Below the pieces are notes generated by a model. It worked only from the letters and a program-made list of their open reading frames with translations, had not been told where the DNA came from and ran no database searches. Below, piece by piece: positions 1 through 64,000 of a DNA stretch of 64,000 nt. The number at the start of each line of letters is the position of its first letter. Positions within the stretch are counted from its first letter, which is position 1. Position numbers and translations under genes: made by a program. This DNA is from an uncultured Flavobacteriales bacterium (GTDB lineage Bacteria; Bacteroidota; Bacteroidia; Flavobacteriales_G; Salibacteraceae), in assembly GCA_943788725.1 (NCBI GenBank), contig CALSRJ010000001.1:556861-620860 (forward strand), read 5' to 3'.

Positions 1-53
1 ATCATCATTCCTCCGATGAGCAATGAAAATAGTACTAGTTTGATCCTTTTCAT
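1..53 (-). CDS. N-terminus of a secreted protein truncated by the window edge (MKRIKLVLFSLLIGGMM...)
   Basis: Reverse complement from 53 reads ATG followed by a signal-peptide-like sequence open to the window edge. Confidence 0.5.
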   Translation of the reverse strand, partial: MKRIKLVLFSLLIGGMM

Positions 54-186
54 GTTGTGCTTTGTATTTTACAAGGGCTAAATGTAAAAAGAAGCAATGA
101 AGGGACTTGCCTTTCTCCATGCGATATCGCCGAATGGAGCAAATTGCGCGATGAATACAACTTACGTCCGATAGTAGCATACATAA

Positions 187-222
187 AAAGCCCCGACCTC
201 ATAAAGGCCGGGGCTTTTCTTT
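187..222. terminator. Rho-independent terminator hairpin
   Basis: AAAAGCCCCGaccTCATAAAggCCGGGGCTTTTCTTTT: GC-rich stem followed by T-run, just 3' of trxB. Confidence 0.8.
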
Positions 223-236
223 TTACTGTATTTCAA

Positions 237-1181
237 TCAATGGAGGCCTTTCTCCCCTAGGAAGCGCTCAGCGTCCAAAGCTGCCATGCAACCCGTTCCA
301 GCGGCTGTAACCGCTTGGCGATATACTTTATCTCCAGCATCGCCTGAGATGAATACGCCTTCAATGTTAGAGTGAGAGCTGTCTGGCCTGTGCTTCAAGT
401 ATCCTGTATCATCCATGTCGAGCCATCCTTTGAAGATGTCGGTGTTCGGCTTGTGTCCAATGGCCACAAAGAAACCTGTTACATCCAGTACGGTCTCCTC
501 GTTGGTTTGATTGTTGACCACCTTTACACCTTCCACAACTTGATCTCCCAGCACTTCAAGGGTCTCTGTATTCCAAAGCACCTCGATGTTTCCTGCATCG
601 AAAACGCGTTGCTGCATGATCTTGGAGGCGCGCATTTCATCGCGTCGCACGATCATTTTTACGCTCTTACACACTTTAGATAGGTACAAAGCTTCTTCAG
701 CAGCTGTATCTCCAGCGCCTACGATGGCTACGTCCTGACCTCTGTAAAAAAAGCCATCGCACACTGCGCACGCAGATACTCCTCCGCCCAAATCGCGGAT
801 GCGCAACTCGCTTTCCAAGCCCAGCCATTTTGCCGTGGCACCGGTAGAGATGATGATGGAATGAGCTTGAAGCTCTTCCTTTTCATCCACCCACACTTTA
901 TGTACAGGACCACTGAAATCCACCTTGGTCACATAACCGGTGCGGATATCGGTTTCGAACCGCTCTGCTTGCGCGCGGAAGTCCATCATCATTTGTGGTC
1001 CGTTTACTCCCTCAGGGTATCCAGGGTAGTTCTCAACGTCAGTAGTGTCCATCAATTGACCTCCAGGCTGCATGCCTTCAATCATGATGGGTTTCAATTC
1101 TGCTCTTGCTGCATAGATCGCTGCGGTGTATCCAGCAGGACCAGAACCGATGATCAAACACTTGTGAATTTTATCGCTCAT
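237..1181 (-). CDS. trxB: Thioredoxin-disulfide reductase
   Basis: GSGPAGYTAAIYAARAEL nucleotide-binding motif, CAVCDGFF redox motif, SGDAGDKVYRQAVTAAGTGCMAALDAE C-terminus. TACCTTTG promoter motif at 1203-1210. Confidence 0.95.
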   Translation of the reverse strand: MSDKIHKCLIIGSGPAGYTAAIYAARAELKPIMIEGMQPGGQLMDTTDVENYPGYPEGVNGPQMMMDFRAQAERFETDIRTGYVTKVDFSGPVHKVWVDEKEELQAHSIIISTGATAKWLGLESELRIRDLGGGVSACAVCDGFFYRGQDVAIVGAGDTAAEEALYLSKVCKSVKMIVRRDEMRASKIMQQRVFDAGNIEVLWNTETLEVLGDQVVEGVKVVNNQTNEETVLDVTGFFVAIGHKPNTDIFKGWLDMDDTGYLKHRPDSSHSNIEGVFISGDAGDKVYRQAVTAAGTGCMAALDAERFLGEKGLH

Positions 1182-1271
1182 TTCATTTCGTTTTTAACGG
1201 GCCAAAGGTAGTCTTTGCCTCCATTTTCTAGGGTTCGATTTGCTCAATAGGACGATAGAGAATAGCTATGC

Positions 1272-2528
1272 TTACAAATGGGATGAAGCATGCTGGGGAT
1301 CAACGGTACTCCGACTCAGCATGAAACTTGCCAAGAGGCCAATAATGGCAAAAGCCGAGATCATAGCGAATACATAATGATGTCCTTTGGCTCCAGGATA
1401 GTGGTCTAGTAGAAAGCCCATGGTGGGACTGATAAAGATGTCTGGTGTGTAGCCCAACAAAGACATGATTCCAACTGCCGTCCCAGTAGCTCGGATGGAA
1501 ACCTCGGACACATCCATCACGGCAAAGTAGATACCGCGCAGTCCGTAGATGCCCATTACGGTAAAGACCATGGTTGCAAGCACATAAATTGCCGACTCGT
1601 CTAACCAGCCCGTTGCTATCAAGCCACCACCAACGACCATGCAGATAAAGCACACTGCGATAGTGCGGATGCCTCCGAACCGATCTGCCAGAAACCCAGC
1701 CAAAAGCGCAAATACAGGTCGTAACCAAAGTGCCGATGTACCAACCCCCGCGGCATCCACTTCACTGAATCCAAGTACTTCATTGGCGTACAGCGAAAAA
1801 TCATCGGTCATTTTATAGCCGACGTAGGCGCAAACGATGATGGCACCCTGTAACCATATGGTAGGATTTCGAAGTAATTCCAATACTTCAGCAGGTGCGA
1901 TTTTGTGCGCTTGCGCTGCCCTGGCACCGAGGTTTTTGGGCATCCAAAAGAACACAGCCACTCCAATGAGTATCACCAGTACGGAAGAGAAGAAGATCAC
2001 TTCATGGATCGGTACGTTGTCTCCTGCTGTGAATTGGGACGTGAGCGCAGAAAAAGCCAACAATGCCAGCGACCCGATTACCGCCGAGGTCAGTCCCCTG
2101 CCGCTCTCTAAAAAACCGAAGGCCCGACCTTGAAAGCCTGTTCCTCCCCACTCGCGCGTAGCCCTGATCATGGCCGCCCATAGCAGGAAGATCGTAGAAA
2201 ACCCCCAAAAGGCGTATAGTGCGATCAGTACGACAAAGCCTGGGTCCACTGCCAATATAAATCCTCCCAAACCCGTGAGGCCGAGGGATAAGCCGATCAG
2301 TGTCCGAGCGGGAAAACGATCCGCCAGTGGGCCTCCGAAGAAATAGGAAGCGAAGGCCACGACTCCATAGGCCGAAAAGGCTGTACCTAACTCGAGGTTG
2401 GTCATGTCAAATGCCGATAGCAATGTTGGGCGAAAGACCCGGGGCAAAACGAAGGGCAGGAAGAAGACCGACTCCCCAGCGAGGATCAGAAGAAGGAGGG
2501 TGAATGGATTGCGCGGTCTGCTTTGCAT
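1272..2528 (-). CDS. MFS transporter
   Basis: About 12 hydrophobic segments and MFS-like loops (GGPLADRFPARTLIG). ORF is open to 2576; Met at 2528 (MQSRPRNPF) is the more likely start. Confidence 0.8.
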   Translation of the reverse strand: MQSRPRNPFTLLLLILAGESVFFLPFVLPRVFRPTLLSAFDMTNLELGTAFSAYGVVAFASYFFGGPLADRFPARTLIGLSLGLTGLGGFILAVDPGFVVLIALYAFWGFSTIFLLWAAMIRATREWGGTGFQGRAFGFLESGRGLTSAVIGSLALLAFSALTSQFTAGDNVPIHEVIFFSSVLVILIGVAVFFWMPKNLGARAAQAHKIAPAEVLELLRNPTIWLQGAIIVCAYVGYKMTDDFSLYANEVLGFSEVDAAGVGTSALWLRPVFALLAGFLADRFGGIRTIAVCFICMVVGGGLIATGWLDESAIYVLATMVFTVMGIYGLRGIYFAVMDVSEVSIRATGTAVGIMSLLGYTPDIFISPTMGFLLDHYPGAKGHHYVFAMISAFAIIGLLASFMLSRSTVDPQHASSHL

Positions 2529-2645
2529 GGTCAACAAAGATGAAAATCCTTTGGTGGGATGTGGGAAGAACCCCAAAGCAATTCATGCATAAAGAATGGT
2601 CATTGCCATAGCTTTCTTAATATTGTTAGAGACAACCTTACCACT

Positions 2646-3347
2646 ATGAAGTTCTTTTCTACCCTACTTTCCATCATCCTCGTCTCGGTTCTCCTGAGTT
2701 CTTGTTCTTCTAGCAACGATGTGGCGTCCAATGGCATTTTGGTAAAGCGCAAGCACAGGACGGGCCTTCACCTGAACATCCGACACAAGGAGCATCAGCA
2801 GGAGGCAAAGTTGGCAGACGCCAGTGCCACGATTCGTTTGAAAGAACGATTGTTTTCCCTAGCCCCCAGCGAGGCGGAATCGGTTAAGGCGCTGCCATCC
2901 GAGAACGCTGAGCGCACACTAAGAACTACAACACGAGCAGAAGTCAGTCAGGAGACACCCCAGCATTCCGCAAGGACCCATATCCAATTATCAGAAGGCA
3001 TGGAGGCCATGGAAGACGCCCAGCCTCAAGAAGCCGAGGGGAAGAAATTCAACAAAGCTTCCAAGACGCAAAAGCGTGGCAGGTTGGCACTGTTCTTCGC
3101 AATTCTGCAAGGTGTATGTTGGCTGATCAATTTATCCTCATTCGTCCTCACGCTAACACCGACCATTTTGATTGTCAATTTGCTCTTTTTCATCCTCTTC
3201 TTCGCGCTGGCCCTTGCCCTTGGTTGGAAGATTAAGAAACGCAACGACGCCGCCAAGTGGGCCGTTATTTTAGCCTTTGGCTATTTGGTCCTCAACATCG
3301 CCGTATCGGTTGTCGGCACCATCATCGGAGTAGTCGCTCTGATCTAG
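2646..3347 (+). CDS. Putative lipoprotein with C-terminal membrane segments, uncharacterised
   Basis: MKFFSTLLSIILVSVLLSSCSS lipobox signal and two C-terminal TM segments; start chosen inside ORF 2559-3347. Confidence 0.7.
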   Translation: MKFFSTLLSIILVSVLLSSCSSSNDVASNGILVKRKHRTGLHLNIRHKEHQQEAKLADASATIRLKERLFSLAPSEAESVKALPSENAERTLRTTTRAEVSQETPQHSARTHIQLSEGMEAMEDAQPQEAEGKKFNKASKTQKRGRLALFFAILQGVCWLINLSSFVLTLTPTILIVNLLFFILFFALALALGWKIKKRNDAAKWAVILAFGYLVLNIAVSVVGTIIGVVALI

Positions 3348-3423
3348 CCAATCACCTTTCATAAGAAGCTCAACAAACCCTTCTTCCATTTCAGAATGGA
3401 ATGCAATATTTGCACTCCCTAAT

Positions 3424-3497
3424 CGGGATGTAGCTCAGTTGGTAGAGTGCTCGTCTGGGGGGCGAGAGGCCGCAGGTTCAAGTCCTGTCATCCCGAC
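3424..3497 (+). tRNA. tRNA-Pro (anticodon GGG)
   Basis: Acceptor stem CGGGATG/CATCCCG; D-arm TAGCTCAGTTGGTAGAG; anticodon stem CTCGT/GCGAG with loop CTGGGGG; T-arm GCAGGTTCAAGTCCTGT. Confidence 0.95.
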
Positions 3498-3507
3498 ATA
3501 AGTATAG

Positions 3508-3540
3508 AAAGGCTTTCAGGCAACTGAGAGCCTTTGTTGT
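3508..3540 (+). terminator. Terminator of tRNA-Pro
   Basis: AAAGGCTtTCAG-GCAA-CTGAgAGCCTTTgTTGTTT hairpin directly after the tRNA. Confidence 0.7.
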
Positions 3541-3565
3541 TTCTTGTTGGTTGAAACATAGTAGA

Positions 3566-3779
3566 CCCCCCCGCTGCCGCGCGATTGCACAGCGTCGCGG
3601 AATGAACCATGATCAAGACCAATAGCCGATCGACTGCCGAGATTTGGTAAATGAGCCGAGATGTAAGTTCCACAACATGGAGAGCATGAAGGGTATATCG
3701 AATGATCTACTTGCCACCACGCGACAGAGTAGCTGCGCTGAGCTCCTTTCAGTCCGTTCGCGCGGCAGCGAGGGGGGCG
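3566..3779. repeat. Non-coding segment bounded by an imperfect inverted repeat (MITE-like)
   Basis: Left CCCCCCCGCTGCCGCGCGA (3566-3584) matches the reverse complement of TCGCGCGGCAGCGAGGGGGGCG (3758-3779) with one indel. Confidence 0.45.
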
Positions 3780-3814
3780 TAAAAATCAATCGTACGTTTC
3801 TATACTCATGGGCT

Positions 3815-4438
3815 CTATCTGTCCTGCATGCCCTTTCCTGACATGATCTTTGGAATGCACTTGTCAATCCGTGAAAATCGGGTTGCGGCTTGCTTTGCTT
3901 GTGAGAAATGTAGCAGGTATCCTCGTTGTCTTCCAGGAGTCAATGCTTGAAAGGCAGCTTTGAGAGCAGGATGTTCATCCATGACTTGCCGGAATTCCTC
4001 TGGGACATCAAATTCTCCCGCTTTTTTAAACTCCACCTTAGCTCCGGCTCTTTCAAGCTGGATGGCTTCATCTATGTAGGCCTTCAATATGGCCTCTAGT
4101 TCAACTACGGTTAGCACATCTGTGAAGCGAAACATGCGCACGGCTTGGGAGTTTTCACCTGCGCTGTGCAAGAGTTTCATTTCATCCTTGAGCAGACTTC
4201 CCTTGAAAAAACTGAGGATACAATTGGCTTTGAAGGCACCGATCATGAGCACATTCTTTCCCCGATGCGTATACGTCGGAAAGCCCCACTTCACTTCTTC
4301 ATGCAGGCCACGGTCTAGAACGATCCTCCTCAATTCCTTCATTGCAGAGGTCCATTGCAAAGCCTTGCATTCTGGTGTACCTCCTAAGGAGCACCTACCA
4401 CAGCCGTCCAGAAAAAAAGCGTCCACTTTAGGATTCAT
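3815..4438 (-). CDS. YdeI/OmpD-associated (DUF1801-like) family protein
   Basis: Family-like features: EVKWGFPTYTHRGKNVLMIGAFKANCILSFFKGSLLKD and LTPGRQRGYLLHFSQAKQAATRFSRIDKCIPKIMSGKG. Confidence 0.8.
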   Translation of the reverse strand: MNPKVDAFFLDGCGRCSLGGTPECKALQWTSAMKELRRIVLDRGLHEEVKWGFPTYTHRGKNVLMIGAFKANCILSFFKGSLLKDEMKLLHSAGENSQAVRMFRFTDVLTVVELEAILKAYIDEAIQLERAGAKVEFKKAGEFDVPEEFRQVMDEHPALKAAFQALTPGRQRGYLLHFSQAKQAATRFSRIDKCIPKIMSGKGMQDR

Positions 4439-4556
4439 ATTCGATGCTTAAGCAAATGGAGCTTGCAATGTATTGACAATGTGAAAACACAAGGCGAATT
4501 CAAAGCTCGAAATTTGTTGTGGGAATCCTTCACTCGCTTTTGATATCTTGCCCCGC

Positions 4557-5768
4557 ATGTCAAACAGCACCCCATCCACGACCAACGCAACGTTTCGATC
4601 GGCCTTCATTTTGCTGATCATGTTGTTCTTTATGTGGGGGTTCATCACGTCCTTGAACGACATCCTAATACCACACTTGAAAGCGGTCTTTGATCTGAAC
4701 TACACCCAAGCGATGCTGGTGCAGTTTTGCTTCTTCGGGTCGTACTTCATCATGTCTATTCCCGCCGGACGCATCATTGAAAAAGTAGGCTACTCGAAAG
4801 GAATCGTGATCGGACTGGTGGTCATGGGGCTCGGCTGCCTCCTCTTCTACCCTGCTTCTATTATTGTCTACTACCCGCTGTTTCTATTCGCGCTGTTCGT
4901 CATGGCTTCAGGTATCACCATGCTGCAAGTAGCAGCGAATCCATTTGTGGCGGCGGTTGGACCTCCAGAAACAGCTTCGAGCCGACTTAATCTTTCTCAA
5001 GGCTTCAATTCACTGGCGCATACCATCGCACCCGCCCTTGGTACCTTCTTGATCCTGACCGACAAATCGGAAGACCTGGCCCTTCGAGCCCAAGCGGTGC
5101 AACTTCCGTACATAGGACTAGCCATTGCCTTGCTCTTGATTGCTGGCCTGTTTGCATGGGTCAAACTCCCCACCATTCAACATTCAGCCAGCAACGACGT
5201 CTCTGCGAACAACACCATTTGGCAACACCGCAACTTGACCTTCGGGGTCTTGGCCATCTTCCTCTACGTGGGTATCGAAGTCTCCATCGGTGGGTTTCTC
5301 GTCAACTTCTTCGGGGAATCACACATCGCAGGAATGCCTGAAGAAATTGCCGGCAATTATGTGTCTTACTATTGGGGGGGCGCCATGGTAGGACGTTTCA
5401 TTGGATCGGCCCTTTTACAACGCATGCGTACCGAACGCTTGTTGGCCATCAGCAGCATCGGGGCCCTGTCGCTCGTTGGCATCACACTTTTCACGTCCGG
5501 GTACATTGCCATGGGAGCGATCCTCTTGGTGGGTCTCTTCAACTCTGTGATGTTTCCAAACATCTTCACCCTCGCCATCAAGGGCTTGGGCAAATTCACT
5601 AGCAGGGGATCCGGATTGCTTGTTATGGCCATCGTCGGTGGAGCCATTATCCCCGTCGTTCAAGGTCTGCTCGCAGATCAATTCGGTGTACAAGCCTCGT
5701 TTGCCATCGGCTTGATGTGCTATGGCTATGTCTTATTCTACGCCCTCAAGGGTTATAAGGCGCAGTAA
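4557..5768 (+). CDS. FHS-family sugar:H+ symporter, L-fucose permease-like
   Basis: LFFMWGFITSLNDILIPHLKAVFDLNYTQAMLVQFCFFGSYFIMSIPAGRIIEKVGYSKGIV and NSVMFPNIFTLAIKGLGKFTSRGSGLLVMAIVGGAIIP, typical of FucP. Confidence 0.9.
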   Translation: MSNSTPSTTNATFRSAFILLIMLFFMWGFITSLNDILIPHLKAVFDLNYTQAMLVQFCFFGSYFIMSIPAGRIIEKVGYSKGIVIGLVVMGLGCLLFYPASIIVYYPLFLFALFVMASGITMLQVAANPFVAAVGPPETASSRLNLSQGFNSLAHTIAPALGTFLILTDKSEDLALRAQAVQLPYIGLAIALLLIAGLFAWVKLPTIQHSASNDVSANNTIWQHRNLTFGVLAIFLYVGIEVSIGGFLVNFFGESHIAGMPEEIAGNYVSYYWGGAMVGRFIGSALLQRMRTERLLAISSIGALSLVGITLFTSGYIAMGAILLVGLFNSVMFPNIFTLAIKGLGKFTSRGSGLLVMAIVGGAIIPVVQGLLADQFGVQASFAIGLMCYGYVLFYALKGYKAQ

Positions 5769-8502
5769 AGTGGTAGCTACCCGAACCCACGCGCAACACG
5801 GTGCTTCCTGAGCGTTTTTCTAAAACTTCTACGCCTTCTGCTTCTAAAATGGGAAGCACTCCCTCTCTCAGCACCCCCAGGTCCTCAGAAGGCAGATATA
5901 CTTGCGCAACGGTATTCGGCGGAATCACGACATCCAATGCAAAGTGCTCGTCTGCAATCTTCCAAGAAGAACGTATCTCGCCGCGAATGGAACGGTAGCT
6001 CGCCTTTGCCTCCGTCAATCCCCCACCCGGCCTTGGATGGATCTGAAACCGCTTATACCCTGTCGAGGTAGGTGCAATTCCAGCAATTGTAGAGTACATC
6101 CATTCTCCAATCGACCCATAGGCATAATGATTGAGCGAATTGGTGCTGTCTTCGTGGAAGCCGTCCGCTTCCGTAAAGCTGTCCCAACGCTCCCACACCG
6201 TAGTAGCCCCTTGGTCTATCTGGTAGCCCCAAGATGGGAAGGTGTCATTGAGCAGCAAGGTATACGCCAAGTCAAGGCGCCCGATATCCGTTAAGGTCGG
6301 TAGCAACAAGCTCGTTCCTAAGATGCCGGTAGAAAGCCGCTGATCACGATGCTCAAATGCGCCGAGCAGATTACCCTCTACTTCGGCTTTAATGAATGCA
6401 GGTGCCAGGTCAAACGCCAAGGCCATGAGGTAGGCGGTCTGCGTTCGCCCGGTGATATGTCCTTCGTGGTCAATGAAACTCTTCTTGAACGCGAGCGTGA
6501 TGCTGTCTGACAACTGGCTGTAATGTGCCACATCTTCCCCGTGCCCCAACAATGAAGATATCTCGGTCATCAAGTCTGAACTCCTTTTGAAATAGGCCGT
6601 CGCGATCACATCAATCGGGGTTTCACTGTCTACGTTTTGCCAATCGCCGTAGCTGTCCAGCATGCTCACGTAGTCCACGCTGTGTGCCTCAAGATAATCC
6701 ATCCAACGGCGCATGTTGGGGTACATAGAAGCGAGGATGGTGGTATCGTCGTAGACTTGGTAAAGGTTCCAAGGACAGATGATGCCCGCATCACCCCATC
6801 CTGCAGCTACACGCCAAAACACCCGAGGCGCTGTGCTGGGAAAGCGACCGTCGTCGTATTGACCATCGGCAACATCCACCATCCACTTCTTAAAGAAGGG
6901 GGCAATGTCCATGTTGTAACTCGCAGTAGGCATGAAGAGCTGTGCATCTCCAGTCCACCCCATGCGTTCATCGCGCTGCGGGCAATCGGTGGGTACGTCG
7001 AAGTAATTAGAACGTTGGCTCCAAACGATGTTTTGGTGGATGCGGTTGATGCGTTCGTTTGAACAGGAAAAAGTTCCCGTTTCCCGTAAATCGGAATGCA
7101 ATACTATTCCCGTGATCTTATCCTTTGTGAGCTCACCTGGGTAACCCGTTACTTCAATGTATTGATAGCCGTGGTAGGTAAAGCGAGGCTCCCACGTTTC
7201 TTCCTCTTCGCCAGACAGTACATAGGTATCCGTAGCCCTGGCCGTTCTAAGGTTTCGCGTGTGAATGGAACTGTCTGCGTTGAGTTTTTCCGCGAATCGC
7301 ATGGTGACCGAATCCCCCACTTGACCACTCACCTTCAGGCGCGCCCAACCCGCAAAGTTTTGTCCCATGTCAACGATGTAAACACCCTGCTTCTGTTCAA
7401 AGATGGCTACGGGGGTGATCTCCCCAGTTTTCCGCACGGGAATGCCTGGATAGGCCTCTACGATCAAGTCGATTGAATCTGAGACGTCTACGGGCAGCCA
7501 ATCGGCATCTGCATGACCGTTTTGATTCCATCCTTCCATCCTCAATCGGGCGTCATAGGTTTCACCTCCTTGCATATCCGCTTCCCGAATTGGTCCAAAT
7601 TGCGCCTTCCACTCCTCATCCGTCACTACCCGTGCCGTTTCACCCCCAACCATGCCCACGCTCAATTGAGCCATCAACCGGGGGCTATCACCGTAATAGT
7701 GCTGCCCCACATCCGCCACGTTTCCGGCATACCACCCATCCGCGAGAATAAAGGCCATGGTATTGACGCCCTCCTGCAATAGGTCCGTTACATCATAGCT
7801 GTTGTAATAAACACGCTTGCGGTATTCGGTCCAGCCCGGAGTGAAGTAATCTTCCCCCACGCGTTGACCGTTGATGTACAACTCATAATTCCCAAGAGCT
7901 GAGGCATGCACCTTCGCATCGGTGATCGGTCCGTCTAGGCTAAATTCTTTACGGAAGTAAGGGGCAGGTAGCGGTTGGTAGACCTTGTTCTTCTTGTTCT
8001 TCCAATCGTTTCCCCACGGCTTTACGGGGTAGGACGGATCGTTCTTAGCCGCATCCAATCCGATCCACTTGGCCTTCCATTCGGCGGCGTCTAGTAAACC
8101 CATCGACCAATGTGCTACTGGACTCCACTCCGATGCCCTGCCCTTTTCATCCCAGGTCATGACTTTCCAGTAGCAGGTAGACTGGCTGGTCAGAGCTGCA
8201 CCTCGATACGCGACGTTCGCCGTGCGGTCAGATGGAACCACGCCCGAATCCCACAAATCACCTGCTTCCTGGTCAAGTTGCTCTTTACTGCTCGCTACAA
8301 GGATGCGATAGGCCGTTTGCATCCGAGCCCTCCCTTGGCCTTCCACAATCCACGTCAACCGAGGTTGAGCTGCGTCTATCGCAAGAGGATTCTCTAAGTA
8401 CTCACAGCGTAGTTCTGACGGATGCAGGTCAGAAATTTCATCTTGACACGCCGTTAAGAACAGCAACAGCGCCATGGTGATATGGACGCCACTGATTCTC
8501 AT
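5746..8502 (-). CDS. Alpha-L-rhamnosidase, GH78-like, lipoprotein
   Basis: MRISGVHITMALLLFLTACQ lipobox; WKAKWIG; FDVPTDCPQRDERMGWTGDAQLFMPTASYNMDIAPFFKKW; SFTEADGFHEDSTNSLNHYAYGSIGEWMY. Start set at 8502 rather than ORF start 8670. Confidence 0.93.
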   Translation of the reverse strand: MRISGVHITMALLLFLTACQDEISDLHPSELRCEYLENPLAIDAAQPRLTWIVEGQGRARMQTAYRILVASSKEQLDQEAGDLWDSGVVPSDRTANVAYRGAALTSQSTCYWKVMTWDEKGRASEWSPVAHWSMGLLDAAEWKAKWIGLDAAKNDPSYPVKPWGNDWKNKKNKVYQPLPAPYFRKEFSLDGPITDAKVHASALGNYELYINGQRVGEDYFTPGWTEYRKRVYYNSYDVTDLLQEGVNTMAFILADGWYAGNVADVGQHYYGDSPRLMAQLSVGMVGGETARVVTDEEWKAQFGPIREADMQGGETYDARLRMEGWNQNGHADADWLPVDVSDSIDLIVEAYPGIPVRKTGEITPVAIFEQKQGVYIVDMGQNFAGWARLKVSGQVGDSVTMRFAEKLNADSSIHTRNLRTARATDTYVLSGEEEETWEPRFTYHGYQYIEVTGYPGELTKDKITGIVLHSDLRETGTFSCSNERINRIHQNIVWSQRSNYFDVPTDCPQRDERMGWTGDAQLFMPTASYNMDIAPFFKKWMVDVADGQYDDGRFPSTAPRVFWRVAAGWGDAGIICPWNLYQVYDDTTILASMYPNMRRWMDYLEAHSVDYVSMLDSYGDWQNVDSETPIDVIATAYFKRSSDLMTEISSLLGHGEDVAHYSQLSDSITLAFKKSFIDHEGHITGRTQTAYLMALAFDLAPAFIKAEVEGNLLGAFEHRDQRLSTGILGTSLLLPTLTDIGRLDLAYTLLLNDTFPSWGYQIDQGATTVWERWDSFTEADGFHEDSTNSLNHYAYGSIGEWMYSTIAGIAPTSTGYKRFQIHPRPGGGLTEAKASYRSIRGEIRSSWKIADEHFALDVVIPPNTVAQVYLPSEDLGVLREGVLPILEAEGVEVLEKRSGSTVLRVGSGSYHFTAPYNP

Positions 8503-9002
8503 CGCTTGATTTCTTGAAATGTCCCCGATTCCGTGATGTGGTATTCCTTCTCGGTTTTCCTTCCCGTCACGAATACATCGATGGTGACGGTCCATTTGTT
8601 GGGTCCGGCGCGTTCTCCAGTAATCACGCCCCGCTCGATTTTGTGAATGCCTTTGTCCTGACACCGGCAATCTTGCAAGTACACCCCCCCTTGCTGTGCG
8701 ATCTGATCGTCACGAAATTCGAAGCGGTTTACGTCTGATTCCGCCTCAAAGGCAATGATCGTAGGGGCTTCGGAATAGTTTCCTGGGTCGCCCCCGTTGT
8801 TGGTTGAGAACTGAAAGACACGGTAGTCTCCCGGCACCACCTCGTATAGGTTTTGCTTGTTCAATTTTTCCGCGTCGTATTGGATCGAAGCATTTTCCCA
8901 ATACTGAAAATCCTTCTTTTCCTCATTGACCTGCCCGATGGAGGTAAGTACCCAAACCTGCATCAACGCACAGCACAATCCTATGTGAATCTGCACTTTC
9001 AT
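8499..9002 (-). CDS. Secreted protein of unknown function in pectin cluster
   Basis: Signal peptide from 9002 (MKVQIHIGLCCALMQVWVLTSIGQ); overlaps both neighbours by 4 nt, so operonic. Confidence 0.7.
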   Translation of the reverse strand: MKVQIHIGLCCALMQVWVLTSIGQVNEEKKDFQYWENASIQYDAEKLNKQNLYEVVPGDYRVFQFSTNNGGDPGNYSEAPTIIAFEAESDVNRFEFRDDQIAQQGGVYLQDCRCQDKGIHKIERGVITGERAGPNKWTVTIDVFVTGRKTEKEYHITESGTFQEIKR

Positions 9003-10591
9003 TCTATGGTTTGGATCGATTGCGCTTGGGTGACCGAAGCATCCACATCGAACAGCTGCGCTGCTTTGTGTTCTGAATCGCATCCTTCTAGAACAATGCC
9101 TTGGCTCTCAGCTCCTTTGACACTCACCAAGGTAGAACCGCCTTCTTCTGATTGGCATTCCCGCAAAACGATGTCTTGCGTGTTGTTGAGCATAATAATG
9201 GGATCCTCGGAACCCAAGCGCCCTTGCCTGCCGATAAACCTTCCCACTTGGCCGTTGTGGACTTCTGATAAAACCAAGGCACTTTTCCAACCCGGTTCAG
9301 CGTGAGCGTCGTCCCAATACACCTTGAAGCGCTCGATGGTTAAGTTCCTCACTTGCTCTATGTAAAGCGCATGGTCTGCCCGCTTGTCCACATAATTCTC
9401 TTCGAGCATCTCGATCTGAATGTCCTTCATGAAGATGTTTTCTATCTGCATCCCCTCTGTGCTTTCGATCCTGCTCGTGCCCCGGCCCTTGGCCGTAATG
9501 TTTTGAAACACCACCCCATCGATCGACCCCACCTTAGACGATTCACTCTTCTTGGTCAGGTAAATCCAAATGGGGTCGCCATTGCCCCACCAGTTGAAAT
9601 GCCGACGACTGCATTGGAGGGTAATGTTGGAAAAGGTGACATCTTTCACCGAGGCACCATCCCGAACCACGATGCTCAGTCCGCGGTTTGAATTGAGTAC
9701 CGTACAACTATCAAAGCGAATGCTTCGAAAATCTCCGTGCGATTCTGTGCCAATTTTCAATGCGGTGGAAGAAGAGGTGAGAACGCAATTGGTCACGCGG
9801 ATGTTTTCGCATGGGACTTCAAACCAAGATTTCAAGACAATGGCGTCATCTCCAGTAGAGACAACACAATCCGAGATCAGCACGTCGTTGCAAGAATTGA
9901 TGTCAATGCCATCGGCATTCACTCCCTTTTCAAGGCTTGAGAACACCTTTACGCGACGGATGCGCACGCGTGAACTTTTTATGATGTGCAAGGTCCAAAA
10001 GGACGATTCCTCTAAGGTGATGTCGGAAACGGTTACGCCTTCACAATCCGTAAAAATGACCAAGGCTACGTCTGGCTTCACAACATAATACATCTTCATC
10101 TCCACACCTGCCTGCCGTGCTTTTTCGGTGATGTCTTCGATGAATGCGTCGGTTTTTCGGAGGTCTTCATACACGCGTTGTGCCCCTCCGTGGATGGTTC
10201 CACCCCCCTTGAGCGCAATATTTTTGGCGCCGTTGGCATACAGAAACACGGGACGGGTGGCGTTTTCAAGGGGCATGCGGTAGTCGTTGATGTCTCTGCT
10301 CGCATGCAAGGTGGCCCCCTCCTCTAAGAAGAGGGTCACGTTGTCTTTTAAGACGATTGTACCCGCATGGTATTGACCAGGCGGAAAATAGACCGTACCC
10401 CCTCCAGCGGCATAAGCACCATCAATCGCCGATTGGATCGCTTCTGTAGAAAGCACCGAATCGTGGACCACGGCTCCGTAGGCCATCACGTCGTACTTGT
10501 CTGCCGATTGAGACATCCCAACATGCGAATTCCCCACGCACGCCAGCGCAAGTAAGCAATACAGCCTCCTGACAATCTTCATTTTAATCAT
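8999..10591 (-). CDS. Secreted GH28-like polygalacturonase / parallel beta-helix protein
   Basis: YDVMAYGAVVHDSVLSTEAIQSAIDGAYAAGGGTVYFPPGQYHAGTIVLKDNVTLFLEEGATL; NADGIDINSCNDVLISDCVVSTGDDAIVLKS. Confidence 0.88.
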   Translation of the reverse strand: MIKMKIVRRLYCLLALACVGNSHVGMSQSADKYDVMAYGAVVHDSVLSTEAIQSAIDGAYAAGGGTVYFPPGQYHAGTIVLKDNVTLFLEEGATLHASRDINDYRMPLENATRPVFLYANGAKNIALKGGGTIHGGAQRVYEDLRKTDAFIEDITEKARQAGVEMKMYYVVKPDVALVIFTDCEGVTVSDITLEESSFWTLHIIKSSRVRIRRVKVFSSLEKGVNADGIDINSCNDVLISDCVVSTGDDAIVLKSWFEVPCENIRVTNCVLTSSSTALKIGTESHGDFRSIRFDSCTVLNSNRGLSIVVRDGASVKDVTFSNITLQCSRRHFNWWGNGDPIWIYLTKKSESSKVGSIDGVVFQNITAKGRGTSRIESTEGMQIENIFMKDIQIEMLEENYVDKRADHALYIEQVRNLTIERFKVYWDDAHAEPGWKSALVLSEVHNGQVGRFIGRQGRLGSEDPIIMLNNTQDIVLRECQSEEGGSTLVSVKGAESQGIVLEGCDSEHKAAQLFDVDASVTQAQSIQTIE

Positions 10592-11426
10592 GGTGAGGTC
10601 CCTCCAGTTTCATCTTCGTCCAAGTGGCATCGTCGTCTCCATTTCCATAAATCAGCATGTGACCGCCGTATTCACCTCCATCCGGATCGCAATGCACGAT
10701 CATCATGCTAAACTCCAAGTCTTCCATACGAACTGACGCTTCCATCGAAGCGCCAAACGTGGCGCGCATGTTCACCCGCCCCTCAAAGATATAATCCGCC
10801 GAACGCTCTCCCCACGGGTTCATCCGCACGACGTACTCCACCGCAGTCAATGGAAGCGGCTCCTCCAAATAAGCTTGCTCAGAAGATCCATGCCTCCACC
10901 AAGCACCGTAATCAGGATACTGCTCATCCATCACAAAGCAAAAGGCGTGATCCCCCTCACCGAATTTTTCGGCGATGGTATCTCGAGGCGCTTCAATGAA
11001 GAATGCGATGGCGTCTTTATAGTACCAGCGCTTCGGCTCGTGTTTGGTTTCCATCACGTCATGCACATTGTCGTGCACCTCCGCTCCAAAATAGAGGTAG
11101 TCACCTTCCCACCCCATGTAATACTGCGCTTCGAGATCGACGCCACTTGTGTCTTCCCCTTCATCCACCATCAGTCGATTTCGTTTTGGTCCATACCATG
11201 GCGTCCTTTTCACCCGCTCCATGTTCCAGGTTCCGTCACTGAAGGCCGCGGCTTTCCAATCGTCTAGGTTTCCGTCGATGTTTGGACGTACGGATAGATG
11301 TGGAATGGACAACTCCAGCACTTCCTGCGCCTGGCATGCGGAAAGACAGAGGCCTATCGCCAAGCAAAACAATCCTGCGCTGCGTCTGTAAAGATCAAAT
11401 GGATTCAAAGTGCTGGGAAATGTCAA
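10584..11426 (-). CDS. Lipoprotein with CBM9-like (endoxylanase CBM9-like) carbohydrate-binding domain
   Basis: RPNIDGNLDDWKAAAFSDGTWNMERVK; MGWEGDYLYFGAEVHDNVHD; DAIAFFIEAPRD. No ATG start; TTG used by the ORF track. Confidence 0.7.
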   Translation of the reverse strand: MTFPSTLNPFDLYRRSAGLFCLAIGLCLSACQAQEVLELSIPHLSVRPNIDGNLDDWKAAAFSDGTWNMERVKRTPWYGPKRNRLMVDEGEDTSGVDLEAQYYMGWEGDYLYFGAEVHDNVHDVMETKHEPKRWYYKDAIAFFIEAPRDTIAEKFGEGDHAFCFVMDEQYPDYGAWWRHGSSEQAYLEEPLPLTAVEYVVRMNPWGERSADYIFEGRVNMRATFGASMEASVRMEDLEFSMMIVHCDPDGGEYGGHMLIYGNGDDDATWTKMKLEGPHHD

Positions 11427-11430
11427 CTAC

Positions 11431-11469
11431 TCGAAAATAGCCATTGCGCGGAATCGTGGCTATTTTCGA
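11431..11469. promoter_or_regulatory. 13-bp perfect inverted repeat in a divergent intergenic region
   Basis: TCGAAAATAGCCA (11431-11443), 13-nt spacer, TGGCTATTTTCGA (11457-11469). Confidence 0.7.
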
Positions 11470-11483
11470 AGCACAATAAACGA

Positions 11484-12479
11484 ATGGCGATCCTTCCATC
11501 GAAATACCTCAAGCGACTTTTGCAATCGCTGGCCGTGTGCACAATCGTCACCTTGGTCAATGCGTGCAGCGATACGCTCGCTATCAACCATGTGAGTTCA
11601 CCTTTGCCTGCAGTCAATACGCTTGATGCCCCGTCCGTCGGAGGTTTGATCTCTACACGTTTCAAAGACTTGGATGCTTTGCAACAGGTGGTCTCCATCG
11701 AATTCCTCGGGGATACCACCGGCGGAAAGGACAGTAAAGCCGTGCGCTTGACGCATCGCAGCAATGGGATCACCGTTGTCAGCGCACTGGAAAAAGGCGT
11801 AGACGAGGACGATTTTAGGCGTGCCAGAGACGACGGTTTTTGGGCGAAGGTCGGACTCGCCATTTCATCGCCCTACGCCCTCACCCACCGAAAAGACATC
11901 ATGCGGGTTTTCATCTTATCCAGACGCAAGCACGACATCTACGGTCCGGGAGACATTGCCTTCTACGATTTTGCGGAATTGATGACCCAAGGCATTTGCA
12001 AAGAATACCGTCAAACAGCGGCACCAGAGGACCTGACCGAGAAAGGGTATTTGAACACCTTCAACCACATTACCGCCCAGGCCTTTGTGACCACTTTGTT
12101 TTCAGAAGAATTGGCAGAGTACGTTGCCGATGCGCACGAGCGCCACAACATGCCCGAATTGATCAGCGGTAAATTCACAGTCGAGCAGCTGGTCAGCAAA
12201 GACAATAATCCCGTAGACAACTATGTGGACATGGTCAACAATGAGTGGGGACAAGCATTGGGCAAAACGTTAAAAGAAAAGTACAGCATCGACTCCAACA
12301 CCAAATGGACACCTCAATTGCTGGCAGATTACCTGAACGAAGTGCAAGCTTACTACGCGTGGGCATTTCAAATCTCCTTTACCCCTTTTGACACAGCCGA
12401 TGAAGCCGTGATACGGTTTTCAAAAAAGCTCAACACCGTGCTCGGCGAAGTCCGTGCAGTTCAAGCTGGAGGCAGTTGA
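11484..12479 (+). CDS. Putative lipoprotein, uncharacterised
   Basis: MAILPSKYLKRLLQSLAVCTIVTLVNACSD lipobox; Met at 11484 in frame with ORF 11298-12479. Confidence 0.7.
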   Translation: MAILPSKYLKRLLQSLAVCTIVTLVNACSDTLAINHVSSPLPAVNTLDAPSVGGLISTRFKDLDALQQVVSIEFLGDTTGGKDSKAVRLTHRSNGITVVSALEKGVDEDDFRRARDDGFWAKVGLAISSPYALTHRKDIMRVFILSRRKHDIYGPGDIAFYDFAELMTQGICKEYRQTAAPEDLTEKGYLNTFNHITAQAFVTTLFSEELAEYVADAHERHNMPELISGKFTVEQLVSKDNNPVDNYVDMVNNEWGQALGKTLKEKYSIDSNTKWTPQLLADYLNEVQAYYAWAFQISFTPFDTADEAVIRFSKKLNTVLGEVRAVQAGGS

Positions 12480-12488
12480 TGTGAAAAG

Positions 12489-13526
12489 TCAGTCGGCGCG
12501 ACGCACCACGTAAAAGGTGTTCCCTTTTACAGAGGGGGTGACCGTATACTTGGCTTGGATGGCAGGGACGCCAATCGCCCGGGCATCGGTCAAGGATTGG
12601 ATCCAGTCTTCTTCCTCCACGACAGCCGAATCGAGATCGGTGGCTTCGAAGATGGCTTCGGTCAGGGAAGTCCGTGAAAACCGTGCCTTACACAAGCGCA
12701 CACCCTTCAAGTTAGCGCGGTCTAAAGCAGCTCCTTTCAAGTTTACTCCTTCGAGATCGGCATCGATCAATACGGTACCGACAAATTGCGCCCAGCGCAC
12801 ATCTGCACCGCGCAAATCAGCGCCCTTCATTTGGGCTGCATGCATGCGTGCACCGTTCAGGTTCGTTTCGTGGAGGGTGGTGGACGTCATTTTTGACCAG
12901 CGCAGATCGGCCCTTCGCACATCTGCATGGCGCAGGTCGGCAAAACTTAGGTCAGCGTTCCAAAGATTGGCTTCTAGGAGGGATGCGCCATTCAGATTAC
13001 TTGCGGACAATTTGGCCTTCTTCAAATGGGCAGACCTCAAATCCGCTCCACTGAGATCAGCTCCGTGCAAGTCGGCATCGTGGAGGTCTGCACTGGCAAA
13101 GCTTGCACCTGCCTTGATCCTCGCAAAATCGGCAGAGTCAATCCCCATCTGCACCAACGCTGTCAATAATTGGCCCCTTGCAGGACTCAAGGGAACCTCA
13201 ATCAAACTATCGCCATCCGGATAGCGGAATGACGAAAGCGCCTTGGAAAGGGAGATAATGTCTTCGATGCTGCGTTCAGAAAGCCGATTTTCCATTGAAC
13301 CATCCAGGTCTGCTTGGATCCGTTGCACAAAGTCGATCATCTGGTGGGCCTGCTCGTCCGATTGTAGCGCGGATATCTGCGCTGCCTGGCGTTCAAGGAG
13401 TGCAGTCTGCTCTTCAACCGCCGCACTCAAATCTGCATTGGCATCAGACAGCGAATGCACCCAAACTCCCATGCCTGCAAGCAGGAAGAGTAAGAAAATC
13501 CTAAAGAAGACGATCCGTCTGATCAT
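12489..13526 (-). CDS. Membrane-anchored pentapeptide-repeat protein
   Basis: N-terminal TM (IVFFRIFLLFLLAGMGVWVHSL), coiled-coil-like segment, then A(D/N)LxxADL repeats over about 150 aa. Confidence 0.9.
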   Translation of the reverse strand: MIRRIVFFRIFLLFLLAGMGVWVHSLSDANADLSAAVEEQTALLERQAAQISALQSDEQAHQMIDFVQRIQADLDGSMENRLSERSIEDIISLSKALSSFRYPDGDSLIEVPLSPARGQLLTALVQMGIDSADFARIKAGASFASADLHDADLHGADLSGADLRSAHLKKAKLSASNLNGASLLEANLWNADLSFADLRHADVRRADLRWSKMTSTTLHETNLNGARMHAAQMKGADLRGADVRWAQFVGTVLIDADLEGVNLKGAALDRANLKGVRLCKARFSRTSLTEAIFEATDLDSAVVEEEDWIQSLTDARAIGVPAIQAKYTVTPSVKGNTFYVVRRAD

Positions 13527-13745
13527 GCGGTATTTGAGGTTGCGAAGGCGGCAACGCCTTGAGCAAATATCTCGTTTATGTCGATACCGATAGATTTTAA
13601 CAATGAGGGCACGAGCAAAAGCTTCATTGTAAAGTCGTTGACTACGCTATTCACAATGCGCAATGAAAAACTGTAAAAACACTGCCTCGACGGGTATAAA
13701 TTCCAGCGTAGTTTTAGCCATCTAACTCTTTAATACCAACGATAT

Positions 13746-13910
13746 ATGATCGCAGCATGGCAACAAGAGGTCGATACACTAAAGGCCTCATTGACAGGGG
13801 ATCTGTTCCAAGACATGGAAGCCAGAGACCAAATTCACAACCTCGAAATGAAGATCAACGGCGTTAAGCCTAGCAGTTCTGAATTCGAATGCGTGGGATG
13901 CGGTAGCTAA
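13746..13910 (+). CDS. 54-aa small protein with C-terminal ECVGCGS motif
   Basis: Hand translation: MIAAWQQEVDTLKASLTGDLFQDMEARDQIHNLEMKINGVKPSSSEFECVGCGS*. Followed directly by a terminator. Below the ORF-track size cutoff. Confidence 0.75.
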   Translation: MIAAWQQEVDTLKASLTGDLFQDMEARDQIHNLEMKINGVKPSSSEFECVGCGS

Positions 13911-13929
13911 ATCTACGCATCTGTTAGAG

Positions 13930-13977
13930 ACCGACTCGCCAAGTGAATAGAAGTTCACTTCGTCAGTCGGTTTTTTT
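13930..13977 (+). terminator. Rho-independent terminator after small protein gene
   Basis: ACCGACTcgccaaGTGAAtagaaGTTCACttcgtcAGTCGGTTTTTTT. Confidence 0.85.
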
Positions 13978-13994
13978 GTGCTTGACTGTCTGAA

Positions 13995-15458
13995 TCAGCC
14001 GAACAAGGCATAGCAGATCAGGCTGATTACCACTACCGAAATCATGTTCATCCATACTCCTGCTCTTAGCATCTCCTTGACACTTACGTACCCGCTCGAA
14101 TAGACCACAGCATTGGGTGGAGTGGAGATTGGCATCATGAAGGCGCAACTCGCTGCGAGCGTCACCGGCACGGTCAAGAGGAGGGCATCCACTTCCAGTT
14201 CACCCGCGATTCCGAAGACCACAGGAAGCAGCACGGTCACCAAAGCCACGTTGCTCATCACCTCCGTCAGGAAAAGAGAAACAAAGGTGAGTCCCACCAT
14301 CAGCAAGAAAACCGAATCTATATCGCGACTGGCCACAAACTCCGCAACCAATGCGATGATACCTGCCTTTTCGAGCCCTCCTGCCAGGCTCAATCCGCCA
14401 CCGAAAAGGATGAGAATACCCCAAGGCAACTTCCGGGCGTGTTCCCAACTCACCACAAATTCTCCTTGGCTCAGGTTGATGGGCGTAACGAACATCAGGA
14501 TACCTCCTAGCATGGCAATGCTCGTATTGTTGAGTACGCGCGTTCCAAGTAGGTCATTGATCTGTACCGAAAAGATCCAGAGAAACACAGTCAATCCGAA
14601 GATGACCAACACGGTCAATTCAGGCCGTTTCATTTTGCCCAGGGACTTCCAGCGCTCGTGCAGTAATTCGCTCACCCCTTCAATACGATTGGAGGAAACC
14701 GGATAGATGAATTTGATCAGGACCAGGTAGCCCAATCCGAGCAACAATGCCCCGATGGGAATGCCCACCTTAAGCCAATCAACGAAGGCAAAGTCTACCC
14801 CGAACGCATCGTAATAGAATCCTGCAAAGACCAAATTGGGCGGTGTTCCGATCAAGGTCACCATTCCGCCGATGTTGGCCGCGTATGCAATGCCCAACAT
14901 CAGCAGCAAGGAAATGCGCTTCACCAATGCCTCGTCTGTTCCTTGTTCTTTGAGCAACTGAATGATGGAAATGGCGATGGGGAGCAACATCACAGCAGTA
15001 GCTGTGTTGGAAATCCACATCGCTACGGCCCAAGTGGCCAGCATGAACCCCAACACGATGCCTGCCGGTTTGGTTCCTGTAAGGCGCAACAACCCAAACG
15101 CGATCCGTTCGTGCAGACGGCGTTCTTCCATGGCCAAGGCTAAGATGAAGCCGCCCAGAAATAGAAAGATGATTGGATTGGCGTAGGGAACAAAGGTATC
15201 GGGCACGCTCATCACCCCGAGCATGGGAAAAAGCACCATGGGAAGCATTGCAGTGACGTACAGTTCCACCGTTTCAAGCACCCACCAAACCAACATCCAA
15301 GCGGCAATGCAAAGCACCTTTGTCTGCAAGGCATCTGCTCCCGGGTCCAAGAGGAAAATGAACAAAGCCAATAGCGGTCCTGCAAAGAGTCCGATCTGTT
15401 TGTAGCGCTGCATTGCGGCTAAGGTAAGCGGGAATCCATAAAGTTGATGGATGCGCAA
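13995..15458 (-). CDS. DASS/SLC13-family sodium-coupled anion symporter
   Basis: NTATAVMLLPIAISI; GMVTLIGTPPNLVFAGF; LTEVMSNVALVTVLLPV; AFMMPISTPPNAVVYSSGYV. Confidence 0.92.
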   Translation of the reverse strand: MRIHQLYGFPLTLAAMQRYKQIGLFAGPLLALFIFLLDPGADALQTKVLCIAAWMLVWWVLETVELYVTAMLPMVLFPMLGVMSVPDTFVPYANPIIFLFLGGFILALAMEERRLHERIAFGLLRLTGTKPAGIVLGFMLATWAVAMWISNTATAVMLLPIAISIIQLLKEQGTDEALVKRISLLLMLGIAYAANIGGMVTLIGTPPNLVFAGFYYDAFGVDFAFVDWLKVGIPIGALLLGLGYLVLIKFIYPVSSNRIEGVSELLHERWKSLGKMKRPELTVLVIFGLTVFLWIFSVQINDLLGTRVLNNTSIAMLGGILMFVTPINLSQGEFVVSWEHARKLPWGILILFGGGLSLAGGLEKAGIIALVAEFVASRDIDSVFLLMVGLTFVSLFLTEVMSNVALVTVLLPVVFGIAGELEVDALLLTVPVTLAASCAFMMPISTPPNAVVYSSGYVSVKEMLRAGVWMNMISVVVISLICYALFG

Positions 15459-15537
15459 GGATTCGATTTTAGAAGCTGTGGGGAAATGCAGTTCGTAGCC
15501 TTAGCCAAACGCCAGCAGCATTCATTATCTTCATCGG

Positions 15538-16761
15538 ATGAAACTCCTTCTGACCTGCCTTCTCGCCACTTGCTCTTTGATTGGAGCGGCTCAAGTCCAT
15601 TGCGACGGTAACAGATACATCGAACCTGTCTTTGCGAGTATTGATTCGGTAATAGGCGTACAATTCGGATCGAATACCACCGTGGGTGGGTTTCAGAAGA
15701 ATTTGCTGATGGACATTTACCTACCTCCTTCCGAGTTCTTCTTTGAGCGCCCCCTTATCGTGTTCGCACATGGTGGAAGCTTCATGGTGGGTTCTCGGAA
15801 GGAAATGCGTCCACTTTGCATTGCCTTTGCTGAGCGGGGCTATGTTGTCGCAACCATAGACTATCGTCTCTTTGATGCTTTTTCACTGCCGCTTGATTCC
15901 TTGCTGGCGTTTGATGTAGCCGTAAAGGCCACCATGGACATGAAAGCGGCCGTTCGTTGGTTTCGGGAAAACGCAGCTGGAAACAACGACTATGGCATTG
16001 ATACCCATTTGATTTTCGCAGGCGGCGTTTCTGCAGGCGCGATTGCAGCCTTGCACACGGGCTTCCTTGATGCGGACGATTTCACAGGGCACGTAGCCTT
16101 TGATTCCATCCTTCAAGAAAATGGAGGCATCCACGGCAATTCCTCTTCTAATCATCAATACTCGGATGCCGTAAAAGGGGTGGTCAACTACTCAGGAGCA
16201 TTGAAGGATGCGCGCTGGATCGATCCGGGTGAGCCTGTCGTTTTCAGTGTACACGATGAATTAGACGGTGTCGTCCCTTACAATCGCGACAACAGCGATG
16301 CTATGGGAGTCCCTGTTGAACTCTGGGGCAGTAACGAGGTCAATCAAAAGGCAAGAGCGGCAGGCATACGCTCTCAACTCGTCACCATCGCCAACAGCAC
16401 ACAGCACGTGAGTTACTTTTTGAACGGACCCGCTACGGAAGATTTTGCCTTGGCCATCGACAGTGCTGGTTATTTCATGGAATATGCCATCTGCGACAGA
16501 GCCTTGAGCGCGAGACGAGAACATCGATTGCCCAAGCCATCGATACTCTATCCAAATCCAGCGGACAATACACTGCGCATCCGGGATGCTTTTGACGTGG
16601 ATCAAATTGAAATCATAGATGCCACCGGAAGGGTCGTGCAAACCACATCTGTGATGTCATCCTCGAGCATAGATATCTCCAACTTACAACGGGGTATATA
16701 CACCATTCGGATGATCAACACCAACGCAGTAATAGGCATAGAGCAAATCGTCAAGCAGTAA
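15538..16761 (+). CDS. Secreted alpha/beta-hydrolase (carboxylesterase-like) with T9SS type A sorting domain
   Basis: Signal peptide; LIVFAHGGSFMVGSRKE; FAGGVSAGAIAALHTGF nucleophile region; C-terminal ILYPNPADNTLRI...RGIYTIRMINTNAVIGIEQIVKQ. Confidence 0.88.
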   Translation: MKLLLTCLLATCSLIGAAQVHCDGNRYIEPVFASIDSVIGVQFGSNTTVGGFQKNLLMDIYLPPSEFFFERPLIVFAHGGSFMVGSRKEMRPLCIAFAERGYVVATIDYRLFDAFSLPLDSLLAFDVAVKATMDMKAAVRWFRENAAGNNDYGIDTHLIFAGGVSAGAIAALHTGFLDADDFTGHVAFDSILQENGGIHGNSSSNHQYSDAVKGVVNYSGALKDARWIDPGEPVVFSVHDELDGVVPYNRDNSDAMGVPVELWGSNEVNQKARAAGIRSQLVTIANSTQHVSYFLNGPATEDFALAIDSAGYFMEYAICDRALSARREHRLPKPSILYPNPADNTLRIRDAFDVDQIEIIDATGRVVQTTSVMSSSSIDISNLQRGIYTIRMINTNAVIGIEQIVKQ

Positions 16762-16765
16762 GAGA
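16693..16765 (+). repeat. Copy 1 of duplicated gene tail (end of esterase gene)
   Basis: TATACACCATTCGGATGATCAACACCaacGCAGtAATAGGCATAGAGCAAATCGTCAAGCAGTAAGAGAGG recurs near-identically at 17580-17652. Confidence 0.9.
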
Positions 16766-16987
16766 GGGTTTCGCAAAGGGGGTAGGGAATCCATCCATCA
16801 GTGCCCTTGAAAACAACTCACTTTTTCCTTGCATTTGAGCTCAGTTCATCTGGAATCCTCTGCAGGGTTGGCTAGTGCCTTTAGCGAGAGCATGGAAGAT
16901 GATGTGCCCGAAGTCATACCGCGGAGTTCATTTGCGAAGCAATATCATGAATGTCAATGGCGCAGGGCTTGTCCGCCTGAGGTGGGA

Positions 16988-17311
16988 TCAATTTGTTATC
17001 CGCCGTTTTTTTAAAATTTCGAACAACTTTTTCGGATCCTGTCTATTATCTCAGAAAGCTGTGACGATAATTTGGGTATCGGTCACCCTGTAGAAAATGC
17101 TAAAGTGATTCATAGCAGCAACTCTGACTCCCGGATGTTCACACTCTGGACATCGAAGAGGATTTCGAGCGAGGCCCTCAGTATTTTAATCGACTCGAGA
17201 GAGCAGTTTAACTGAGAAGCTTGAGGACTTATTTCTTTCTAGCCAGTATTCGAGGATGTGGATGAGTTGTCTGTCTGCGGTTTCGGTCCAGACTACTTTT
17301 CGTTCAGCCAT
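16988..17311 (-). pseudogene. RelE/ParE-family toxin pseudogene with two in-frame stops
   Basis: 324 nt: MAERKVVWTETADRQLIHILEYWLERNKSSSFSVKLLSRVD*NTEGLARNPLRCPECEHPGVRVAAMNHFSIFYRVTDTQIIVTAF*DNRQDPKKLFEILKKRRITN*. Start overlaps antitoxin 3' end. Confidence 0.85.
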
Positions 17312-17532
17312 CGACGATGCTTTTCAAAGAGTTGATCTTGGTCGATGACCTTTCCTTGTTCGATATCTCTATCGCTCATCTGGAGCATCAGGATTTGCTC
17401 CTCGGACAGCTCAACCTTATCAGAACTAACTGCTCCTGAAACTAACTTATCGATTGCTGAAAGGAAATCCTGATCCTTGATCGCAAGCAACTTAGTAATT
17501 AGTGAGTTGCGTATGTTGTCTAGAGCTGCCAT
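17293..17532 (-). CDS. Putative antitoxin of the toxin-antitoxin pair
   Basis: 79 aa acidic/helical protein (MAALDNIRNSLITKLLAIKDQDFLSAIDKLVSG...RRWLNEK); 3' end overlaps a RelE/ParE-like reading frame by 19 nt. Confidence 0.7.
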   Translation of the reverse strand: MAALDNIRNSLITKLLAIKDQDFLSAIDKLVSGAVSSDKVELSEEQILMLQMSDRDIEQGKVIDQDQLFEKHRRWLNEK

Positions 17533-17579
17533 CTTTAAAGCATTTACTCAAATATCGAAATTTTCTTCGGGCTTTTAAT

Positions 17580-17652
17580 GGTGTACACCATTCGGATGAT
17601 CAACACCGAGGCAGCAATAGGCATAGAGCAAATCGTCAAGCAGTAAGAGAGG
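17580..17652 (+). repeat. Copy 2 of duplicated gene tail (orphan)
   Basis: TGTACACCATTCGGATGATCAACACCgagGCAGcAATAGGCATAGAGCAAATCGTCAAGCAGTAAGAGAGG; 4 mismatches over about 71 nt against 16693-16765, with no complete gene attached. Confidence 0.9.
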
Positions 17653-17780
17653 ATTCGGTGAAAAGGGGTGGAAAATCCCCTCATCCCCTCCCCTTGAAAA
17701 AAACGCTTATTCGGGATGCATGACCATGGTCATGTAATAGTCAAGGCAATGGAAGTACCTTGGCCTCAATAACATAACAC

Positions 17781-19580
17781 ATGCCCACCCCTCATCGTCC
17801 GCACTCGTTTCACTTTCCCGTCATGGGAACAGGTTATACGATTGACACTCCCCTGAAAGTTGCTCATTTTGGTATCTCCTCCGTGGTTTCCATTATTGAT
17901 CATCGCTTGGTGGAAACCATGCGTGAATACCACAGCAGGCGCCTTGATCTTCCTTTCGAAGCAATTTCCAACTCAGATCCAGATAACCGCGCCAAAAAAA
18001 TAACGGCGTTTCTCAATTTCATGCACGAAGAGGTACATCGAAACTTCGAGCGCCTAAAGGCTTCGTCCTTTTCCGTCGGCAGCGAAATAACCAAGTACTT
18101 CGAAATGCTACCTGATACCTCAGACCTGAAAGTGGCGTATGATCGTATGCTTCTTTCTGCCGGAGAAGAAAAGCTGAAACTACAAACCTGGTTGAGGAAT
18201 CATATCACTCCTGGCGCGATCGACGTGAACATCATGACCAAAATTGATGGCACCAACTACGCCGAAGACAGGGTGGCGCAGGAGACGGAGTTTAACGATG
18301 CGCACGCAGCCCTGCGCGGCTTCGCACTGAGTAAGCTCAATGCCTCGGTGGTGTTGAGTGCTGGACTCAATCCTCGCTTGTTTGGTTATATGGCCAGCTT
18401 TCGAGATTTCATTGCAGATGCGAGCGGCACCTTCAAAAAGAGAATCACCTTAAAGGTAAGCGACTTCCGATCCGCGTTTATTCAAGGGAAATACCTCGCC
18501 AAAAAAGGGCTATGGGTAAGTGAATTCCGAGTGGAATCTGGATTAAACTGTGGAGGCCATGCCTTTGCATCTGATGGTCACCTCATGGGTCCGATCTTAC
18601 ACGAATTCAGGGAACGGCGCGATGAATTGCGGGCTTCCTTGTTCGAAGTATACAGCACAGCGATGCTTCAACTGGGCTGGTCACTTCCCATTACTCCCCC
18701 GGAACAAAGATTCTCTGCCCAAGGGGGTGTGGGAAGTATGGAAGAACATCAATTGCTGCTGGAAGAGTATCAGTTACACTCCATCGGTTGGGGGTCTCCC
18801 TTCCTAATGGTGCCAGAGGCGGTAAACATTGACGCTCAAACGGTAAAAACACTGTGCGAAGCGACAGAAGATCAATACTACCTCAGCGATGTATCTCCTT
18901 TGGGCGTTCGCTTCAATACGCTTCGAGATACGACCGCACATGAAGAAATTGAGGCACGCATCGCATCCGGAAAACCGGGATCACCGTGCTACAAAAAGCA
19001 CCTGGTTTCAAACACCGAGTTCAGCAAATCGCTTGTCTGCATTGCATCCCGACAATATCAATCGCGCAAGATCAAGGAAATCAATGCATCCATACCCGCC
19101 GGGGACGAACGCGACCAAGCGATCGGCAAAGTCACCGAAAAAATGTGTTTATGCGTCGGCTTGGGAAACGCTGCATTGATACGCTCTGAAGTGGCACTGC
19201 ACAAAGGTGTGCATGGGGTCGCCATTTGCCCAGGCCCGAATTTGGCCTACTTCTCAAAGGAAGCTTCCCTGCGCGAAATGATCGACCACATCTACGGCCG
19301 CACCCAACTTATCGACCAAGCAGCTAGACCGCACATGTTTGTGAAAGAGTTCAGCATGTATGTAGACTACTACGAAGAAAAAGTAGCCGCTTGCAAGGAG
19401 TATTGTACCGAAAAGCAAAAAGCCTATTTGGAAGCATTCAAGTCGAACCTGAATGCTTGCGTAGAATACTACGATGGGCTCACAGCAGAACTACCGAAGT
19501 GGTTAAACAATGCAGAGGAAAAATTGATGGGTGAAATCTTGCCTCTTCAAGTGAGGTTGAACACGTCGAGCATTGAATGA
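17781..19580 (+). CDS. Conserved-looking 599-aa protein of unknown function
   Basis: Long intact ORF with motif-like segments GTGYTIDTPLKVAHFGISSVVSIID, LNCGGHAFASDGHLMGPILHEF, GGVGSMEEHQLLLEEYQLHSIGWGSPFLMVPEAV. Confidence 0.8.
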   Translation: MPTPHRPHSFHFPVMGTGYTIDTPLKVAHFGISSVVSIIDHRLVETMREYHSRRLDLPFEAISNSDPDNRAKKITAFLNFMHEEVHRNFERLKASSFSVGSEITKYFEMLPDTSDLKVAYDRMLLSAGEEKLKLQTWLRNHITPGAIDVNIMTKIDGTNYAEDRVAQETEFNDAHAALRGFALSKLNASVVLSAGLNPRLFGYMASFRDFIADASGTFKKRITLKVSDFRSAFIQGKYLAKKGLWVSEFRVESGLNCGGHAFASDGHLMGPILHEFRERRDELRASLFEVYSTAMLQLGWSLPITPPEQRFSAQGGVGSMEEHQLLLEEYQLHSIGWGSPFLMVPEAVNIDAQTVKTLCEATEDQYYLSDVSPLGVRFNTLRDTTAHEEIEARIASGKPGSPCYKKHLVSNTEFSKSLVCIASRQYQSRKIKEINASIPAGDERDQAIGKVTEKMCLCVGLGNAALIRSEVALHKGVHGVAICPGPNLAYFSKEASLREMIDHIYGRTQLIDQAARPHMFVKEFSMYVDYYEEKVAACKEYCTEKQKAYLEAFKSNLNACVEYYDGLTAELPKWLNNAEEKLMGEILPLQVRLNTSSIE

Positions 19581-19617
19581 TAAACGGAGCTGTCTAAGCA
19601 ATCGCAATGCTTTGCAA

Positions 19618-19650
19618 CAAAAAAGGCCTCCCGAGATGGAAGGCCTTTCA
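19618..19650. terminator. Bidirectional terminator hairpin
   Basis: AAAAAAGGCCTcccgagatggAAGGCCTTTC between convergent genes. Confidence 0.75.
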
Positions 19651-19671
19651 AAGTGTTGATCACAGTAGCGA

Positions 19672-20301
19672 TCAGTTTTTAGAGAGGTAGTCAGCCACCC
19701 CTTCGTGTGTATCCTTCATGCCTTCTGATCCTTTAACCCAGTTAGCTGGACAAACTTCACCGTTTTCTTCGTTGAACTGCAATGCGTCTACAACGCGAAT
19801 CGCTTCATCTACGTTTCTTCCCAAAGGAAGGTCGTTGACCAATTGGTGACGCACAACTCCTTCCTTATCGATCAAAAAGAGCCCGCGATAAGCGATCAAT
19901 TCGCCTTCTGCTTGCAGCATGCCTTCTTCATCGTAGAAGAAGTCTCCAGCCAGCACGTCGTAGTTGTGTGAGATGGTCTTGTTGGTGTCAGCAACCATTG
20001 GATAAGTGATTCCTTTGATCCCTCCGTGGTCTTTGCTCATTTGAAGCCAGCCCCAGTGGCTTTGCTCCGTGTCAGTTGAAACCGCCACTACTTCCACACC
20101 TCGCTCTTTGAAATCATTCAATCGCGATTGAAATGCGTGTAGTTCAGTTGGGCAAACGAACGTAAAATCCTTTGGATAGAAAAAGAGAATCACGTACTTT
20201 CCTGCGTATTGGTCTAGGGTGAAATCTTCTACGATCTCTCCTCCGTTGATCACCGCTGCTGCGCTGAATCCTGGTGCTTTCTTTCCTACTAATACTCCCA
20301 T
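19672..20301 (-). CDS. Peroxiredoxin (AhpC/TSA, typical 2-Cys)
   Basis: VILFFYPKDFTFVCPTELHAFQ; GEVCPANWVKG resolving Cys. Start MGVLVGKKAPGF at 20301. Confidence 0.95.
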   Translation of the reverse strand: MGVLVGKKAPGFSAAAVINGGEIVEDFTLDQYAGKYVILFFYPKDFTFVCPTELHAFQSRLNDFKERGVEVVAVSTDTEQSHWGWLQMSKDHGGIKGITYPMVADTNKTISHNYDVLAGDFFYDEEGMLQAEGELIAYRGLFLIDKEGVVRHQLVNDLPLGRNVDEAIRVVDALQFNEENGEVCPANWVKGSEGMKDTHEGVADYLSKN

Positions 20302-20353
20302 TTTATTGTACTTTTCTAGTTGTTGATTTGAGTCCACGAAATTACTATACCTA

Positions 20354-20402
20354 CTATCGATAGACAAGGGAAGGAGTATGACTTTTGTCTATGCGCGCAT
20401 AG
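20354..20402. promoter_or_regulatory. Nested dyad-symmetric region upstream of peroxiredoxin gene and cdaA
   Basis: CTATCGATAG (20354-20363), ATAGACAA (20360-20367)/TTGTCTAT (20385-20392) inverted pair, CTATGCGCGCATAG (20389-20402). Confidence 0.6.
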
Positions 20403-20465
20403 TCCGAATCAATACAACCCCTTCCGTATTCCAAGACTCGCCACAAGCACTTATTATTGCATTAC

Positions 20466-21266
20466 ATGGGAAGCATTGACTTTTTCGGATTCCTGCCGTT
20501 CGGCATCCTCGACCTGATCGACATCCTCTTGGTCAGTTTCCTGCTGTACAAGCTGTACGAACTGATCCGCGGCACCATTGCGATTCGGATCTTTTTTGGT
20601 GTATTGAGTATCTACTTGCTCTGGCTCACTGTCACTGCGTTAGAGATGGAGCTTATGAGTCAGATTTTTCGTCAATTCATCAATGTCGGCGTTATTGCCT
20701 TGATCATCGTATTTCAGCAGGAGATCAGACGATTCTTACTTGCGATCGGCAATTCGGGCTTCTTTAGAAACATCGGAGCGCGCGGCGGACTCTGGACCTA
20801 CTTGGGCAAATCTGATCAAAAGGTTTCGACCAACTTGCATTCCCTTTCTGAAGCCGTTTACAACCTCGCGAAACAAAAAATGGGAGCACTCATCGTCATT
20901 GAGCGCAACGCAGACCTACAGTCGATCATCGACAGTGGCAGAAAGATGAATGCCGACATGAACGCGGCCTTATTGGAGAGCATTTTCTTCAAAAACAGCC
21001 CCTTGCACGATGGAGCCGTAGTGATGCGCGCCAACAAAATCGTCGGCGCCAGCTGCATGCTTCCTCTGACCCAAAAGCACAACCTGCCCTCCGCTTATGG
21101 CATGCGCCATAAAGCAGCCATTGGTGCTACCGAAGAACTCGATGTAGTGGCGATCGTGGTAAGTGAAGAAACCGGCGAAATCAGTGTGGTGCACTCGGGC
21201 CTGGTGGATACGCCGAGTGACAAGCTCGCCTTCCGAAATCGGGTGCAAGAATTGTTGACATTGTAA
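20466..21266 (+). CDS. cdaA: Diadenylate cyclase, membrane CdaA type
   Basis: Three N-terminal TM segments; VVFQQEIRRFL; DMNAALLESIFFKNSPLHDGAVVMRANKIVGASCMLPLT; MRHKAAIGATEELDVVAIVVSEETGEIS. Confidence 0.95.
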   Translation: MGSIDFFGFLPFGILDLIDILLVSFLLYKLYELIRGTIAIRIFFGVLSIYLLWLTVTALEMELMSQIFRQFINVGVIALIIVFQQEIRRFLLAIGNSGFFRNIGARGGLWTYLGKSDQKVSTNLHSLSEAVYNLAKQKMGALIVIERNADLQSIIDSGRKMNADMNAALLESIFFKNSPLHDGAVVMRANKIVGASCMLPLTQKHNLPSAYGMRHKAAIGATEELDVVAIVVSEETGEISVVHSGLVDTPSDKLAFRNRVQELLTL

Positions 21267-21884
21267 TCACTTCGCAGCCTCAGCCGCTGCTGCTGCTGCT
21301 GCTGCTTCATTCTTCTTCCTAAACATTTCCAACATTTCTTCCTCGCTCATGCTCAGGTTTTCAATAGAAGCTCGGGCATCAGCAGCCAATCGATGATTTG
21401 GAAAACGCTCTAGAATGGCCTCATAGGTCTTCACGGCGTTGGCATGATCGTTTAGGTAGGTTTCATAGATGAATCCCTTGAACAACCACATCTCTACATT
21501 CTTACGAAAGGTGGGGAAATCAGTATTAAGACGATTCAGGTGGTTGATTCCTCCTTCGTATCGACCAACGCCAACACTTAGATCCGCAGCTTTGAATAGG
21601 TACTCTGCTGTGATCGAATCACGCGGATTGGCGCCGATGTAATCGCGGTAGCGCTTCAGCAAACGATCTGCTTTCGAATCCAACACATCCGCACGCTCGC
21701 TGCGAATGAGACCAGAGATCTCCTTTTCCATTGCCGCGATTTCCGTTTGACGCTCCTCTTTGGATTGGTCGCCTTTTACATAATTGCTCTCTTCTTGGTT
21801 CGCGTTCTGCTCTTGTCCCTTCTCCCCTGAACATGCCACAAATACCATTGGCAATGCACAGATCAACATCCATCTTTTCATCAT
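21267..21884 (-). CDS. Lipoprotein with tetratricopeptide-like repeats
   Basis: MLICALPMVFVACSG lipobox; helical repeats (YEAILERFPNHRLAADARASIENL); alanine-run C-terminus. Confidence 0.7.
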   Translation of the reverse strand: MMKRWMLICALPMVFVACSGEKGQEQNANQEESNYVKGDQSKEERQTEIAAMEKEISGLIRSERADVLDSKADRLLKRYRDYIGANPRDSITAEYLFKAADLSVGVGRYEGGINHLNRLNTDFPTFRKNVEMWLFKGFIYETYLNDHANAVKTYEAILERFPNHRLAADARASIENLSMSEEEMLEMFRKKNEAAAAAAAAEAAK

Positions 21885-22466
21885 CTATCTTCTGGCTTTT
21901 GGAAACTTCATTCTATAATCCACATCTACAATTCCCTTGGTAATGTTCTCTAGTCTCTTCCGTAACAATTGTTTTCGAAGAGGGTTGAGTCGGTCGGTGA
22001 AGAGAATACCATCGATATGGTCATACTCATGCTGAATCACGCGGGCCCTCAACCCTTCATAGGTCTCTTCCTTCAAGTTGAATTGCTCGTCGTAGTATTC
22101 GATCGTAATCTTCGGTTTGCGGCTCACATCTTCTCGGATACCGGGAATGCTGAGGCAGCCCTCATTGAAATTCCACTTTTCCCCCTCTTCGTCTAGGATG
22201 ATCGGATTGATGAATACCCTGCGGAATCCTCTCAACTCAAGCAGCTCTTTATCGTCTTCTTCATCGTCCACAAAGGGCGACGTATCTACAATAAACAGCC
22301 GAATCGAAAGTCCAACTTGGGGAGCGGCCAATCCAACCCCTGAAGCCCCCTCCATGGTCTCGAACATGTTCGCAATCAATTCCTTGAGGTTGGGATAGTC
22401 GGCTGGGATATCCTCTGCTTCCTTTTTCAGTACTGGGTCACCATATGCTACAATCGGTAAGATCAT
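21885..22466 (-). CDS. def: Peptide deformylase
   Basis: GVGLAAPQVGLSIRLFIVD; EGCLSIPGIREDV; ARVIQHEYDHIDGILFTDRL. Confidence 0.97.
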   Translation of the reverse strand: MILPIVAYGDPVLKKEAEDIPADYPNLKELIANMFETMEGASGVGLAAPQVGLSIRLFIVDTSPFVDDEEDDKELLELRGFRRVFINPIILDEEGEKWNFNEGCLSIPGIREDVSRKPKITIEYYDEQFNLKEETYEGLRARVIQHEYDHIDGILFTDRLNPLRKQLLRKRLENITKGIVDVDYRMKFPKARR

Positions 22467-22877
22467 CTAAATCGAATTCAAATATTCCTGCAAAATTAAG
22501 GTAGCGCTCACCTTATCCACATTCCCTTTCTCTTTGCGTTGTTTTTTCGACGCTCCAGCCGTCACCAAGGTCTGCATGGCAATCTTGCTCGTGAAGCGCT
22601 CGTCGTAGCGGTGGATGACCACCTCTGGAAAACGAGTACCGAGCTTCGTGATTGCCTTCTGGATCTCGCTTTCAATGCCTGAGGCCTCCCCCGAATGCCG
22701 AAGCGGCAAACCAATCACGATCGCATCAAAACCAGGATCGGATCGGAGCGCATCTAAGCGCGAAAAAAGCGAAGGGGTTTCGGCGGTGGGAAGTCCGTTT
22801 GCGATCATCCCCAATGGATCGGAGATGGCCAAGCCACAGCGCTTTGTTCCATAGTCGATGGCGAGTGTTCTTCCCAT
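22467..22877 (-). CDS. ruvX: Holliday junction resolvase RuvX/YqgF
   Basis: MGRTLAIDYGTKRCGLAISDPLG; VIHRYDERFTSKIA; KEKGNVDKVSATLILQEYL. TACCTTTG 5 nt upstream of ATG. Confidence 0.95.
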   Translation of the reverse strand: MGRTLAIDYGTKRCGLAISDPLGMIANGLPTAETPSLFSRLDALRSDPGFDAIVIGLPLRHSGEASGIESEIQKAITKLGTRFPEVVIHRYDERFTSKIAMQTLVTAGASKKQRKEKGNVDKVSATLILQEYLNSI

Positions 22878-22957
22878 GGAGCCAAAGGTAGGTTATGAAA
22901 ACTCATAGTTCGGCCAAGGTCAACGCTTACTTTTGCAAGGCACTAGAAATCGAGTCA

Positions 22958-23785
22958 ATGGCCATGAATAGACAGGAAACGGAAGCCGTCATCAACGCGG
23001 CTTGGGAGGATCGAAGCCTTCTCAAAGCATCAAACACCATCGCAGCCATCGAAGCCGTCATAAAGGCGTTGGATGAAGGAGAATTGCGCACAGCTGAACC
23101 TACTGACGCTGGTTGGAAGGTCAACGACTGGGTCAAAAAAGCCGTCATCCTCTACTTCCCCATTCGAAAGATGGAGCAGATTGAGGTAGGGCCGTTCGAG
23201 TTTCACGATAAAATGGCCTTGAAAAAGGACTACGCAGCAAAAGGCATTCGGGTAGTGCCGCATGCAATTGCACGCTACGGAGCATACATCTCCCGAGGAG
23301 TGGTGATGATGCCCTCCTACATCAACATCGGCGCGTACGTAGATGAAGGAACGATGGTGGACACTTGGGCTACGGTTGGAAGCTGCGCACAAATAGGTAA
23401 GCACGTTCATTTGAGTGGTGGAGTAGGCATTGGCGGGGTTCTAGAGCCCGTTCAAGCGGCTCCAGTCATCATCGAAGACAACTGCTTCATCGGATCACGC
23501 TGCATCGTGGTAGAAGGTGTCAAGGTAGAGAGCGAGGCCGTTTTGGGCGCCAATGTTGTGCTGACGATGTCGACCAAGATCATCGATGTAACCGGCGACG
23601 AACCCATCGAAATGAAAGGTCGAGTACCTGCGCGTTCTGTTGTCATTCCAGGAAGTTATGCCAAGCAATTCCCGGCAGGTGAATACAATGTTCCTTGTGC
23701 ACTCATCATCGGAAAACGCAAGGCGAGCACGGATAAGAAAACATCTTTAAACGACGTCCTTCGAGACTTTCAAGTAGCCGTTTGA
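22958..23785 (+). CDS. dapD: 2,3,4,5-tetrahydropyridine-2,6-dicarboxylate N-succinyltransferase
   Basis: RVVPHAIARYGAYISRGVVMMPSYINIGAYVDEGTMVDTWATVGSCAQIGKHVHLSGGVGIGGVLEP. Start set by TACTTTTG at 22928-22935. Confidence 0.96.
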   Translation: MAMNRQETEAVINAAWEDRSLLKASNTIAAIEAVIKALDEGELRTAEPTDAGWKVNDWVKKAVILYFPIRKMEQIEVGPFEFHDKMALKKDYAAKGIRVVPHAIARYGAYISRGVVMMPSYINIGAYVDEGTMVDTWATVGSCAQIGKHVHLSGGVGIGGVLEPVQAAPVIIEDNCFIGSRCIVVEGVKVESEAVLGANVVLTMSTKIIDVTGDEPIEMKGRVPARSVVIPGSYAKQFPAGEYNVPCALIIGKRKASTDKKTSLNDVLRDFQVAV

Positions 23786-24774
23786 CCCCTCCTCAATCCA
23801 TACTCGTCATTCAGACCTCCTTTCTAGGAGACGTCATCCTCGCTACCAGCGTGTTAGAAACCTTGCACGCACAGTTTCCCGATGCGCAGGTCGACATGCT
23901 CGTTCGAAAAGGAAACGAGTCGCTCTTAGCAGGACATCCCTTTCTGCGCGAAACCTTGGTATGGAATAAAAAAGACAAGAAGTATGGCGACTTGCTTCGC
24001 CTGATGAACCGGATCCGCTCTAGTACGTACGACGTGGTGATCAACCTCCACCGATTTGCTAGCTCTGGAGCCATGGCCGCCTATTCAGACGCACCGATGA
24101 AACTTGGGTTTCGTAAAAACCCGATGAGTGTGCTGTTCACACACGTTGCAGATCATTCGTTCAATGGAATGCACGAGATAGAACGCAATGCTGGCGTCAT
24201 CCGACCTTTGATCGGCGAAGCTCCCATCTCTGCACCGCGACTCTATCCATCGGCAGACGATCAAAAGGTCGTAGCTGCATTAACGGGCGGCCCCTATCGC
24301 TGCATCGCTCCTACATCGGTATGGCATACCAAGCAATGGCCAGCAGAAAAATGGGTCGAATTGATCAAAGGTCTTCCCCGCTCAGAGCAGGTGTACCTAC
24401 TCGGAGCTCTTGGGGACAAGCCTCAATGCGAAGCCATCAAAGCAGCGTGTTCACACCCACTGGTCTCTATTCTCGCGGGTGAGCTATCCCTCCTACAAAG
24501 TGCGCAATTGATGCGAGGAGCTCAGATGAATTACGTCAACGATTCGGCACCGATGCATCTCGCTTCTGCGATGAACGCTCCGGTGCACGCTATATACTGC
24601 AGCACCGTTCCTGAGTTTGGATTTGGTCCATTGTCAGACAATCGAAAAGTCATTCAAACGGCAAAGCAACTCGATTGTCGCCCTTGTGGACTCCACGGTC
24701 ACGCTGCCTGCCCCAAGGGCCATTTTGAATGCGCCTTGAGCATTGATGTAAACGAAATCCTGCAGGATGCTTGA
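23782..24774 (+). CDS. Glycosyltransferase family 9 (heptosyltransferase-like)
   Basis: ILVIQTSFLGDVILATSVLETL; PGSxWxTKxWP-like APTSVWHTKQWPAEKW; NYVNDSAPMHLASAMNAPVHAIY. TTG start overlaps dapD stop. Confidence 0.9.
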   Translation: MTPPQSILVIQTSFLGDVILATSVLETLHAQFPDAQVDMLVRKGNESLLAGHPFLRETLVWNKKDKKYGDLLRLMNRIRSSTYDVVINLHRFASSGAMAAYSDAPMKLGFRKNPMSVLFTHVADHSFNGMHEIERNAGVIRPLIGEAPISAPRLYPSADDQKVVAALTGGPYRCIAPTSVWHTKQWPAEKWVELIKGLPRSEQVYLLGALGDKPQCEAIKAACSHPLVSILAGELSLLQSAQLMRGAQMNYVNDSAPMHLASAMNAPVHAIYCSTVPEFGFGPLSDNRKVIQTAKQLDCRPCGLHGHAACPKGHFECALSIDVNEILQDA

Positions 24775-25240
24775 ATTGCGTGGCAATGAAGCAAAATGTT
24801 TACGAGAAGGGGGGGCATTGGTCGGCCCGATCTTTTCCATCTCTCCATTTATCGGACAATCAACCGATGTGATTCTCTGCGGCACCGATCAACAAGTGCA
24901 AGGCCTGCTCCCAGATGCGCAACGGTATGATGCGCTGTTCCAGATCATGGACAGTGGAGAACGCTTGATATTGGAGGTTGAAACCGAGAAAGATCGGTGG
25001 ATCTCAATCATCGCCGACTTAGACCACGCACTTGGACAACTGGCTTTGCAATCTCGAAGGCCGCTCGCTATTGTTCGCTTGAGCAATGCAGAAGAGACAG
25101 CACCTCCTTCTGTACAAGCCAATAAGACCTTACCTTTGCACCCCCGTTTTGAGCAAGAAATGTTGGCAGCACTCGAGCGTTACGCCGACCGCTTTCAGCA
25201 GTTCAAGGACGGCTCGTTTAAGCTCATTCGCCAAAAATGA
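24767..25240 (+). CDS. Uncharacterised 157-aa protein
   Basis: Intact ORF overlapping both neighbours, tight operon; no recognised motif. Confidence 0.6.
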   Translation: MLELRGNEAKCLREGGALVGPIFSISPFIGQSTDVILCGTDQQVQGLLPDAQRYDALFQIMDSGERLILEVETEKDRWISIIADLDHALGQLALQSRRPLAIVRLSNAEETAPPSVQANKTLPLHPRFEQEMLAALERYADRFQQFKDGSFKLIRQK

Positions 25241-26670
25241 CTCCCGAAGAGATACGCGATTTTGTTGACCGACCGCTCTACCACACGATACGTGAAGTGG
25301 CAGCGGGAATGGACACGCGCGCATATATTATCGGCGGATTCGTGCGAGACTTGCTGCTCGACAGACCTTCTAAGGACATAGATATCGTAGTGGAAGGCAG
25401 CGGAATAGATTTCGCGCACGCCCTGTCTGAAAAGCTGAAAGGCACGAGGGTTTCATTCTTCAAGCGATTTGGAACGGCCATGTTTAAGCACGACGACATC
25501 GAATACGAGATTGTTGGAGCAAGAAAGGAATCGTATCGCTACGACTCCAGAAAGCCAGCCGTAGAAGATGGCACCCTCGAGCAAGACCGCGAACGGCGTG
25601 ACTTTACCATCAATGCACTATCCATCGGATTAAATGCCGACGATTTTGGGGAGATCATCGATCCATTCGGAGGATTTAAAGACTTGGAGGAAGGAAGACT
25701 GATCACCCCGCTCGATCCCGTACAGACTTATTCTGATGATCCTTTGCGGATGATGCGCGCGATACGTTTTGCTGCACAACTCGGTTTTAAGATCGAAGAG
25801 CAATCGCTTGCGGCCATCAGCTCACAGAAGGAGCGCATTCAGATTGTTTCCCAAGAGCGCATCACAGGAGAACTCAATAAGATCATCGAAACCAAGAAAC
25901 CCAGCCTAGGCTTTAAGTTGCTCTTCAAGACCGGACTCCTTCACTATATCTTCCCTAAGATGGTTGAATTACAGGGGGTGGAAGTCAAAAATGGTGTTGG
26001 CCACAAGGATAACTTCTACCACACATTACAGGTATTGGACAATGTAGCGGATCGGAGTGATGACCTCTGGCTCCGTTGGTCTGCCATTCTACACGACATC
26101 GCCAAACCAGACACCAAGCGCTTTGACGCTGAGCATGGTTGGACCTTTCACGGACACGAGGATTTGGGGGCCAAAATGACGCCGCGGATCTTTCGTGCGC
26201 TCAAGCTTCCGCTGGACCACAAGATGAAGTTCGTGCAAAAGATGGTGAGGCTGCACCTGCGTCCCATTGCGCTGAGCAAGGACACCGTAAGTGATTCGGG
26301 CATTCGCCGACTGCTGTTTGACGCCGATGAACACCTGGATGCATTGATGATTCTGTGCGAGTCTGACATCACCTCGAAGAACGAATACAAAGTGAAGCGC
26401 TTCCTTCAAAACTTCCAGCGCGTGCGTGAAAAATGCAAGGAAGTAGAAGAAAGTGACCGCATGAAGAACTGGCAGCCTCCCATCGGGGGTAAAGAGATAA
26501 TGGATACCTTCGGGTTAAGGCCTGGACGAGAGGTTGGTGTGATCAAGTCCGCGATACGTGAAGCGATCCTCGAAGGAGAGATCAAGAATGAGTACGAAGC
26601 TGCCAGAGCCTACATGTTGAAAACAGCCAAGGAACTCGGCCTAGTCGAAACAAAGACATCTAACCAATGA
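25237..26670 (+). CDS. cca: CCA tRNA nucleotidyltransferase with HD domain
   Basis: AYIIGGFVRDLLLDRPSKDIDIVVEG; RRDFTINALSIGL; DDPLRMMRAIRFAAQLGF; RWSAILHDIAKPDTKR; FHGHEDLGA. Confidence 0.95.
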   Translation: MTPEEIRDFVDRPLYHTIREVAAGMDTRAYIIGGFVRDLLLDRPSKDIDIVVEGSGIDFAHALSEKLKGTRVSFFKRFGTAMFKHDDIEYEIVGARKESYRYDSRKPAVEDGTLEQDRERRDFTINALSIGLNADDFGEIIDPFGGFKDLEEGRLITPLDPVQTYSDDPLRMMRAIRFAAQLGFKIEEQSLAAISSQKERIQIVSQERITGELNKIIETKKPSLGFKLLFKTGLLHYIFPKMVELQGVEVKNGVGHKDNFYHTLQVLDNVADRSDDLWLRWSAILHDIAKPDTKRFDAEHGWTFHGHEDLGAKMTPRIFRALKLPLDHKMKFVQKMVRLHLRPIALSKDTVSDSGIRRLLFDADEHLDALMILCESDITSKNEYKVKRFLQNFQRVREKCKEVEESDRMKNWQPPIGGKEIMDTFGLRPGREVGVIKSAIREAILEGEIKNEYEAARAYMLKTAKELGLVETKTSNQ

Positions 26671-27215
26671 AGAGAGTCATACGCCTAAGGGTATTAATGG
26701 ATCACGACGATGTGATCTTTCGCGATCTGGAAGTCACCTGTTCGGGTGCTTTTTCCGAATTGCATGAACTCATTCAAGAGGCTTTTGGCTTCGACAATTC
26801 TCAAATGGCCTCCTTCTACGTCAGCAATGAAGATTGGGAAAAAGGCCAAGAGATCACCCTGATGGACATGGGTGAAAAGAATGAGAACGGCGAGCCGATT
26901 TTGCTCATGCATGACACCCTATTGAAGGACGTAATATTCGACTCCGGCCAGAAACTACTCTATGTCTTCGACTTCTTTTTGATGTGGTGTTTCTACATCG
27001 ACGTCATTGACATGAAAGAATTGGATGAGACGACCATCACACCGCGCATCTCTCAATCGTTTGGAGAAGCACCTGAGCAATATTCAAAATCACCTGAGAT
27101 CAATTTTGAAGTCGAAGACGCCACGAATGCGTACGCCGACGAAGACGACGATATCGGTGATATGTTTGATGTATATACCGTGAACGAAAGCTACTCGGAA
27201 GACCGAGAGTTCTGA
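26667..27215 (+). CDS. Plasmid pRiA4b ORF-3 / IS1096 TnpR-like family protein
   Basis: MKRVIRLRVLMDHDDVIFRDLEVTCSGAFSELHELIQEAFGFD; LLYVFDFFLMWCFYIDVIDM; acidic C-terminus. Confidence 0.75.
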   Translation: MKRVIRLRVLMDHDDVIFRDLEVTCSGAFSELHELIQEAFGFDNSQMASFYVSNEDWEKGQEITLMDMGEKNENGEPILLMHDTLLKDVIFDSGQKLLYVFDFFLMWCFYIDVIDMKELDETTITPRISQSFGEAPEQYSKSPEINFEVEDATNAYADEDDDIGDMFDVYTVNESYSEDREF

Positions 27216-27222
27216 TCTACTG

Positions 27223-28125
27223 ATGCCGCACCTGATCGTCATCGCAGGCCCAACAGCTTCGGGAAAAACGGCTTTATCCATACGCCTAGCGCAGCAATTG
27301 CAAGCAGAGATTTTGAGTGGGGATGCCCGTCAGTTCTACAGAGGGATGGACATCGGCACCGCCAAACCCACGAAAGCAGAGCAAGCACAAGTTCCCCATC
27401 ATTTCATCGATACCCTCGACCCTTCCGATGATTACACCGCAGGGCAATTCGAAAGGGATGCGCTGAAGTTTCTAGAGGATTACTTTACCTCACATGACGT
27501 CGCCATCCTGGTGGGTGGCTCTGGCCTCTATCTCAAAGCGGTAAGCGACGGGTTTGATGACCTTCCTGCTACCCCACCGAAAGTGCGGGCCAAATTCGAA
27601 ACGATGCGCAATGAACAAGGTTTAAGCGCACTGGTGGACCTGTTGAAGAAGCAAGACCCAAGCTACGCAGCCAACGTGGACTTAGAGAACCCCCAACGCG
27701 TGCAGCGCGCCCTTGAAGCAATAGAAACCAGCGGGAAACGCTTTTCAGACATGCGCGCGGCACAAGCAAAGGCCCGCCCCTTTCACGTCCACCGTATATT
27801 ACTCCATCCGGAGCGTCAAGCGTTGTACGAGCGAATCAATGCCCGTGTAGCTGCGATGATCGAAGCTGGATTGGAACAAGAAGTCAGGGGGTTGTACCCG
27901 TTGAAAAGCCTCAACGCCCTACAGACGGTAGGTTATCAAGAATTCTTTGATCACTTTGATGGAAAGTGCACTCGGCAGCAAGCCATCGACAAGATCAAGC
28001 AGCACACACGGAACTATGCCAAGCGCCAATTTACTTGGTTCAAGAAGCAAGACGGGTATAAAAAGTTCACCTTAGAGAAGGAAGATGATGTACTCAGGCA
28101 TCTCCGCGACCAAATGAACGTCTAA
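27223..28125 (+). CDS. miaA: tRNA dimethylallyltransferase
   Basis: VIAGPTASGKTALSIRLAQQL; SGDARQFYRGMDIGTAKPT; VPHHFIDTLDPSDDYTAGQFERDA; QFTWFKKQ. Confidence 0.96.
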   Translation: MPHLIVIAGPTASGKTALSIRLAQQLQAEILSGDARQFYRGMDIGTAKPTKAEQAQVPHHFIDTLDPSDDYTAGQFERDALKFLEDYFTSHDVAILVGGSGLYLKAVSDGFDDLPATPPKVRAKFETMRNEQGLSALVDLLKKQDPSYAANVDLENPQRVQRALEAIETSGKRFSDMRAAQAKARPFHVHRILLHPERQALYERINARVAAMIEAGLEQEVRGLYPLKSLNALQTVGYQEFFDHFDGKCTRQQAIDKIKQHTRNYAKRQFTWFKKQDGYKKFTLEKEDDVLRHLRDQMNV

Positions 28126-28148
28126 CTTTGTGTTGAAACCATTTTACC

Positions 28149-28670
28149 ATGAGAACGCTCCTCGCCCTTTTATTTATTTGTTCCCTCTCTAACCTACAGG
28201 CGCAAGGTTTGACCGAAGAATACCAAGCCTCATGTGAGTGTTGGGTGGTGACGAACCACTACGACGACGGTCAAGTATCTGCCGTGTACCGCGAGAACAC
28301 CAACCGCCAAAAGCATGGTTCCTTAAAACAATTCTCTTCGAATGGGCAATTGTTGAAAGAAGAATTATGGAACAACGGCAAATTAGACGGTATCTCTACC
28401 TCCTACCATCCTGACGGAAGCGTATACCTCGAGGCTTCCTTTGAAAATGGTAAGAAAGTAGGCAAATGGACCTTCATGGATCCAGACGGAAGTCCTTCTC
28501 AAGAGATTGTCTATTCCGGTAAGGGTGCAGATGGCACTTACGCTCATTACTACGCTGGTGTGCGCTACATCGAGCAAGTGATTGAAGGGGGTAAGCTCAT
28601 CGACTCACACATCCTCAACCAAGAGATTTACGACATCGTTCAAGAAGAAGCGGCGGCTACTGAAAAGTAA
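28149..28670 (+). CDS. Secreted MORN-variant repeat protein (YwqK-like)
   Basis: Signal peptide plus repeats NGQLLKEELWNNGKLDGISTSYHPDGSVYLEASFENGKKVGKWTFMDPDG. Confidence 0.8.
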   Translation: MRTLLALLFICSLSNLQAQGLTEEYQASCECWVVTNHYDDGQVSAVYRENTNRQKHGSLKQFSSNGQLLKEELWNNGKLDGISTSYHPDGSVYLEASFENGKKVGKWTFMDPDGSPSQEIVYSGKGADGTYAHYYAGVRYIEQVIEGGKLIDSHILNQEIYDIVQEEAAATEK

Positions 28671-28671
28671 T

Positions 28672-29310
28672 CTAGAAATGATGCTCGATCCGGTACGTGC
28701 CGTTATCGACGTCGACGCTGTGCTCTTCAGGTATAGCCGATCCCGGTAATATCCTTGTCAGCTTGTATTCAATCAGCTGATTTCCGTACACGGAACAAGA
28801 AAACGTCGTATCAAAAAGACCTTCAAACAACCTGCCTTGTTGATAGTCGCAACAACCCTTGCATCCTACGCTGTTTTCGCTAAAACTCAATAATAATTGA
28901 GCGCTGGGCTGGGTAGTGTTGACGAGGTGAAATTCCAACAAGCCCGATTTGTACATGACCAAGTCTTGCTGGTTTTGATCCTTTGTACTCCAAGTATCTG
29001 CATGCACGATTTCCTCGGCTAGCAAATAGCCGTCTTTGCGAACCCTCACGCGAAACGTGGCCGTTGAAACGACGTCAAAAGAAAGTGCATACGCCCCGGA
29101 TGCGTCACAAATAGCAGTGGCTACCTTTTCATACCCCCCCGATACGCTGCCGTATCCGATGGGAGCATAAGACACCTCCACCTCCGCTCCTGCCACCCCT
29201 GCTGCACTGTAAAATTCTGTGACCAAACCACTTACTTCATAACGACTTGGCTTCTTACACCCCACTTGGATGAGCAACACAAGTCCGAGAATGAAAATGA
29301 TGTATCGCAT
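28672..29310 (-). CDS. Lipoprotein with carboxypeptidase-regulatory-like (beta-sandwich) domain
   Basis: MRYIIFILGLVLLIQVGCKK lipobox; SGLVTEFYSAAGVAGAEVEVSY...SGAYALSFDV. Confidence 0.65.
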   Translation of the reverse strand: MRYIIFILGLVLLIQVGCKKPSRYEVSGLVTEFYSAAGVAGAEVEVSYAPIGYGSVSGGYEKVATAICDASGAYALSFDVVSTATFRVRVRKDGYLLAEEIVHADTWSTKDQNQQDLVMYKSGLLEFHLVNTTQPSAQLLLSFSENSVGCKGCCDYQQGRLFEGLFDTTFSCSVYGNQLIEYKLTRILPGSAIPEEHSVDVDNGTYRIEHHF

Positions 29311-29366
29311 GGATATTAAAGGTATACACAATGTGGAAACAATAGAATTAAACATATTTTAGCCGC

Positions 29367-30071
29367 ATGAGTTTTCGCCCTATCCCGTTTGCCATCGCCG
29401 TATGGAGTTTGACGCTATTGAATGCGTGTGGAGGTGGTACCGATACATCTGTTGAAGGAGACGAAATGGCGAACGTTCCTTTCACCCGAGAAGTCAGTAT
29501 CGACACCTGTATGGTCATGATTTCCCAATCGGTGAATTATTGCGATTGGCGTGCTGCCAATAAAGGCATGGAACATCAGCGCAGCGACCATATGATAGCG
29601 TTGCGAGAAGTGTATCACGGCATGCTCGATTCAAACTTGGTCATGAGCCTGAGCGAGGTGTCAGACCTAGAAATGGCTCAAGACTTCGTGCGGTCGGACG
29701 TGCACATGGCTCCTCTCAAGCAAGTCAGTTCTGACGAGACCATCAAGACTATTTTCTTAGACCAGCAATTGGAATACACGGCAGAAACAATGGATACACT
29801 CGTGTTTTACATGAGTTTTAAGACCCTGAACTACGAGCGATGGGAGAAAGCATTCTTGGACGATTACCGCGAAAACCCTGCGCATGAATTTGAAGTCACG
29901 CGCGTATTCCGAGGCATCGACGAACCGAACCATGTACATATGATCTTTCAGGTGAACGACCCGAATTACGTTCAGAAAATGGAGAAGAATAACGCCTTTA
30001 GAATGAAGATGTTAGCCGCTGGAGTGGTCAGCTACCCTGTTACCTATAAGTTCCTTCCCGCCAAGGCTTGA
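29367..30071 (+). CDS. Lipoprotein with two ferredoxin-fold/ABM-like repeats, uncharacterised
   Basis: Signal/lipobox (LLNACGGG); internal similarity between DTCMVMISQSVNYCDWRAA... and DTLVFYMSFKTLNYERWEKAF.... Confidence 0.6.
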   Translation: MSFRPIPFAIAVWSLTLLNACGGGTDTSVEGDEMANVPFTREVSIDTCMVMISQSVNYCDWRAANKGMEHQRSDHMIALREVYHGMLDSNLVMSLSEVSDLEMAQDFVRSDVHMAPLKQVSSDETIKTIFLDQQLEYTAETMDTLVFYMSFKTLNYERWEKAFLDDYRENPAHEFEVTRVFRGIDEPNHVHMIFQVNDPNYVQKMEKNNAFRMKMLAAGVVSYPVTYKFLPAKA

Positions 30072-30150
30072 TCAGCAATCTCCGAGCGAGTTATCCACAT
30101 TCCTTTTCCATTCCGCTGGAGCATATTACTTTTCGCAAAAATTCACCCCA

Positions 30151-30489
30151 ATGACCAACGAGCGTCTGAAGCTGATCAAGGAAATGCTTGAAACGAATCC
30201 TGATGATTCCTTTTTGAAGTATGCAGCTGCCTTGGAATATGAAAAGGATGGCAATCGCAAGCAAGCCATTGCAACGATCCGAGACCTCTTGGCCAACGAC
30301 GCGAACTACTTAGGTGCTTATTACAAGTTAGGACGATTGCTTGAAGAGGAGGGTAAAGAAAAGGAAGCGATTAAGATTTACCGCCAAGGATTGGAGGTAT
30401 CTAAAAAGATAAGTGACCTGAAAACAGAGGGTGAACTTACCGAAGCACTCATGTTGCTCGGCGCTGACGACGACATTACCTGGGCGTAG
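30151..30489 (+). CDS. Tetratricopeptide repeat protein
   Basis: FLKYAAALEYEKDGNRKQAIATIRDLLANDANYLGAYYKLGRLLEEEGKEKEAIKIYRQGLEVS. Confidence 0.8.
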   Translation: MTNERLKLIKEMLETNPDDSFLKYAAALEYEKDGNRKQAIATIRDLLANDANYLGAYYKLGRLLEEEGKEKEAIKIYRQGLEVSKKISDLKTEGELTEALMLLGADDDITWA

Positions 30490-31156
30490 TCTCGGTGCTG
30501 AACAAAAACCTGTTCGGACTGATCAAATTCTCCTTCACAGCGTAAATAATCAAGCCTGCGGTATTGTTGAGGCCCAACTTCGCCATCATGTTCTTGCGAT
30601 GCGTCATGACCGTGTGAAAGCTCAAGTGGAGCTTCTCCGCAATCTGCTTGGTGGTCATCCCTTCAGCGATATGCTGTAAAATCTCTAGTTCGCGCTCACT
30701 GATACTGATCGGCTCGCACGTGTGGATTGGATCCTCTCCTTCGCTGACGTTCAACTTATCCAAGACCTGTCCACAAAAGAATTTCTCCCCTTTCGCACAA
30801 GCCAATACGGAACCGATGATTTCGTCTTTGTCACAATCGTTCATCAAGTGTCCGTTGAGCCCAGCGTGGATCAATCGCTTGGCATCGGTGACGTTGCAGT
30901 CGTGGGAAATACCAATCACACGTATGGAAGGATAGCGCTTCATGATGTCCAAGACCTCGAATACAGAAAAGGTACCCGTGGAGTAGTCAATGACGAGGAC
31001 ATCCGGCGTCTGCTTGGCAATTCCCGCACTCAGCTGCTGCGCGTTGGCGGCTACGCCGATCACATCAATCTCTGGTCGCGTCGATAGGATATTTCTGAAC
31101 CCCTCTAGGATCAGGACACTGGCGTCGGCAAGAAATGTTTTGATGACGGGTTTCAT
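30476..31156 (-). CDS. NarL/FixJ-family response regulator
   Basis: REC domain (DVLVIDYSTG) and LuxR HTH (ISERELEILQHIAEGMTTKQIAEKLHLSFHTVMTHRKNMMAKLGL). Confidence 0.93.
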   Translation of the reverse strand: MKPVIKTFLADASVLILEGFRNILSTRPEIDVIGVAANAQQLSAGIAKQTPDVLVIDYSTGTFSVFEVLDIMKRYPSIRVIGISHDCNVTDAKRLIHAGLNGHLMNDCDKDEIIGSVLACAKGEKFFCGQVLDKLNVSEGEDPIHTCEPISISERELEILQHIAEGMTTKQIAEKLHLSFHTVMTHRKNMMAKLGLNNTAGLIIYAVKENLISPNRFLFSTETTPR

Positions 31157-31203
31157 GGTTGCTCGAAAGTATTAAGAATCATTCTAAACAAGGAGTCGTG
31201 CAC

Positions 31204-32139
31204 TTAGTTTATTTCAACCTCCAATCCCTCTTTGGAGAGGATGACGTCCGAAAAAATGCTTTTGGCCTCGCTGAGGTGCTCATCCAGCTCCGTGTAGCGG
31301 GCAGAATAATGCCCGAGCATCAGTCGCTTCACCCCTGCCCTTTTCGCCACATCCGCGGCCTCCTTTGCGGTTGAGTGGTAGGTTTCTTTGGAGCGCTGCT
31401 GCTCTTTTTCCAAAAAGGTGGATTCATGGTAAAGCAGGTCTGCCCCTTTTACGAATTCCACGGTTGAGTCTAGGGGCAAGGTATCGGTACAGTAGGCGTA
31501 GGATCGCTGGGGAGGAGGTGGCACGGTGTACAGCCGGTGATCAAACGTGGTCCCATCCGTGCGAACTACATCCGACCCTTGTTTCAAGACTGGGATCTCC
31601 TCCACCTTGATTCCTGCGGGACCGCCCTTTTCGGGTAAGTAGCTGAATTCCTTCTCTGTTTCGGTGAATCGAAAGCCGTAGCATTTGATGCGATGCTTGA
31701 GGTTGACCCCTTCTACCTTGACTTGGCTGTCTTCATGGATAGAAATACTCCCCGCCTCAAAGGGTTCGATAGCATGAAAGTGGATAGGATACTGCATTCG
31801 ACCTCCGGAGGCATCCAATTGAAGGTCCAAGATGGCCTTGAGTTGTGGAGGCGCATATATGCTGAGCGGCGCTTTCCTTCCCAATAAGTGGAGGCTGTTC
31901 AGGAGTCCTACCAATCCAAAGTAATGATCTCCGTGCATGTGGGAGATGAAAATTGCCTTGATGCGTTGCATCTTCAAGTTGTACCGCCGCAACTGCATCT
32001 GTGTGCCTTCGCCACAATCGATGAGGTAGTAGTGGTTGTTAACGTTCAGCAGCTGCGCCGTAGGATGTCTTCCATTGGCGGGCAGCGCAGAATTCGAACC
32101 GAGAATAGTAACTGTGAATTTTGTGCTGTACACGCCCAT
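31204..32139 (-). CDS. rnz: Ribonuclease Z
   Basis: LGSNSALPANGRHPTAQLL; YLIDCGEGTQMQLRRYNLKMQRIKAIFISHMHGDHYFGLVGLL; ADLLYHESTFL; LMLGHYSARY. Confidence 0.96.
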   Translation of the reverse strand: MGVYSTKFTVTILGSNSALPANGRHPTAQLLNVNNHYYLIDCGEGTQMQLRRYNLKMQRIKAIFISHMHGDHYFGLVGLLNSLHLLGRKAPLSIYAPPQLKAILDLQLDASGGRMQYPIHFHAIEPFEAGSISIHEDSQVKVEGVNLKHRIKCYGFRFTETEKEFSYLPEKGGPAGIKVEEIPVLKQGSDVVRTDGTTFDHRLYTVPPPPQRSYAYCTDTLPLDSTVEFVKGADLLYHESTFLEKEQQRSKETYHSTAKEAADVAKRAGVKRLMLGHYSARYTELDEHLSEAKSIFSDVILSKEGLEVEIN

Positions 32140-32142
32140 CGA

Positions 32143-32883
32143 TCACTGGACGATAAAACGTACGGACCGGGTGTATTGGCCTTGGTTGATCGAAATAAAG
32201 TACACCCCCGGATCCTTTGAATAGTCGGAAAGTTGAAAAACATGCTGCCCTGCTCGACCTCGGTCTTCTATGTGCGCGACGTTGGTGCCGAGCAATGAAT
32301 AAATATCGAGCGAATAACGGGTTGAACGTGGAAGATCAAAAATCAGTTTGGAAGCGGAGGAAATCGGATTGGGTTCGATGAAGAACTTCAGGTTTTTCAT
32401 CTGCGCTTCACTTAATCCAGTAGCGAAGGCACTGTCCAATGTGATCGTATACCCCGTCAGGTTGTAAGGCAGTATGATGGCTGGCTGCTTGAGGTAAAAC
32501 TCGAATTCCGCTTCAATATCCCACGTTTTGGCGTGGGCTTCATCATCGGTAAATCCGCTCACCTCAATGCATCCATAGGCTCCACCAGGGAATCCGCATG
32601 AAGGAGGGTTGCAGGTATAAGAGAAGCCAGGAGGCAATCCCGTTACATCAGAAAGCACCATGCTATCGATGACCGCAGAAAGCGTAAGATAGGTCGTATC
32701 CGTAGGGACGTTTACCGTCAACACGGAGTTGTATTGCACTCCAACTCTTCCATCGGGAAGGCCTGTAGTCAAATTTGGAGCAAAGAGTGCTGAAATACTT
32801 GAATCAGGAATGCACTGAGAGTAAGCATTGCTGCTCCAAAAAATCAAAACTGAAAAAAGAAATAGGGTAAAACGTTTTCTCAT
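32143..32883 (-). CDS. Secreted protein with T9SS type A sorting domain
   Basis: MRKRFTLFLFSVLIFWSSNAYSQ signal; C-terminal FIEPNPISSASKLIFDLPRSTRYSLDIYSLLGTNV...DPGVYFISINQGQYTRSVRFIVQ. Confidence 0.82.
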   Translation of the reverse strand: MRKRFTLFLFSVLIFWSSNAYSQCIPDSSISALFAPNLTTGLPDGRVGVQYNSVLTVNVPTDTTYLTLSAVIDSMVLSDVTGLPPGFSYTCNPPSCGFPGGAYGCIEVSGFTDDEAHAKTWDIEAEFEFYLKQPAIILPYNLTGYTITLDSAFATGLSEAQMKNLKFFIEPNPISSASKLIFDLPRSTRYSLDIYSLLGTNVAHIEDRGRAGQHVFQLSDYSKDPGVYFISINQGQYTRSVRFIVQ

Positions 32884-32890
32884 ATACATC

Positions 32891-33262
32891 TCAGTCATTG
32901 TCCAAATCGCGGCTCACTTCCTCCATCAACAGAAAATCGATTGCCTCTTGTTCTGTTGGAGTGATGCTAAGAATGGATTCCAATTGAGATATCTGAATGA
33001 GCTTGCTCACCATTTCATTCAGCTTACAAATGACAAAGCTGCCATCGGAGTTCTTACACAAGCGATTGCCCACCAAAATGGCGCTCAATCCAGAAGAATC
33101 GCAATAACGCGCCTTGTGCATGTTGAATACAATGTTGCGCACGCCTTGGGCGTTGAGCTCAACAAATTTGGCCTTCAACTCTGGAGAGATGATGCCGCCT
33201 ACCTTCTCCGCTTCAACGCGAACGATGGTGTATTTATCAAAAGACTCGATCGAAAAATTCAT
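32891..33262 (-). CDS. STAS-domain protein (anti-sigma factor antagonist-like)
   Basis: MNFSIESFDKYTIVRVEAEKVGGIISPELKAKFVELNAQGVRNIVFNMHKARYCDSSGLSAILVGNRL. Confidence 0.88.
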   Translation of the reverse strand: MNFSIESFDKYTIVRVEAEKVGGIISPELKAKFVELNAQGVRNIVFNMHKARYCDSSGLSAILVGNRLCKNSDGSFVICKLNEMVSKLIQISQLESILSITPTEQEAIDFLLMEEVSRDLDND

Positions 33263-33303
33263 ACCGACAAGTTTAGCTGCGTATTCAAACAAATATAGTC
33301 AAA

Positions 33304-34242
33304 TCAAGAGCTGGACTTCGCGCGTCCTGCAAGAAGATAGAGGACGGCCATTCGCACGGCTACTCCGTTCTCCACTTGATCGAGAATGATGCTGTAATCG
33401 CTGTCGGCCAGGTCAGACGTAATCTCCACACCTCGGTTTATGGGGCCTGGGTGCATGATGATCAGGTCCTTCTTCCCAACCTCTTCGAGTAAGGCTCGGT
33501 TCAATCCGTACTGCATACTGTACTCGCGCAGCGTTGGGAAGTACTGTATGTCTTGGCGCTCCAATTGAATCCGAAGCATGTTTGCCACATCGCACCAAGC
33601 GAGTGCTTCTTTCAAATTGAGCATCACCTTCACGCCCAGCTCTTCGATGTGCCGAGGAATCAAGGTGGCTGGTCCACACACCCGCACCTCAGCGCCCAAT
33701 TTCTGAAGGCAGAAGATGTTAGACAGGGCAACGCGCGAGTGCAGGATGTCGCCGACGATCAGGATCTTTCGTCCTTTCAAGTCTCCCAGCTTCTCGCGCA
33801 GCGAATAGGCGTCAAGCAATGCTTGCGTGGGATGCTCATGGGCACCATCTCCCGCATTCACAATGCTGCAATCTACGTGGCGTGCTAAATGCACACAGGC
33901 GCCTGGGTTTGGGTGACGCATGACCACTAGGTCCACCTTCATGGCCAGGATGTTATTTACCGTATCCACAAGGGTCTCCCCTTTCTTGACACTGGAAGAC
34001 GAAGCCGAGAAATTCACAACGTCGGCAGAGAGTCGCTTTTCTGCCAGCTCGAAGGAAAGCTTGGTTCGGGTGGAGTTCTCAAAAAAGATGTTGGCAATCG
34101 TCACGTCGCGGAGCGAAGGCACTTTCTTAATCGGGCGGTTAATGACCTCTTTGAAATTATCGGCTGTCTGGAAGATCTGCTCGATGTCTTCGCGGGTGAT
34201 GTTTTTGATGCCCAATAGGTGCTTGGTGCTCAGTGTGCTCAT
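33304..34242 (-). CDS. pyrB: Aspartate carbamoyltransferase catalytic subunit
   Basis: FFENSTRTKLSFELAEKRL; MRHPNPGACVHLARH; GDGAHEHPTQALLDAYSL; IMHPGPINRGVEI. Confidence 0.96.
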   Translation of the reverse strand: MSTLSTKHLLGIKNITREDIEQIFQTADNFKEVINRPIKKVPSLRDVTIANIFFENSTRTKLSFELAEKRLSADVVNFSASSSSVKKGETLVDTVNNILAMKVDLVVMRHPNPGACVHLARHVDCSIVNAGDGAHEHPTQALLDAYSLREKLGDLKGRKILIVGDILHSRVALSNIFCLQKLGAEVRVCGPATLIPRHIEELGVKVMLNLKEALAWCDVANMLRIQLERQDIQYFPTLREYSMQYGLNRALLEEVGKKDLIIMHPGPINRGVEITSDLADSDYSIILDQVENGVAVRMAVLYLLAGRAKSSS

Positions 34243-34784
34243 TGATCGTCGCTAAATAGGATCACTCTATTGTTAGAATCGTCTTCTGTCCACTCTACTT
34301 TGACGCGTTCGTCGCGCACGACGTCCACAATTTTGCCAGTGTAGTCGGGTTGTACCGGTAGTTCTCTGCTAAATCTCCGATCGATCAGCACCAGCAGCTC
34401 CACGTGTTTTGGCCGACCAAAGTCGAGCAATGCATCTAGACCGCTCCGCACGGTGCGCCCCGTAAAGAGCACGTCATCTATCAAGATGACCTCCTTGCCT
34501 TCGATAGAGAAATCAAGGTCGGTACTCGAAGGCACAAGGACTTCGTCTCTTCTGCGAAAGTCGTCGCGGTAAAAGGTAACGTCGAGCGTGCCGTGTTGGA
34601 TGTCTTGCCCTTTGACCAAGGTCTTCAGCTGGGCCACGATGCGTTTGCCCAGGGCTATGCCTCGAGGTTGTAGGGAAATAAAGGCGAGATTGCTGAAATC
34701 GGTGTGCTGCTCATATACTTCGTATGCGAGTCGATGGAGCGTGTAGTTCAACGCGGTGTGATCGAGCAGCGTTTTATCTTTCAT
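34239..34784 (-). CDS. pyrR: Bifunctional pyr operon regulator / uracil phosphoribosyltransferase
   Basis: FISLQPRGIALGKRI; VILIDDVLFTGRTVRSGLDALLDFGRP. TATATTTG at 34794-34801 places the start at 34784. Confidence 0.94.
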   Translation of the reverse strand: MKDKTLLDHTALNYTLHRLAYEVYEQHTDFSNLAFISLQPRGIALGKRIVAQLKTLVKGQDIQHGTLDVTFYRDDFRRRDEVLVPSSTDLDFSIEGKEVILIDDVLFTGRTVRSGLDALLDFGRPKHVELLVLIDRRFSRELPVQPDYTGKIVDVVRDERVKVEWTEDDSNNRVILFSDDQ

Positions 34785-34817
34785 TCGACGGTGCAAATAT
34801 AGCATGCATTAGGGCAA

Positions 34818-34856
34818 AAAAAATCCCCTCCGACTAGGAAGGGGATCTTTTCTTTA
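34818..34856 (-). terminator. Terminator of rpsA
   Basis: AAAAATCCCCTTCC-like stem (atcccctccgactaggaaggggat) with T-run on the minus strand. Confidence 0.7.
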
Positions 34857-34871
34857 TTTGAAAGAGCTGGC

Positions 34872-37001
34872 TTACTTCTTCTTGCCGTCTTTTTCAGCTT
34901 GCTCCATCTCTTCTTTCAGGTCAGAGAGAACGCCGAGGTCACCGAGGGTTGTCTTCTCTTGTGACTCGTTGATCTTCTTGATCGCCTTGTTGTCTGCTTT
35001 GCCTTTACCAGAAGGCTTACGCTTCTTGTCACCAGCAGGTGCTCCACCTGTTGTCGGTCTGCTGTCCATATCGGCTTCAAACGTCTTGGTGTGGGAAACG
35101 ATGATCTTCTTAGCGTCCTTGTTGAATTCGATGATTTCGAAATCTAGGGTCTCGTCAGCAGCAGCCTTAGATCCGTCCTCTTTTGCAAGGTGACGACTTG
35201 GGGCGAAGCCTTCAACACCGTAAGGCAAGTTCACAACACCGCCCTTATCGTTGCGGGTAGTGATGGTACCTTGGTGAACCGAACCGAGTGTAAACACGGT
35301 CTCGAATACATCCCATGGATTCTCTTCGAGTTGCTTGTGTCCAAGGCTCAGTCGACGGTTTTCTTTGTCGATCTCTAGTACCACTACCTCCATGTCTTCA
35401 CCAGCCTTGGTGAATTCAGATGGGTGGTTGATCTTCTTGCTCCAAGAAAGGTCAGAGATGTGCACCAATCCGTCGATACCTTCTTCCAACTCAACGAATA
35501 CGCCGAAGCTTGAAAGGTTGGTAACGCGACCGGTATGCTTGCTCTCCACTGGGTAGCGCTTCTCGATGTCTGCCCATGGATCTGGAGTAAGTTGACGTGT
35601 ACTGAGTGAAAGTTTGCGCTCTTCACGATCGATCGCGATCACTTTAGCTTCCACTTCATCGCCTACCTTGAAGAATTGATCTGCAGTACGCAAGTGCTGT
35701 GACCAGCTCATCTCAGAAACGTGGATCAAACCTTCTACACCTGGAGCTACTTCAACGAATGCTCCGTAATCGGCAAGAACAACCACTTTTCCTTTGATGA
35801 CATCGTTATCCTTCATCTCGGTATCCAAAGCATCCCATGGATGAGACTCAAGCTGCTTCACACCCAATGCGATACGCTTCTTCTCGTCGTCGAAATCGAG
35901 GATAACCACATTGATGGTTTGGTCTAATTCCACCACTTCTTCTGGGTGGTTGATACGTCCCCAGCTGAGGTCGGTGATGTGGATCAATCCGTCTACACCT
36001 CCCAAGTCGACGAATACGCCATATGAAGTGATGTTCTTGACGGTTCCTTCCAATACCTGACCCTTCTCGAGTTTCTGCATGATCTCAACCTTCTGTTGTT
36101 CGATCTCTGCCTCGATGAGTGCTTTGTGGGAAACGACTACGTTCTTGAATTCTTGGTTGATCTTCACCACCTTGAATTCCATTTTCTTTCCAACGTACTG
36201 ATCGTAATCACGGATCGGCTTAACGTCGATCTGCGAACCTGGAAGGAATGCCTCTAGACCAAATACGTCTACGATCAAACCTCCTTTAGTACGGCACTTT
36301 ACTTGTCCCGTAACGATGGTATCGTGGTCACGGGCATCGTTTACACGCTCCCATGCGCGCGTCATACGCGCCTTCTTATGTGAAAGCACCAATTGGCCTT
36401 CCGCATCTTCGGTCTTTTCTACATACACCTCAACAGCATCACCTGGCTTGAGGTCTGGATTATGTCTGAATTCACCTGTTGGGATTACACCTTCGCTCTT
36501 GTAGCCGATGTTCACAACAACTTCACGCTTGGTCATCGATACAACCGTACCGTCCAAGACTTCGTGCTCTGTAATAGAAGTAAGGGTCTCATCGTACTCC
36601 TTCTCCATCACTACGCGCTCATCGTCAGAATAGACTTCTGTCTTCTTGTTCAACTTTGTCCAATCAAAGGCATTGCGTTGCGCTTCGAGCTCGGTCAAAC
36701 GCTCCTCACGGGTCTGCTTCACAACCGGCTCCTTTTCTGGAGTGGCCTCAGGCTTTGCCGACTCTTCAGTAGCAACCTCTGCAGGAGTTTCCTCCGCCTT
36801 TGGAGCTACTTTCTTACGAGCACGAGCAGGCTTCTTGTCAGTAGGTTCAGCAGTAACTGCTTCCACCTCAGCTGGCGCCTCTTCCTTGGTCTCTTCTTTT
36901 TTCGTGGTCTTCTTGGCGGCTGGTTTCTTTTCAGCTTTGGGGGCTGCAGCTTTCGCCTTTGGTGCTGCTTTTTTTGCAGCTGCTTCTTTCTTCTCTGCCA
37001 T
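34872..37001 (-). CDS. rpsA: 30S ribosomal protein S1 with long Lys/Ala/Glu/Pro-rich N-terminal extension
   Basis: Multiple S1 repeats (GKVVVLADYGAFVEVAPGVEGLIHVSEMSW; GRVTNLSSFGVFVELEEGIDGLVHISDLSW). Start MAEKKEAAAKKAAPKAK at 37001. Confidence 0.95.
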   Translation of the reverse strand: MAEKKEAAAKKAAPKAKAAAPKAEKKPAAKKTTKKEETKEEAPAEVEAVTAEPTDKKPARARKKVAPKAEETPAEVATEESAKPEATPEKEPVVKQTREERLTELEAQRNAFDWTKLNKKTEVYSDDERVVMEKEYDETLTSITEHEVLDGTVVSMTKREVVVNIGYKSEGVIPTGEFRHNPDLKPGDAVEVYVEKTEDAEGQLVLSHKKARMTRAWERVNDARDHDTIVTGQVKCRTKGGLIVDVFGLEAFLPGSQIDVKPIRDYDQYVGKKMEFKVVKINQEFKNVVVSHKALIEAEIEQQKVEIMQKLEKGQVLEGTVKNITSYGVFVDLGGVDGLIHITDLSWGRINHPEEVVELDQTINVVILDFDDEKKRIALGVKQLESHPWDALDTEMKDNDVIKGKVVVLADYGAFVEVAPGVEGLIHVSEMSWSQHLRTADQFFKVGDEVEAKVIAIDREERKLSLSTRQLTPDPWADIEKRYPVESKHTGRVTNLSSFGVFVELEEGIDGLVHISDLSWSKKINHPSEFTKAGEDMEVVVLEIDKENRRLSLGHKQLEENPWDVFETVFTLGSVHQGTITTRNDKGGVVNLPYGVEGFAPSRHLAKEDGSKAAADETLDFEIIEFNKDAKKIIVSHTKTFEADMDSRPTTGGAPAGDKKRKPSGKGKADNKAIKKINESQEKTTLGDLGVLSDLKEEMEQAEKDGKKK

Positions 37002-37299
37002 GTGGCAATTCACTTTGTATCTCATCCAAATCGATGCAGATGAGAGGTTTTATTATGAGCGGGCCATCGATAACCTCGCTTTAAAAGGGGCGCAAAGGTA
37101 GGGTTTATTTATTGGTTATGTACTTGGTTTGGAGGAATTTGTTTGAGGGTATTTAGGGAGGATGCGTAGAGTGCAGAAAGATGGAAGAGTAAAGATTAGT
37201 CAGGGGTTATCAAATCAAAAGCCAACCGCCTGTTTAGGGAGTAGGGATTGAGGACCTGCCAGAGGCAGGCAGGCTGGGGATTGGGTGACACCTTCTAGT

Positions 37300-37420
37300 G
37301 TCAATTCGAATGTCACGCCACCGGCTCCCCCCGAATATGTCAATTCGAGTGATCACGCCACCGGCTCCCCCCGAATATGTCAGTTCGAGTGTCACGCCTA
37401 TGGCGTGATGTATCGAGAAC
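37300..37420. repeat. Tandem repeat, about 40 bp unit, 3 copies (third diverged)
   Basis: GTCAATTCGAaTG-TCACGCCACCGGCTCCCCCCGAATAT at 37300, 37339 and (diverged, ending in CACGCCTATGGCGTG palindrome) 37379. Confidence 0.9.
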
Positions 37421-37440
37421 AACTGCAATGTGCTAATGGA

Positions 37441-38682
37441 CTACCCCCTACTCCCCAAAGAAAGCCTCCCCAGCCGTTTCAACACCGGTGGATGCGAGTA
37501 ATGCACAAACACATACCAAGGATGCGGCTTCAAGTTACCCAGGTTTTCAGCTGTGAGCTTCTTTAGCCCCGAAGCCAGCGGTTGGCCGTCATACGTATCG
37601 CGCGCGTAGGCATCGGCTTCAAACTCATTCTTACGACTCAAAGCATTCATGGCAATTCCGATTACCGTAGAGATCGGTGAAAAGATGATTCCGAAGGCGA
37701 TGATGCCTACGTGGAAGCTACCCTCCGCTGCGCCGAGCGCCATGGAGAAGGCCGGTATGCGCACAAACAATCCGAGCAAAAACAACATAAGTCCAGATTG
37801 AAGCACCGAGAGCACCAGCGATTGACGCGTATGCTGCTTCTTGTAATGTCCAATCTCGTGCGCCAAAACCGCCACGATCTCCTCGGTCTCCATTTGCTCA
37901 ATCAAGGTATCGTAAAGGGCGATGGTCTTCTTAGGTCCTAGTCCACTGAAGAAGGCATTCGACTTTGCGCTTCGCTTGGATCCGTCCATGACGAATAAGC
38001 GGTTCAATTTGAATCCAACTTGGTCGCAGTACGCCTCAATCGCCGTGCGCAGCTCACCCTCTTCCAAGGGAGTAAACTTGTTGAAAAGTGGCATGATCCA
38101 AGTGGCCGCGAACATGGTCATGAAAATGCTAAACCCACTCATCACGGCCCAAGCAGCCAACCAAAAATAATCGCCCAAGGCGCAGTACAGCCAAATGATC
38201 AAGGCACCCAACGGCGCTCCGATCACCAACCCCAAGGCGGCGCCTTTGAGCATGTCTAAAAGGAAGGTCTTGACAGTGGTCTTGTTAAATCCAAAGCGCT
38301 CTTCGATGACGAAGGTGCTGTAAATGCTAAACGGCAAAGAGACCATACTCGACCCAAGGCCGAGCACTCCAAAATAGATCAGGCCTAAGGCCACGGGTTG
38401 CTCTACCCATTGCTGTAAATACGTATCCAGCCAGCCAAAAACTCCAAAGATCAAAAGGGCCAGCGACATCAAAATGCTGACCGAAGAACTCACCATCCCC
38501 AAGCGACCGTTGGCCTTATCGTAAGCCAACCATTTCGCATACCGCTCTTCATCGTAGATTCCTTCTGCCTCCTTGGGCATTACGGGCGACTTTGCTCGAT
38601 CATTCAGCAGGTCCAGCCACTTATCGAACAGAAAGTCCGCTGCAGTAATGCCGATCAGCGTGTACAGAATAACCTCCACCAT
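37441..38682 (-). CDS. M48-family (Ste24-like) zinc metalloprotease
   Basis: EIVAVLAHEIGHYKKQHT HExxH; NEFEADAYA; multiple TM; STFVIEERFGFNKTT. Confidence 0.94.
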   Translation of the reverse strand: MVEVILYTLIGITAADFLFDKWLDLLNDRAKSPVMPKEAEGIYDEERYAKWLAYDKANGRLGMVSSSVSILMSLALLIFGVFGWLDTYLQQWVEQPVALGLIYFGVLGLGSSMVSLPFSIYSTFVIEERFGFNKTTVKTFLLDMLKGAALGLVIGAPLGALIIWLYCALGDYFWLAAWAVMSGFSIFMTMFAATWIMPLFNKFTPLEEGELRTAIEAYCDQVGFKLNRLFVMDGSKRSAKSNAFFSGLGPKKTIALYDTLIEQMETEEIVAVLAHEIGHYKKQHTRQSLVLSVLQSGLMLFLLGLFVRIPAFSMALGAAEGSFHVGIIAFGIIFSPISTVIGIAMNALSRKNEFEADAYARDTYDGQPLASGLKKLTAENLGNLKPHPWYVFVHYSHPPVLKRLGRLSLGSRG

Positions 38683-38684
38683 GA

Positions 38685-39572
38685 TCAACGTTCCAAGAAC
38701 TCCAATACAACTTCGAGGTAAGGGTCGTATCCCATTACCTCTGGAACGTTGCTGTGCTCCCCACCTTCAACGCGGTGGGCTTCTGAGTATATGCCTTGGT
38801 AATTCTTGAAGACGACCTCCCCGTGCGTCTCAATGCTTAGAAAGGCATCCGAAGTCCCATGTATCCAAAAGAAAGGAACTTCCACTTTCTTGATTTCCTC
38901 CGCATTGTCGATCTCGAGGCTCGAGAAATAATCACCGGGTAGAGACATGCCACTGCCGTCCTGCACCATCACCTCGTCTGAGGCAAATGGGGATTCAAGC
39001 ATGAGCTTAGAAGGACGAAAGGTCCTCGGATTGGCGGTCAATTCCGTCGCAGGAGCACCGCCGAGGCTGTAGCCATACACCACCAATCGATCATCTGTCA
39101 AACCGTTTTCTTTCAGCCACTTCATCGCCGCATCGGCATCTTCGTACAAACCTTCCTCCGTGGGAGGTCCTTCAGACAACCCAAAACCTCGGTAGTCAAT
39201 CGCCATCACCCCAAAACGGTTCTTGTGGCCTGCATTGGCCAGCAACTTGATCCGTGTCCAGTACAAGTCCAAGTGCCCCGTGTTTCCGTGCAAGTAAAGG
39301 ATGACGGTATCGGTAGCAATCTCAGATATATCGCCTACATACAGCGCGTAGATCTCCTTGGCATCTCCTTCTGGGTCGCTGCTCAAGGTGAATACATGCA
39401 GATTGGAATCTGGAATGTTGTAGTCGTCTCCTACTGCAATTTCTTGGCGCCCTTCGTAATCGTCCAACAAGTATGCTTCAATGTCGGTGTACGGACTGTA
39501 AATCAATGCGTCAAGTTTGATGCACGCGGTGCTTACCAGCGCTAGTATCAATATGGGAATAAGCTTTCTCAT
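38685..39572 (-). CDS. Alpha/beta-hydrolase lipoprotein
   Basis: Lipobox LVSTACIK; VILYLHGNTGHLDLYW; VVYGYSLGGAPATEL nucleophile elbow. Confidence 0.85.
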   Translation of the reverse strand: MRKLIPILILALVSTACIKLDALIYSPYTDIEAYLLDDYEGRQEIAVGDDYNIPDSNLHVFTLSSDPEGDAKEIYALYVGDISEIATDTVILYLHGNTGHLDLYWTRIKLLANAGHKNRFGVMAIDYRGFGLSEGPPTEEGLYEDADAAMKWLKENGLTDDRLVVYGYSLGGAPATELTANPRTFRPSKLMLESPFASDEVMVQDGSGMSLPGDYFSSLEIDNAEEIKKVEVPFFWIHGTSDAFLSIETHGEVVFKNYQGIYSEAHRVEGGEHSNVPEVMGYDPYLEVVLEFLER

Positions 39573-40237
39573 TTCTTTCCAATTTTACGCGTGACACCTA
39601 CATACAAACCGGTGGTTCCATTGGGGAACGGACCGATATAATCCACCACAATGTTATCGTTGCTGTAATTGAATCCGATGTAACGGGCTTCAGCTTGCCA
39701 CTGCCATTTTTCGCCCGCAAATTGATGGCCCAAGGTTAAATAAGGCATGAGTTCATTGTCCTGTACTTCTCCGTGCGCCTTCTCCCGGACCAACTCTATC
39801 CAAGTTCCAAGCCCTCCGTAGAGCAAGTGGTTCTTCTCACCATACTGCCACCAACCGATGCCTTCTAACTGTGGGTATGCCCGGAAATCATTTCCTCTAA
39901 ATCCATACAAGAGATGCACCCCAGGACTCGCCGTTAGCCCAAATCGTTCGCTTTTGGATGCATATACCTTGATACCGAGAGATAGGTCCACCTCTGCATC
40001 CCCGAAGAGGAGCGCCGAAGTGTGCAAACCAGCTGCGAGCGTGAGTCCTGTGTCTAACCCTTGCGCGTAACTGATCGATGTCATGGGCAGAGGAAGCGGC
40101 ACGCCAGCGTAAATGATCCCGGGTCCACCAAAGGACGCTCCGATCTGTTTCTCCCCTTTTTCGAGGGGTTTGATCACGCGTGTCGTATTGCACGACGCCA
40201 ACACGATGAGCGCCGATAAAAGCAAGAGTCTATACAT
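39569..40237 (-). CDS. Outer-membrane-like lipoprotein, uncharacterised
   Basis: LLLSALIVLASCNTT lipobox; amphipathic beta-rich body. Confidence 0.65.
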   Translation of the reverse strand: MYRLLLLSALIVLASCNTTRVIKPLEKGEKQIGASFGGPGIIYAGVPLPLPMTSISYAQGLDTGLTLAAGLHTSALLFGDAEVDLSLGIKVYASKSERFGLTASPGVHLLYGFRGNDFRAYPQLEGIGWWQYGEKNHLLYGGLGTWIELVREKAHGEVQDNELMPYLTLGHQFAGEKWQWQAEARYIGFNYSNDNIVVDYIGPFPNGTTGLYVGVTRKIGKK

Positions 40238-42290
40238 ATCCTGTGTATTTTCTGACGAACCACTCGGCTGACAGTATGAGTATCAAAGTAAACAACAGCC
40301 ACTTCCATTCGATCACGCTGCTCCAATCTTTTGAAGTATGGATCACCGGTTTTGCGCTTTCCAACGCTTCCAGCTCTTGGATCAACCCTTCGGAAGCACT
40401 TAATTGAAACAGCGATCCACCCTTGCGGGTAGCCAAATCATCGAGCAAACCGTGGTTGGCCACCAAGTTCACATACTCTGATCTGTTTTCAGCAACGGTA
40501 AATACACCCGTTTCAGAGAATTGCTGCCCTTCCACCGAGACCATGGCCGTCCAACTGTATTCTCCTGGCTGCAATGCGCCCAAGGAAGCGCGATATGCGT
40601 TGGAGGTCGTCCTGAATCGGAAGTCGAGCGCATTGCCTTCTGGATCGGTTACGGTCAAATTGACTTCAGGATCGTTGTTGAGCTCGTAAGACTCGTTGTA
40701 ATATTCTGCGTTGAAGACTACCTGCTCACGCTCTTCAAGTTGTTGCGGAGCCATCACGTTGAGCCTAGTGCGCTTTTGCTTGATGGCTAAGTATTGGACA
40801 CTTTTCTGAATGAGTTGAGCCGTCCATCCCTGCTCTCCTATACTGGATTCAAATAGGTTCCATTTCCACACACCATCGGCAAAGAACATCCCCGTCTTTC
40901 GCGTGTCTTGTACGGTAAACAACATTAAAGGCAGCTCGGTAGCGATGGTGCCCACGCGCTGGTAGAGTGCGATTTGATGATCGGCTTCTAAGAGGTAATT
41001 TCCAAAAGGAGCGTAGAGCGGTGGATAACGTTTCAACTCGTTTTCTTCGTTCACGTTGAACAGCTTGAAGTCGGTATTCAACAACCCACCTACTTCATCC
41101 ACCTTGCCGCGCCCCACTTCCAGCGTTATGCCAAGGTCCATGTTGTTGAAGTGCCGAAAGCTCACTTCGGGGGTGACGAAGGCAAAGACCGGCTTTCCAT
41201 CCACCACGATGCGCTTCACCAAGTTCATGTCGTTTGCATCCGTCGGAAGGCCGTGGAGGATGAATAAATCCGCCGTGGTCGTACGTCCGTCCCAATCGCC
41301 TATCATGTCGACCGACACTTCGTACTGGTCGTTTCGCTCCACGCTGCGCTTGATGAAGGCGATGTCAGGGTGTGGCGCCCGTGCGATGATCTTGACCTTG
41401 GTTCGGTTGTCGAGCACCTCGATGTAAGCGTCGGCCGTATTGTTGATGGTGTTCTTCTCTCCCTCTAGCACTTCGATGGAAACCGTGTACTTGTTCAAGC
41501 CAACCTCCGTCGCCTTGGTCAAGAATTGGAGCTCTTTTGAAAAATTACCCGTGCCGATATCCAGGGATTGACGCGCCACTTCTTCCCCCTCTTTTAGCAA
41601 AAGCACCGACGCTTGGCGTCCTTTCAACTTACTGGCGATGATCCTCGCCTTGATCTCAAAGTCATTGTTTAAGAACGCAAAGCGATTATTGAGCAACTGA
41701 TTGAGTTCAATGTCTGCACGCACCGAAGTATCACCCAAGGCCAGTACATAAACGTTGGCGCGGCCTTTTAGGCTAACATAGCGTGGATCTGTGCCTTTAT
41801 TCTGTATGCCATCTGAGGCCACCACTACGGCGCCGATGTTCTCACCGTAAAAATCTTCATTGGCACTGGTCATCACCGCTCCGAGGTCAGTGTACAAGGA
41901 GTCCAGCGGGCGCTCGCTGTTTTCTGGCATGGGCTCCGAACCAAATGGCACATGCCTCACCTCGTACTTCTCAGAAAGACGCGTTTTGGCGTTCTCAACG
42001 AAGGCATCTACGGCCGCTCTTTCAGCAGCAGGAATAGAAACCGAAGCATCCGTATAGAGGAGTAGCCTTGGACGTTCCTCCTCTTCAAGGAGTCGAATGA
42101 TGTTGGGAAGCAGCAGTAGGATGCACAAAATGGTAATCACCGTCCAGCGCGCAGCAGCCAATGCATAGCGCAGCCTTTTAGACCACTCTTCTTCTTTTGT
42201 TCGAAAGAAGTAGAGCCAGCCTACAAGGAGTGCCGTGATGGGTAGGATCAACCACAACCACGCAAGGGAATGTTCGAATGTTATGCTCAA
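40230..42290 (-). CDS. Large membrane protein, BatA/VWA-like periplasmic domain, uncharacterised
   Basis: N-terminal two TM (LAWLWLILPITALLVGWLYF), central VWA/GATase-like region, C-terminal TM (WKWLLFTLILILSAEWFVRKYTGYV). Confidence 0.65.
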   Translation of the reverse strand: MSITFEHSLAWLWLILPITALLVGWLYFFRTKEEEWSKRLRYALAAARWTVITILCILLLLPNIIRLLEEEERPRLLLYTDASVSIPAAERAAVDAFVENAKTRLSEKYEVRHVPFGSEPMPENSERPLDSLYTDLGAVMTSANEDFYGENIGAVVVASDGIQNKGTDPRYVSLKGRANVYVLALGDTSVRADIELNQLLNNRFAFLNNDFEIKARIIASKLKGRQASVLLLKEGEEVARQSLDIGTGNFSKELQFLTKATEVGLNKYTVSIEVLEGEKNTINNTADAYIEVLDNRTKVKIIARAPHPDIAFIKRSVERNDQYEVSVDMIGDWDGRTTTADLFILHGLPTDANDMNLVKRIVVDGKPVFAFVTPEVSFRHFNNMDLGITLEVGRGKVDEVGGLLNTDFKLFNVNEENELKRYPPLYAPFGNYLLEADHQIALYQRVGTIATELPLMLFTVQDTRKTGMFFADGVWKWNLFESSIGEQGWTAQLIQKSVQYLAIKQKRTRLNVMAPQQLEEREQVVFNAEYYNESYELNNDPEVNLTVTDPEGNALDFRFRTTSNAYRASLGALQPGEYSWTAMVSVEGQQFSETGVFTVAENRSEYVNLVANHGLLDDLATRKGGSLFQLSASEGLIQELEALESAKPVIHTSKDWSSVIEWKWLLFTLILILSAEWFVRKYTGYV

Positions 42291-42317
42291 GCTGCGCTTT
42301 ATCTATGCGCGAAGATA

Positions 42318-43064
42318 TCAGGTAAGCATGCCACCGTCAACGTTGATTGTTTGACCGGTAACATAGGCCGACATATCGCTCGCAAGGAAGAGGGCGAGGT
42401 TGGCAACATCTTCTGTTGTACCTCCTCTTTTCAATGGAATGGCCTCTCTCCAACTCTGTACGGTAGCTTCATCCAAGGCACCCGTCATTTCAGTTTCAAT
42501 AAAGCCCGGCGCGATAGCATTGCAGCGGATGTTTCGCGATCCGAGCTCTAGGGCAACCGACTTGGTAAAGCCGAGGATACCAGCTTTGGATGCCGCGTAG
42601 TTGGCCTGCCCAGCATTTCCCTTCACTCCAACAACGGAACTCATATTGACGATGGAACCCTTGCGTTGCTTGAGCATAGTGCGTTGCACCGCTTTGGTCA
42701 TGTTGAAGACGCTCTTCAGGTTGGTGTTGATCACCTCGTCCCACTGTTCTTCGCTCATGCGCATGAGAAGGTTATCTCTGGTAATACCGGCGTTGTTCAC
42801 CACCACATCAATGCTTCCAAACTCCTCTACAACTTCTGCAGCCATCTTTTCGCAGGCGGTATAATCGGCCACATCAAACTTGAAGCCTTTTGCCTTCACA
42901 CCTTTCGCCTCCAATTCACCTTCCAAAGCCCGAGCCTTCTCGTCAGATGAGACATAGGTAAAGATGATGTGCGACCCTTGATCAGCAAACAATTCTGCAA
43001 TTCCTTTCCCGATGCCGCGCGTTGCTCCCGTGATGATGGAGACCTTGTCTTGAAGTAGTTTCAT
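42318..43064 (-). CDS. fabG: 3-oxoacyl-[ACP] reductase
   Basis: SIITGATRGIGKGIAELFADQG; VVNNAGITRDNLLMRMSEEQWDEVINTNLKSVFN; QANYAASKAGILGFTKSVALELGSRNIRCNAIAPGFIETEMT. Confidence 0.97.
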   Translation of the reverse strand: MKLLQDKVSIITGATRGIGKGIAELFADQGSHIIFTYVSSDEKARALEGELEAKGVKAKGFKFDVADYTACEKMAAEVVEEFGSIDVVVNNAGITRDNLLMRMSEEQWDEVINTNLKSVFNMTKAVQRTMLKQRKGSIVNMSSVVGVKGNAGQANYAASKAGILGFTKSVALELGSRNIRCNAIAPGFIETEMTGALDEATVQSWREAIPLKRGGTTEDVANLALFLASDMSAYVTGQTINVDGGMLT

Positions 43065-43097
43065 GTCGATGTTTTGATTGAGGGTTCAAATAAAAGA

Positions 43098-43172
43098 CAA
43101 TTGGGGGATTAGACAATTGGGGGATTGGATAATTAGAGGATTAGACGATTAGATAATTAGCACATTAGCACA
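43098..43172. repeat. AT-rich degenerate tandem repeats
   Basis: GACAATTGGGGGATTA x2, then GGATAATTAGAGGATTAGACGATTAGATAATTAGCACATTAGCACATT. Confidence 0.85.
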
Positions 43173-43195
43173 TTGAAGTTGAGGTTGTCGTTGTG

Positions 43196-43320
43196 GCATA
43201 TGCCCTTTCGCTTTGGGCGTTACCCACGCCTTTGGCGCGGGTCGGGCTATCCGCTATACTCCTCCCTCACCGCTGGTGAGGTCCGGGGTGCCGCTGCTAT
43301 CCCTAACGCAACAAGCATTT
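43196..43320. repeat. Structured GC-rich intergenic element (REP-like)
   Basis: Hairpin-forming segments including CTCACC-GCT-GGTGAG (43266-43280) and GGGCGTTACCCACGCCTTTGGCGCGGGTCGGGCTATCC. Confidence 0.6.
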
Positions 43321-43480
43321 ACCTCGTAGTCATGAACACCACGTTTGTCGGCGAAAATTATAACTTTAAGGGTTCAGGCGCGTTCCATGAACTCGGCATC
43401 CGCGCCATCCTTTTTCGCGACAAGGCCAAGCGAAGCTTTTTACCGGATGTGGGACTGCTTTGAACTTAATGTGTGGTGAA

Positions 43481-44437
43481 ATGAAAATATCCCTAGCTCT
43501 TCTTGTGGCCATCATCACATCCTTCCTAATCCATGCCCAAGAAATTTCAGTGAGTCAACGATTCCTGCAGCCCGGTCTAAGTATGATCGCCCTGTCCGGC
43601 TGTCAAGGTATCACTCAAGGCAGTTTGCTGTACAGAAATCAATGGACGGGAATATTCAATAACCCTATCAGCTACCGACTCAGCGCGGATGGCTACGCTG
43701 AGCGATTCAGAAGTGGCTGGGGACTAAGCGTTCTGCACAACCGGATGGCCAATGGCTTTCAACAAGTCACTGGTATCCACGGAACTCTAGCTCCTCGCTT
43801 CAGCGTCGGAAAGGGAACCCTTATCACTGGCGTTTCATACGCCCTCCAAAGGCATAGCATCGACTGGAGTCAGCTCGTCTTTGGCTTCCCCTTGCCCAAG
43901 ATGTTTCCGCCATTTCAGACAGGATCTATCCCAATTAGCCAGGCTAGACATGCCCATAAAGCACTGTTGGCGATCGGTTACGTACGCGGCCCTTGGCTTG
44001 TGCACGTCCAATCTGGCTACACAAATGTTCCATCCTTCTTTAACGATCAAGCCAATGGTCACCTCTATGATCAGGAGGCCTACGCTGCCTACCAATGGAG
44101 TCTCACCGAGAACGTCAGTATTATACCTGCCTTGTTCATCGGTCATGAGACCTGGAGGGTTCAGGGGTACGAGGATGATATCTACAGTGATCTGGCTCCC
44201 ACCTTGAATGTTAGAATCCACAGCTTCTTGATCGGCACTTCATACCACTGGGAAGATCGATTGATCGGCCAATTGGGATACCTCTTTGGTGAGCGGGTTT
44301 TGTTCAGCTACAGTTATGACCTGGGTCTTTCGAGCCTCGGAAACCAGACGGTAGTCGCTCACGAGATCGGATTACGGATTGTGTTCGATCAACGCAACGA
44401 TGCCGATGCACTCATTCAGATTCCGTGGTTGTTGTAG
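43481..44437 (+). CDS. PorP/SprF-family type IX secretion-associated outer-membrane protein
   Basis: Signal peptide; SVSQRFLQPGLSM...GSLLYRNQWTGI..NPISYRLSADGYAERFRSGWGLSVLHNR. Confidence 0.8.
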   Translation: MKISLALLVAIITSFLIHAQEISVSQRFLQPGLSMIALSGCQGITQGSLLYRNQWTGIFNNPISYRLSADGYAERFRSGWGLSVLHNRMANGFQQVTGIHGTLAPRFSVGKGTLITGVSYALQRHSIDWSQLVFGFPLPKMFPPFQTGSIPISQARHAHKALLAIGYVRGPWLVHVQSGYTNVPSFFNDQANGHLYDQEAYAAYQWSLTENVSIIPALFIGHETWRVQGYEDDIYSDLAPTLNVRIHSFLIGTSYHWEDRLIGQLGYLFGERVLFSYSYDLGLSSLGNQTVVAHEIGLRIVFDQRNDADALIQIPWLL

Positions 44438-44631
44438 TTTCCAAATCAACCTACTCGGCGTCCTCCGCGACCTGAGCGAAGCGACTTAGCGCCCACTGCG
44501 TGCACTCGGGTTTACATTGTTTCACGCAAAGTGCGCACAGGGAAGGTGCCAAGGATGCAAAGAATGGAGCTGATCTTAGCTCCGTAGTCACTGCTCAACT
44601 GCCCCTACTCCCTAGCGCCGAGCGCAAAAAA

Positions 44632-44668
44632 AATCCCCACCTATTCGGCAGGGATCTTATAAAATTCT
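44632..44668 (-). terminator. Putative terminator 3' of sucD
   Basis: AAAAAAAATCCCcacctattcggcaGGGAT: T-run on the minus strand after a short stem. Confidence 0.45.
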
Positions 44669-44717
44669 TCAGTAAACGGAATCAAACCTAGCCCCTAGCG
44701 CCTAGCTCCTAGCCCCT

Positions 44718-45599
44718 CTAAGCCGTCACCCCCATCACCTCCGCCATCACCTTTCCGATGGTAGCTGGTGAATCAACAACGTGGATGCCGTTCTCCGCGA
44801 GGATGCGCATTTTAGCTGCTGCGGTATCTTCCTCTCCGCCTACGATGGCTCCGGCGTGACCCATGGTGCGGCCCTTGGGTGCTGTTTGTCCGGCGATGAA
44901 TCCTACTACTGGCTTCTTGTTGCCGGTTGACTTGATGTACTTCGCGGCTTCGGCCTCGAGGTTTCCACCGATCTCGCCGATCATTACTATGCCTTCTGTT
45001 TCTGGATCGTTCATGAACATCTCAACCGCTTCCTTAGTGGTAGTACCGATGATGGGGTCACCTCCGATTCCAATAGCCGTTGTAATTCCCATGCCTGCTT
45101 TCACCACCTGATCAGCAGCTTCATAGGTCAAGGTACCCGACTTAGATACGATGCCGATGTTTCCCTTCTTGAAAACGAAGCCTGGCATGATGCCCACTTT
45201 CGCCTCGCCAGGGGTGATGACTCCCGGGCAGTTAGGACCGATGAGCCTACAGTTCTTGTCTGCGATGTATTCCTTTACCATTACCATGTCGTTGACCGGA
45301 ATGCCCTCCGTAATCGCAACGATCACTTTGATGCCTGCTTCGGCAGCTTCCATGATGGCATCGGCAGCAAATGCCGGTGGAACAAAAATGATGGAAACGT
45401 CGGCGCCTGTCTTTTGAACGGCGTCTGCTACGGTGTTGAACACAGGCCTATCCAAGTGCATTTGGCCACCCTTATTTGGGGTCACTCCTCCTACTACGTT
45501 CGTTCCGTACTCGATCATCTGACCTGCGTGGAACGTTCCTTCGCTACCAGTGAATCCTTGTACGATCACCTTCGAATCCTTATTGACTAATACACTCAT
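44718..45599 (-). CDS. sucD: Succinate-CoA ligase, alpha subunit
   Basis: [64 protein letters not shown]. Confidence 0.97.
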
Positions 45600-45704
45600 G
45601 TTGCCATTTTTTTTGGAGCCCCAAAAATAGACATCCTAGCATCGGCTGCAAGTTGAAAATCTACATTGTGGAAAGCGTGCGCTCCATACCCCTACTTTCG
45701 TCTC

Positions 45705-46877
45705 ATGGCGCGTCTGATCCTGCTCATTTCTGTTGCGTACTTCCTTTGCCTACCGCTCAAAGGCTGGTCGCAACTCTCGGCCTATGAGGTCGGAGGAATG
45801 GCCGGTAACATGCTCGACATCTACCCCGGAATGCCCCCCCATACCCTGCAAAAAAGTGCCTTCGGGGCCATGCGCTGGGGAAGTCAGAGTCCCTACAGTG
45901 AACTATTCGGAAGTCCGGAACACGGCGTTATGGCCTCTTTCCACGATCTCGGAAATCGATCAGTGCTGGGATATGGCATTGGGTTGCAGTACCAGGTCTC
46001 CTTCAACCAATACCTATCCAGGCGCTGGCGCACCTTTGAACGCATCAACGTGGGCGGCATTTTCGTCACGAAACCCTATGATTTTCTAGCCAATCCAGAC
46101 AACCTCGTGTTCGGTTCTCATGGATCTGCGCTCATTTCTATCTCGGCGGGGGTTCGGTATAAGCTCCGGCAAAATGCTTTGAACCTGCAAGCCTCCTATT
46201 GGCACAGTTCCAACGCGCATACTGCATTGCCCAACGTTGGAATGAATACGCCCATGCTCGTGCTTGGCTTTGAACATTTCTTCTACATCGAAGACATCTA
46301 TATCGTGGATACTACCCATGTACCCTTTAGCCTGCCGGCTCAGTGGGGCATGATAGCACGTATAGGATTGGGACGCAACGAAGCGGGAGGCACCGTGCGC
46401 CCCACCAACGGTTCAAAGTACCACAAACAAGTCATTGCGCTCGGCGCGAGTTACCGCTACAAGACCATCCACCGACTGAGCTTTACGGTAGAAGCCTACC
46501 ATGATCAAGCCTATGCCCTATGGAATGAAACCATGCAGTGGTCGCAAAACCGTCGCTTTCTTGGAGCCAGCGTATTGATGTGCATGGTGGGACATGAATT
46601 CATCTTCGGCCATGTCGGAGTGGTGATACAGGCAGGTGTGAATGTGTATAACCCCACCCTTGACAAGCTGATCGGCGAAGTGGAACGCCCAACCTTTTCG
46701 AATAAACTCAAGCGTTACGTACCAGGTCGTTTTGCAGTACGGTATTATGTCAACAAGGATGAAACCAACCTTGGAAGCTTGTTTCTGCAAGCAGCGGTAA
46801 AATCAAACATGGGTCAAGCAGACTTTCTTGAACTGGGATTGGGGACAATCATTTCAGGTCGTCAAGTAGAAAAGTAA
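45705..46877 (+). CDS. Acyloxyacyl hydrolase / PagL-like outer-membrane lipid A deacylase family
   Basis: Signal peptide; LVFGSHGSALISISAGVRYKL...LQASYWHSSNAHTALPNVGMNTPMLVLGFEHFF His-Ser pattern. Confidence 0.75.
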   Translation: MARLILLISVAYFLCLPLKGWSQLSAYEVGGMAGNMLDIYPGMPPHTLQKSAFGAMRWGSQSPYSELFGSPEHGVMASFHDLGNRSVLGYGIGLQYQVSFNQYLSRRWRTFERINVGGIFVTKPYDFLANPDNLVFGSHGSALISISAGVRYKLRQNALNLQASYWHSSNAHTALPNVGMNTPMLVLGFEHFFYIEDIYIVDTTHVPFSLPAQWGMIARIGLGRNEAGGTVRPTNGSKYHKQVIALGASYRYKTIHRLSFTVEAYHDQAYALWNETMQWSQNRRFLGASVLMCMVGHEFIFGHVGVVIQAGVNVYNPTLDKLIGEVERPTFSNKLKRYVPGRFAVRYYVNKDETNLGSLFLQAAVKSNMGQADFLELGLGTIISGRQVEK

Positions 46878-47811
46878 TCACCTCTCCGCCGTCGGCAGCG
46901 ATGAAGCATTGCCCTTCGTGGATCAAGACATCATTCAAATCGGTTGAACCTTCAACCACTTGTACTTTCCAATTCGCACCACCATCTGTGCTGTGCAGTA
47001 CGGTGCCGCCTTCACCTACGCAAACGATGAAATCGCCATGAGCGGCCATGCGCGACATGAATGGAAGCTTACCCGATCTTACTGGATTCCATGAGTTCCC
47101 ACCATCCTTGGTTGCCAAGACGGCGCCCTTTTCGGTCAACGCCCGTCCCGAGGTTGCGTCGGTGAAGTACAAGTCAGTAATGAATCGATCTTCGAGGGGC
47201 AAACGCTCCCACACACCACTCCCCCACGTTGAGCGCATCAATATGCCATTTCCACCGACCCATGCAAAGCCATCGCGAAGATGGGCGCAGCGCAATTCAT
47301 TTTCCGGTTCGATGGGGTACCAGCGTTCGCCGTCATCGTAGGATTGATATACGACACCAAAGGCCAATTTCCGTCCGGCTACCATCAAGATGCCGGTGCT
47401 GTCTTGGGCCATGTCGCGGATGGGGTGGTTAGACAAATCACTCACCCAATCTTCTCGTTTCCAATAGTATTGTGGAATATCTCTCCACCATTTCCCTCTG
47501 TAAATCAAGAGTGAGTCTCCTCCGACATACCAACGATTGTTGTGGAAGTTCAGGGAATAGATCTCGCGTTTGAAGTCTGAACGAAGCAGGTCGAAATCCA
47601 ATGTATTCAGGGGCCCAGCCGCAACATATCCTATCTGGTCAAAATTGCCCCCGCTTACGTACAAGCTATCCCCTTTCACAAAGAGGCAGCGCGCATCCGC
47701 ACCGGTGGGGAGGGCAATGCGGGTGAAGTCCACATCAAAAGCACCCTTCTTACACCCCGTTGCCATCAGCAAGGCGACTGCTATTGAAATAGGGAGATTG
47801 TACTTGATCAT
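46849..47811 (-). CDS. YCF48/BNR-repeat lipoprotein (photosystem II stability factor-like beta-propeller)
   Basis: Lipobox LLMATGCKKG; repeats GAVLATKDGGNSWNPV and GTVLHSTDGGANWKVQ. Confidence 0.8.
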   Translation of the reverse strand: MIKYNLPISIAVALLMATGCKKGAFDVDFTRIALPTGADARCLFVKGDSLYVSGGNFDQIGYVAAGPLNTLDFDLLRSDFKREIYSLNFHNNRWYVGGDSLLIYRGKWWRDIPQYYWKREDWVSDLSNHPIRDMAQDSTGILMVAGRKLAFGVVYQSYDDGERWYPIEPENELRCAHLRDGFAWVGGNGILMRSTWGSGVWERLPLEDRFITDLYFTDATSGRALTEKGAVLATKDGGNSWNPVRSGKLPFMSRMAAHGDFIVCVGEGGTVLHSTDGGANWKVQVVEGSTDLNDVLIHEGQCFIAADGGEVITFLLDDLK

Positions 47812-47844
47812 GGTGCGAGCGAAAGTAATGTCGAAAAGCCAAAC

Positions 47845-47852
47845 TACCTTTG
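47845..47852 (+). promoter_or_regulatory. Bacteroidota -7 element TACCTTTG, 6 nt before mnmE ATG
   Basis: Exact TAnnTTTG match; GCGTTC spacer then ATG at 47859. Confidence 0.65.
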
Positions 47853-47858
47853 GCGTTC

Positions 47859-49217
47859 ATGTCGGCAAAGGATACCATAGTAGCACTCAGCACTCCACAG
47901 GGCGTGGGCGCCATCGGCGTAATTAGGCTTTCGGGACCTGAGGCATTTTCGGCCGTAGCCAAACACTTGGGAGCTGCAATCACAACCGCCGAGGCCAATA
48001 CGGTTCATTTTGGTCGCTTTTCACTTGGCGATAAAGTTTTGGATGAAGTCGTAGCGACGGTCTTTAGAGCCCCAAGGTCCTACACGGGAGAAGACGTAGT
48101 GGAATTGTCCTTTCACGGTTCTTCTTTCATCCTGAATGAAGCCATGCAGGCGCTGATTACCTCTGGCAGTAGGTTGGCCGAGCCGGGTGAATTCACCCAG
48201 CGCGCCTTCTTGAATGGAAAACTAGATCTCAGTCAAGCCGAAGCTGTGGCGGACCTGATCGCTTCTGAATCCGCTGCTGAGCATCGATTGGCCATGCACC
48301 AGATGCGCGGCGGATTCTCCAACGAGATCTCCCGACTGAGGGAAGAGCTCATCCATTTTGCCAGTCTTATCGAATTGGAGTTGGATTTCTCAGAAGAGGA
48401 CGTGGAATTTGCCAACCGCGATGAACTGGTTGAATTGGTTCGAAGGATCCAAGGTTTTGTGGGACGATTGATTGAATCGTTTCGCTTCGGGAATGCCATA
48501 AAGCAAGGCGTACCAGTCGCGATCATCGGCAAACCGAATGCGGGCAAGTCTACGCTCTTGAACTTAGTTCTGAATGAAGACAAAGCGATCGTTTCGGACA
48601 TCGCGGGAACCACCCGAGATGCGATCGAAGACGTGACCGTACTCCAAGGCATTCGTTTTCGGTTCATTGACACGGCAGGTATTCGAGAGACGGAAGACGT
48701 GATCGAATCACTCGGAGTCAAGAAAAGCAAGGAAAAGATGAAGAGTGCCGCGATCGTGGTATATCTGTTTGACGCCGCTGAATCATGGACCTCGCATGAG
48801 CAAACAATTCAGGGACTGATGGATGAATTGGATGGAACGAGCGCTGAGATCATTCCCGTGGCCAACAAGATGGATCTCCTCAAGGCCGCTCCTACCTTTC
48901 CTGACGCGGTTATTCCCCTTTCTGCAAAGTCCGGTGACGGATTGGATGAATTTACCCAACAATTGGTAGGACGGATCAACACGACCGGCGCAGGTCAAGG
49001 TGATGTGGTGGTCACAAACACAAGGCACTTACAAGCCCTTCGCGCGACCCATGAAGCCTTGGACAAAACCCTCAACGCCATCGGCGCAGGCCTCTCCGGC
49101 GACTTGGTGGCAGCCGACATCCGAGAAGCACTGCATCACCTTGGAAGCATCACCGGCGAGATCACTACCGACGACCTCCTGGGAAACATCTTTGGGAAGT
49201 TTTGTATCGGAAAGTAA
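47859..49217 (+). CDS. mnmE: tRNA uridine-5-carboxymethylaminomethyl modification GTPase
   Basis: DTIVALSTPQGVGAIGVIRLSGPEA; GKPNAGKSTLLNLVLNEDKAIVSDIAGTTRD; C-terminal GNIFGKFCIGK. Confidence 0.97.
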   Translation: MSAKDTIVALSTPQGVGAIGVIRLSGPEAFSAVAKHLGAAITTAEANTVHFGRFSLGDKVLDEVVATVFRAPRSYTGEDVVELSFHGSSFILNEAMQALITSGSRLAEPGEFTQRAFLNGKLDLSQAEAVADLIASESAAEHRLAMHQMRGGFSNEISRLREELIHFASLIELELDFSEEDVEFANRDELVELVRRIQGFVGRLIESFRFGNAIKQGVPVAIIGKPNAGKSTLLNLVLNEDKAIVSDIAGTTRDAIEDVTVLQGIRFRFIDTAGIRETEDVIESLGVKKSKEKMKSAAIVVYLFDAAESWTSHEQTIQGLMDELDGTSAEIIPVANKMDLLKAAPTFPDAVIPLSAKSGDGLDEFTQQLVGRINTTGAGQGDVVVTNTRHLQALRATHEALDKTLNAIGAGLSGDLVAADIREALHHLGSITGEITTDDLLGNIFGKFCIGK

Positions 49218-49538
49218 CCACTACAAAACTGTACGTCTTCAAACCAATCTGGACTATTCGAGCTTAAAGTTAAGTCATAGTCTCAACTTTTGCTCTTCGT
49301 AGAGTTTACGCCTCATTTTAATGGTTTTTAGTTTGGTGATTTCCACACCATTCCACAAGGCAACCCCTTCAAATATGGGGGCTTGATAGGTGTGTGGATG
49401 TAGAAATGTTAGGTGGATAGACTATTTCCTAACAGTCCAGACTGACTTAGTTTTTTCGAGTAGAACTTTTGCTTCCTAAAGGCTCATAATAGTCAGGCTT
49501 TTTCTTCGGCTTTGATTTAGAAGGTTTGTTTTTTGCCT

Positions 49539-49694
49539 TTAGCTTTTTGCTTTTCGCTTACGCTTCTCCTTTTCCTTCTTTTGACGCTCATCAGCTTCCC
49601 GTGCCTCTGGGCTTAACTTTGTTGGCTTTGCCTTCAATCCCTTAGCTCTTCTGAGTTGATCTTGCTTCAGTTGCTCGTATTCCTCGTCCGTCAT
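49539..49694 (-). CDS. 51-aa lysine-rich small ORF
   Basis: Hand translation MTDEEYEQLKQDQLRRAKGLKAKPTKLSPEAREADERQKKEKEKRKRKAKS*; 13 nt after an HTH ORF. Confidence 0.45.
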   Translation of the reverse strand: MTDEEYEQLKQDQLRRAKGLKAKPTKLSPEAREADERQKKEKEKRKRKAKS

Positions 49695-49707
49695 AGTAAC
49701 TGAATTG

Positions 49708-49881
49708 TCAATCCTTAAGTAGCTGATACACTCTCGTCACAGAGCGGTCTATTCTCTCGGCAATATCTGATGCTGACATCCCAGAGACTTTAAGCCTTCT
49801 CACTTCAGCTGAAAGCTTAATTGTATCCTCTCCTTTCAATGGCTTCCACTGATTAGTTTTCGAATCGTAGTTCTTACCCAT
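49708..49881 (-). CDS. Small HTH protein
   Basis: MGKNYDSKTNQWKPLKGEDTIKLSAEVRRLKVSGMSASDIAERIDRSVTRVYQLLKD: clear resolvase/sigma-like HTH. Confidence 0.6.
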   Translation of the reverse strand: MGKNYDSKTNQWKPLKGEDTIKLSAEVRRLKVSGMSASDIAERIDRSVTRVYQLLKD

Positions 49882-50113
49882 TCTGCATTGTATTTGGGAA
49901 AAAGATAAATAATCCAATCAAAAAACAGAGTATCAACTCAATTTAGAAAGCCAATTCATTCATGATCAAAACGACATCTTAGTTCTCAAACAAATCCCTA
50001 AAAGGTGTGTAAAAAGGTGTGTGGGTAAAAACAAAAAAACCCTCAACTAGTTGTTAGTCAAGGGTTTGAGCTTTTGCTTCAGTTGCGGGGGCAGCGCAAC
50101 AATACAGTAATAT

Positions 50114-51146
50114 TAACGCGTTGTGCGGTTAACTCCATGCATGCCTGATTTGGTTTATTGGTCTGCCTTTTTCAAGGTTAACCCATTGAAGTACAGCGAT
50201 TGCAGCTAATTTGCTCATGATTCTGGTGAAGAGTCCAGCGAAGGTTTTAGCATAGTTTTTTTTCAGCTTGAACTGATCACACAGCTGCGAGAAAAGAACC
50301 TCAATTCTTCTTCGTTTTTTACCCAATTCAGGATCAAATGGTGTGTAATCTTTCTGATTGCGTCTATACGGCACAACCAGTTCAATATCATGAATCGTAA
50401 ACAGATCATGCTGAACTTGAGTGGAGATGTATCCTCGGTCACCGATGAGCGTTCGGCCCTGTTGAGTGAAGTCTGGTTCGTATGCCTTGAGCGCAGTTAT
50501 ATCATGTATGTTGGCGGGTAGAATTTGCATTTCATTGGTCACTCCATGCTCATCTACCATCAGATGGAGCTTGTATCCAATGAAGTAGCGTTGGTCAACC
50601 GCCGAATATCCTTTACGTGGCGAGGTTTGTTCCTCTTGCTTACATATTCGGTAACTCCGCTCTCGGCTATTCTTCACAACAGGTATGGGTACAGAATCTA
50701 TCAGGTCAATGATCGTTTTCTGTTTTCCCAGGCACATACCGATGCGCTTGCAAAGCTCTTCGATGCGCTCACGGTGTCTGCGTCGTCTTACGTTGAACCG
50801 CGAACGGTCTGGCAGATTTGGAAAGTCTTTTTGGTAGTCGCTTCGAAGAATTGAGAACAGCAAGTTCTCACTATCTATGGAAGCCGACTCAGCCATCAAT
50901 GAAAGTGCTATAATGCCGATGTCACTGAATGCAGGTGGATTGGGATAGAAGTCAAAGTTGCCCAGTTCGTCGATCTCATCTTCATACATCTGCTCGGTTA
51001 ATTCCAGACACTTTTCGTACATTGTTCGCAAGTCATGCATAGGGTCGTAGATTAATGATTTAGTACCCTTAAGATACTGACCATCAATACTATGCATGAC
51101 TTTTTATTTCAATTGTTTTTAACATTTTCAACCGCACAACGCGTTA
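50114..51146. mobile_element. IS982-family-like insertion sequence
   Basis: 1033 bp bounded by 17-bp perfect inverted repeats TAACGCGTTGTGCGGTT / AACCGCACAACGCGTTA enclosing one transposase ORF. Confidence 0.9.
50129..51097 (-). CDS. IS982-like DDE transposase
   Basis: LPDRSRFNVRRRRHRERI; IIDLIDSVPIPVVK; YFIGYKLHLMVDEHGV; LIGDRGYIS; KKRRRIEVLFSQLCDQFKLKKNYAKTFAGLFTRIMSKLAAIAVLQWVN. Confidence 0.85.
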   Translation of the reverse strand: MHSIDGQYLKGTKSLIYDPMHDLRTMYEKCLELTEQMYEDEIDELGNFDFYPNPPAFSDIGIIALSLMAESASIDSENLLFSILRSDYQKDFPNLPDRSRFNVRRRRHRERIEELCKRIGMCLGKQKTIIDLIDSVPIPVVKNSRERSYRICKQEEQTSPRKGYSAVDQRYFIGYKLHLMVDEHGVTNEMQILPANIHDITALKAYEPDFTQQGRTLIGDRGYISTQVQHDLFTIHDIELVVPYRRNQKDYTPFDPELGKKRRRIEVLFSQLCDQFKLKKNYAKTFAGLFTRIMSKLAAIAVLQWVNLEKGRPINQIRHAWS

Positions 51147-51176
51147 CCTTTAGCCTTTCATGATGCTATAATTTCT

Positions 51177-52184
51177 ATGAATAAATTTCACGCACTCACC
51201 CTCTGCACAGCCCTCTTCTTCGGTCTGCATGTCGGCGCCCAAAACACCATTAACCTCTCCATTGAGCACTACCTGCAAGATGCACCGCTGGCCTTCAACC
51301 AGGCTTCACAAACGCATGAAGCACGCGACTTTGACGTTACCCGTCTTCAGTACTACATCAGCGAAATCTCGACGGAGGACAACGGTGGAAACACCTATGG
51401 TTTCGACAGCTTGTGGGTATTGGTAGATGCATCGCACCCTACCGACATCGACCTTGGGTCGGGATCTATGGACTCGATTGTTTCCGTGACCTTTCACATC
51501 GGCGTGGACTCCGCACACAATCACCTCGACCCTTCCTCTTGGCCCAACGACCATCCACTGGCCCACAAGACTCCATCCATGCATTGGGGATGGGCCAACG
51601 GCTACCGATTCGTTGCCATGGAGGGAAACTGCGGAGATGATATGAACCAAGCCTATGAATTGCATGGTCTTGGCGATGAGAATTATTACTCCATTACCAT
51701 TTCGACCAAAGCAGGCGCAGAGAATGGGATCATTGATGTGCCGATATATGCCAATTACGCTGAAATCCTTCGCGGTTTGGATATCTCCAATGGGCTGATT
51801 TCTCATGGCCCGATCTACGAAGCGCAGACCAGCGTAGAAAACATGCGCGATTATGTGTTCGGACCGGAAGTACCTGAATCTACCGTTTCTTCAGAGCCGA
51901 ACGATACTTCCCTAGCTGTAGCTGGCGTTGCTGATGCCTCGTCCTTTGTGCTTTACCCCAACCCATCGTCGTCCAATCGAGTACACATAACGGGCAATTC
52001 ACTTGCTTCTTACACCGTGCAAATCACAGACCTTCGAGGATCTATACTCGGTGAATTTGCGCTTCTTGCAGGGGCCAATGAGTTGGACTTAACTGACTTA
52101 AAGGCTGGTTCGTACTGCATAACGTTTAGAAAAACCGCTGGTGAAGGTCCTGCCTTACAGCACCGGAAATTTGTGAAGCTGTAA
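51177..52184 (+). CDS. MbnP-like protein with T9SS type A sorting domain
   Basis: DVTRLQYYISEI; VTFHIGVDSAHNHLDPSSWPNDHPLAHKTPSMHWGWANGYRFVAMEG; C-terminal FVLYPNPSSSNRVHITG. Confidence 0.82.
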   Translation: MNKFHALTLCTALFFGLHVGAQNTINLSIEHYLQDAPLAFNQASQTHEARDFDVTRLQYYISEISTEDNGGNTYGFDSLWVLVDASHPTDIDLGSGSMDSIVSVTFHIGVDSAHNHLDPSSWPNDHPLAHKTPSMHWGWANGYRFVAMEGNCGDDMNQAYELHGLGDENYYSITISTKAGAENGIIDVPIYANYAEILRGLDISNGLISHGPIYEAQTSVENMRDYVFGPEVPESTVSSEPNDTSLAVAGVADASSFVLYPNPSSSNRVHITGNSLASYTVQITDLRGSILGEFALLAGANELDLTDLKAGSYCITFRKTAGEGPALQHRKFVKL

Positions 52185-52378
52185 GCTAGGCATTCGCGAC
52201 CGCAAAGCCTAGATCATTTAAAAGCTCGGTACTCTTCCCCTTCAACACGCTGGGAAAGTGGCGATAACCCTTCGCTAGAATTGTTCGTATATTGAGTATC
52301 CATTGTGCTCAGAATGCGAAAACATGGACATATTTACAACCTCCACGTGTCCATGCAACGTCATCCGAGACGCTACCT

Positions 52379-55282
52379 ATGTACAATTTGGAAAAAGTCA
52401 TTTTGATATCTGGAACGTTGGGAAACGGTCATCGTGGAGTGATTGCATTGGATATCCTTCGTTCGCAAGATAACATCAACGTAGTAGATCATGACTCCGT
52501 AGACCAAGTCGTAAACGGAAGCCCCTGCTCAGGCATTGTGCTATCCTCCTTGCCTGAATCCGAGTTAATACTGGCGGTTCGGAAATCCAAAACGCTACAT
52601 CCCCACATCCCTTTGCTCGTCATCGTTGAATCGCTGACGGATGCCTTTCTCCTTCTCCTCATGGATGCTGGCGCCGACGACGTATTTCTGGCCGATGAAA
52701 TTTCTGCAGATGCCATTCGTCGTAAATTGCTCATGCTCAACACGAAAAGGAAGGCCCTTTCCAGCAAAATAGCAACAAGCACCCAAAAGCAGCTAGAAGC
52801 CATTCTTTCTCACGCCAACATGGGTTTAGCCATGACCGACGACCGAGGTCGCTTCCTATACACCAACCAAGGCTTGGCCGATCTATTGGGCTACGACTTA
52901 GAAGAAATGACCCACCTCGGTATTTCTGATGTTGAGCCGCCCGAGGCTTTCTCACTGGAGCGGAGATACATCGAAGAAGCCATGCGCAACAAGCGTGACT
53001 CCTATCGGATGGAACAAAAACTCATCAAAAAAGATGGTACGGTAATCTGGATTGACCTCAGCGTGACGGTCTTGCGGGATGAGCAAGGAAAACTCAAGAA
53101 CCTCATCGGCGCAATTGTTGACGTTACTGAGCACAAGCAAGCCCAACTAGCGCTCATCAACAGCGAACGGCAACTAAAGGCAAGTGTAGATCGGTTTCGA
53201 AACCTAATTGAGCACAGTACTGACGTCATCGCTGTGGAAGACATCAACTTCAACTTGATCTACATCAGCCCATCGGTGTACCAAGTCTTAGGGTATTCAG
53301 AGCACGAAGTACGCAGTAAGAATGCTGAAAGTTTTGCACACCCAGACGACCTTGAGAAACGCAAAGAACACCTGAGGAGACTTCTCCGGGACGATGTGTC
53401 ATTGGTGCAATTCAAAGAACGCCTCCTCCGGAAAGACGGAAGCTACATTTGGGTGCTCGCCACCTTCTCTAATCAGCTCGATGTGCCAGGAGTAGAAGGC
53501 ATTGTGCTCAACTTCAAGGATATAGACCAAGAAGAGCGTACAGCAAGAGAACTCAAAGAAGCCTACGAACGCTACGAATTGGTTACAAAGGCTACCAGCG
53601 ACATCATTTGGGATTTCAATCTTATAACGGGTGAGATCTCAAACACAGACACGTTCGAAAAGGTTCTCGGTCATACCCTGAACGAAATGAAGCGCAACGA
53701 CTGGGAGTCTTATGTGCACCCGGAAGACCGAGCCTACGTCAGGAACCTGCTTCAGAAAACACTGAACGACCCCATTAAAGATCAGTGGAAAGCCCAATAT
53801 CGTTTCATCAAGGCAGATGGAAACTACGCTTGGGTTTCCGACAACGCCACTATTCTGAGAAACGTCAAAGGGAAAGCCGTTCGGATGATCGGAGCCATGA
53901 GCGACATTACGGAACGCAGAGAATACGAGCAATCCATTGAAGCTCAAAACGCAAAACTCACAGAGATTGCTTGGATGCAAAGCCATATGGTACGTGCACC
54001 CCTGGCAAACTTGATGGCGCTACTTGAATTACTCGACGACTCCAATGCTGAGGAAGCCACCATGCTGCGCAAGATGGTCCATGAAAGTGCCGGAGAATTG
54101 GATCAGGTCATCCGCAACATTGTCAAAAATGCCGAGCGCTTTGAGCGAACAGAAGGTGCAACCGCCATCACGCGCTACGGATTGTTGGGTGAAGAATTGA
54201 ACGAGCTCTACCTCCACCCTGCCTTGCTCGATTTGGCTACGCGTGCATACAGCATTACCAACAAGAAAGACCAGATCGTATATGCAAACCAGGCCTTTAT
54301 CAAGATGTCTGGGTATGAGTACGAATTCTTACTAGGAAAGGCGCATTCAAGTCTTTTGGTTGGGCCAGAAACCAACTTGGAAACACTGAAATTCATGGCG
54401 CAGCGAGAATCGGACCGTCAGCCCTATGAATCAGAAATTTACTGCTACAGTGCTGATGGAAACCCATTTTGGGTGCGCATCACGGCGCAGCCGTTCATCT
54501 CCAAGCAAGGTACCTTCAACGGGTATTTCTATACCAAGAAAGACATCTCAAAAGAAAAGATGGCAGAATCTACCATCATCGAAAAAACGGAGATCCTCGC
54601 TGGCATCAACAACGAGCTAAAGAACTTCACCTACACCGTTTCCCATGACCTCAAAGAACCAGTCAATAGCCTTAGAGCGCTCATGAACCTGTTGCTTACA
54701 CAGGCAAATCACAAGCTCGATGAAGAGGAAAAAGAATTCATCACCCGAGCCATGAGCAGCATCGAACGCATCAGCAGCATGGTGAAGGCGCTGCTCGAAT
54801 ATTCGAGGAGCAGCAACATGACCGAACCGCTGGGCGAGGTAACCCTGTCTAGCGTGGTAGAAGAGGTGCGAGATGCGCTTCAAAATCAAATCCAAGAAAA
54901 TGAAGCTTCTCTGGTGTTGAAAGGAGATGATTTGGAGATGACCCTCTTCCCTCTCCAATTTTCCAGAATCCTTCAAAACTTGGTCAACAACAGCCTCAAA
55001 TTCAGGTCTGACAGAAAACCTGAAATCGTCATCTCTTCTTCCAGTACAAACACGCATTGGAAGATTACGGTAGCTGACAACGGCATTGGAATCGACAAAG
55101 AAGACTTGAATAAGGTGTTTGACCTGTTCTATTACAAAAGCTCCATCAACCGTTTAGACAGCCATGGAATTGGTTTGGCTGTAGTCAAAAGACTTGTAGA
55201 GCAGCACGAAGGTGAAATCAACGTATCTAGCGTATCAGGGAAAGGAACTACATTTACTTTTACGGTCAGGAAGAGCGTCTGA
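52379..55282 (+). CDS. Multi-PAS hybrid-like sensor histidine kinase with receiver-like N-terminus
   Basis: PAS segments (LGYDLEEMTHLGISDVEPPEA; LGYSEHEVRSKNAESFAHPDD; LGHTLNEMKRNDWESYVHPED); FTYTVSHDLKEPVNSLRALMNLL H-box; HATPase DNGIGIDKEDLNKVF. Confidence 0.94.
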   Translation: MYNLEKVILISGTLGNGHRGVIALDILRSQDNINVVDHDSVDQVVNGSPCSGIVLSSLPESELILAVRKSKTLHPHIPLLVIVESLTDAFLLLLMDAGADDVFLADEISADAIRRKLLMLNTKRKALSSKIATSTQKQLEAILSHANMGLAMTDDRGRFLYTNQGLADLLGYDLEEMTHLGISDVEPPEAFSLERRYIEEAMRNKRDSYRMEQKLIKKDGTVIWIDLSVTVLRDEQGKLKNLIGAIVDVTEHKQAQLALINSERQLKASVDRFRNLIEHSTDVIAVEDINFNLIYISPSVYQVLGYSEHEVRSKNAESFAHPDDLEKRKEHLRRLLRDDVSLVQFKERLLRKDGSYIWVLATFSNQLDVPGVEGIVLNFKDIDQEERTARELKEAYERYELVTKATSDIIWDFNLITGEISNTDTFEKVLGHTLNEMKRNDWESYVHPEDRAYVRNLLQKTLNDPIKDQWKAQYRFIKADGNYAWVSDNATILRNVKGKAVRMIGAMSDITERREYEQSIEAQNAKLTEIAWMQSHMVRAPLANLMALLELLDDSNAEEATMLRKMVHESAGELDQVIRNIVKNAERFERTEGATAITRYGLLGEELNELYLHPALLDLATRAYSITNKKDQIVYANQAFIKMSGYEYEFLLGKAHSSLLVGPETNLETLKFMAQRESDRQPYESEIYCYSADGNPFWVRITAQPFISKQGTFNGYFYTKKDISKEKMAESTIIEKTEILAGINNELKNFTYTVSHDLKEPVNSLRALMNLLLTQANHKLDEEEKEFITRAMSSIERISSMVKALLEYSRSSNMTEPLGEVTLSSVVEEVRDALQNQIQENEASLVLKGDDLEMTLFPLQFSRILQNLVNNSLKFRSDRKPEIVISSSSTNTHWKITVADNGIGIDKEDLNKVFDLFYYKSSINRLDSHGIGLAVVKRLVEQHEGEINVSSVSGKGTTFTFTVRKSV

Positions 55283-55713
55283 TGAACGAACAGTGCTGGG
55301 TAGACATGCAGAATAAAGTTGAATTCTTGATGGTGGATGATGATGAAATGACCTTGTTCATTCACGAAAAAATCATGCATCGCTGTGAAATGAAGCACCC
55401 TTTTCAGTCGTTCAATTCTGCCGAAAAATGCCTCGGGTACTTAGTCGCAGATAACACGCCAGCAAAACTCTTCATCCTGCTGCTCGACATCAACATGCCG
55501 GGAATGAGCGGCTGGGAAATGCTCGATCGCCTGGAATCCGACGTGAAAGACAAGGAAATTTTGGTCATCATGGCAACTTCCTCGGTAGACTTTGACGACC
55601 GCAAACGCGCCGAGAAATATGAACGCGTTATCGATTTCATCGAAAAACCTTTCTCGCTCGATACCTGCAAAAACCTGTCGAACATCCCACAGGTTGCAGC
55701 GTTGAACCTTTGA
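55282..55713 (+). CDS. Single-domain response regulator (CheY-like)
   Basis: VEFLMVDDDEMTLFIHEKIM; LFILLLDINMPGMSGWEML; start overlaps kinase stop. Confidence 0.93.
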   Translation: MNEQCWVDMQNKVEFLMVDDDEMTLFIHEKIMHRCEMKHPFQSFNSAEKCLGYLVADNTPAKLFILLLDINMPGMSGWEMLDRLESDVKDKEILVIMATSSVDFDDRKRAEKYERVIDFIEKPFSLDTCKNLSNIPQVAALNL

Positions 55714-55716
55714 TGG

Positions 55717-55953
55717 ATGGGCGAAGATCAAGCAGAGCTACTCCAATTGGTGCAAATGAAAATGCCCTTTGGCAAGTACAAAGATCAAATCCTCAGTGAC
55801 CTACCTGTCTCCTATTTGGAGTGGTTTGCGCGCAAAGGTTTTCCGCCCGGAAAATTGGGCGAACGCCTTTCATTGGTGCACACCGTCAAGACCAACGGCC
55901 TCGAACACCTATTCGTTCAATTGAAATCCATCGCACGGAATGGCGGACGCTGA
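55717..55953 (+). CDS. DUF3820-family protein
   Basis: MPFGKYKDQILSDLPVSYLEWFARKGFPPGKLGERLSLVHTVKTNGLE. Confidence 0.85.
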   Translation: MGEDQAELLQLVQMKMPFGKYKDQILSDLPVSYLEWFARKGFPPGKLGERLSLVHTVKTNGLEHLFVQLKSIARNGGR

Positions 55954-56896
55954 AACCTATACTCCCCCTTTACTCCATCGATGGGCACATACCGGCACCA
56001 TCTTACCCTCCTTACTCCGCCCCATCAAAACTCCATATGAGCGGACGGAAAGCATAGCTACCCCTGACGATGACATCTTTACCGTAGACTGGATCGATCG
56101 AGACCCTGCTCAACTCGCTATCCTGCTGCACGGCCTAGAGGGCAATACCGATTCTTCCTACATGAAAGGAATGGCCAAAGCCTTTGAGAACCGAGGATGG
56201 TCGGTGGCCGCTATGAATCACCGCAGCTGTGGAGGCATACCGAACAAGACAATTGGCTCCTATCACAGCGGTTTTACCAGCGATCTAGAATTCCTCCTTC
56301 AAAGAAACACATCGCGTGATCGGATCGCGATCGTGGGATTCAGTTTGGGCGGAAACATTGCGTTAAAACGAGCAGGTGAAGCGGCTCTTCCGACCAATGT
56401 CAAGGCCGTAATCGGCGTTTCTGTCCCCGTTGACCTCGCATCCTCTGGGCGCAAGTTGTCCGCGTGGTACAATACTGTTTACCTATCCCGGTTCTTGAGG
56501 CGATTGAAACGGAAGGCATTGATCAAGTCGACCCAGTTTCCAAACAGCGGATTGGATGCTTTGGCATTGCAAAAGGCCAGCACCTTCCAACAATTTGACG
56601 AAGCTTACACAGCTCCAGCACATGGTTTTGACAGTGCAGAGAATTACTATGCACGATCTAGTGCACTCCGATTTCTTCCTTCCATAAAAACACCAGCATT
56701 GATCATCAATGCGCTGAACGATAGCTTTCTAACCAAAGAATGCTATCCCTTTGAATGCGTGGATCAAAATCCATTTCTACTCATGGACACACCTCGTCAT
56801 GGAGGGCACGTCGGCTTTGCTCAAAGCCATGCCATGCGCGATGAATTCTGGCACGAACGCAGAGTATTGGAATTTATACAGACATTTGGCGCGTGA
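55940..56896 (+). CDS. YheT-family alpha/beta hydrolase
   Basis: LAILLHGLEGNTDSSYMKGMAKAFENRGWSVAAMNHRSCGG; IAIVGFSLGGNIALKRAGE; MDTPRHGGHVGF. Confidence 0.92.
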   Translation: MADAETYTPPLLHRWAHTGTILPSLLRPIKTPYERTESIATPDDDIFTVDWIDRDPAQLAILLHGLEGNTDSSYMKGMAKAFENRGWSVAAMNHRSCGGIPNKTIGSYHSGFTSDLEFLLQRNTSRDRIAIVGFSLGGNIALKRAGEAALPTNVKAVIGVSVPVDLASSGRKLSAWYNTVYLSRFLRRLKRKALIKSTQFPNSGLDALALQKASTFQQFDEAYTAPAHGFDSAENYYARSSALRFLPSIKTPALIINALNDSFLTKECYPFECVDQNPFLLMDTPRHGGHVGFAQSHAMRDEFWHERRVLEFIQTFGA

Positions 56897-58167
56897 ATTT
56901 TAAAGAACTCGGCTTAGACGATCAACTGATCGAATCGATCTCCTACATGGGCTTCGAGAAGGCCACCCCCATCCAAGAACAATCCATCCCTAAGATCCTC
57001 GAAGGAAAAGACCTGATCGCCTGTGCCCAAACGGGCACGGGTAAGACTGCGGCCTTTGTGCTTCCAGTGATGCAGCAGCTGCTGCAATTAAAGGAGCATA
57101 AGGGAATCACTACCATCATCATCGTTCCTACGCGAGAGCTAGCTATCCAAATCGACCAGCAAATTCAGGGCTTCAGCTATTTCACTCCAGTCGCTTCGAT
57201 CGCGGTGTACGGTGGTGGCGACGGAGACGATTGGGAAGAACAAAAACAAGCCATCCTCAAGGGAGTAGACATCATCGTAGCGACTCCTGGTAAGTTCATC
57301 GCTCACCTCAACATGGGCTACATGGAATTGGGTAACGTGAGCCATGTGATCCTCGACGAAGCAGATCGTATGCTCGATATTGGGTTCTACGACGACATCC
57401 TGAGAATATTCAGCTACTTTCCAAAGGAGCGACAGACCCTAATGTTCAGCGCGACCATGCCGAAGAAGATCCGAGACCTAGCGTCTCAGATCCTCAAATC
57501 TCCGGAAGAGATCAGTATCGCAATTTCAAAACCAGCCGAGGGGGTTTTGCAAGTAGCTTACTTGTGTTACGCACCGATGAAGGCACGTTTCATCAAGCAC
57601 CTCATCAACGAGAAGCCTTCTTGCAAGAGCATCATCATTTTCAGCTCTACGAAAAAGGAAGTCAGCGAAATTGTCAAGACGCTCCGAAACAAGGAATACA
57701 CCGTAGAGGGCATTTCATCCGACCTCGAGCAATCCGAACGAGAATCGGTCATGAATAGTTTCAGGGCAAAGCAGACGCGCGTACTTGTTGCCACCGACGT
57801 GGTGAGCCGTGGCATCGATATCAAGGACATCAACCTGGTTGTCAACTACAACGCGCCGAACGACGCAGAAGACTATGTCCACAGAATTGGGCGAACGGCA
57901 CGTGCCGATACCACTGGCATTGCGGTGACCTTGATCGATCCAGACGACATGTACAAGTTCTTGCGCATCGAGCGACTGATCGAGAAAGAAGTACTCAAGC
58001 TTCCCATTCCACCCGAAATCGGAGAGAGTCCCAAGTGGGATCCGAACGCCTCGAACAAAGGGGGTGGATTCCGAGGCGGCGGAGGTGGTGGAGGCGGTGG
58101 ACGCAAAGGCGGACGCGGCGGAAAGCCCAACCGCGGAGGCGGTGATCGCCGCCCTAAGCGTTCCTAG
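56893..58167 (+). CDS. DEAD-box RNA helicase with Gly/Arg-rich C-terminal tail
   Basis: [94 protein letters not shown] tail. Confidence 0.96.
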
Positions 58168-59836
58168 AACAATCCCGAAATATTCCCTTCAGCGTCGATG
58201 TCGATGTGCTCAGCTGCGGGCTCCGCGGGGAGCCCTGGCATGCGCATGATGTCGCCCGTGATCGGAATCAAGAATCCCAGCCCCGCTCGCGATCTCTATT
58301 TCACGCACGGTGACGACAAAATCCTTCGGCCTGCCCAGCAGTTCTGGGTTATCGCTCAACGACTTTTGCGTCTTCGCTATGCAGACCGGCAAACCCGACA
58401 AGTCCCAAATCCTCTATCTTTTTCAAGTCCTTCTTCGCCTTTCCCAAGAAGTCGATCGCAGAAGCCCCGTAGATCTATTTGGCGATGCGTTCAATCTTCG
58501 CTTCGACCGCTGAGTCTTCAACTCGTACATCGGTGTAAATCGTCCTGTGAAGCCCTCTACCGTTTCGGCCACTGCCTCGGCTAGTTCTTCTGCTCCCTTC
58601 CCGCCTTCGCCCCAGACGTTGGCAACGACCGCTTTCACACCTTTTGCCTTGCACGCGTCACACCACCGTCTGAAGCTCCTCTTCGGAATCAAAGGTGAAT
58701 TGATTGATCGCAACCACTGCAGGAACGCCAAAGTGTTTGATGTTCTCCAGGTGTTTCTCCAGATTGGGTAAACCGCGCTTCACCGCATCCACATCTGTTT
58801 CATTCAACTCCTTTAGCGGCTTACCACCGTGGTATTTGAGCGCTCGAATCGTAGCTACTAGCACCACAGCTCTTGGACTAATTCCAGCAGAGCGGCACTT
58901 GATGTCGAAGAATTTTTCAGCTCCGAGGTCAAATCCGAATCCGGCCTCAGTCACCACATAATCGCTGAGTGACATGCCCATTTTGGTAGCGATGACAGAA
59001 TTGGTGCCTTGTGCAATGTTGGCGAATGGCCCTCCGTGAATGATGGCGGGATTGCCCTCCAAGGTCTGAACCAGGTTGGGTTGTATAGCATCCTTCAGCA
59101 ATGCTGTCATTGCTCCATGTGCTTTCAGGTCCCTGGCATAGATGGCCTGCTTATCGAAAGTGTAGCCAACAAAAATGTTTCCGATGCGCTCTTTTAGATC
59201 TGCAAGGTTTTCGGCTAAACAGAGAATGGCCATGATCTCACTGGCAGCGGTAATATCAAATCCCGATTCGCGCGGAACACCCATCGTAGGTCCGCCTAGA
59301 CCAACCACCACCTTCCGAAGCGCACGGTCGTTCATGTCCATGACCCGTTTCCAAGAAACCGTCCGAGGATCGATCTTAAGAGAGTTCTTTTTGCGTTGGA
59401 TGTCGTGATCAATCAAGGCAGCAAGAAGGTTGTGCGCCTTCTCTATCGCCGCGAAATCGCCTGTGAAGTGGAGGTTGATATCTTCCATGGGCAGTACCTG
59501 ACTGTATCCTCCGCCGGTTGCACCGCCCTTCATCCCAAACACAGGGCCCAATGATGGCTCCCTCAACACAACCGTGGTGCGTTTTCCGATGCGATTCAAG
59601 CCTTCAGCCAAACCGATCGATGTAGTAGTCTTTCCCTCACCTGCAGGCGTTGGACTTACGGCAGAAACCAAGATGAGTTTGGAACGATCAATCGCTTCTT
59701 GATCCAGCTTAGACAAAGGAATCTTTGCCTTAAACTTTCCATACATTTCTATCTCCTCTGAATCCAAACCCAACTTTGAAGCAATCTCAGTAATGGGCAG
59801 AAGGGTGGCTTTTTGCGCGATCTCAAGATCAGTCAT
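58164..59836 (-). pseudogene. fhs: Formate-tetrahydrofolate ligase, disrupted in its 3' third
   Basis: Intact N-terminus ([15 protein letters not shown]...[23 protein letters not shown]). C-terminal segments [53 protein letters not shown] and [35 protein letters not shown] lie in different frames. Confidence 0.88.
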
Positions 59837-59955
59837 GCTCATTTTTGTTTGGGACGTAAATCTAGCATTTGCTCGCATGCCCACGCCACCTCACGTGGCA
59901 TTCTCACCTTCCAAAAGAACCGAACGAGCCGAAGGATTGCTACTACCTTTGCGAA

Positions 59956-60981
59956 GTGCAATCCAAGCCCTCCGAAATATTATTCAACGGCCTCCCAACG
60001 CTGGACGTCCGATCACCGGGTGAGTATAGTCAGGGCAGGGCTCCTGGTGCCATATCACTGCCCTTATTCACCGATGAAGAAAGGAAAGAGGTCGGCATTG
60101 CCTACAAGAAAAAAGGGTGGGACAAGGCAGTTTTACTAGGCCTTGACATGGTAGGCCCAAAAATGAGCGGCTTTGTGCAAGAGGCCCTAGCCGCCGCACC
60201 TGACAAGAAGGTGAATATGTATTGCTGGCGAGGAGGAATGCGCAGCGGATCCATGGCTTGGCTCTTAGAAACTTCAGGTTTTAAGGTCAACCTAATAGAG
60301 GGAGGATACAAAGCCTGGCGCAGAGAAGTCATGGCAACACTCGCGCACCCTTTTCACTTCATCAACCTAGGTGGATTAACTGGAGTCGGAAAAACCGACG
60401 TATTACTGGCCTTAAAGGCTCAAGGGGAACAAATCATTGATTTAGAAGCTACGGCACATCATACCGGATCGGCCTTCAATTCACATGAAGAAGAGCAGCC
60501 ATCTACGGAGCAATTTGAAAACATATTGGCGGAGCAACTTTTAAAGCTGGATCCTTCGAGACCCATTTGGATCGAAGACGAAAGTCGAAATATCGGGAAG
60601 GTGGTGATGAACCAAGCTTTATATGAAACTAAGCGCGCAGCACCTTTCGTACTGGTCAATCGGCCGAAGGAAGAACGCGTAGCGCACCTGTGCAAATTGT
60701 ACGGCAGCGTTCCGCTTGACATGCTCAAAGATTCGTTTCGTAAAATTGAAAAACGATTGGGCGGCCAATACTTGCAGGCCGCAATAGAATACTTAGAAGA
60801 TGGCAATCTACCTCCTGCCGCTAGGATTGCTCTGCAGTACTACGACAAGGCCTACATACACTCGATGGCAAAGCATGATCGCAAGCCCGTATTCTCTCTC
60901 AGTTTAAAGGAAATGTCACCCGAAGCAGGTGCAACCGCATTGATCGAATGGAAGAAAAGCACGAAGAACCTATCCGCCTGA
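59956..60981 (+). CDS. selU: tRNA 2-selenouridine synthase
   Basis: LDVRSPGEYSQGRAPGAISLPLFTDEERKEVGIAYKKKG; VNMYCWRGGMRSGSMAWLLE; LGGLTGVGKTDVLLAL. GTG start 5 nt after TACCTTTG (59944-59951). Confidence 0.93.
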   Translation: MQSKPSEILFNGLPTLDVRSPGEYSQGRAPGAISLPLFTDEERKEVGIAYKKKGWDKAVLLGLDMVGPKMSGFVQEALAAAPDKKVNMYCWRGGMRSGSMAWLLETSGFKVNLIEGGYKAWRREVMATLAHPFHFINLGGLTGVGKTDVLLALKAQGEQIIDLEATAHHTGSAFNSHEEEQPSTEQFENILAEQLLKLDPSRPIWIEDESRNIGKVVMNQALYETKRAAPFVLVNRPKEERVAHLCKLYGSVPLDMLKDSFRKIEKRLGGQYLQAAIEYLEDGNLPPAARIALQYYDKAYIHSMAKHDRKPVFSLSLKEMSPEAGATALIEWKKSTKNLSA

Positions 60982-62000
60982 CCCAATACAGCCATGGCGC
61001 GGGTTGCGGTTGCAAGATTGCGCCGGCTGATCTGGAGCGCATCTTAGAGAACGCACGCACAGACACGAACGATCCAAGCGTGTTGATTGGGAACAACACC
61101 TCAGACGATGCGGCAGTGATCGACATCGGCGATGGGCGGGCCTTGGTTACCACCACGGATTTTTTCATGCCGATCGTAGACAGCGCCATTGATTTTGGTC
61201 GCATTGCTGCGGCGAATGCGATCAGCGATGTTTACGCAATGGGGGGGTCACCTATCACAGCCATCGCCATCCTAGGATGGCCATTGGAACAATTGGGTGC
61301 TGCCTTAGCAGGTGAAGTCCTGAACGGCGCACGCGCGGTGTGCGAAGAGGCAGGCATCAGCCTTTCTGGAGGGCACAGCATCGAAAGCAGGGAGCCCTTC
61401 TTCGGCCTCTCAGTCACGGGTATCATCGATCAGCGACACATTAAATCCAACATCGGCGCAAAACCGGGAGACGTGCTCTTTCTCACCAAACCGATTGGTG
61501 TGGGCATCTTGACCACCGCACTGAAGCGAGGCCTATTGGATGATACGACCCTCTCTGCCGCAGTGAGCAGCATGTCTAGCTTGAATACTATTGGGGTACG
61601 ACTGGGAAGCATCGCGGGGGTTACCGCGTTGACGGATGTGACAGGCTTTGGCTTACTCGGGCATTTGATCGAAATGTGCGAGGGATCTGGAGTTAGTGCT
61701 AACGTGGATTTTGCGAACGTTCCTTTGATTGAGGAGCAAGTGCTCAATGAGCTTTTGGCGAAATTTGTCATGCCCGATAACACCATGCGAAATTTCAAAG
61801 CCTTCAACGAGAAGGTGTCCAAGCTCAATGCCCGAAAATTGCAGTTGCTGTGTGATCCACAGACGAGCGGTGGTTTATTGATAGCAGTAAACCCATCGTC
61901 CGAACATGAGGTGGGTGCATTGTTGCAAGAAGCTGGGTTATACCATCACCCGATTGGTCGAATAACAGAGCGACAGTCCCCGTTGGTGAACGTTGTTTAG
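60948..62000 (+). CDS. selD: Selenide, water dikinase (Cys form)
   Basis: YSHGAGCGCKIAPADLERIL; ALVTTTDFFMPIVDSAIDFGRIAAANAISDVYAMGG; LLGHLIEM; LCDPQTSGGLLIAV. Confidence 0.95.
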   Translation: MEEKHEEPIRLTQYSHGAGCGCKIAPADLERILENARTDTNDPSVLIGNNTSDDAAVIDIGDGRALVTTTDFFMPIVDSAIDFGRIAAANAISDVYAMGGSPITAIAILGWPLEQLGAALAGEVLNGARAVCEEAGISLSGGHSIESREPFFGLSVTGIIDQRHIKSNIGAKPGDVLFLTKPIGVGILTTALKRGLLDDTTLSAAVSSMSSLNTIGVRLGSIAGVTALTDVTGFGLLGHLIEMCEGSGVSANVDFANVPLIEEQVLNELLAKFVMPDNTMRNFKAFNEKVSKLNARKLQLLCDPQTSGGLLIAVNPSSEHEVGALLQEAGLYHHPIGRITERQSPLVNVV

Positions 62001-62755
62001 TCCAGGATCAGTCCTACGGGACAGTGATCGCTGCCTTCCATATCGTTGAGGATTACAGCGTCCTTCAGCCGTCCTTTGAGCTGTTGGCTGGCCAAGAAAT
62101 AATCGATCCGCCATCCAATGTTTCTGGCGCGCGCATTGGCCCGGAAACTCCACCAGCTGAACTTCTCTTCTTCCGGATAGAAATGACGAAACGTGTCGAT
62201 GAAGCCAGCACCTAGTAGTGCATCCATACCGTCTATCTCTGTTTGGGTGTACCCAGGCGTCTTGTTGTAATTTGATTTATCGTTTTTGATGTCGATAGGT
62301 CGGTGGGCAACGTTGAGGTCGCCACAGATAACGACCGGTTTAGCGGCTTCCAATCCTTGGATGTACGCCTTGAAATCAATGTCCCATTGAGCGCGGTAAT
62401 CGAGTCGAGCCAGGCCATTTTGCGAATTGGGCGTATAGACCGTTACCAACCAAAAGTCATCGTATTCCGCCGCTAACACTCGGCCTTCTTTGTCGTGTTG
62501 CGCTATGCCCATATCAGCCACCACCTGCTTGGGCTCAGCCTTACTCAAGATCGCGGTTCCCGAATATCCCTTCTTCTCTGCACTGTTGCTGTATATGTGG
62601 TAGTCCATTCCGAAGAGGGTCTCCCTCACTTGCTCGTCTTGCGCCTTGGTCTCTTGCAGGCAAAGTACGTCAGGGCTCATTTCTTCTACCTTCTCAAAAA
62701 ATCCTTTCCCTGCAGCAGCCCGCACCCCATTCACATTCCACGATAACAATTTCAT
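61997..62755 (-). CDS. xth: Exodeoxyribonuclease III
   Basis: MKLLSWNVNGVRAAAGKGF; DVLCLQETKAQDEQV; VICGDLNVAHRPIDIKN; NIGWRIDYFLAS; SDHCPVGLILD. Confidence 0.96.
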   Translation of the reverse strand: MKLLSWNVNGVRAAAGKGFFEKVEEMSPDVLCLQETKAQDEQVRETLFGMDYHIYSNSAEKKGYSGTAILSKAEPKQVVADMGIAQHDKEGRVLAAEYDDFWLVTVYTPNSQNGLARLDYRAQWDIDFKAYIQGLEAAKPVVICGDLNVAHRPIDIKNDKSNYNKTPGYTQTEIDGMDALLGAGFIDTFRHFYPEEEKFSWWSFRANARARNIGWRIDYFLASQQLKGRLKDAVILNDMEGSDHCPVGLILD

Positions 62756-62857
62756 GTCCTTCAATTTGGCGTAAATGTAGGATGTCTGCATGTCCTTGCC
62801 AACTCATTGGCTTCCACAACCGTCAATTCAAATAGAATTCGGAGACTTGCACTACAA

Positions 62858-63730
62858 ATGCGCATCATGAAACTACCATTGACCCTACTCATCCTCTGCT
62901 TGGCATCCATGACTTTTGGACAAAGTGTAGTGCACGAAGTAGGCATCGCCCAATCCAACGATGACGTTGAGCAAGAAGGCGATTTTGTATCACTGAACGA
63001 TCTCGAACTCGACCTAGGCTGGAATCAAGGTGAGGAAAGCAAGATTGGACTGATCTTTCGCAATGCGAACATCGATCCCGGAGCAAGCATCGATTCGGCA
63101 TACTTGCGCCTTATGCTTCAAAGCGCGCTAAGCGACTCCCTTACGGTGAGCATTCATCTGGAGTCGGAGCCCTTTCCATTAAAATACGCAGACACCATCG
63201 GCATTGATGAAGGGAGATCCTATGTCTCAACCATCGTGGAGTGGACCCTTGCCCCAGCAACAGCTGGAACCGTGGTAAAATCCCCAGATCTCAGTACACT
63301 GATCCAAGAAGGCATTGCTTTGCAAAACTGGGGACCAAGTTCAGGCCTCAATTTTCTTTTGACCCCCAACACGATCGACGATTCCGTGTATCTAGAAGCA
63401 GAGTTCTTTTCGTTCGATCAGAATGATCCAACGCGCCGCCCGCGCCTTTTCATCGAATTGGATGGAAGTTTCATCAACGGCATAGCCGCCTCTGCTCCAT
63501 CCTCAGCGAACGTTGTTGTCTTTCCCAATCCGAGTGCTGGACTTGTAACGATCAACGCTTCAAGCGCCATCAAATCGCTTACGTTGCGTGACACACAGGG
63601 GCGAGTGGTATACTTTCGACAGGGATTGCATTCCGTTCAGGAAAACCTGACCGTAGAAGCACCTGGCATCTATTTTCTGGAAGCAGTATCGGAAAACGGA
63701 AGAGAAGTAAAACGCCTGATCGTTCGGTAG
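62858..63730 (+). CDS. Secreted DNRLRE-like domain protein with T9SS type A sorting domain
   Basis: Signal peptide (LPLTLLILCLASMTFGQ); C-terminal VVFPNPSAGLVTINASSAIKSLTLRDTQGRVVYF...APGIYFLEAVSENGREVKRLIVR. Confidence 0.78.
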   Translation: MRIMKLPLTLLILCLASMTFGQSVVHEVGIAQSNDDVEQEGDFVSLNDLELDLGWNQGEESKIGLIFRNANIDPGASIDSAYLRLMLQSALSDSLTVSIHLESEPFPLKYADTIGIDEGRSYVSTIVEWTLAPATAGTVVKSPDLSTLIQEGIALQNWGPSSGLNFLLTPNTIDDSVYLEAEFFSFDQNDPTRRPRLFIELDGSFINGIAASAPSSANVVVFPNPSAGLVTINASSAIKSLTLRDTQGRVVYFRQGLHSVQENLTVEAPGIYFLEAVSENGREVKRLIVR

Positions 63731-63732
63731 GC

Positions 63733-64000
63733 TTATTCGGAAACGGAAAGCCGCAATTGTTGGAACTTTGCGCCGTCTTTGATGGATAGCATGTACACAC
63801 CCGGCGACAAAGATGCTTCGCGCACATCAAAGCTGAAGAGCGGCGCAGAAATCCTATCGTACTGATACACCAACCTACCGTCCAACGAATAAACGCCGAG
63901 GGAAACTCGATCCGTTTGAGCATCCATGAAAAGGTTGACGTTACCGCTCGAAGGGTTTGGATATACCTGAGCCCGCTTCAATGGATCTGCGCTATCGGAA
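63733..64000 (-). CDS. C-terminal end of a T9SS-sorted protein, truncated by window edge
   Basis: Frame is open through 64000 (SDSADPLKRAQVYPNPSSGNVNLFMDAQTDRVSLGVYSLDGRLVY...SPGVYMLSIKDGAKFQQLRLSVSE). Confidence 0.8.
   Translation of the reverse strand, partial: SDSADPLKRAQVYPNPSSGNVNLFMDAQTDRVSLGVYSLDGRLVYQYDRISAPLFSFDVREASLSPGVYMLSIKDGAKFQQLRLSVSE

Follow-up and report, generated by a model that had tools for sequence, protein, structure and literature searches.

The window, by which we mean the whole stretch of 64,000 nucleotides analysed here, carries on its forward strand a gene (52379..55282) for a fused sensor protein of 967 residues plus a stop codon, in which a receiver-like N-terminus is followed by three PAS domains, a DHp of the orphan type described below (DHp1), another PAS domain, a HisKA domain (DHp2) and a HATPase domain, all on the same strand. 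Pfam searches with the 967-residue protein returned four PAS domains, one HATPase_c domain and HisKA. The first three PAS domains, matched by Pfam PAS families, span 52780..53925; DHp1 follows at 53930..54133, with the H-box WMQSHMVRAPL and its histidine, His536, at 53984-53986, and this hairpin leads into the fourth PAS domain (54221..54583; PAS_9, residues 624-724). Thereafter come DHp2, a canonical HisKA domain at 54617..54811 with the H-box TVSHDLKEPV and His756 at 54644-54646, and the HATPase_c catalytic domain at 54956..55273 (residues 860-965, E=1.6e-27), in which the N and G boxes are present. The initial annotation had proposed a DHp-like segment with no ATPase directly behind it, a PAS-like region between two H-boxes, and a second, canonical H-box accompanied by the sole HATPase, and all three are borne out, the DHp2 segment alone matching Pfam HisKA with E=3.9e-13. 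The C-terminal half of the protein, HisKA and then HATPase_c, is that of an orthodox sensor histidine kinase, and no profile match to the HPt domain (PF01627) was obtained in the whole sensor protein or in the DHp1 segment.

The first ~130 residues (52379..52765, forward strand) had no Pfam match; the only similarities, all weak, were with a response regulator chain (E=0.052) and with relatives of receiver-PAS-DHp architecture (E=0.013-0.017), and the segment may represent a pseudo-receiver lacking the phospho-acceptor Asp. Degenerate receiver-like N-termini were also observed in three other orphan-DHp proteins (L144, L140 and L036), at a position similar to that of these residues. Adjoining the sensor gene downstream, a single-domain receiver (55282..55713, forward strand) retains the acidic pocket and the active-site Asp and Lys, and belongs to a class found downstream of orphan DHps. 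It lies where a co-encoded receiver had been annotated, apart from its start, which is probably 55306 (MQNKVEF) and not 55282, because in a relative with 91% identity the earlier position offers no start. The gene immediately preceding the sensor (51177-52184, forward strand) encodes a protein of the MbnP family (E=2.6e-26) that carries a Por secretion C-terminal sorting domain, and a DDE transposase gene (DDE_Tnp_1, E=1.1e-18) occupies 50129-51097 on the reverse strand, ~1.3 kb upstream of the sensor gene.

An assembly artefact was ruled out as the source of the fused gene by the presence of the same fusion, at 91% identity, in an independent genome (loci L032 and L138). Comparison of the two fused genes gives a dN/dS well below 1 across DHp1 (dN 0.095, dS ~2.6, the latter saturated over this short region), a pattern that, within the limits of a saturated dS, indicates that DHp1 is under purifying selection in the fused lineage.

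Two lines of evidence bear on the nature of DHp1, namely its fold and its subfamily. Taken alone, the segment scores 23.5 bits against Pfam HisKA (PF00512; E=5.9e-5), below the cutoff of 26.9 bits, while two of its relatives pass that cutoff (L078 with 27.6 bits and L087 with 31.1 bits). AlphaFold2 predicts for the DHp1 monomer a confident antiparallel helical hairpin (pLDDT ~85-93) with a proline kink after the histidine, and for the third PAS domain together with DHp1 a PAS fold and a helical hairpin kinked at the H-box proline (mean pLDDT 87); a 469-residue model running from DHp1 through PAS and DHp2 to the HATPase is of low confidence at DHp1. Separate alignments were used for structure prediction, full-length or mixed alignments having placed the DHp of kinases onto DHp1. 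Foldseek searches with the PAS3-DHp1 model returned mostly PAS and LOV-kinase structures and were uninformative for the DHp. HisKA similarity and the invariance of the histidine and an arginine among its relatives also disfavour a passive coiled coil as an account of DHp1.

The two DHps of the sensor belong to different subfamilies, DHp1 scoring 88.2 bits on the orphan-DHp profile against 24.5 on the canonical profile, and DHp2 22.7 against 77.4 bits, respectively. In the tree, orphan and canonical DHps part with a single change, although support is modest and the groups are score-defined and hence partly circular. Together, profile scores and tree rule out a tandem duplication of one DHp, and the earlier description of a "duplicated" DHp does not hold. 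DHp1 instead belongs to a family of C-terminal DHp modules in Bacteroidota that lack an ATPase, and is fused ahead of a complete PAS-HisKA-HATPase kinase.

This family was assembled by searching 396 Bacteroidota genomes with the 72-residue DHp1 segment, complemented by family, order and contig searches; systematic sampling covered Bacteroidota. Of the many relatives recovered, 96 non-redundant genes were read, including the window gene and its close relative, all picked by similarity to DHp1. At E<=1e-14, the family profile finds members in 52 of the 396 genomes and 27 of 172 genera, with up to 11 per genome, a count whose weakest few matches may be ordinary kinases. In all 94 unfused members read, the DHp forms the C-terminus of the protein, with 1-31 residues after it and no HATPase. 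These relatives are ATPase-less HisKA proteins, which the window protein, with its HATPase accompanying DHp2, is not. Among 18 unfused members scanned for full domains, PAS precedes the DHp, often together with GAF, a receiver or MASE11, and in 20 of the 96 orphan proteins a receiver domain is part of the protein itself, mostly at the N-terminus. Within this sampling, fusion to a full kinase was seen only in the window genome and one genome of the same genus (G409). Thus, the possibility that the architecture is already common in Bacteroidota applies to the unfused module and not to the fusion. Two kinases (L075 and L173) have a DHp similar to that of the orphan family (61 and 54 bits), yet with a HATPase directly behind it; these are possible ancestors or intermediates of orphan DHps, and their existence makes it plausible that the family descends from kinases that lost their ATPase.

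The residues around the H-box show what the family has kept. The phospho-acceptor histidine (His536 in the window protein) and the arginine at +3 are invariant in the 96 orphan DHps, and the proline at +5 (P541 in the window protein) is kept in 95 of them. Willett and Kirby reported that, in HisKA proteins, the acidic residue at +1 is required exclusively for kinase activity and the Thr/Asn at +4 exclusively for phosphatase activity (PMC3510030). An acid at +1 occurs in 22 of 96 orphan DHps against 26 of 30 canonical DHps of the same loci (p=4.5e-10), no orphan DHp carries Thr/Asn at +4 (0/96), and both features are missing in 74 of the 96; DHp1 of the window has Met at +1 and Ala at +4. Judged by these positions, the family has largely lost the kinase residue, has wholly lost the phosphatase residue and has never lost the histidine. 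As the +1 and +4 residues are specific to kinase and phosphatase activity, respectively, chemistry of the histidine with a receiver would therefore remain.

This residue pattern bears directly on the idea that His536 is a second target of the single HATPase, so that one catalytic domain would serve two acceptors. The arrangement of both DHps on one polypeptide with a PAS linker between them would suit such a trans-kinase, and there is precedent for split histidine kinases: a HATPase is missing from 3.66% of the HisKA proteins in SMART, and in kinases of the CheA3/CheA4 type phospho-acceptor and ATPase reside on separate units (PMC3591291). However, the acid that HisKA autokinase activity needs at +1 (PMC3510030) is replaced by Met in DHp1, and the HE/DxxN/T motif used to predict bifunctional split kinases, with both residues, is found in 0 of the 96 orphan DHps, in contrast to the CheA3/CheA4 type. 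Moreover, most orphan relatives have no HATPase partner encoded nearby, and we consider this explanation quite improbable.

Gene neighbourhoods tie the orphan DHps to single-domain receivers. Within 150 bp of orphan-DHp genes and on the same strand, such receivers occur at 1.27 per kb, compared with 0.012-0.022 per kb at 1-5.5 kb, in counts taken over loci that are phylogenetically non-independent, and the opposite strand has none within 1 kb. The receivers fall into two classes according to their side: all 12 immediately upstream are Rcp1-like (EDNxGDILLT...), and all 24 immediately downstream, the window receiver included, are of one other class (VDDD...DINMPxxxGWxFLD...TSSxDxxDxxKA), which is not confined to orphan DHps, since members with lower profile scores occur elsewhere. 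Many loci show the order kinase, receiver, [receiver-PAS-DHp], receiver, the fullest form of the cassette. A downstream receiver accompanies 22 unfused genes, and for 10 of these the locus around them, ~12 kb in length, encodes no kinase; therefore, the receiver tracks the orphan DHp and not a kinase.

Residue conservation and receiver linkage weigh on two further explanations. According to one, DHp1 is a dimerisation spacer (a role already raised in the initial annotation), its helical hairpin being a passive remnant of a gene fusion, as its sub-threshold HisKA score and the lack of an ATPase directly after it might suggest. Yet an invariant His and Arg and a near-invariant Pro across 96 relatives, purifying selection on DHp1 in the fused lineage (with dS saturated) and the linkage to receivers are hard to reconcile with a passive element, and we judge a spacer highly improbable. 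According to the other, DHp1 pairs with DHp2 or with the DHp of another kinase and inhibits it, as RetS does with GacS, where one DHp could regulate another and heterodimerisation is established (PMC12189002). In line with this, RetS chains are among the solved structures nearest to the orphan-DHp profile, along with DHps of other kinases. RetS, however, is a hybrid kinase and not an ATPase-less C-terminal DHp, the pairing of DHp1 with DHp2 is hypothetical here, and the two differ strongly in sequence. Hetero-association also leaves unexplained the invariant histidine, the tight receiver linkage and the receiver pairs whose locus has no kinase at all, and we assign it a small probability.

The fusion itself adds to the picture. 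In the tree, the nearest relatives of DHp1 are the orphan DHps of L042-L044 (support 91/81), and at these loci the gene order of DHp sensor, kinase and receiver of similar type is the order found in the fused gene. In addition, the best genome-wide match to the kinase half of the window protein lies less than 4 kb from an orphan DHp in 5 of 9 other genomes, a small sample selected for holding orphan-DHp cassettes. This gene order and these matches support a functional link of the orphan DHp with kinase and receiver, within the limits of a sample so small and selected.

Taken together, we favour, with a probability of about 0.5, a reading in which DHp1 serves as a PAS-controlled node at which the neighbouring receiver docks or exchanges phosphate, similar to Spo0B and ChpT, the transfer chemistry being inferred. 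The HATPase would phosphorylate His756 of DHp2 only, the small receiver would dock on DHp1, and phosphate may pass between the receiver Asp and His536, in a direction that we can only propose. In unfused relatives, the full chain would run from kinase to receiver, on to the DHp histidine and then to a terminal receiver. The fused protein would place kinase and relay node on one polypeptide, and therefore the PAS inputs ahead of DHp1 could determine to what extent the receiver retains or loses its phosphate. Of the functions initially suggested for the first DHp, a second phospho-accepting site is the best supported, given a histidine conserved in 96 of 96 members and a dedicated receiver class adjoining many of them, with fusion taking the place of the supposed duplication.

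Spo0B and ChpT are dimeric DHp-type hairpins with a phosphate-shuttling histidine and no autokinase activity (PMC3433190), and the cassette resembles their order of kinase, receiver, DHp and receiver. The degenerate ATPase-like domain that follows the DHp of ChpT is absent here, DHp1 being followed by PAS and the unfused relatives ending within 31 residues. Unlike Spo0B and ChpT, the orphan DHps carry sensory PAS, GAF or receiver domains, and phosphotransfer, with which the gene order is compatible, is a proposal for them. Against a relay, beyond the missing ATPase-like domain, stand the orphan genes, about two thirds, with no receiver next door. In addition, the fused operon has one receiver, and the receiver-like N-terminus, itself a weak assignment, lacks the Asp; therefore, the route by which phosphate would reach His536 is not obvious. 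The retained histidine could also serve receiver docking alone.

This last point leads to the main rival, in which the phosphorylated receiver docks on DHp1 without transfer and alters the activity of the attached kinase, in the manner of DivL. Like the window sensor, DivL has several PAS domains, a non-autokinase DHp and, as partner, a single-domain receiver; it binds DivK~P through its DHp, needs R553, and lacks kinase and phosphatase activity (PMC4211667). The receiver linkage of orphan DHps and the loss of their two catalytic positions (+1 in most, +4 in all) agree with such a role, and R553, three residues past the H-box position, parallels the invariant Arg at +3 (PMC4211667). DivL, however, has Tyr in place of the histidine that all 96 orphan DHps keep, and retains a catalytic domain directly after its DHp, whereas for many orphan members there is no kinase, fused or neighbouring, that they could control. 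On balance, we regard DivL-like sensing as unlikely, and the phosphotransfer or docking node remains our preferred reading.

ATPase-less HisKA proteins as such are known. Those with PAS/GAF sensors have been described in Archaeoglobi and Methanomicrobia, with a suggested phosphoacceptor role (PMC5847659), and P2CS classes such proteins as 'phosphotransfer proteins' or 'incomplete HK' (PMC2716373). The Bacteroidota proteins share with them PAS/GAF sensors, a C-terminal HisKA-like domain, the conserved histidine and the lack of a HATPase, and differ in the WxQSHxVRAPL motif, the loss of the kinase and phosphatase residues and the linked receiver classes; the window protein differs further in its fusion to a full kinase. 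In the open-access literature, we found no description of the Bacteroidota orphan-DHp family, of its cassette and receiver classes, or of the fusion, all of which look undescribed on this basis. More broadly, though this is somewhat less likely than not, Bacteroidota may use a widespread, undescribed relay of kinase, Rcp1-like receiver, [receiver-]PAS-orphan-DHp and dedicated terminal receiver, in which the orphan DHp would be an ATPase-independent, sensor-gated phosphotransferase of an origin separate from Spo0B and ChpT, and of which the window would show a fusion to the kinase. Orphan-DHp proteins would probably be annotated as PAS proteins or broken histidine kinases, and should the orphan DHp act as a relay or docking node paired with a receiver of its own, circuit wiring would have been missed in some Bacteroidota genomes, which hold up to 11 copies. 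The natural fusion makes the question directly testable, with one protein, one small receiver and two separately mutable histidines.

Further downstream in the window, the gene for formate-tetrahydrofolate ligase (58210-59890, reverse strand) appears split into successive frames. Profile positions 1-392 match the open reading frame 58658-59890 and positions 394-445 the next one (58423-58779), a break that reflects either a frameshifted pseudogene or a sequencing error.
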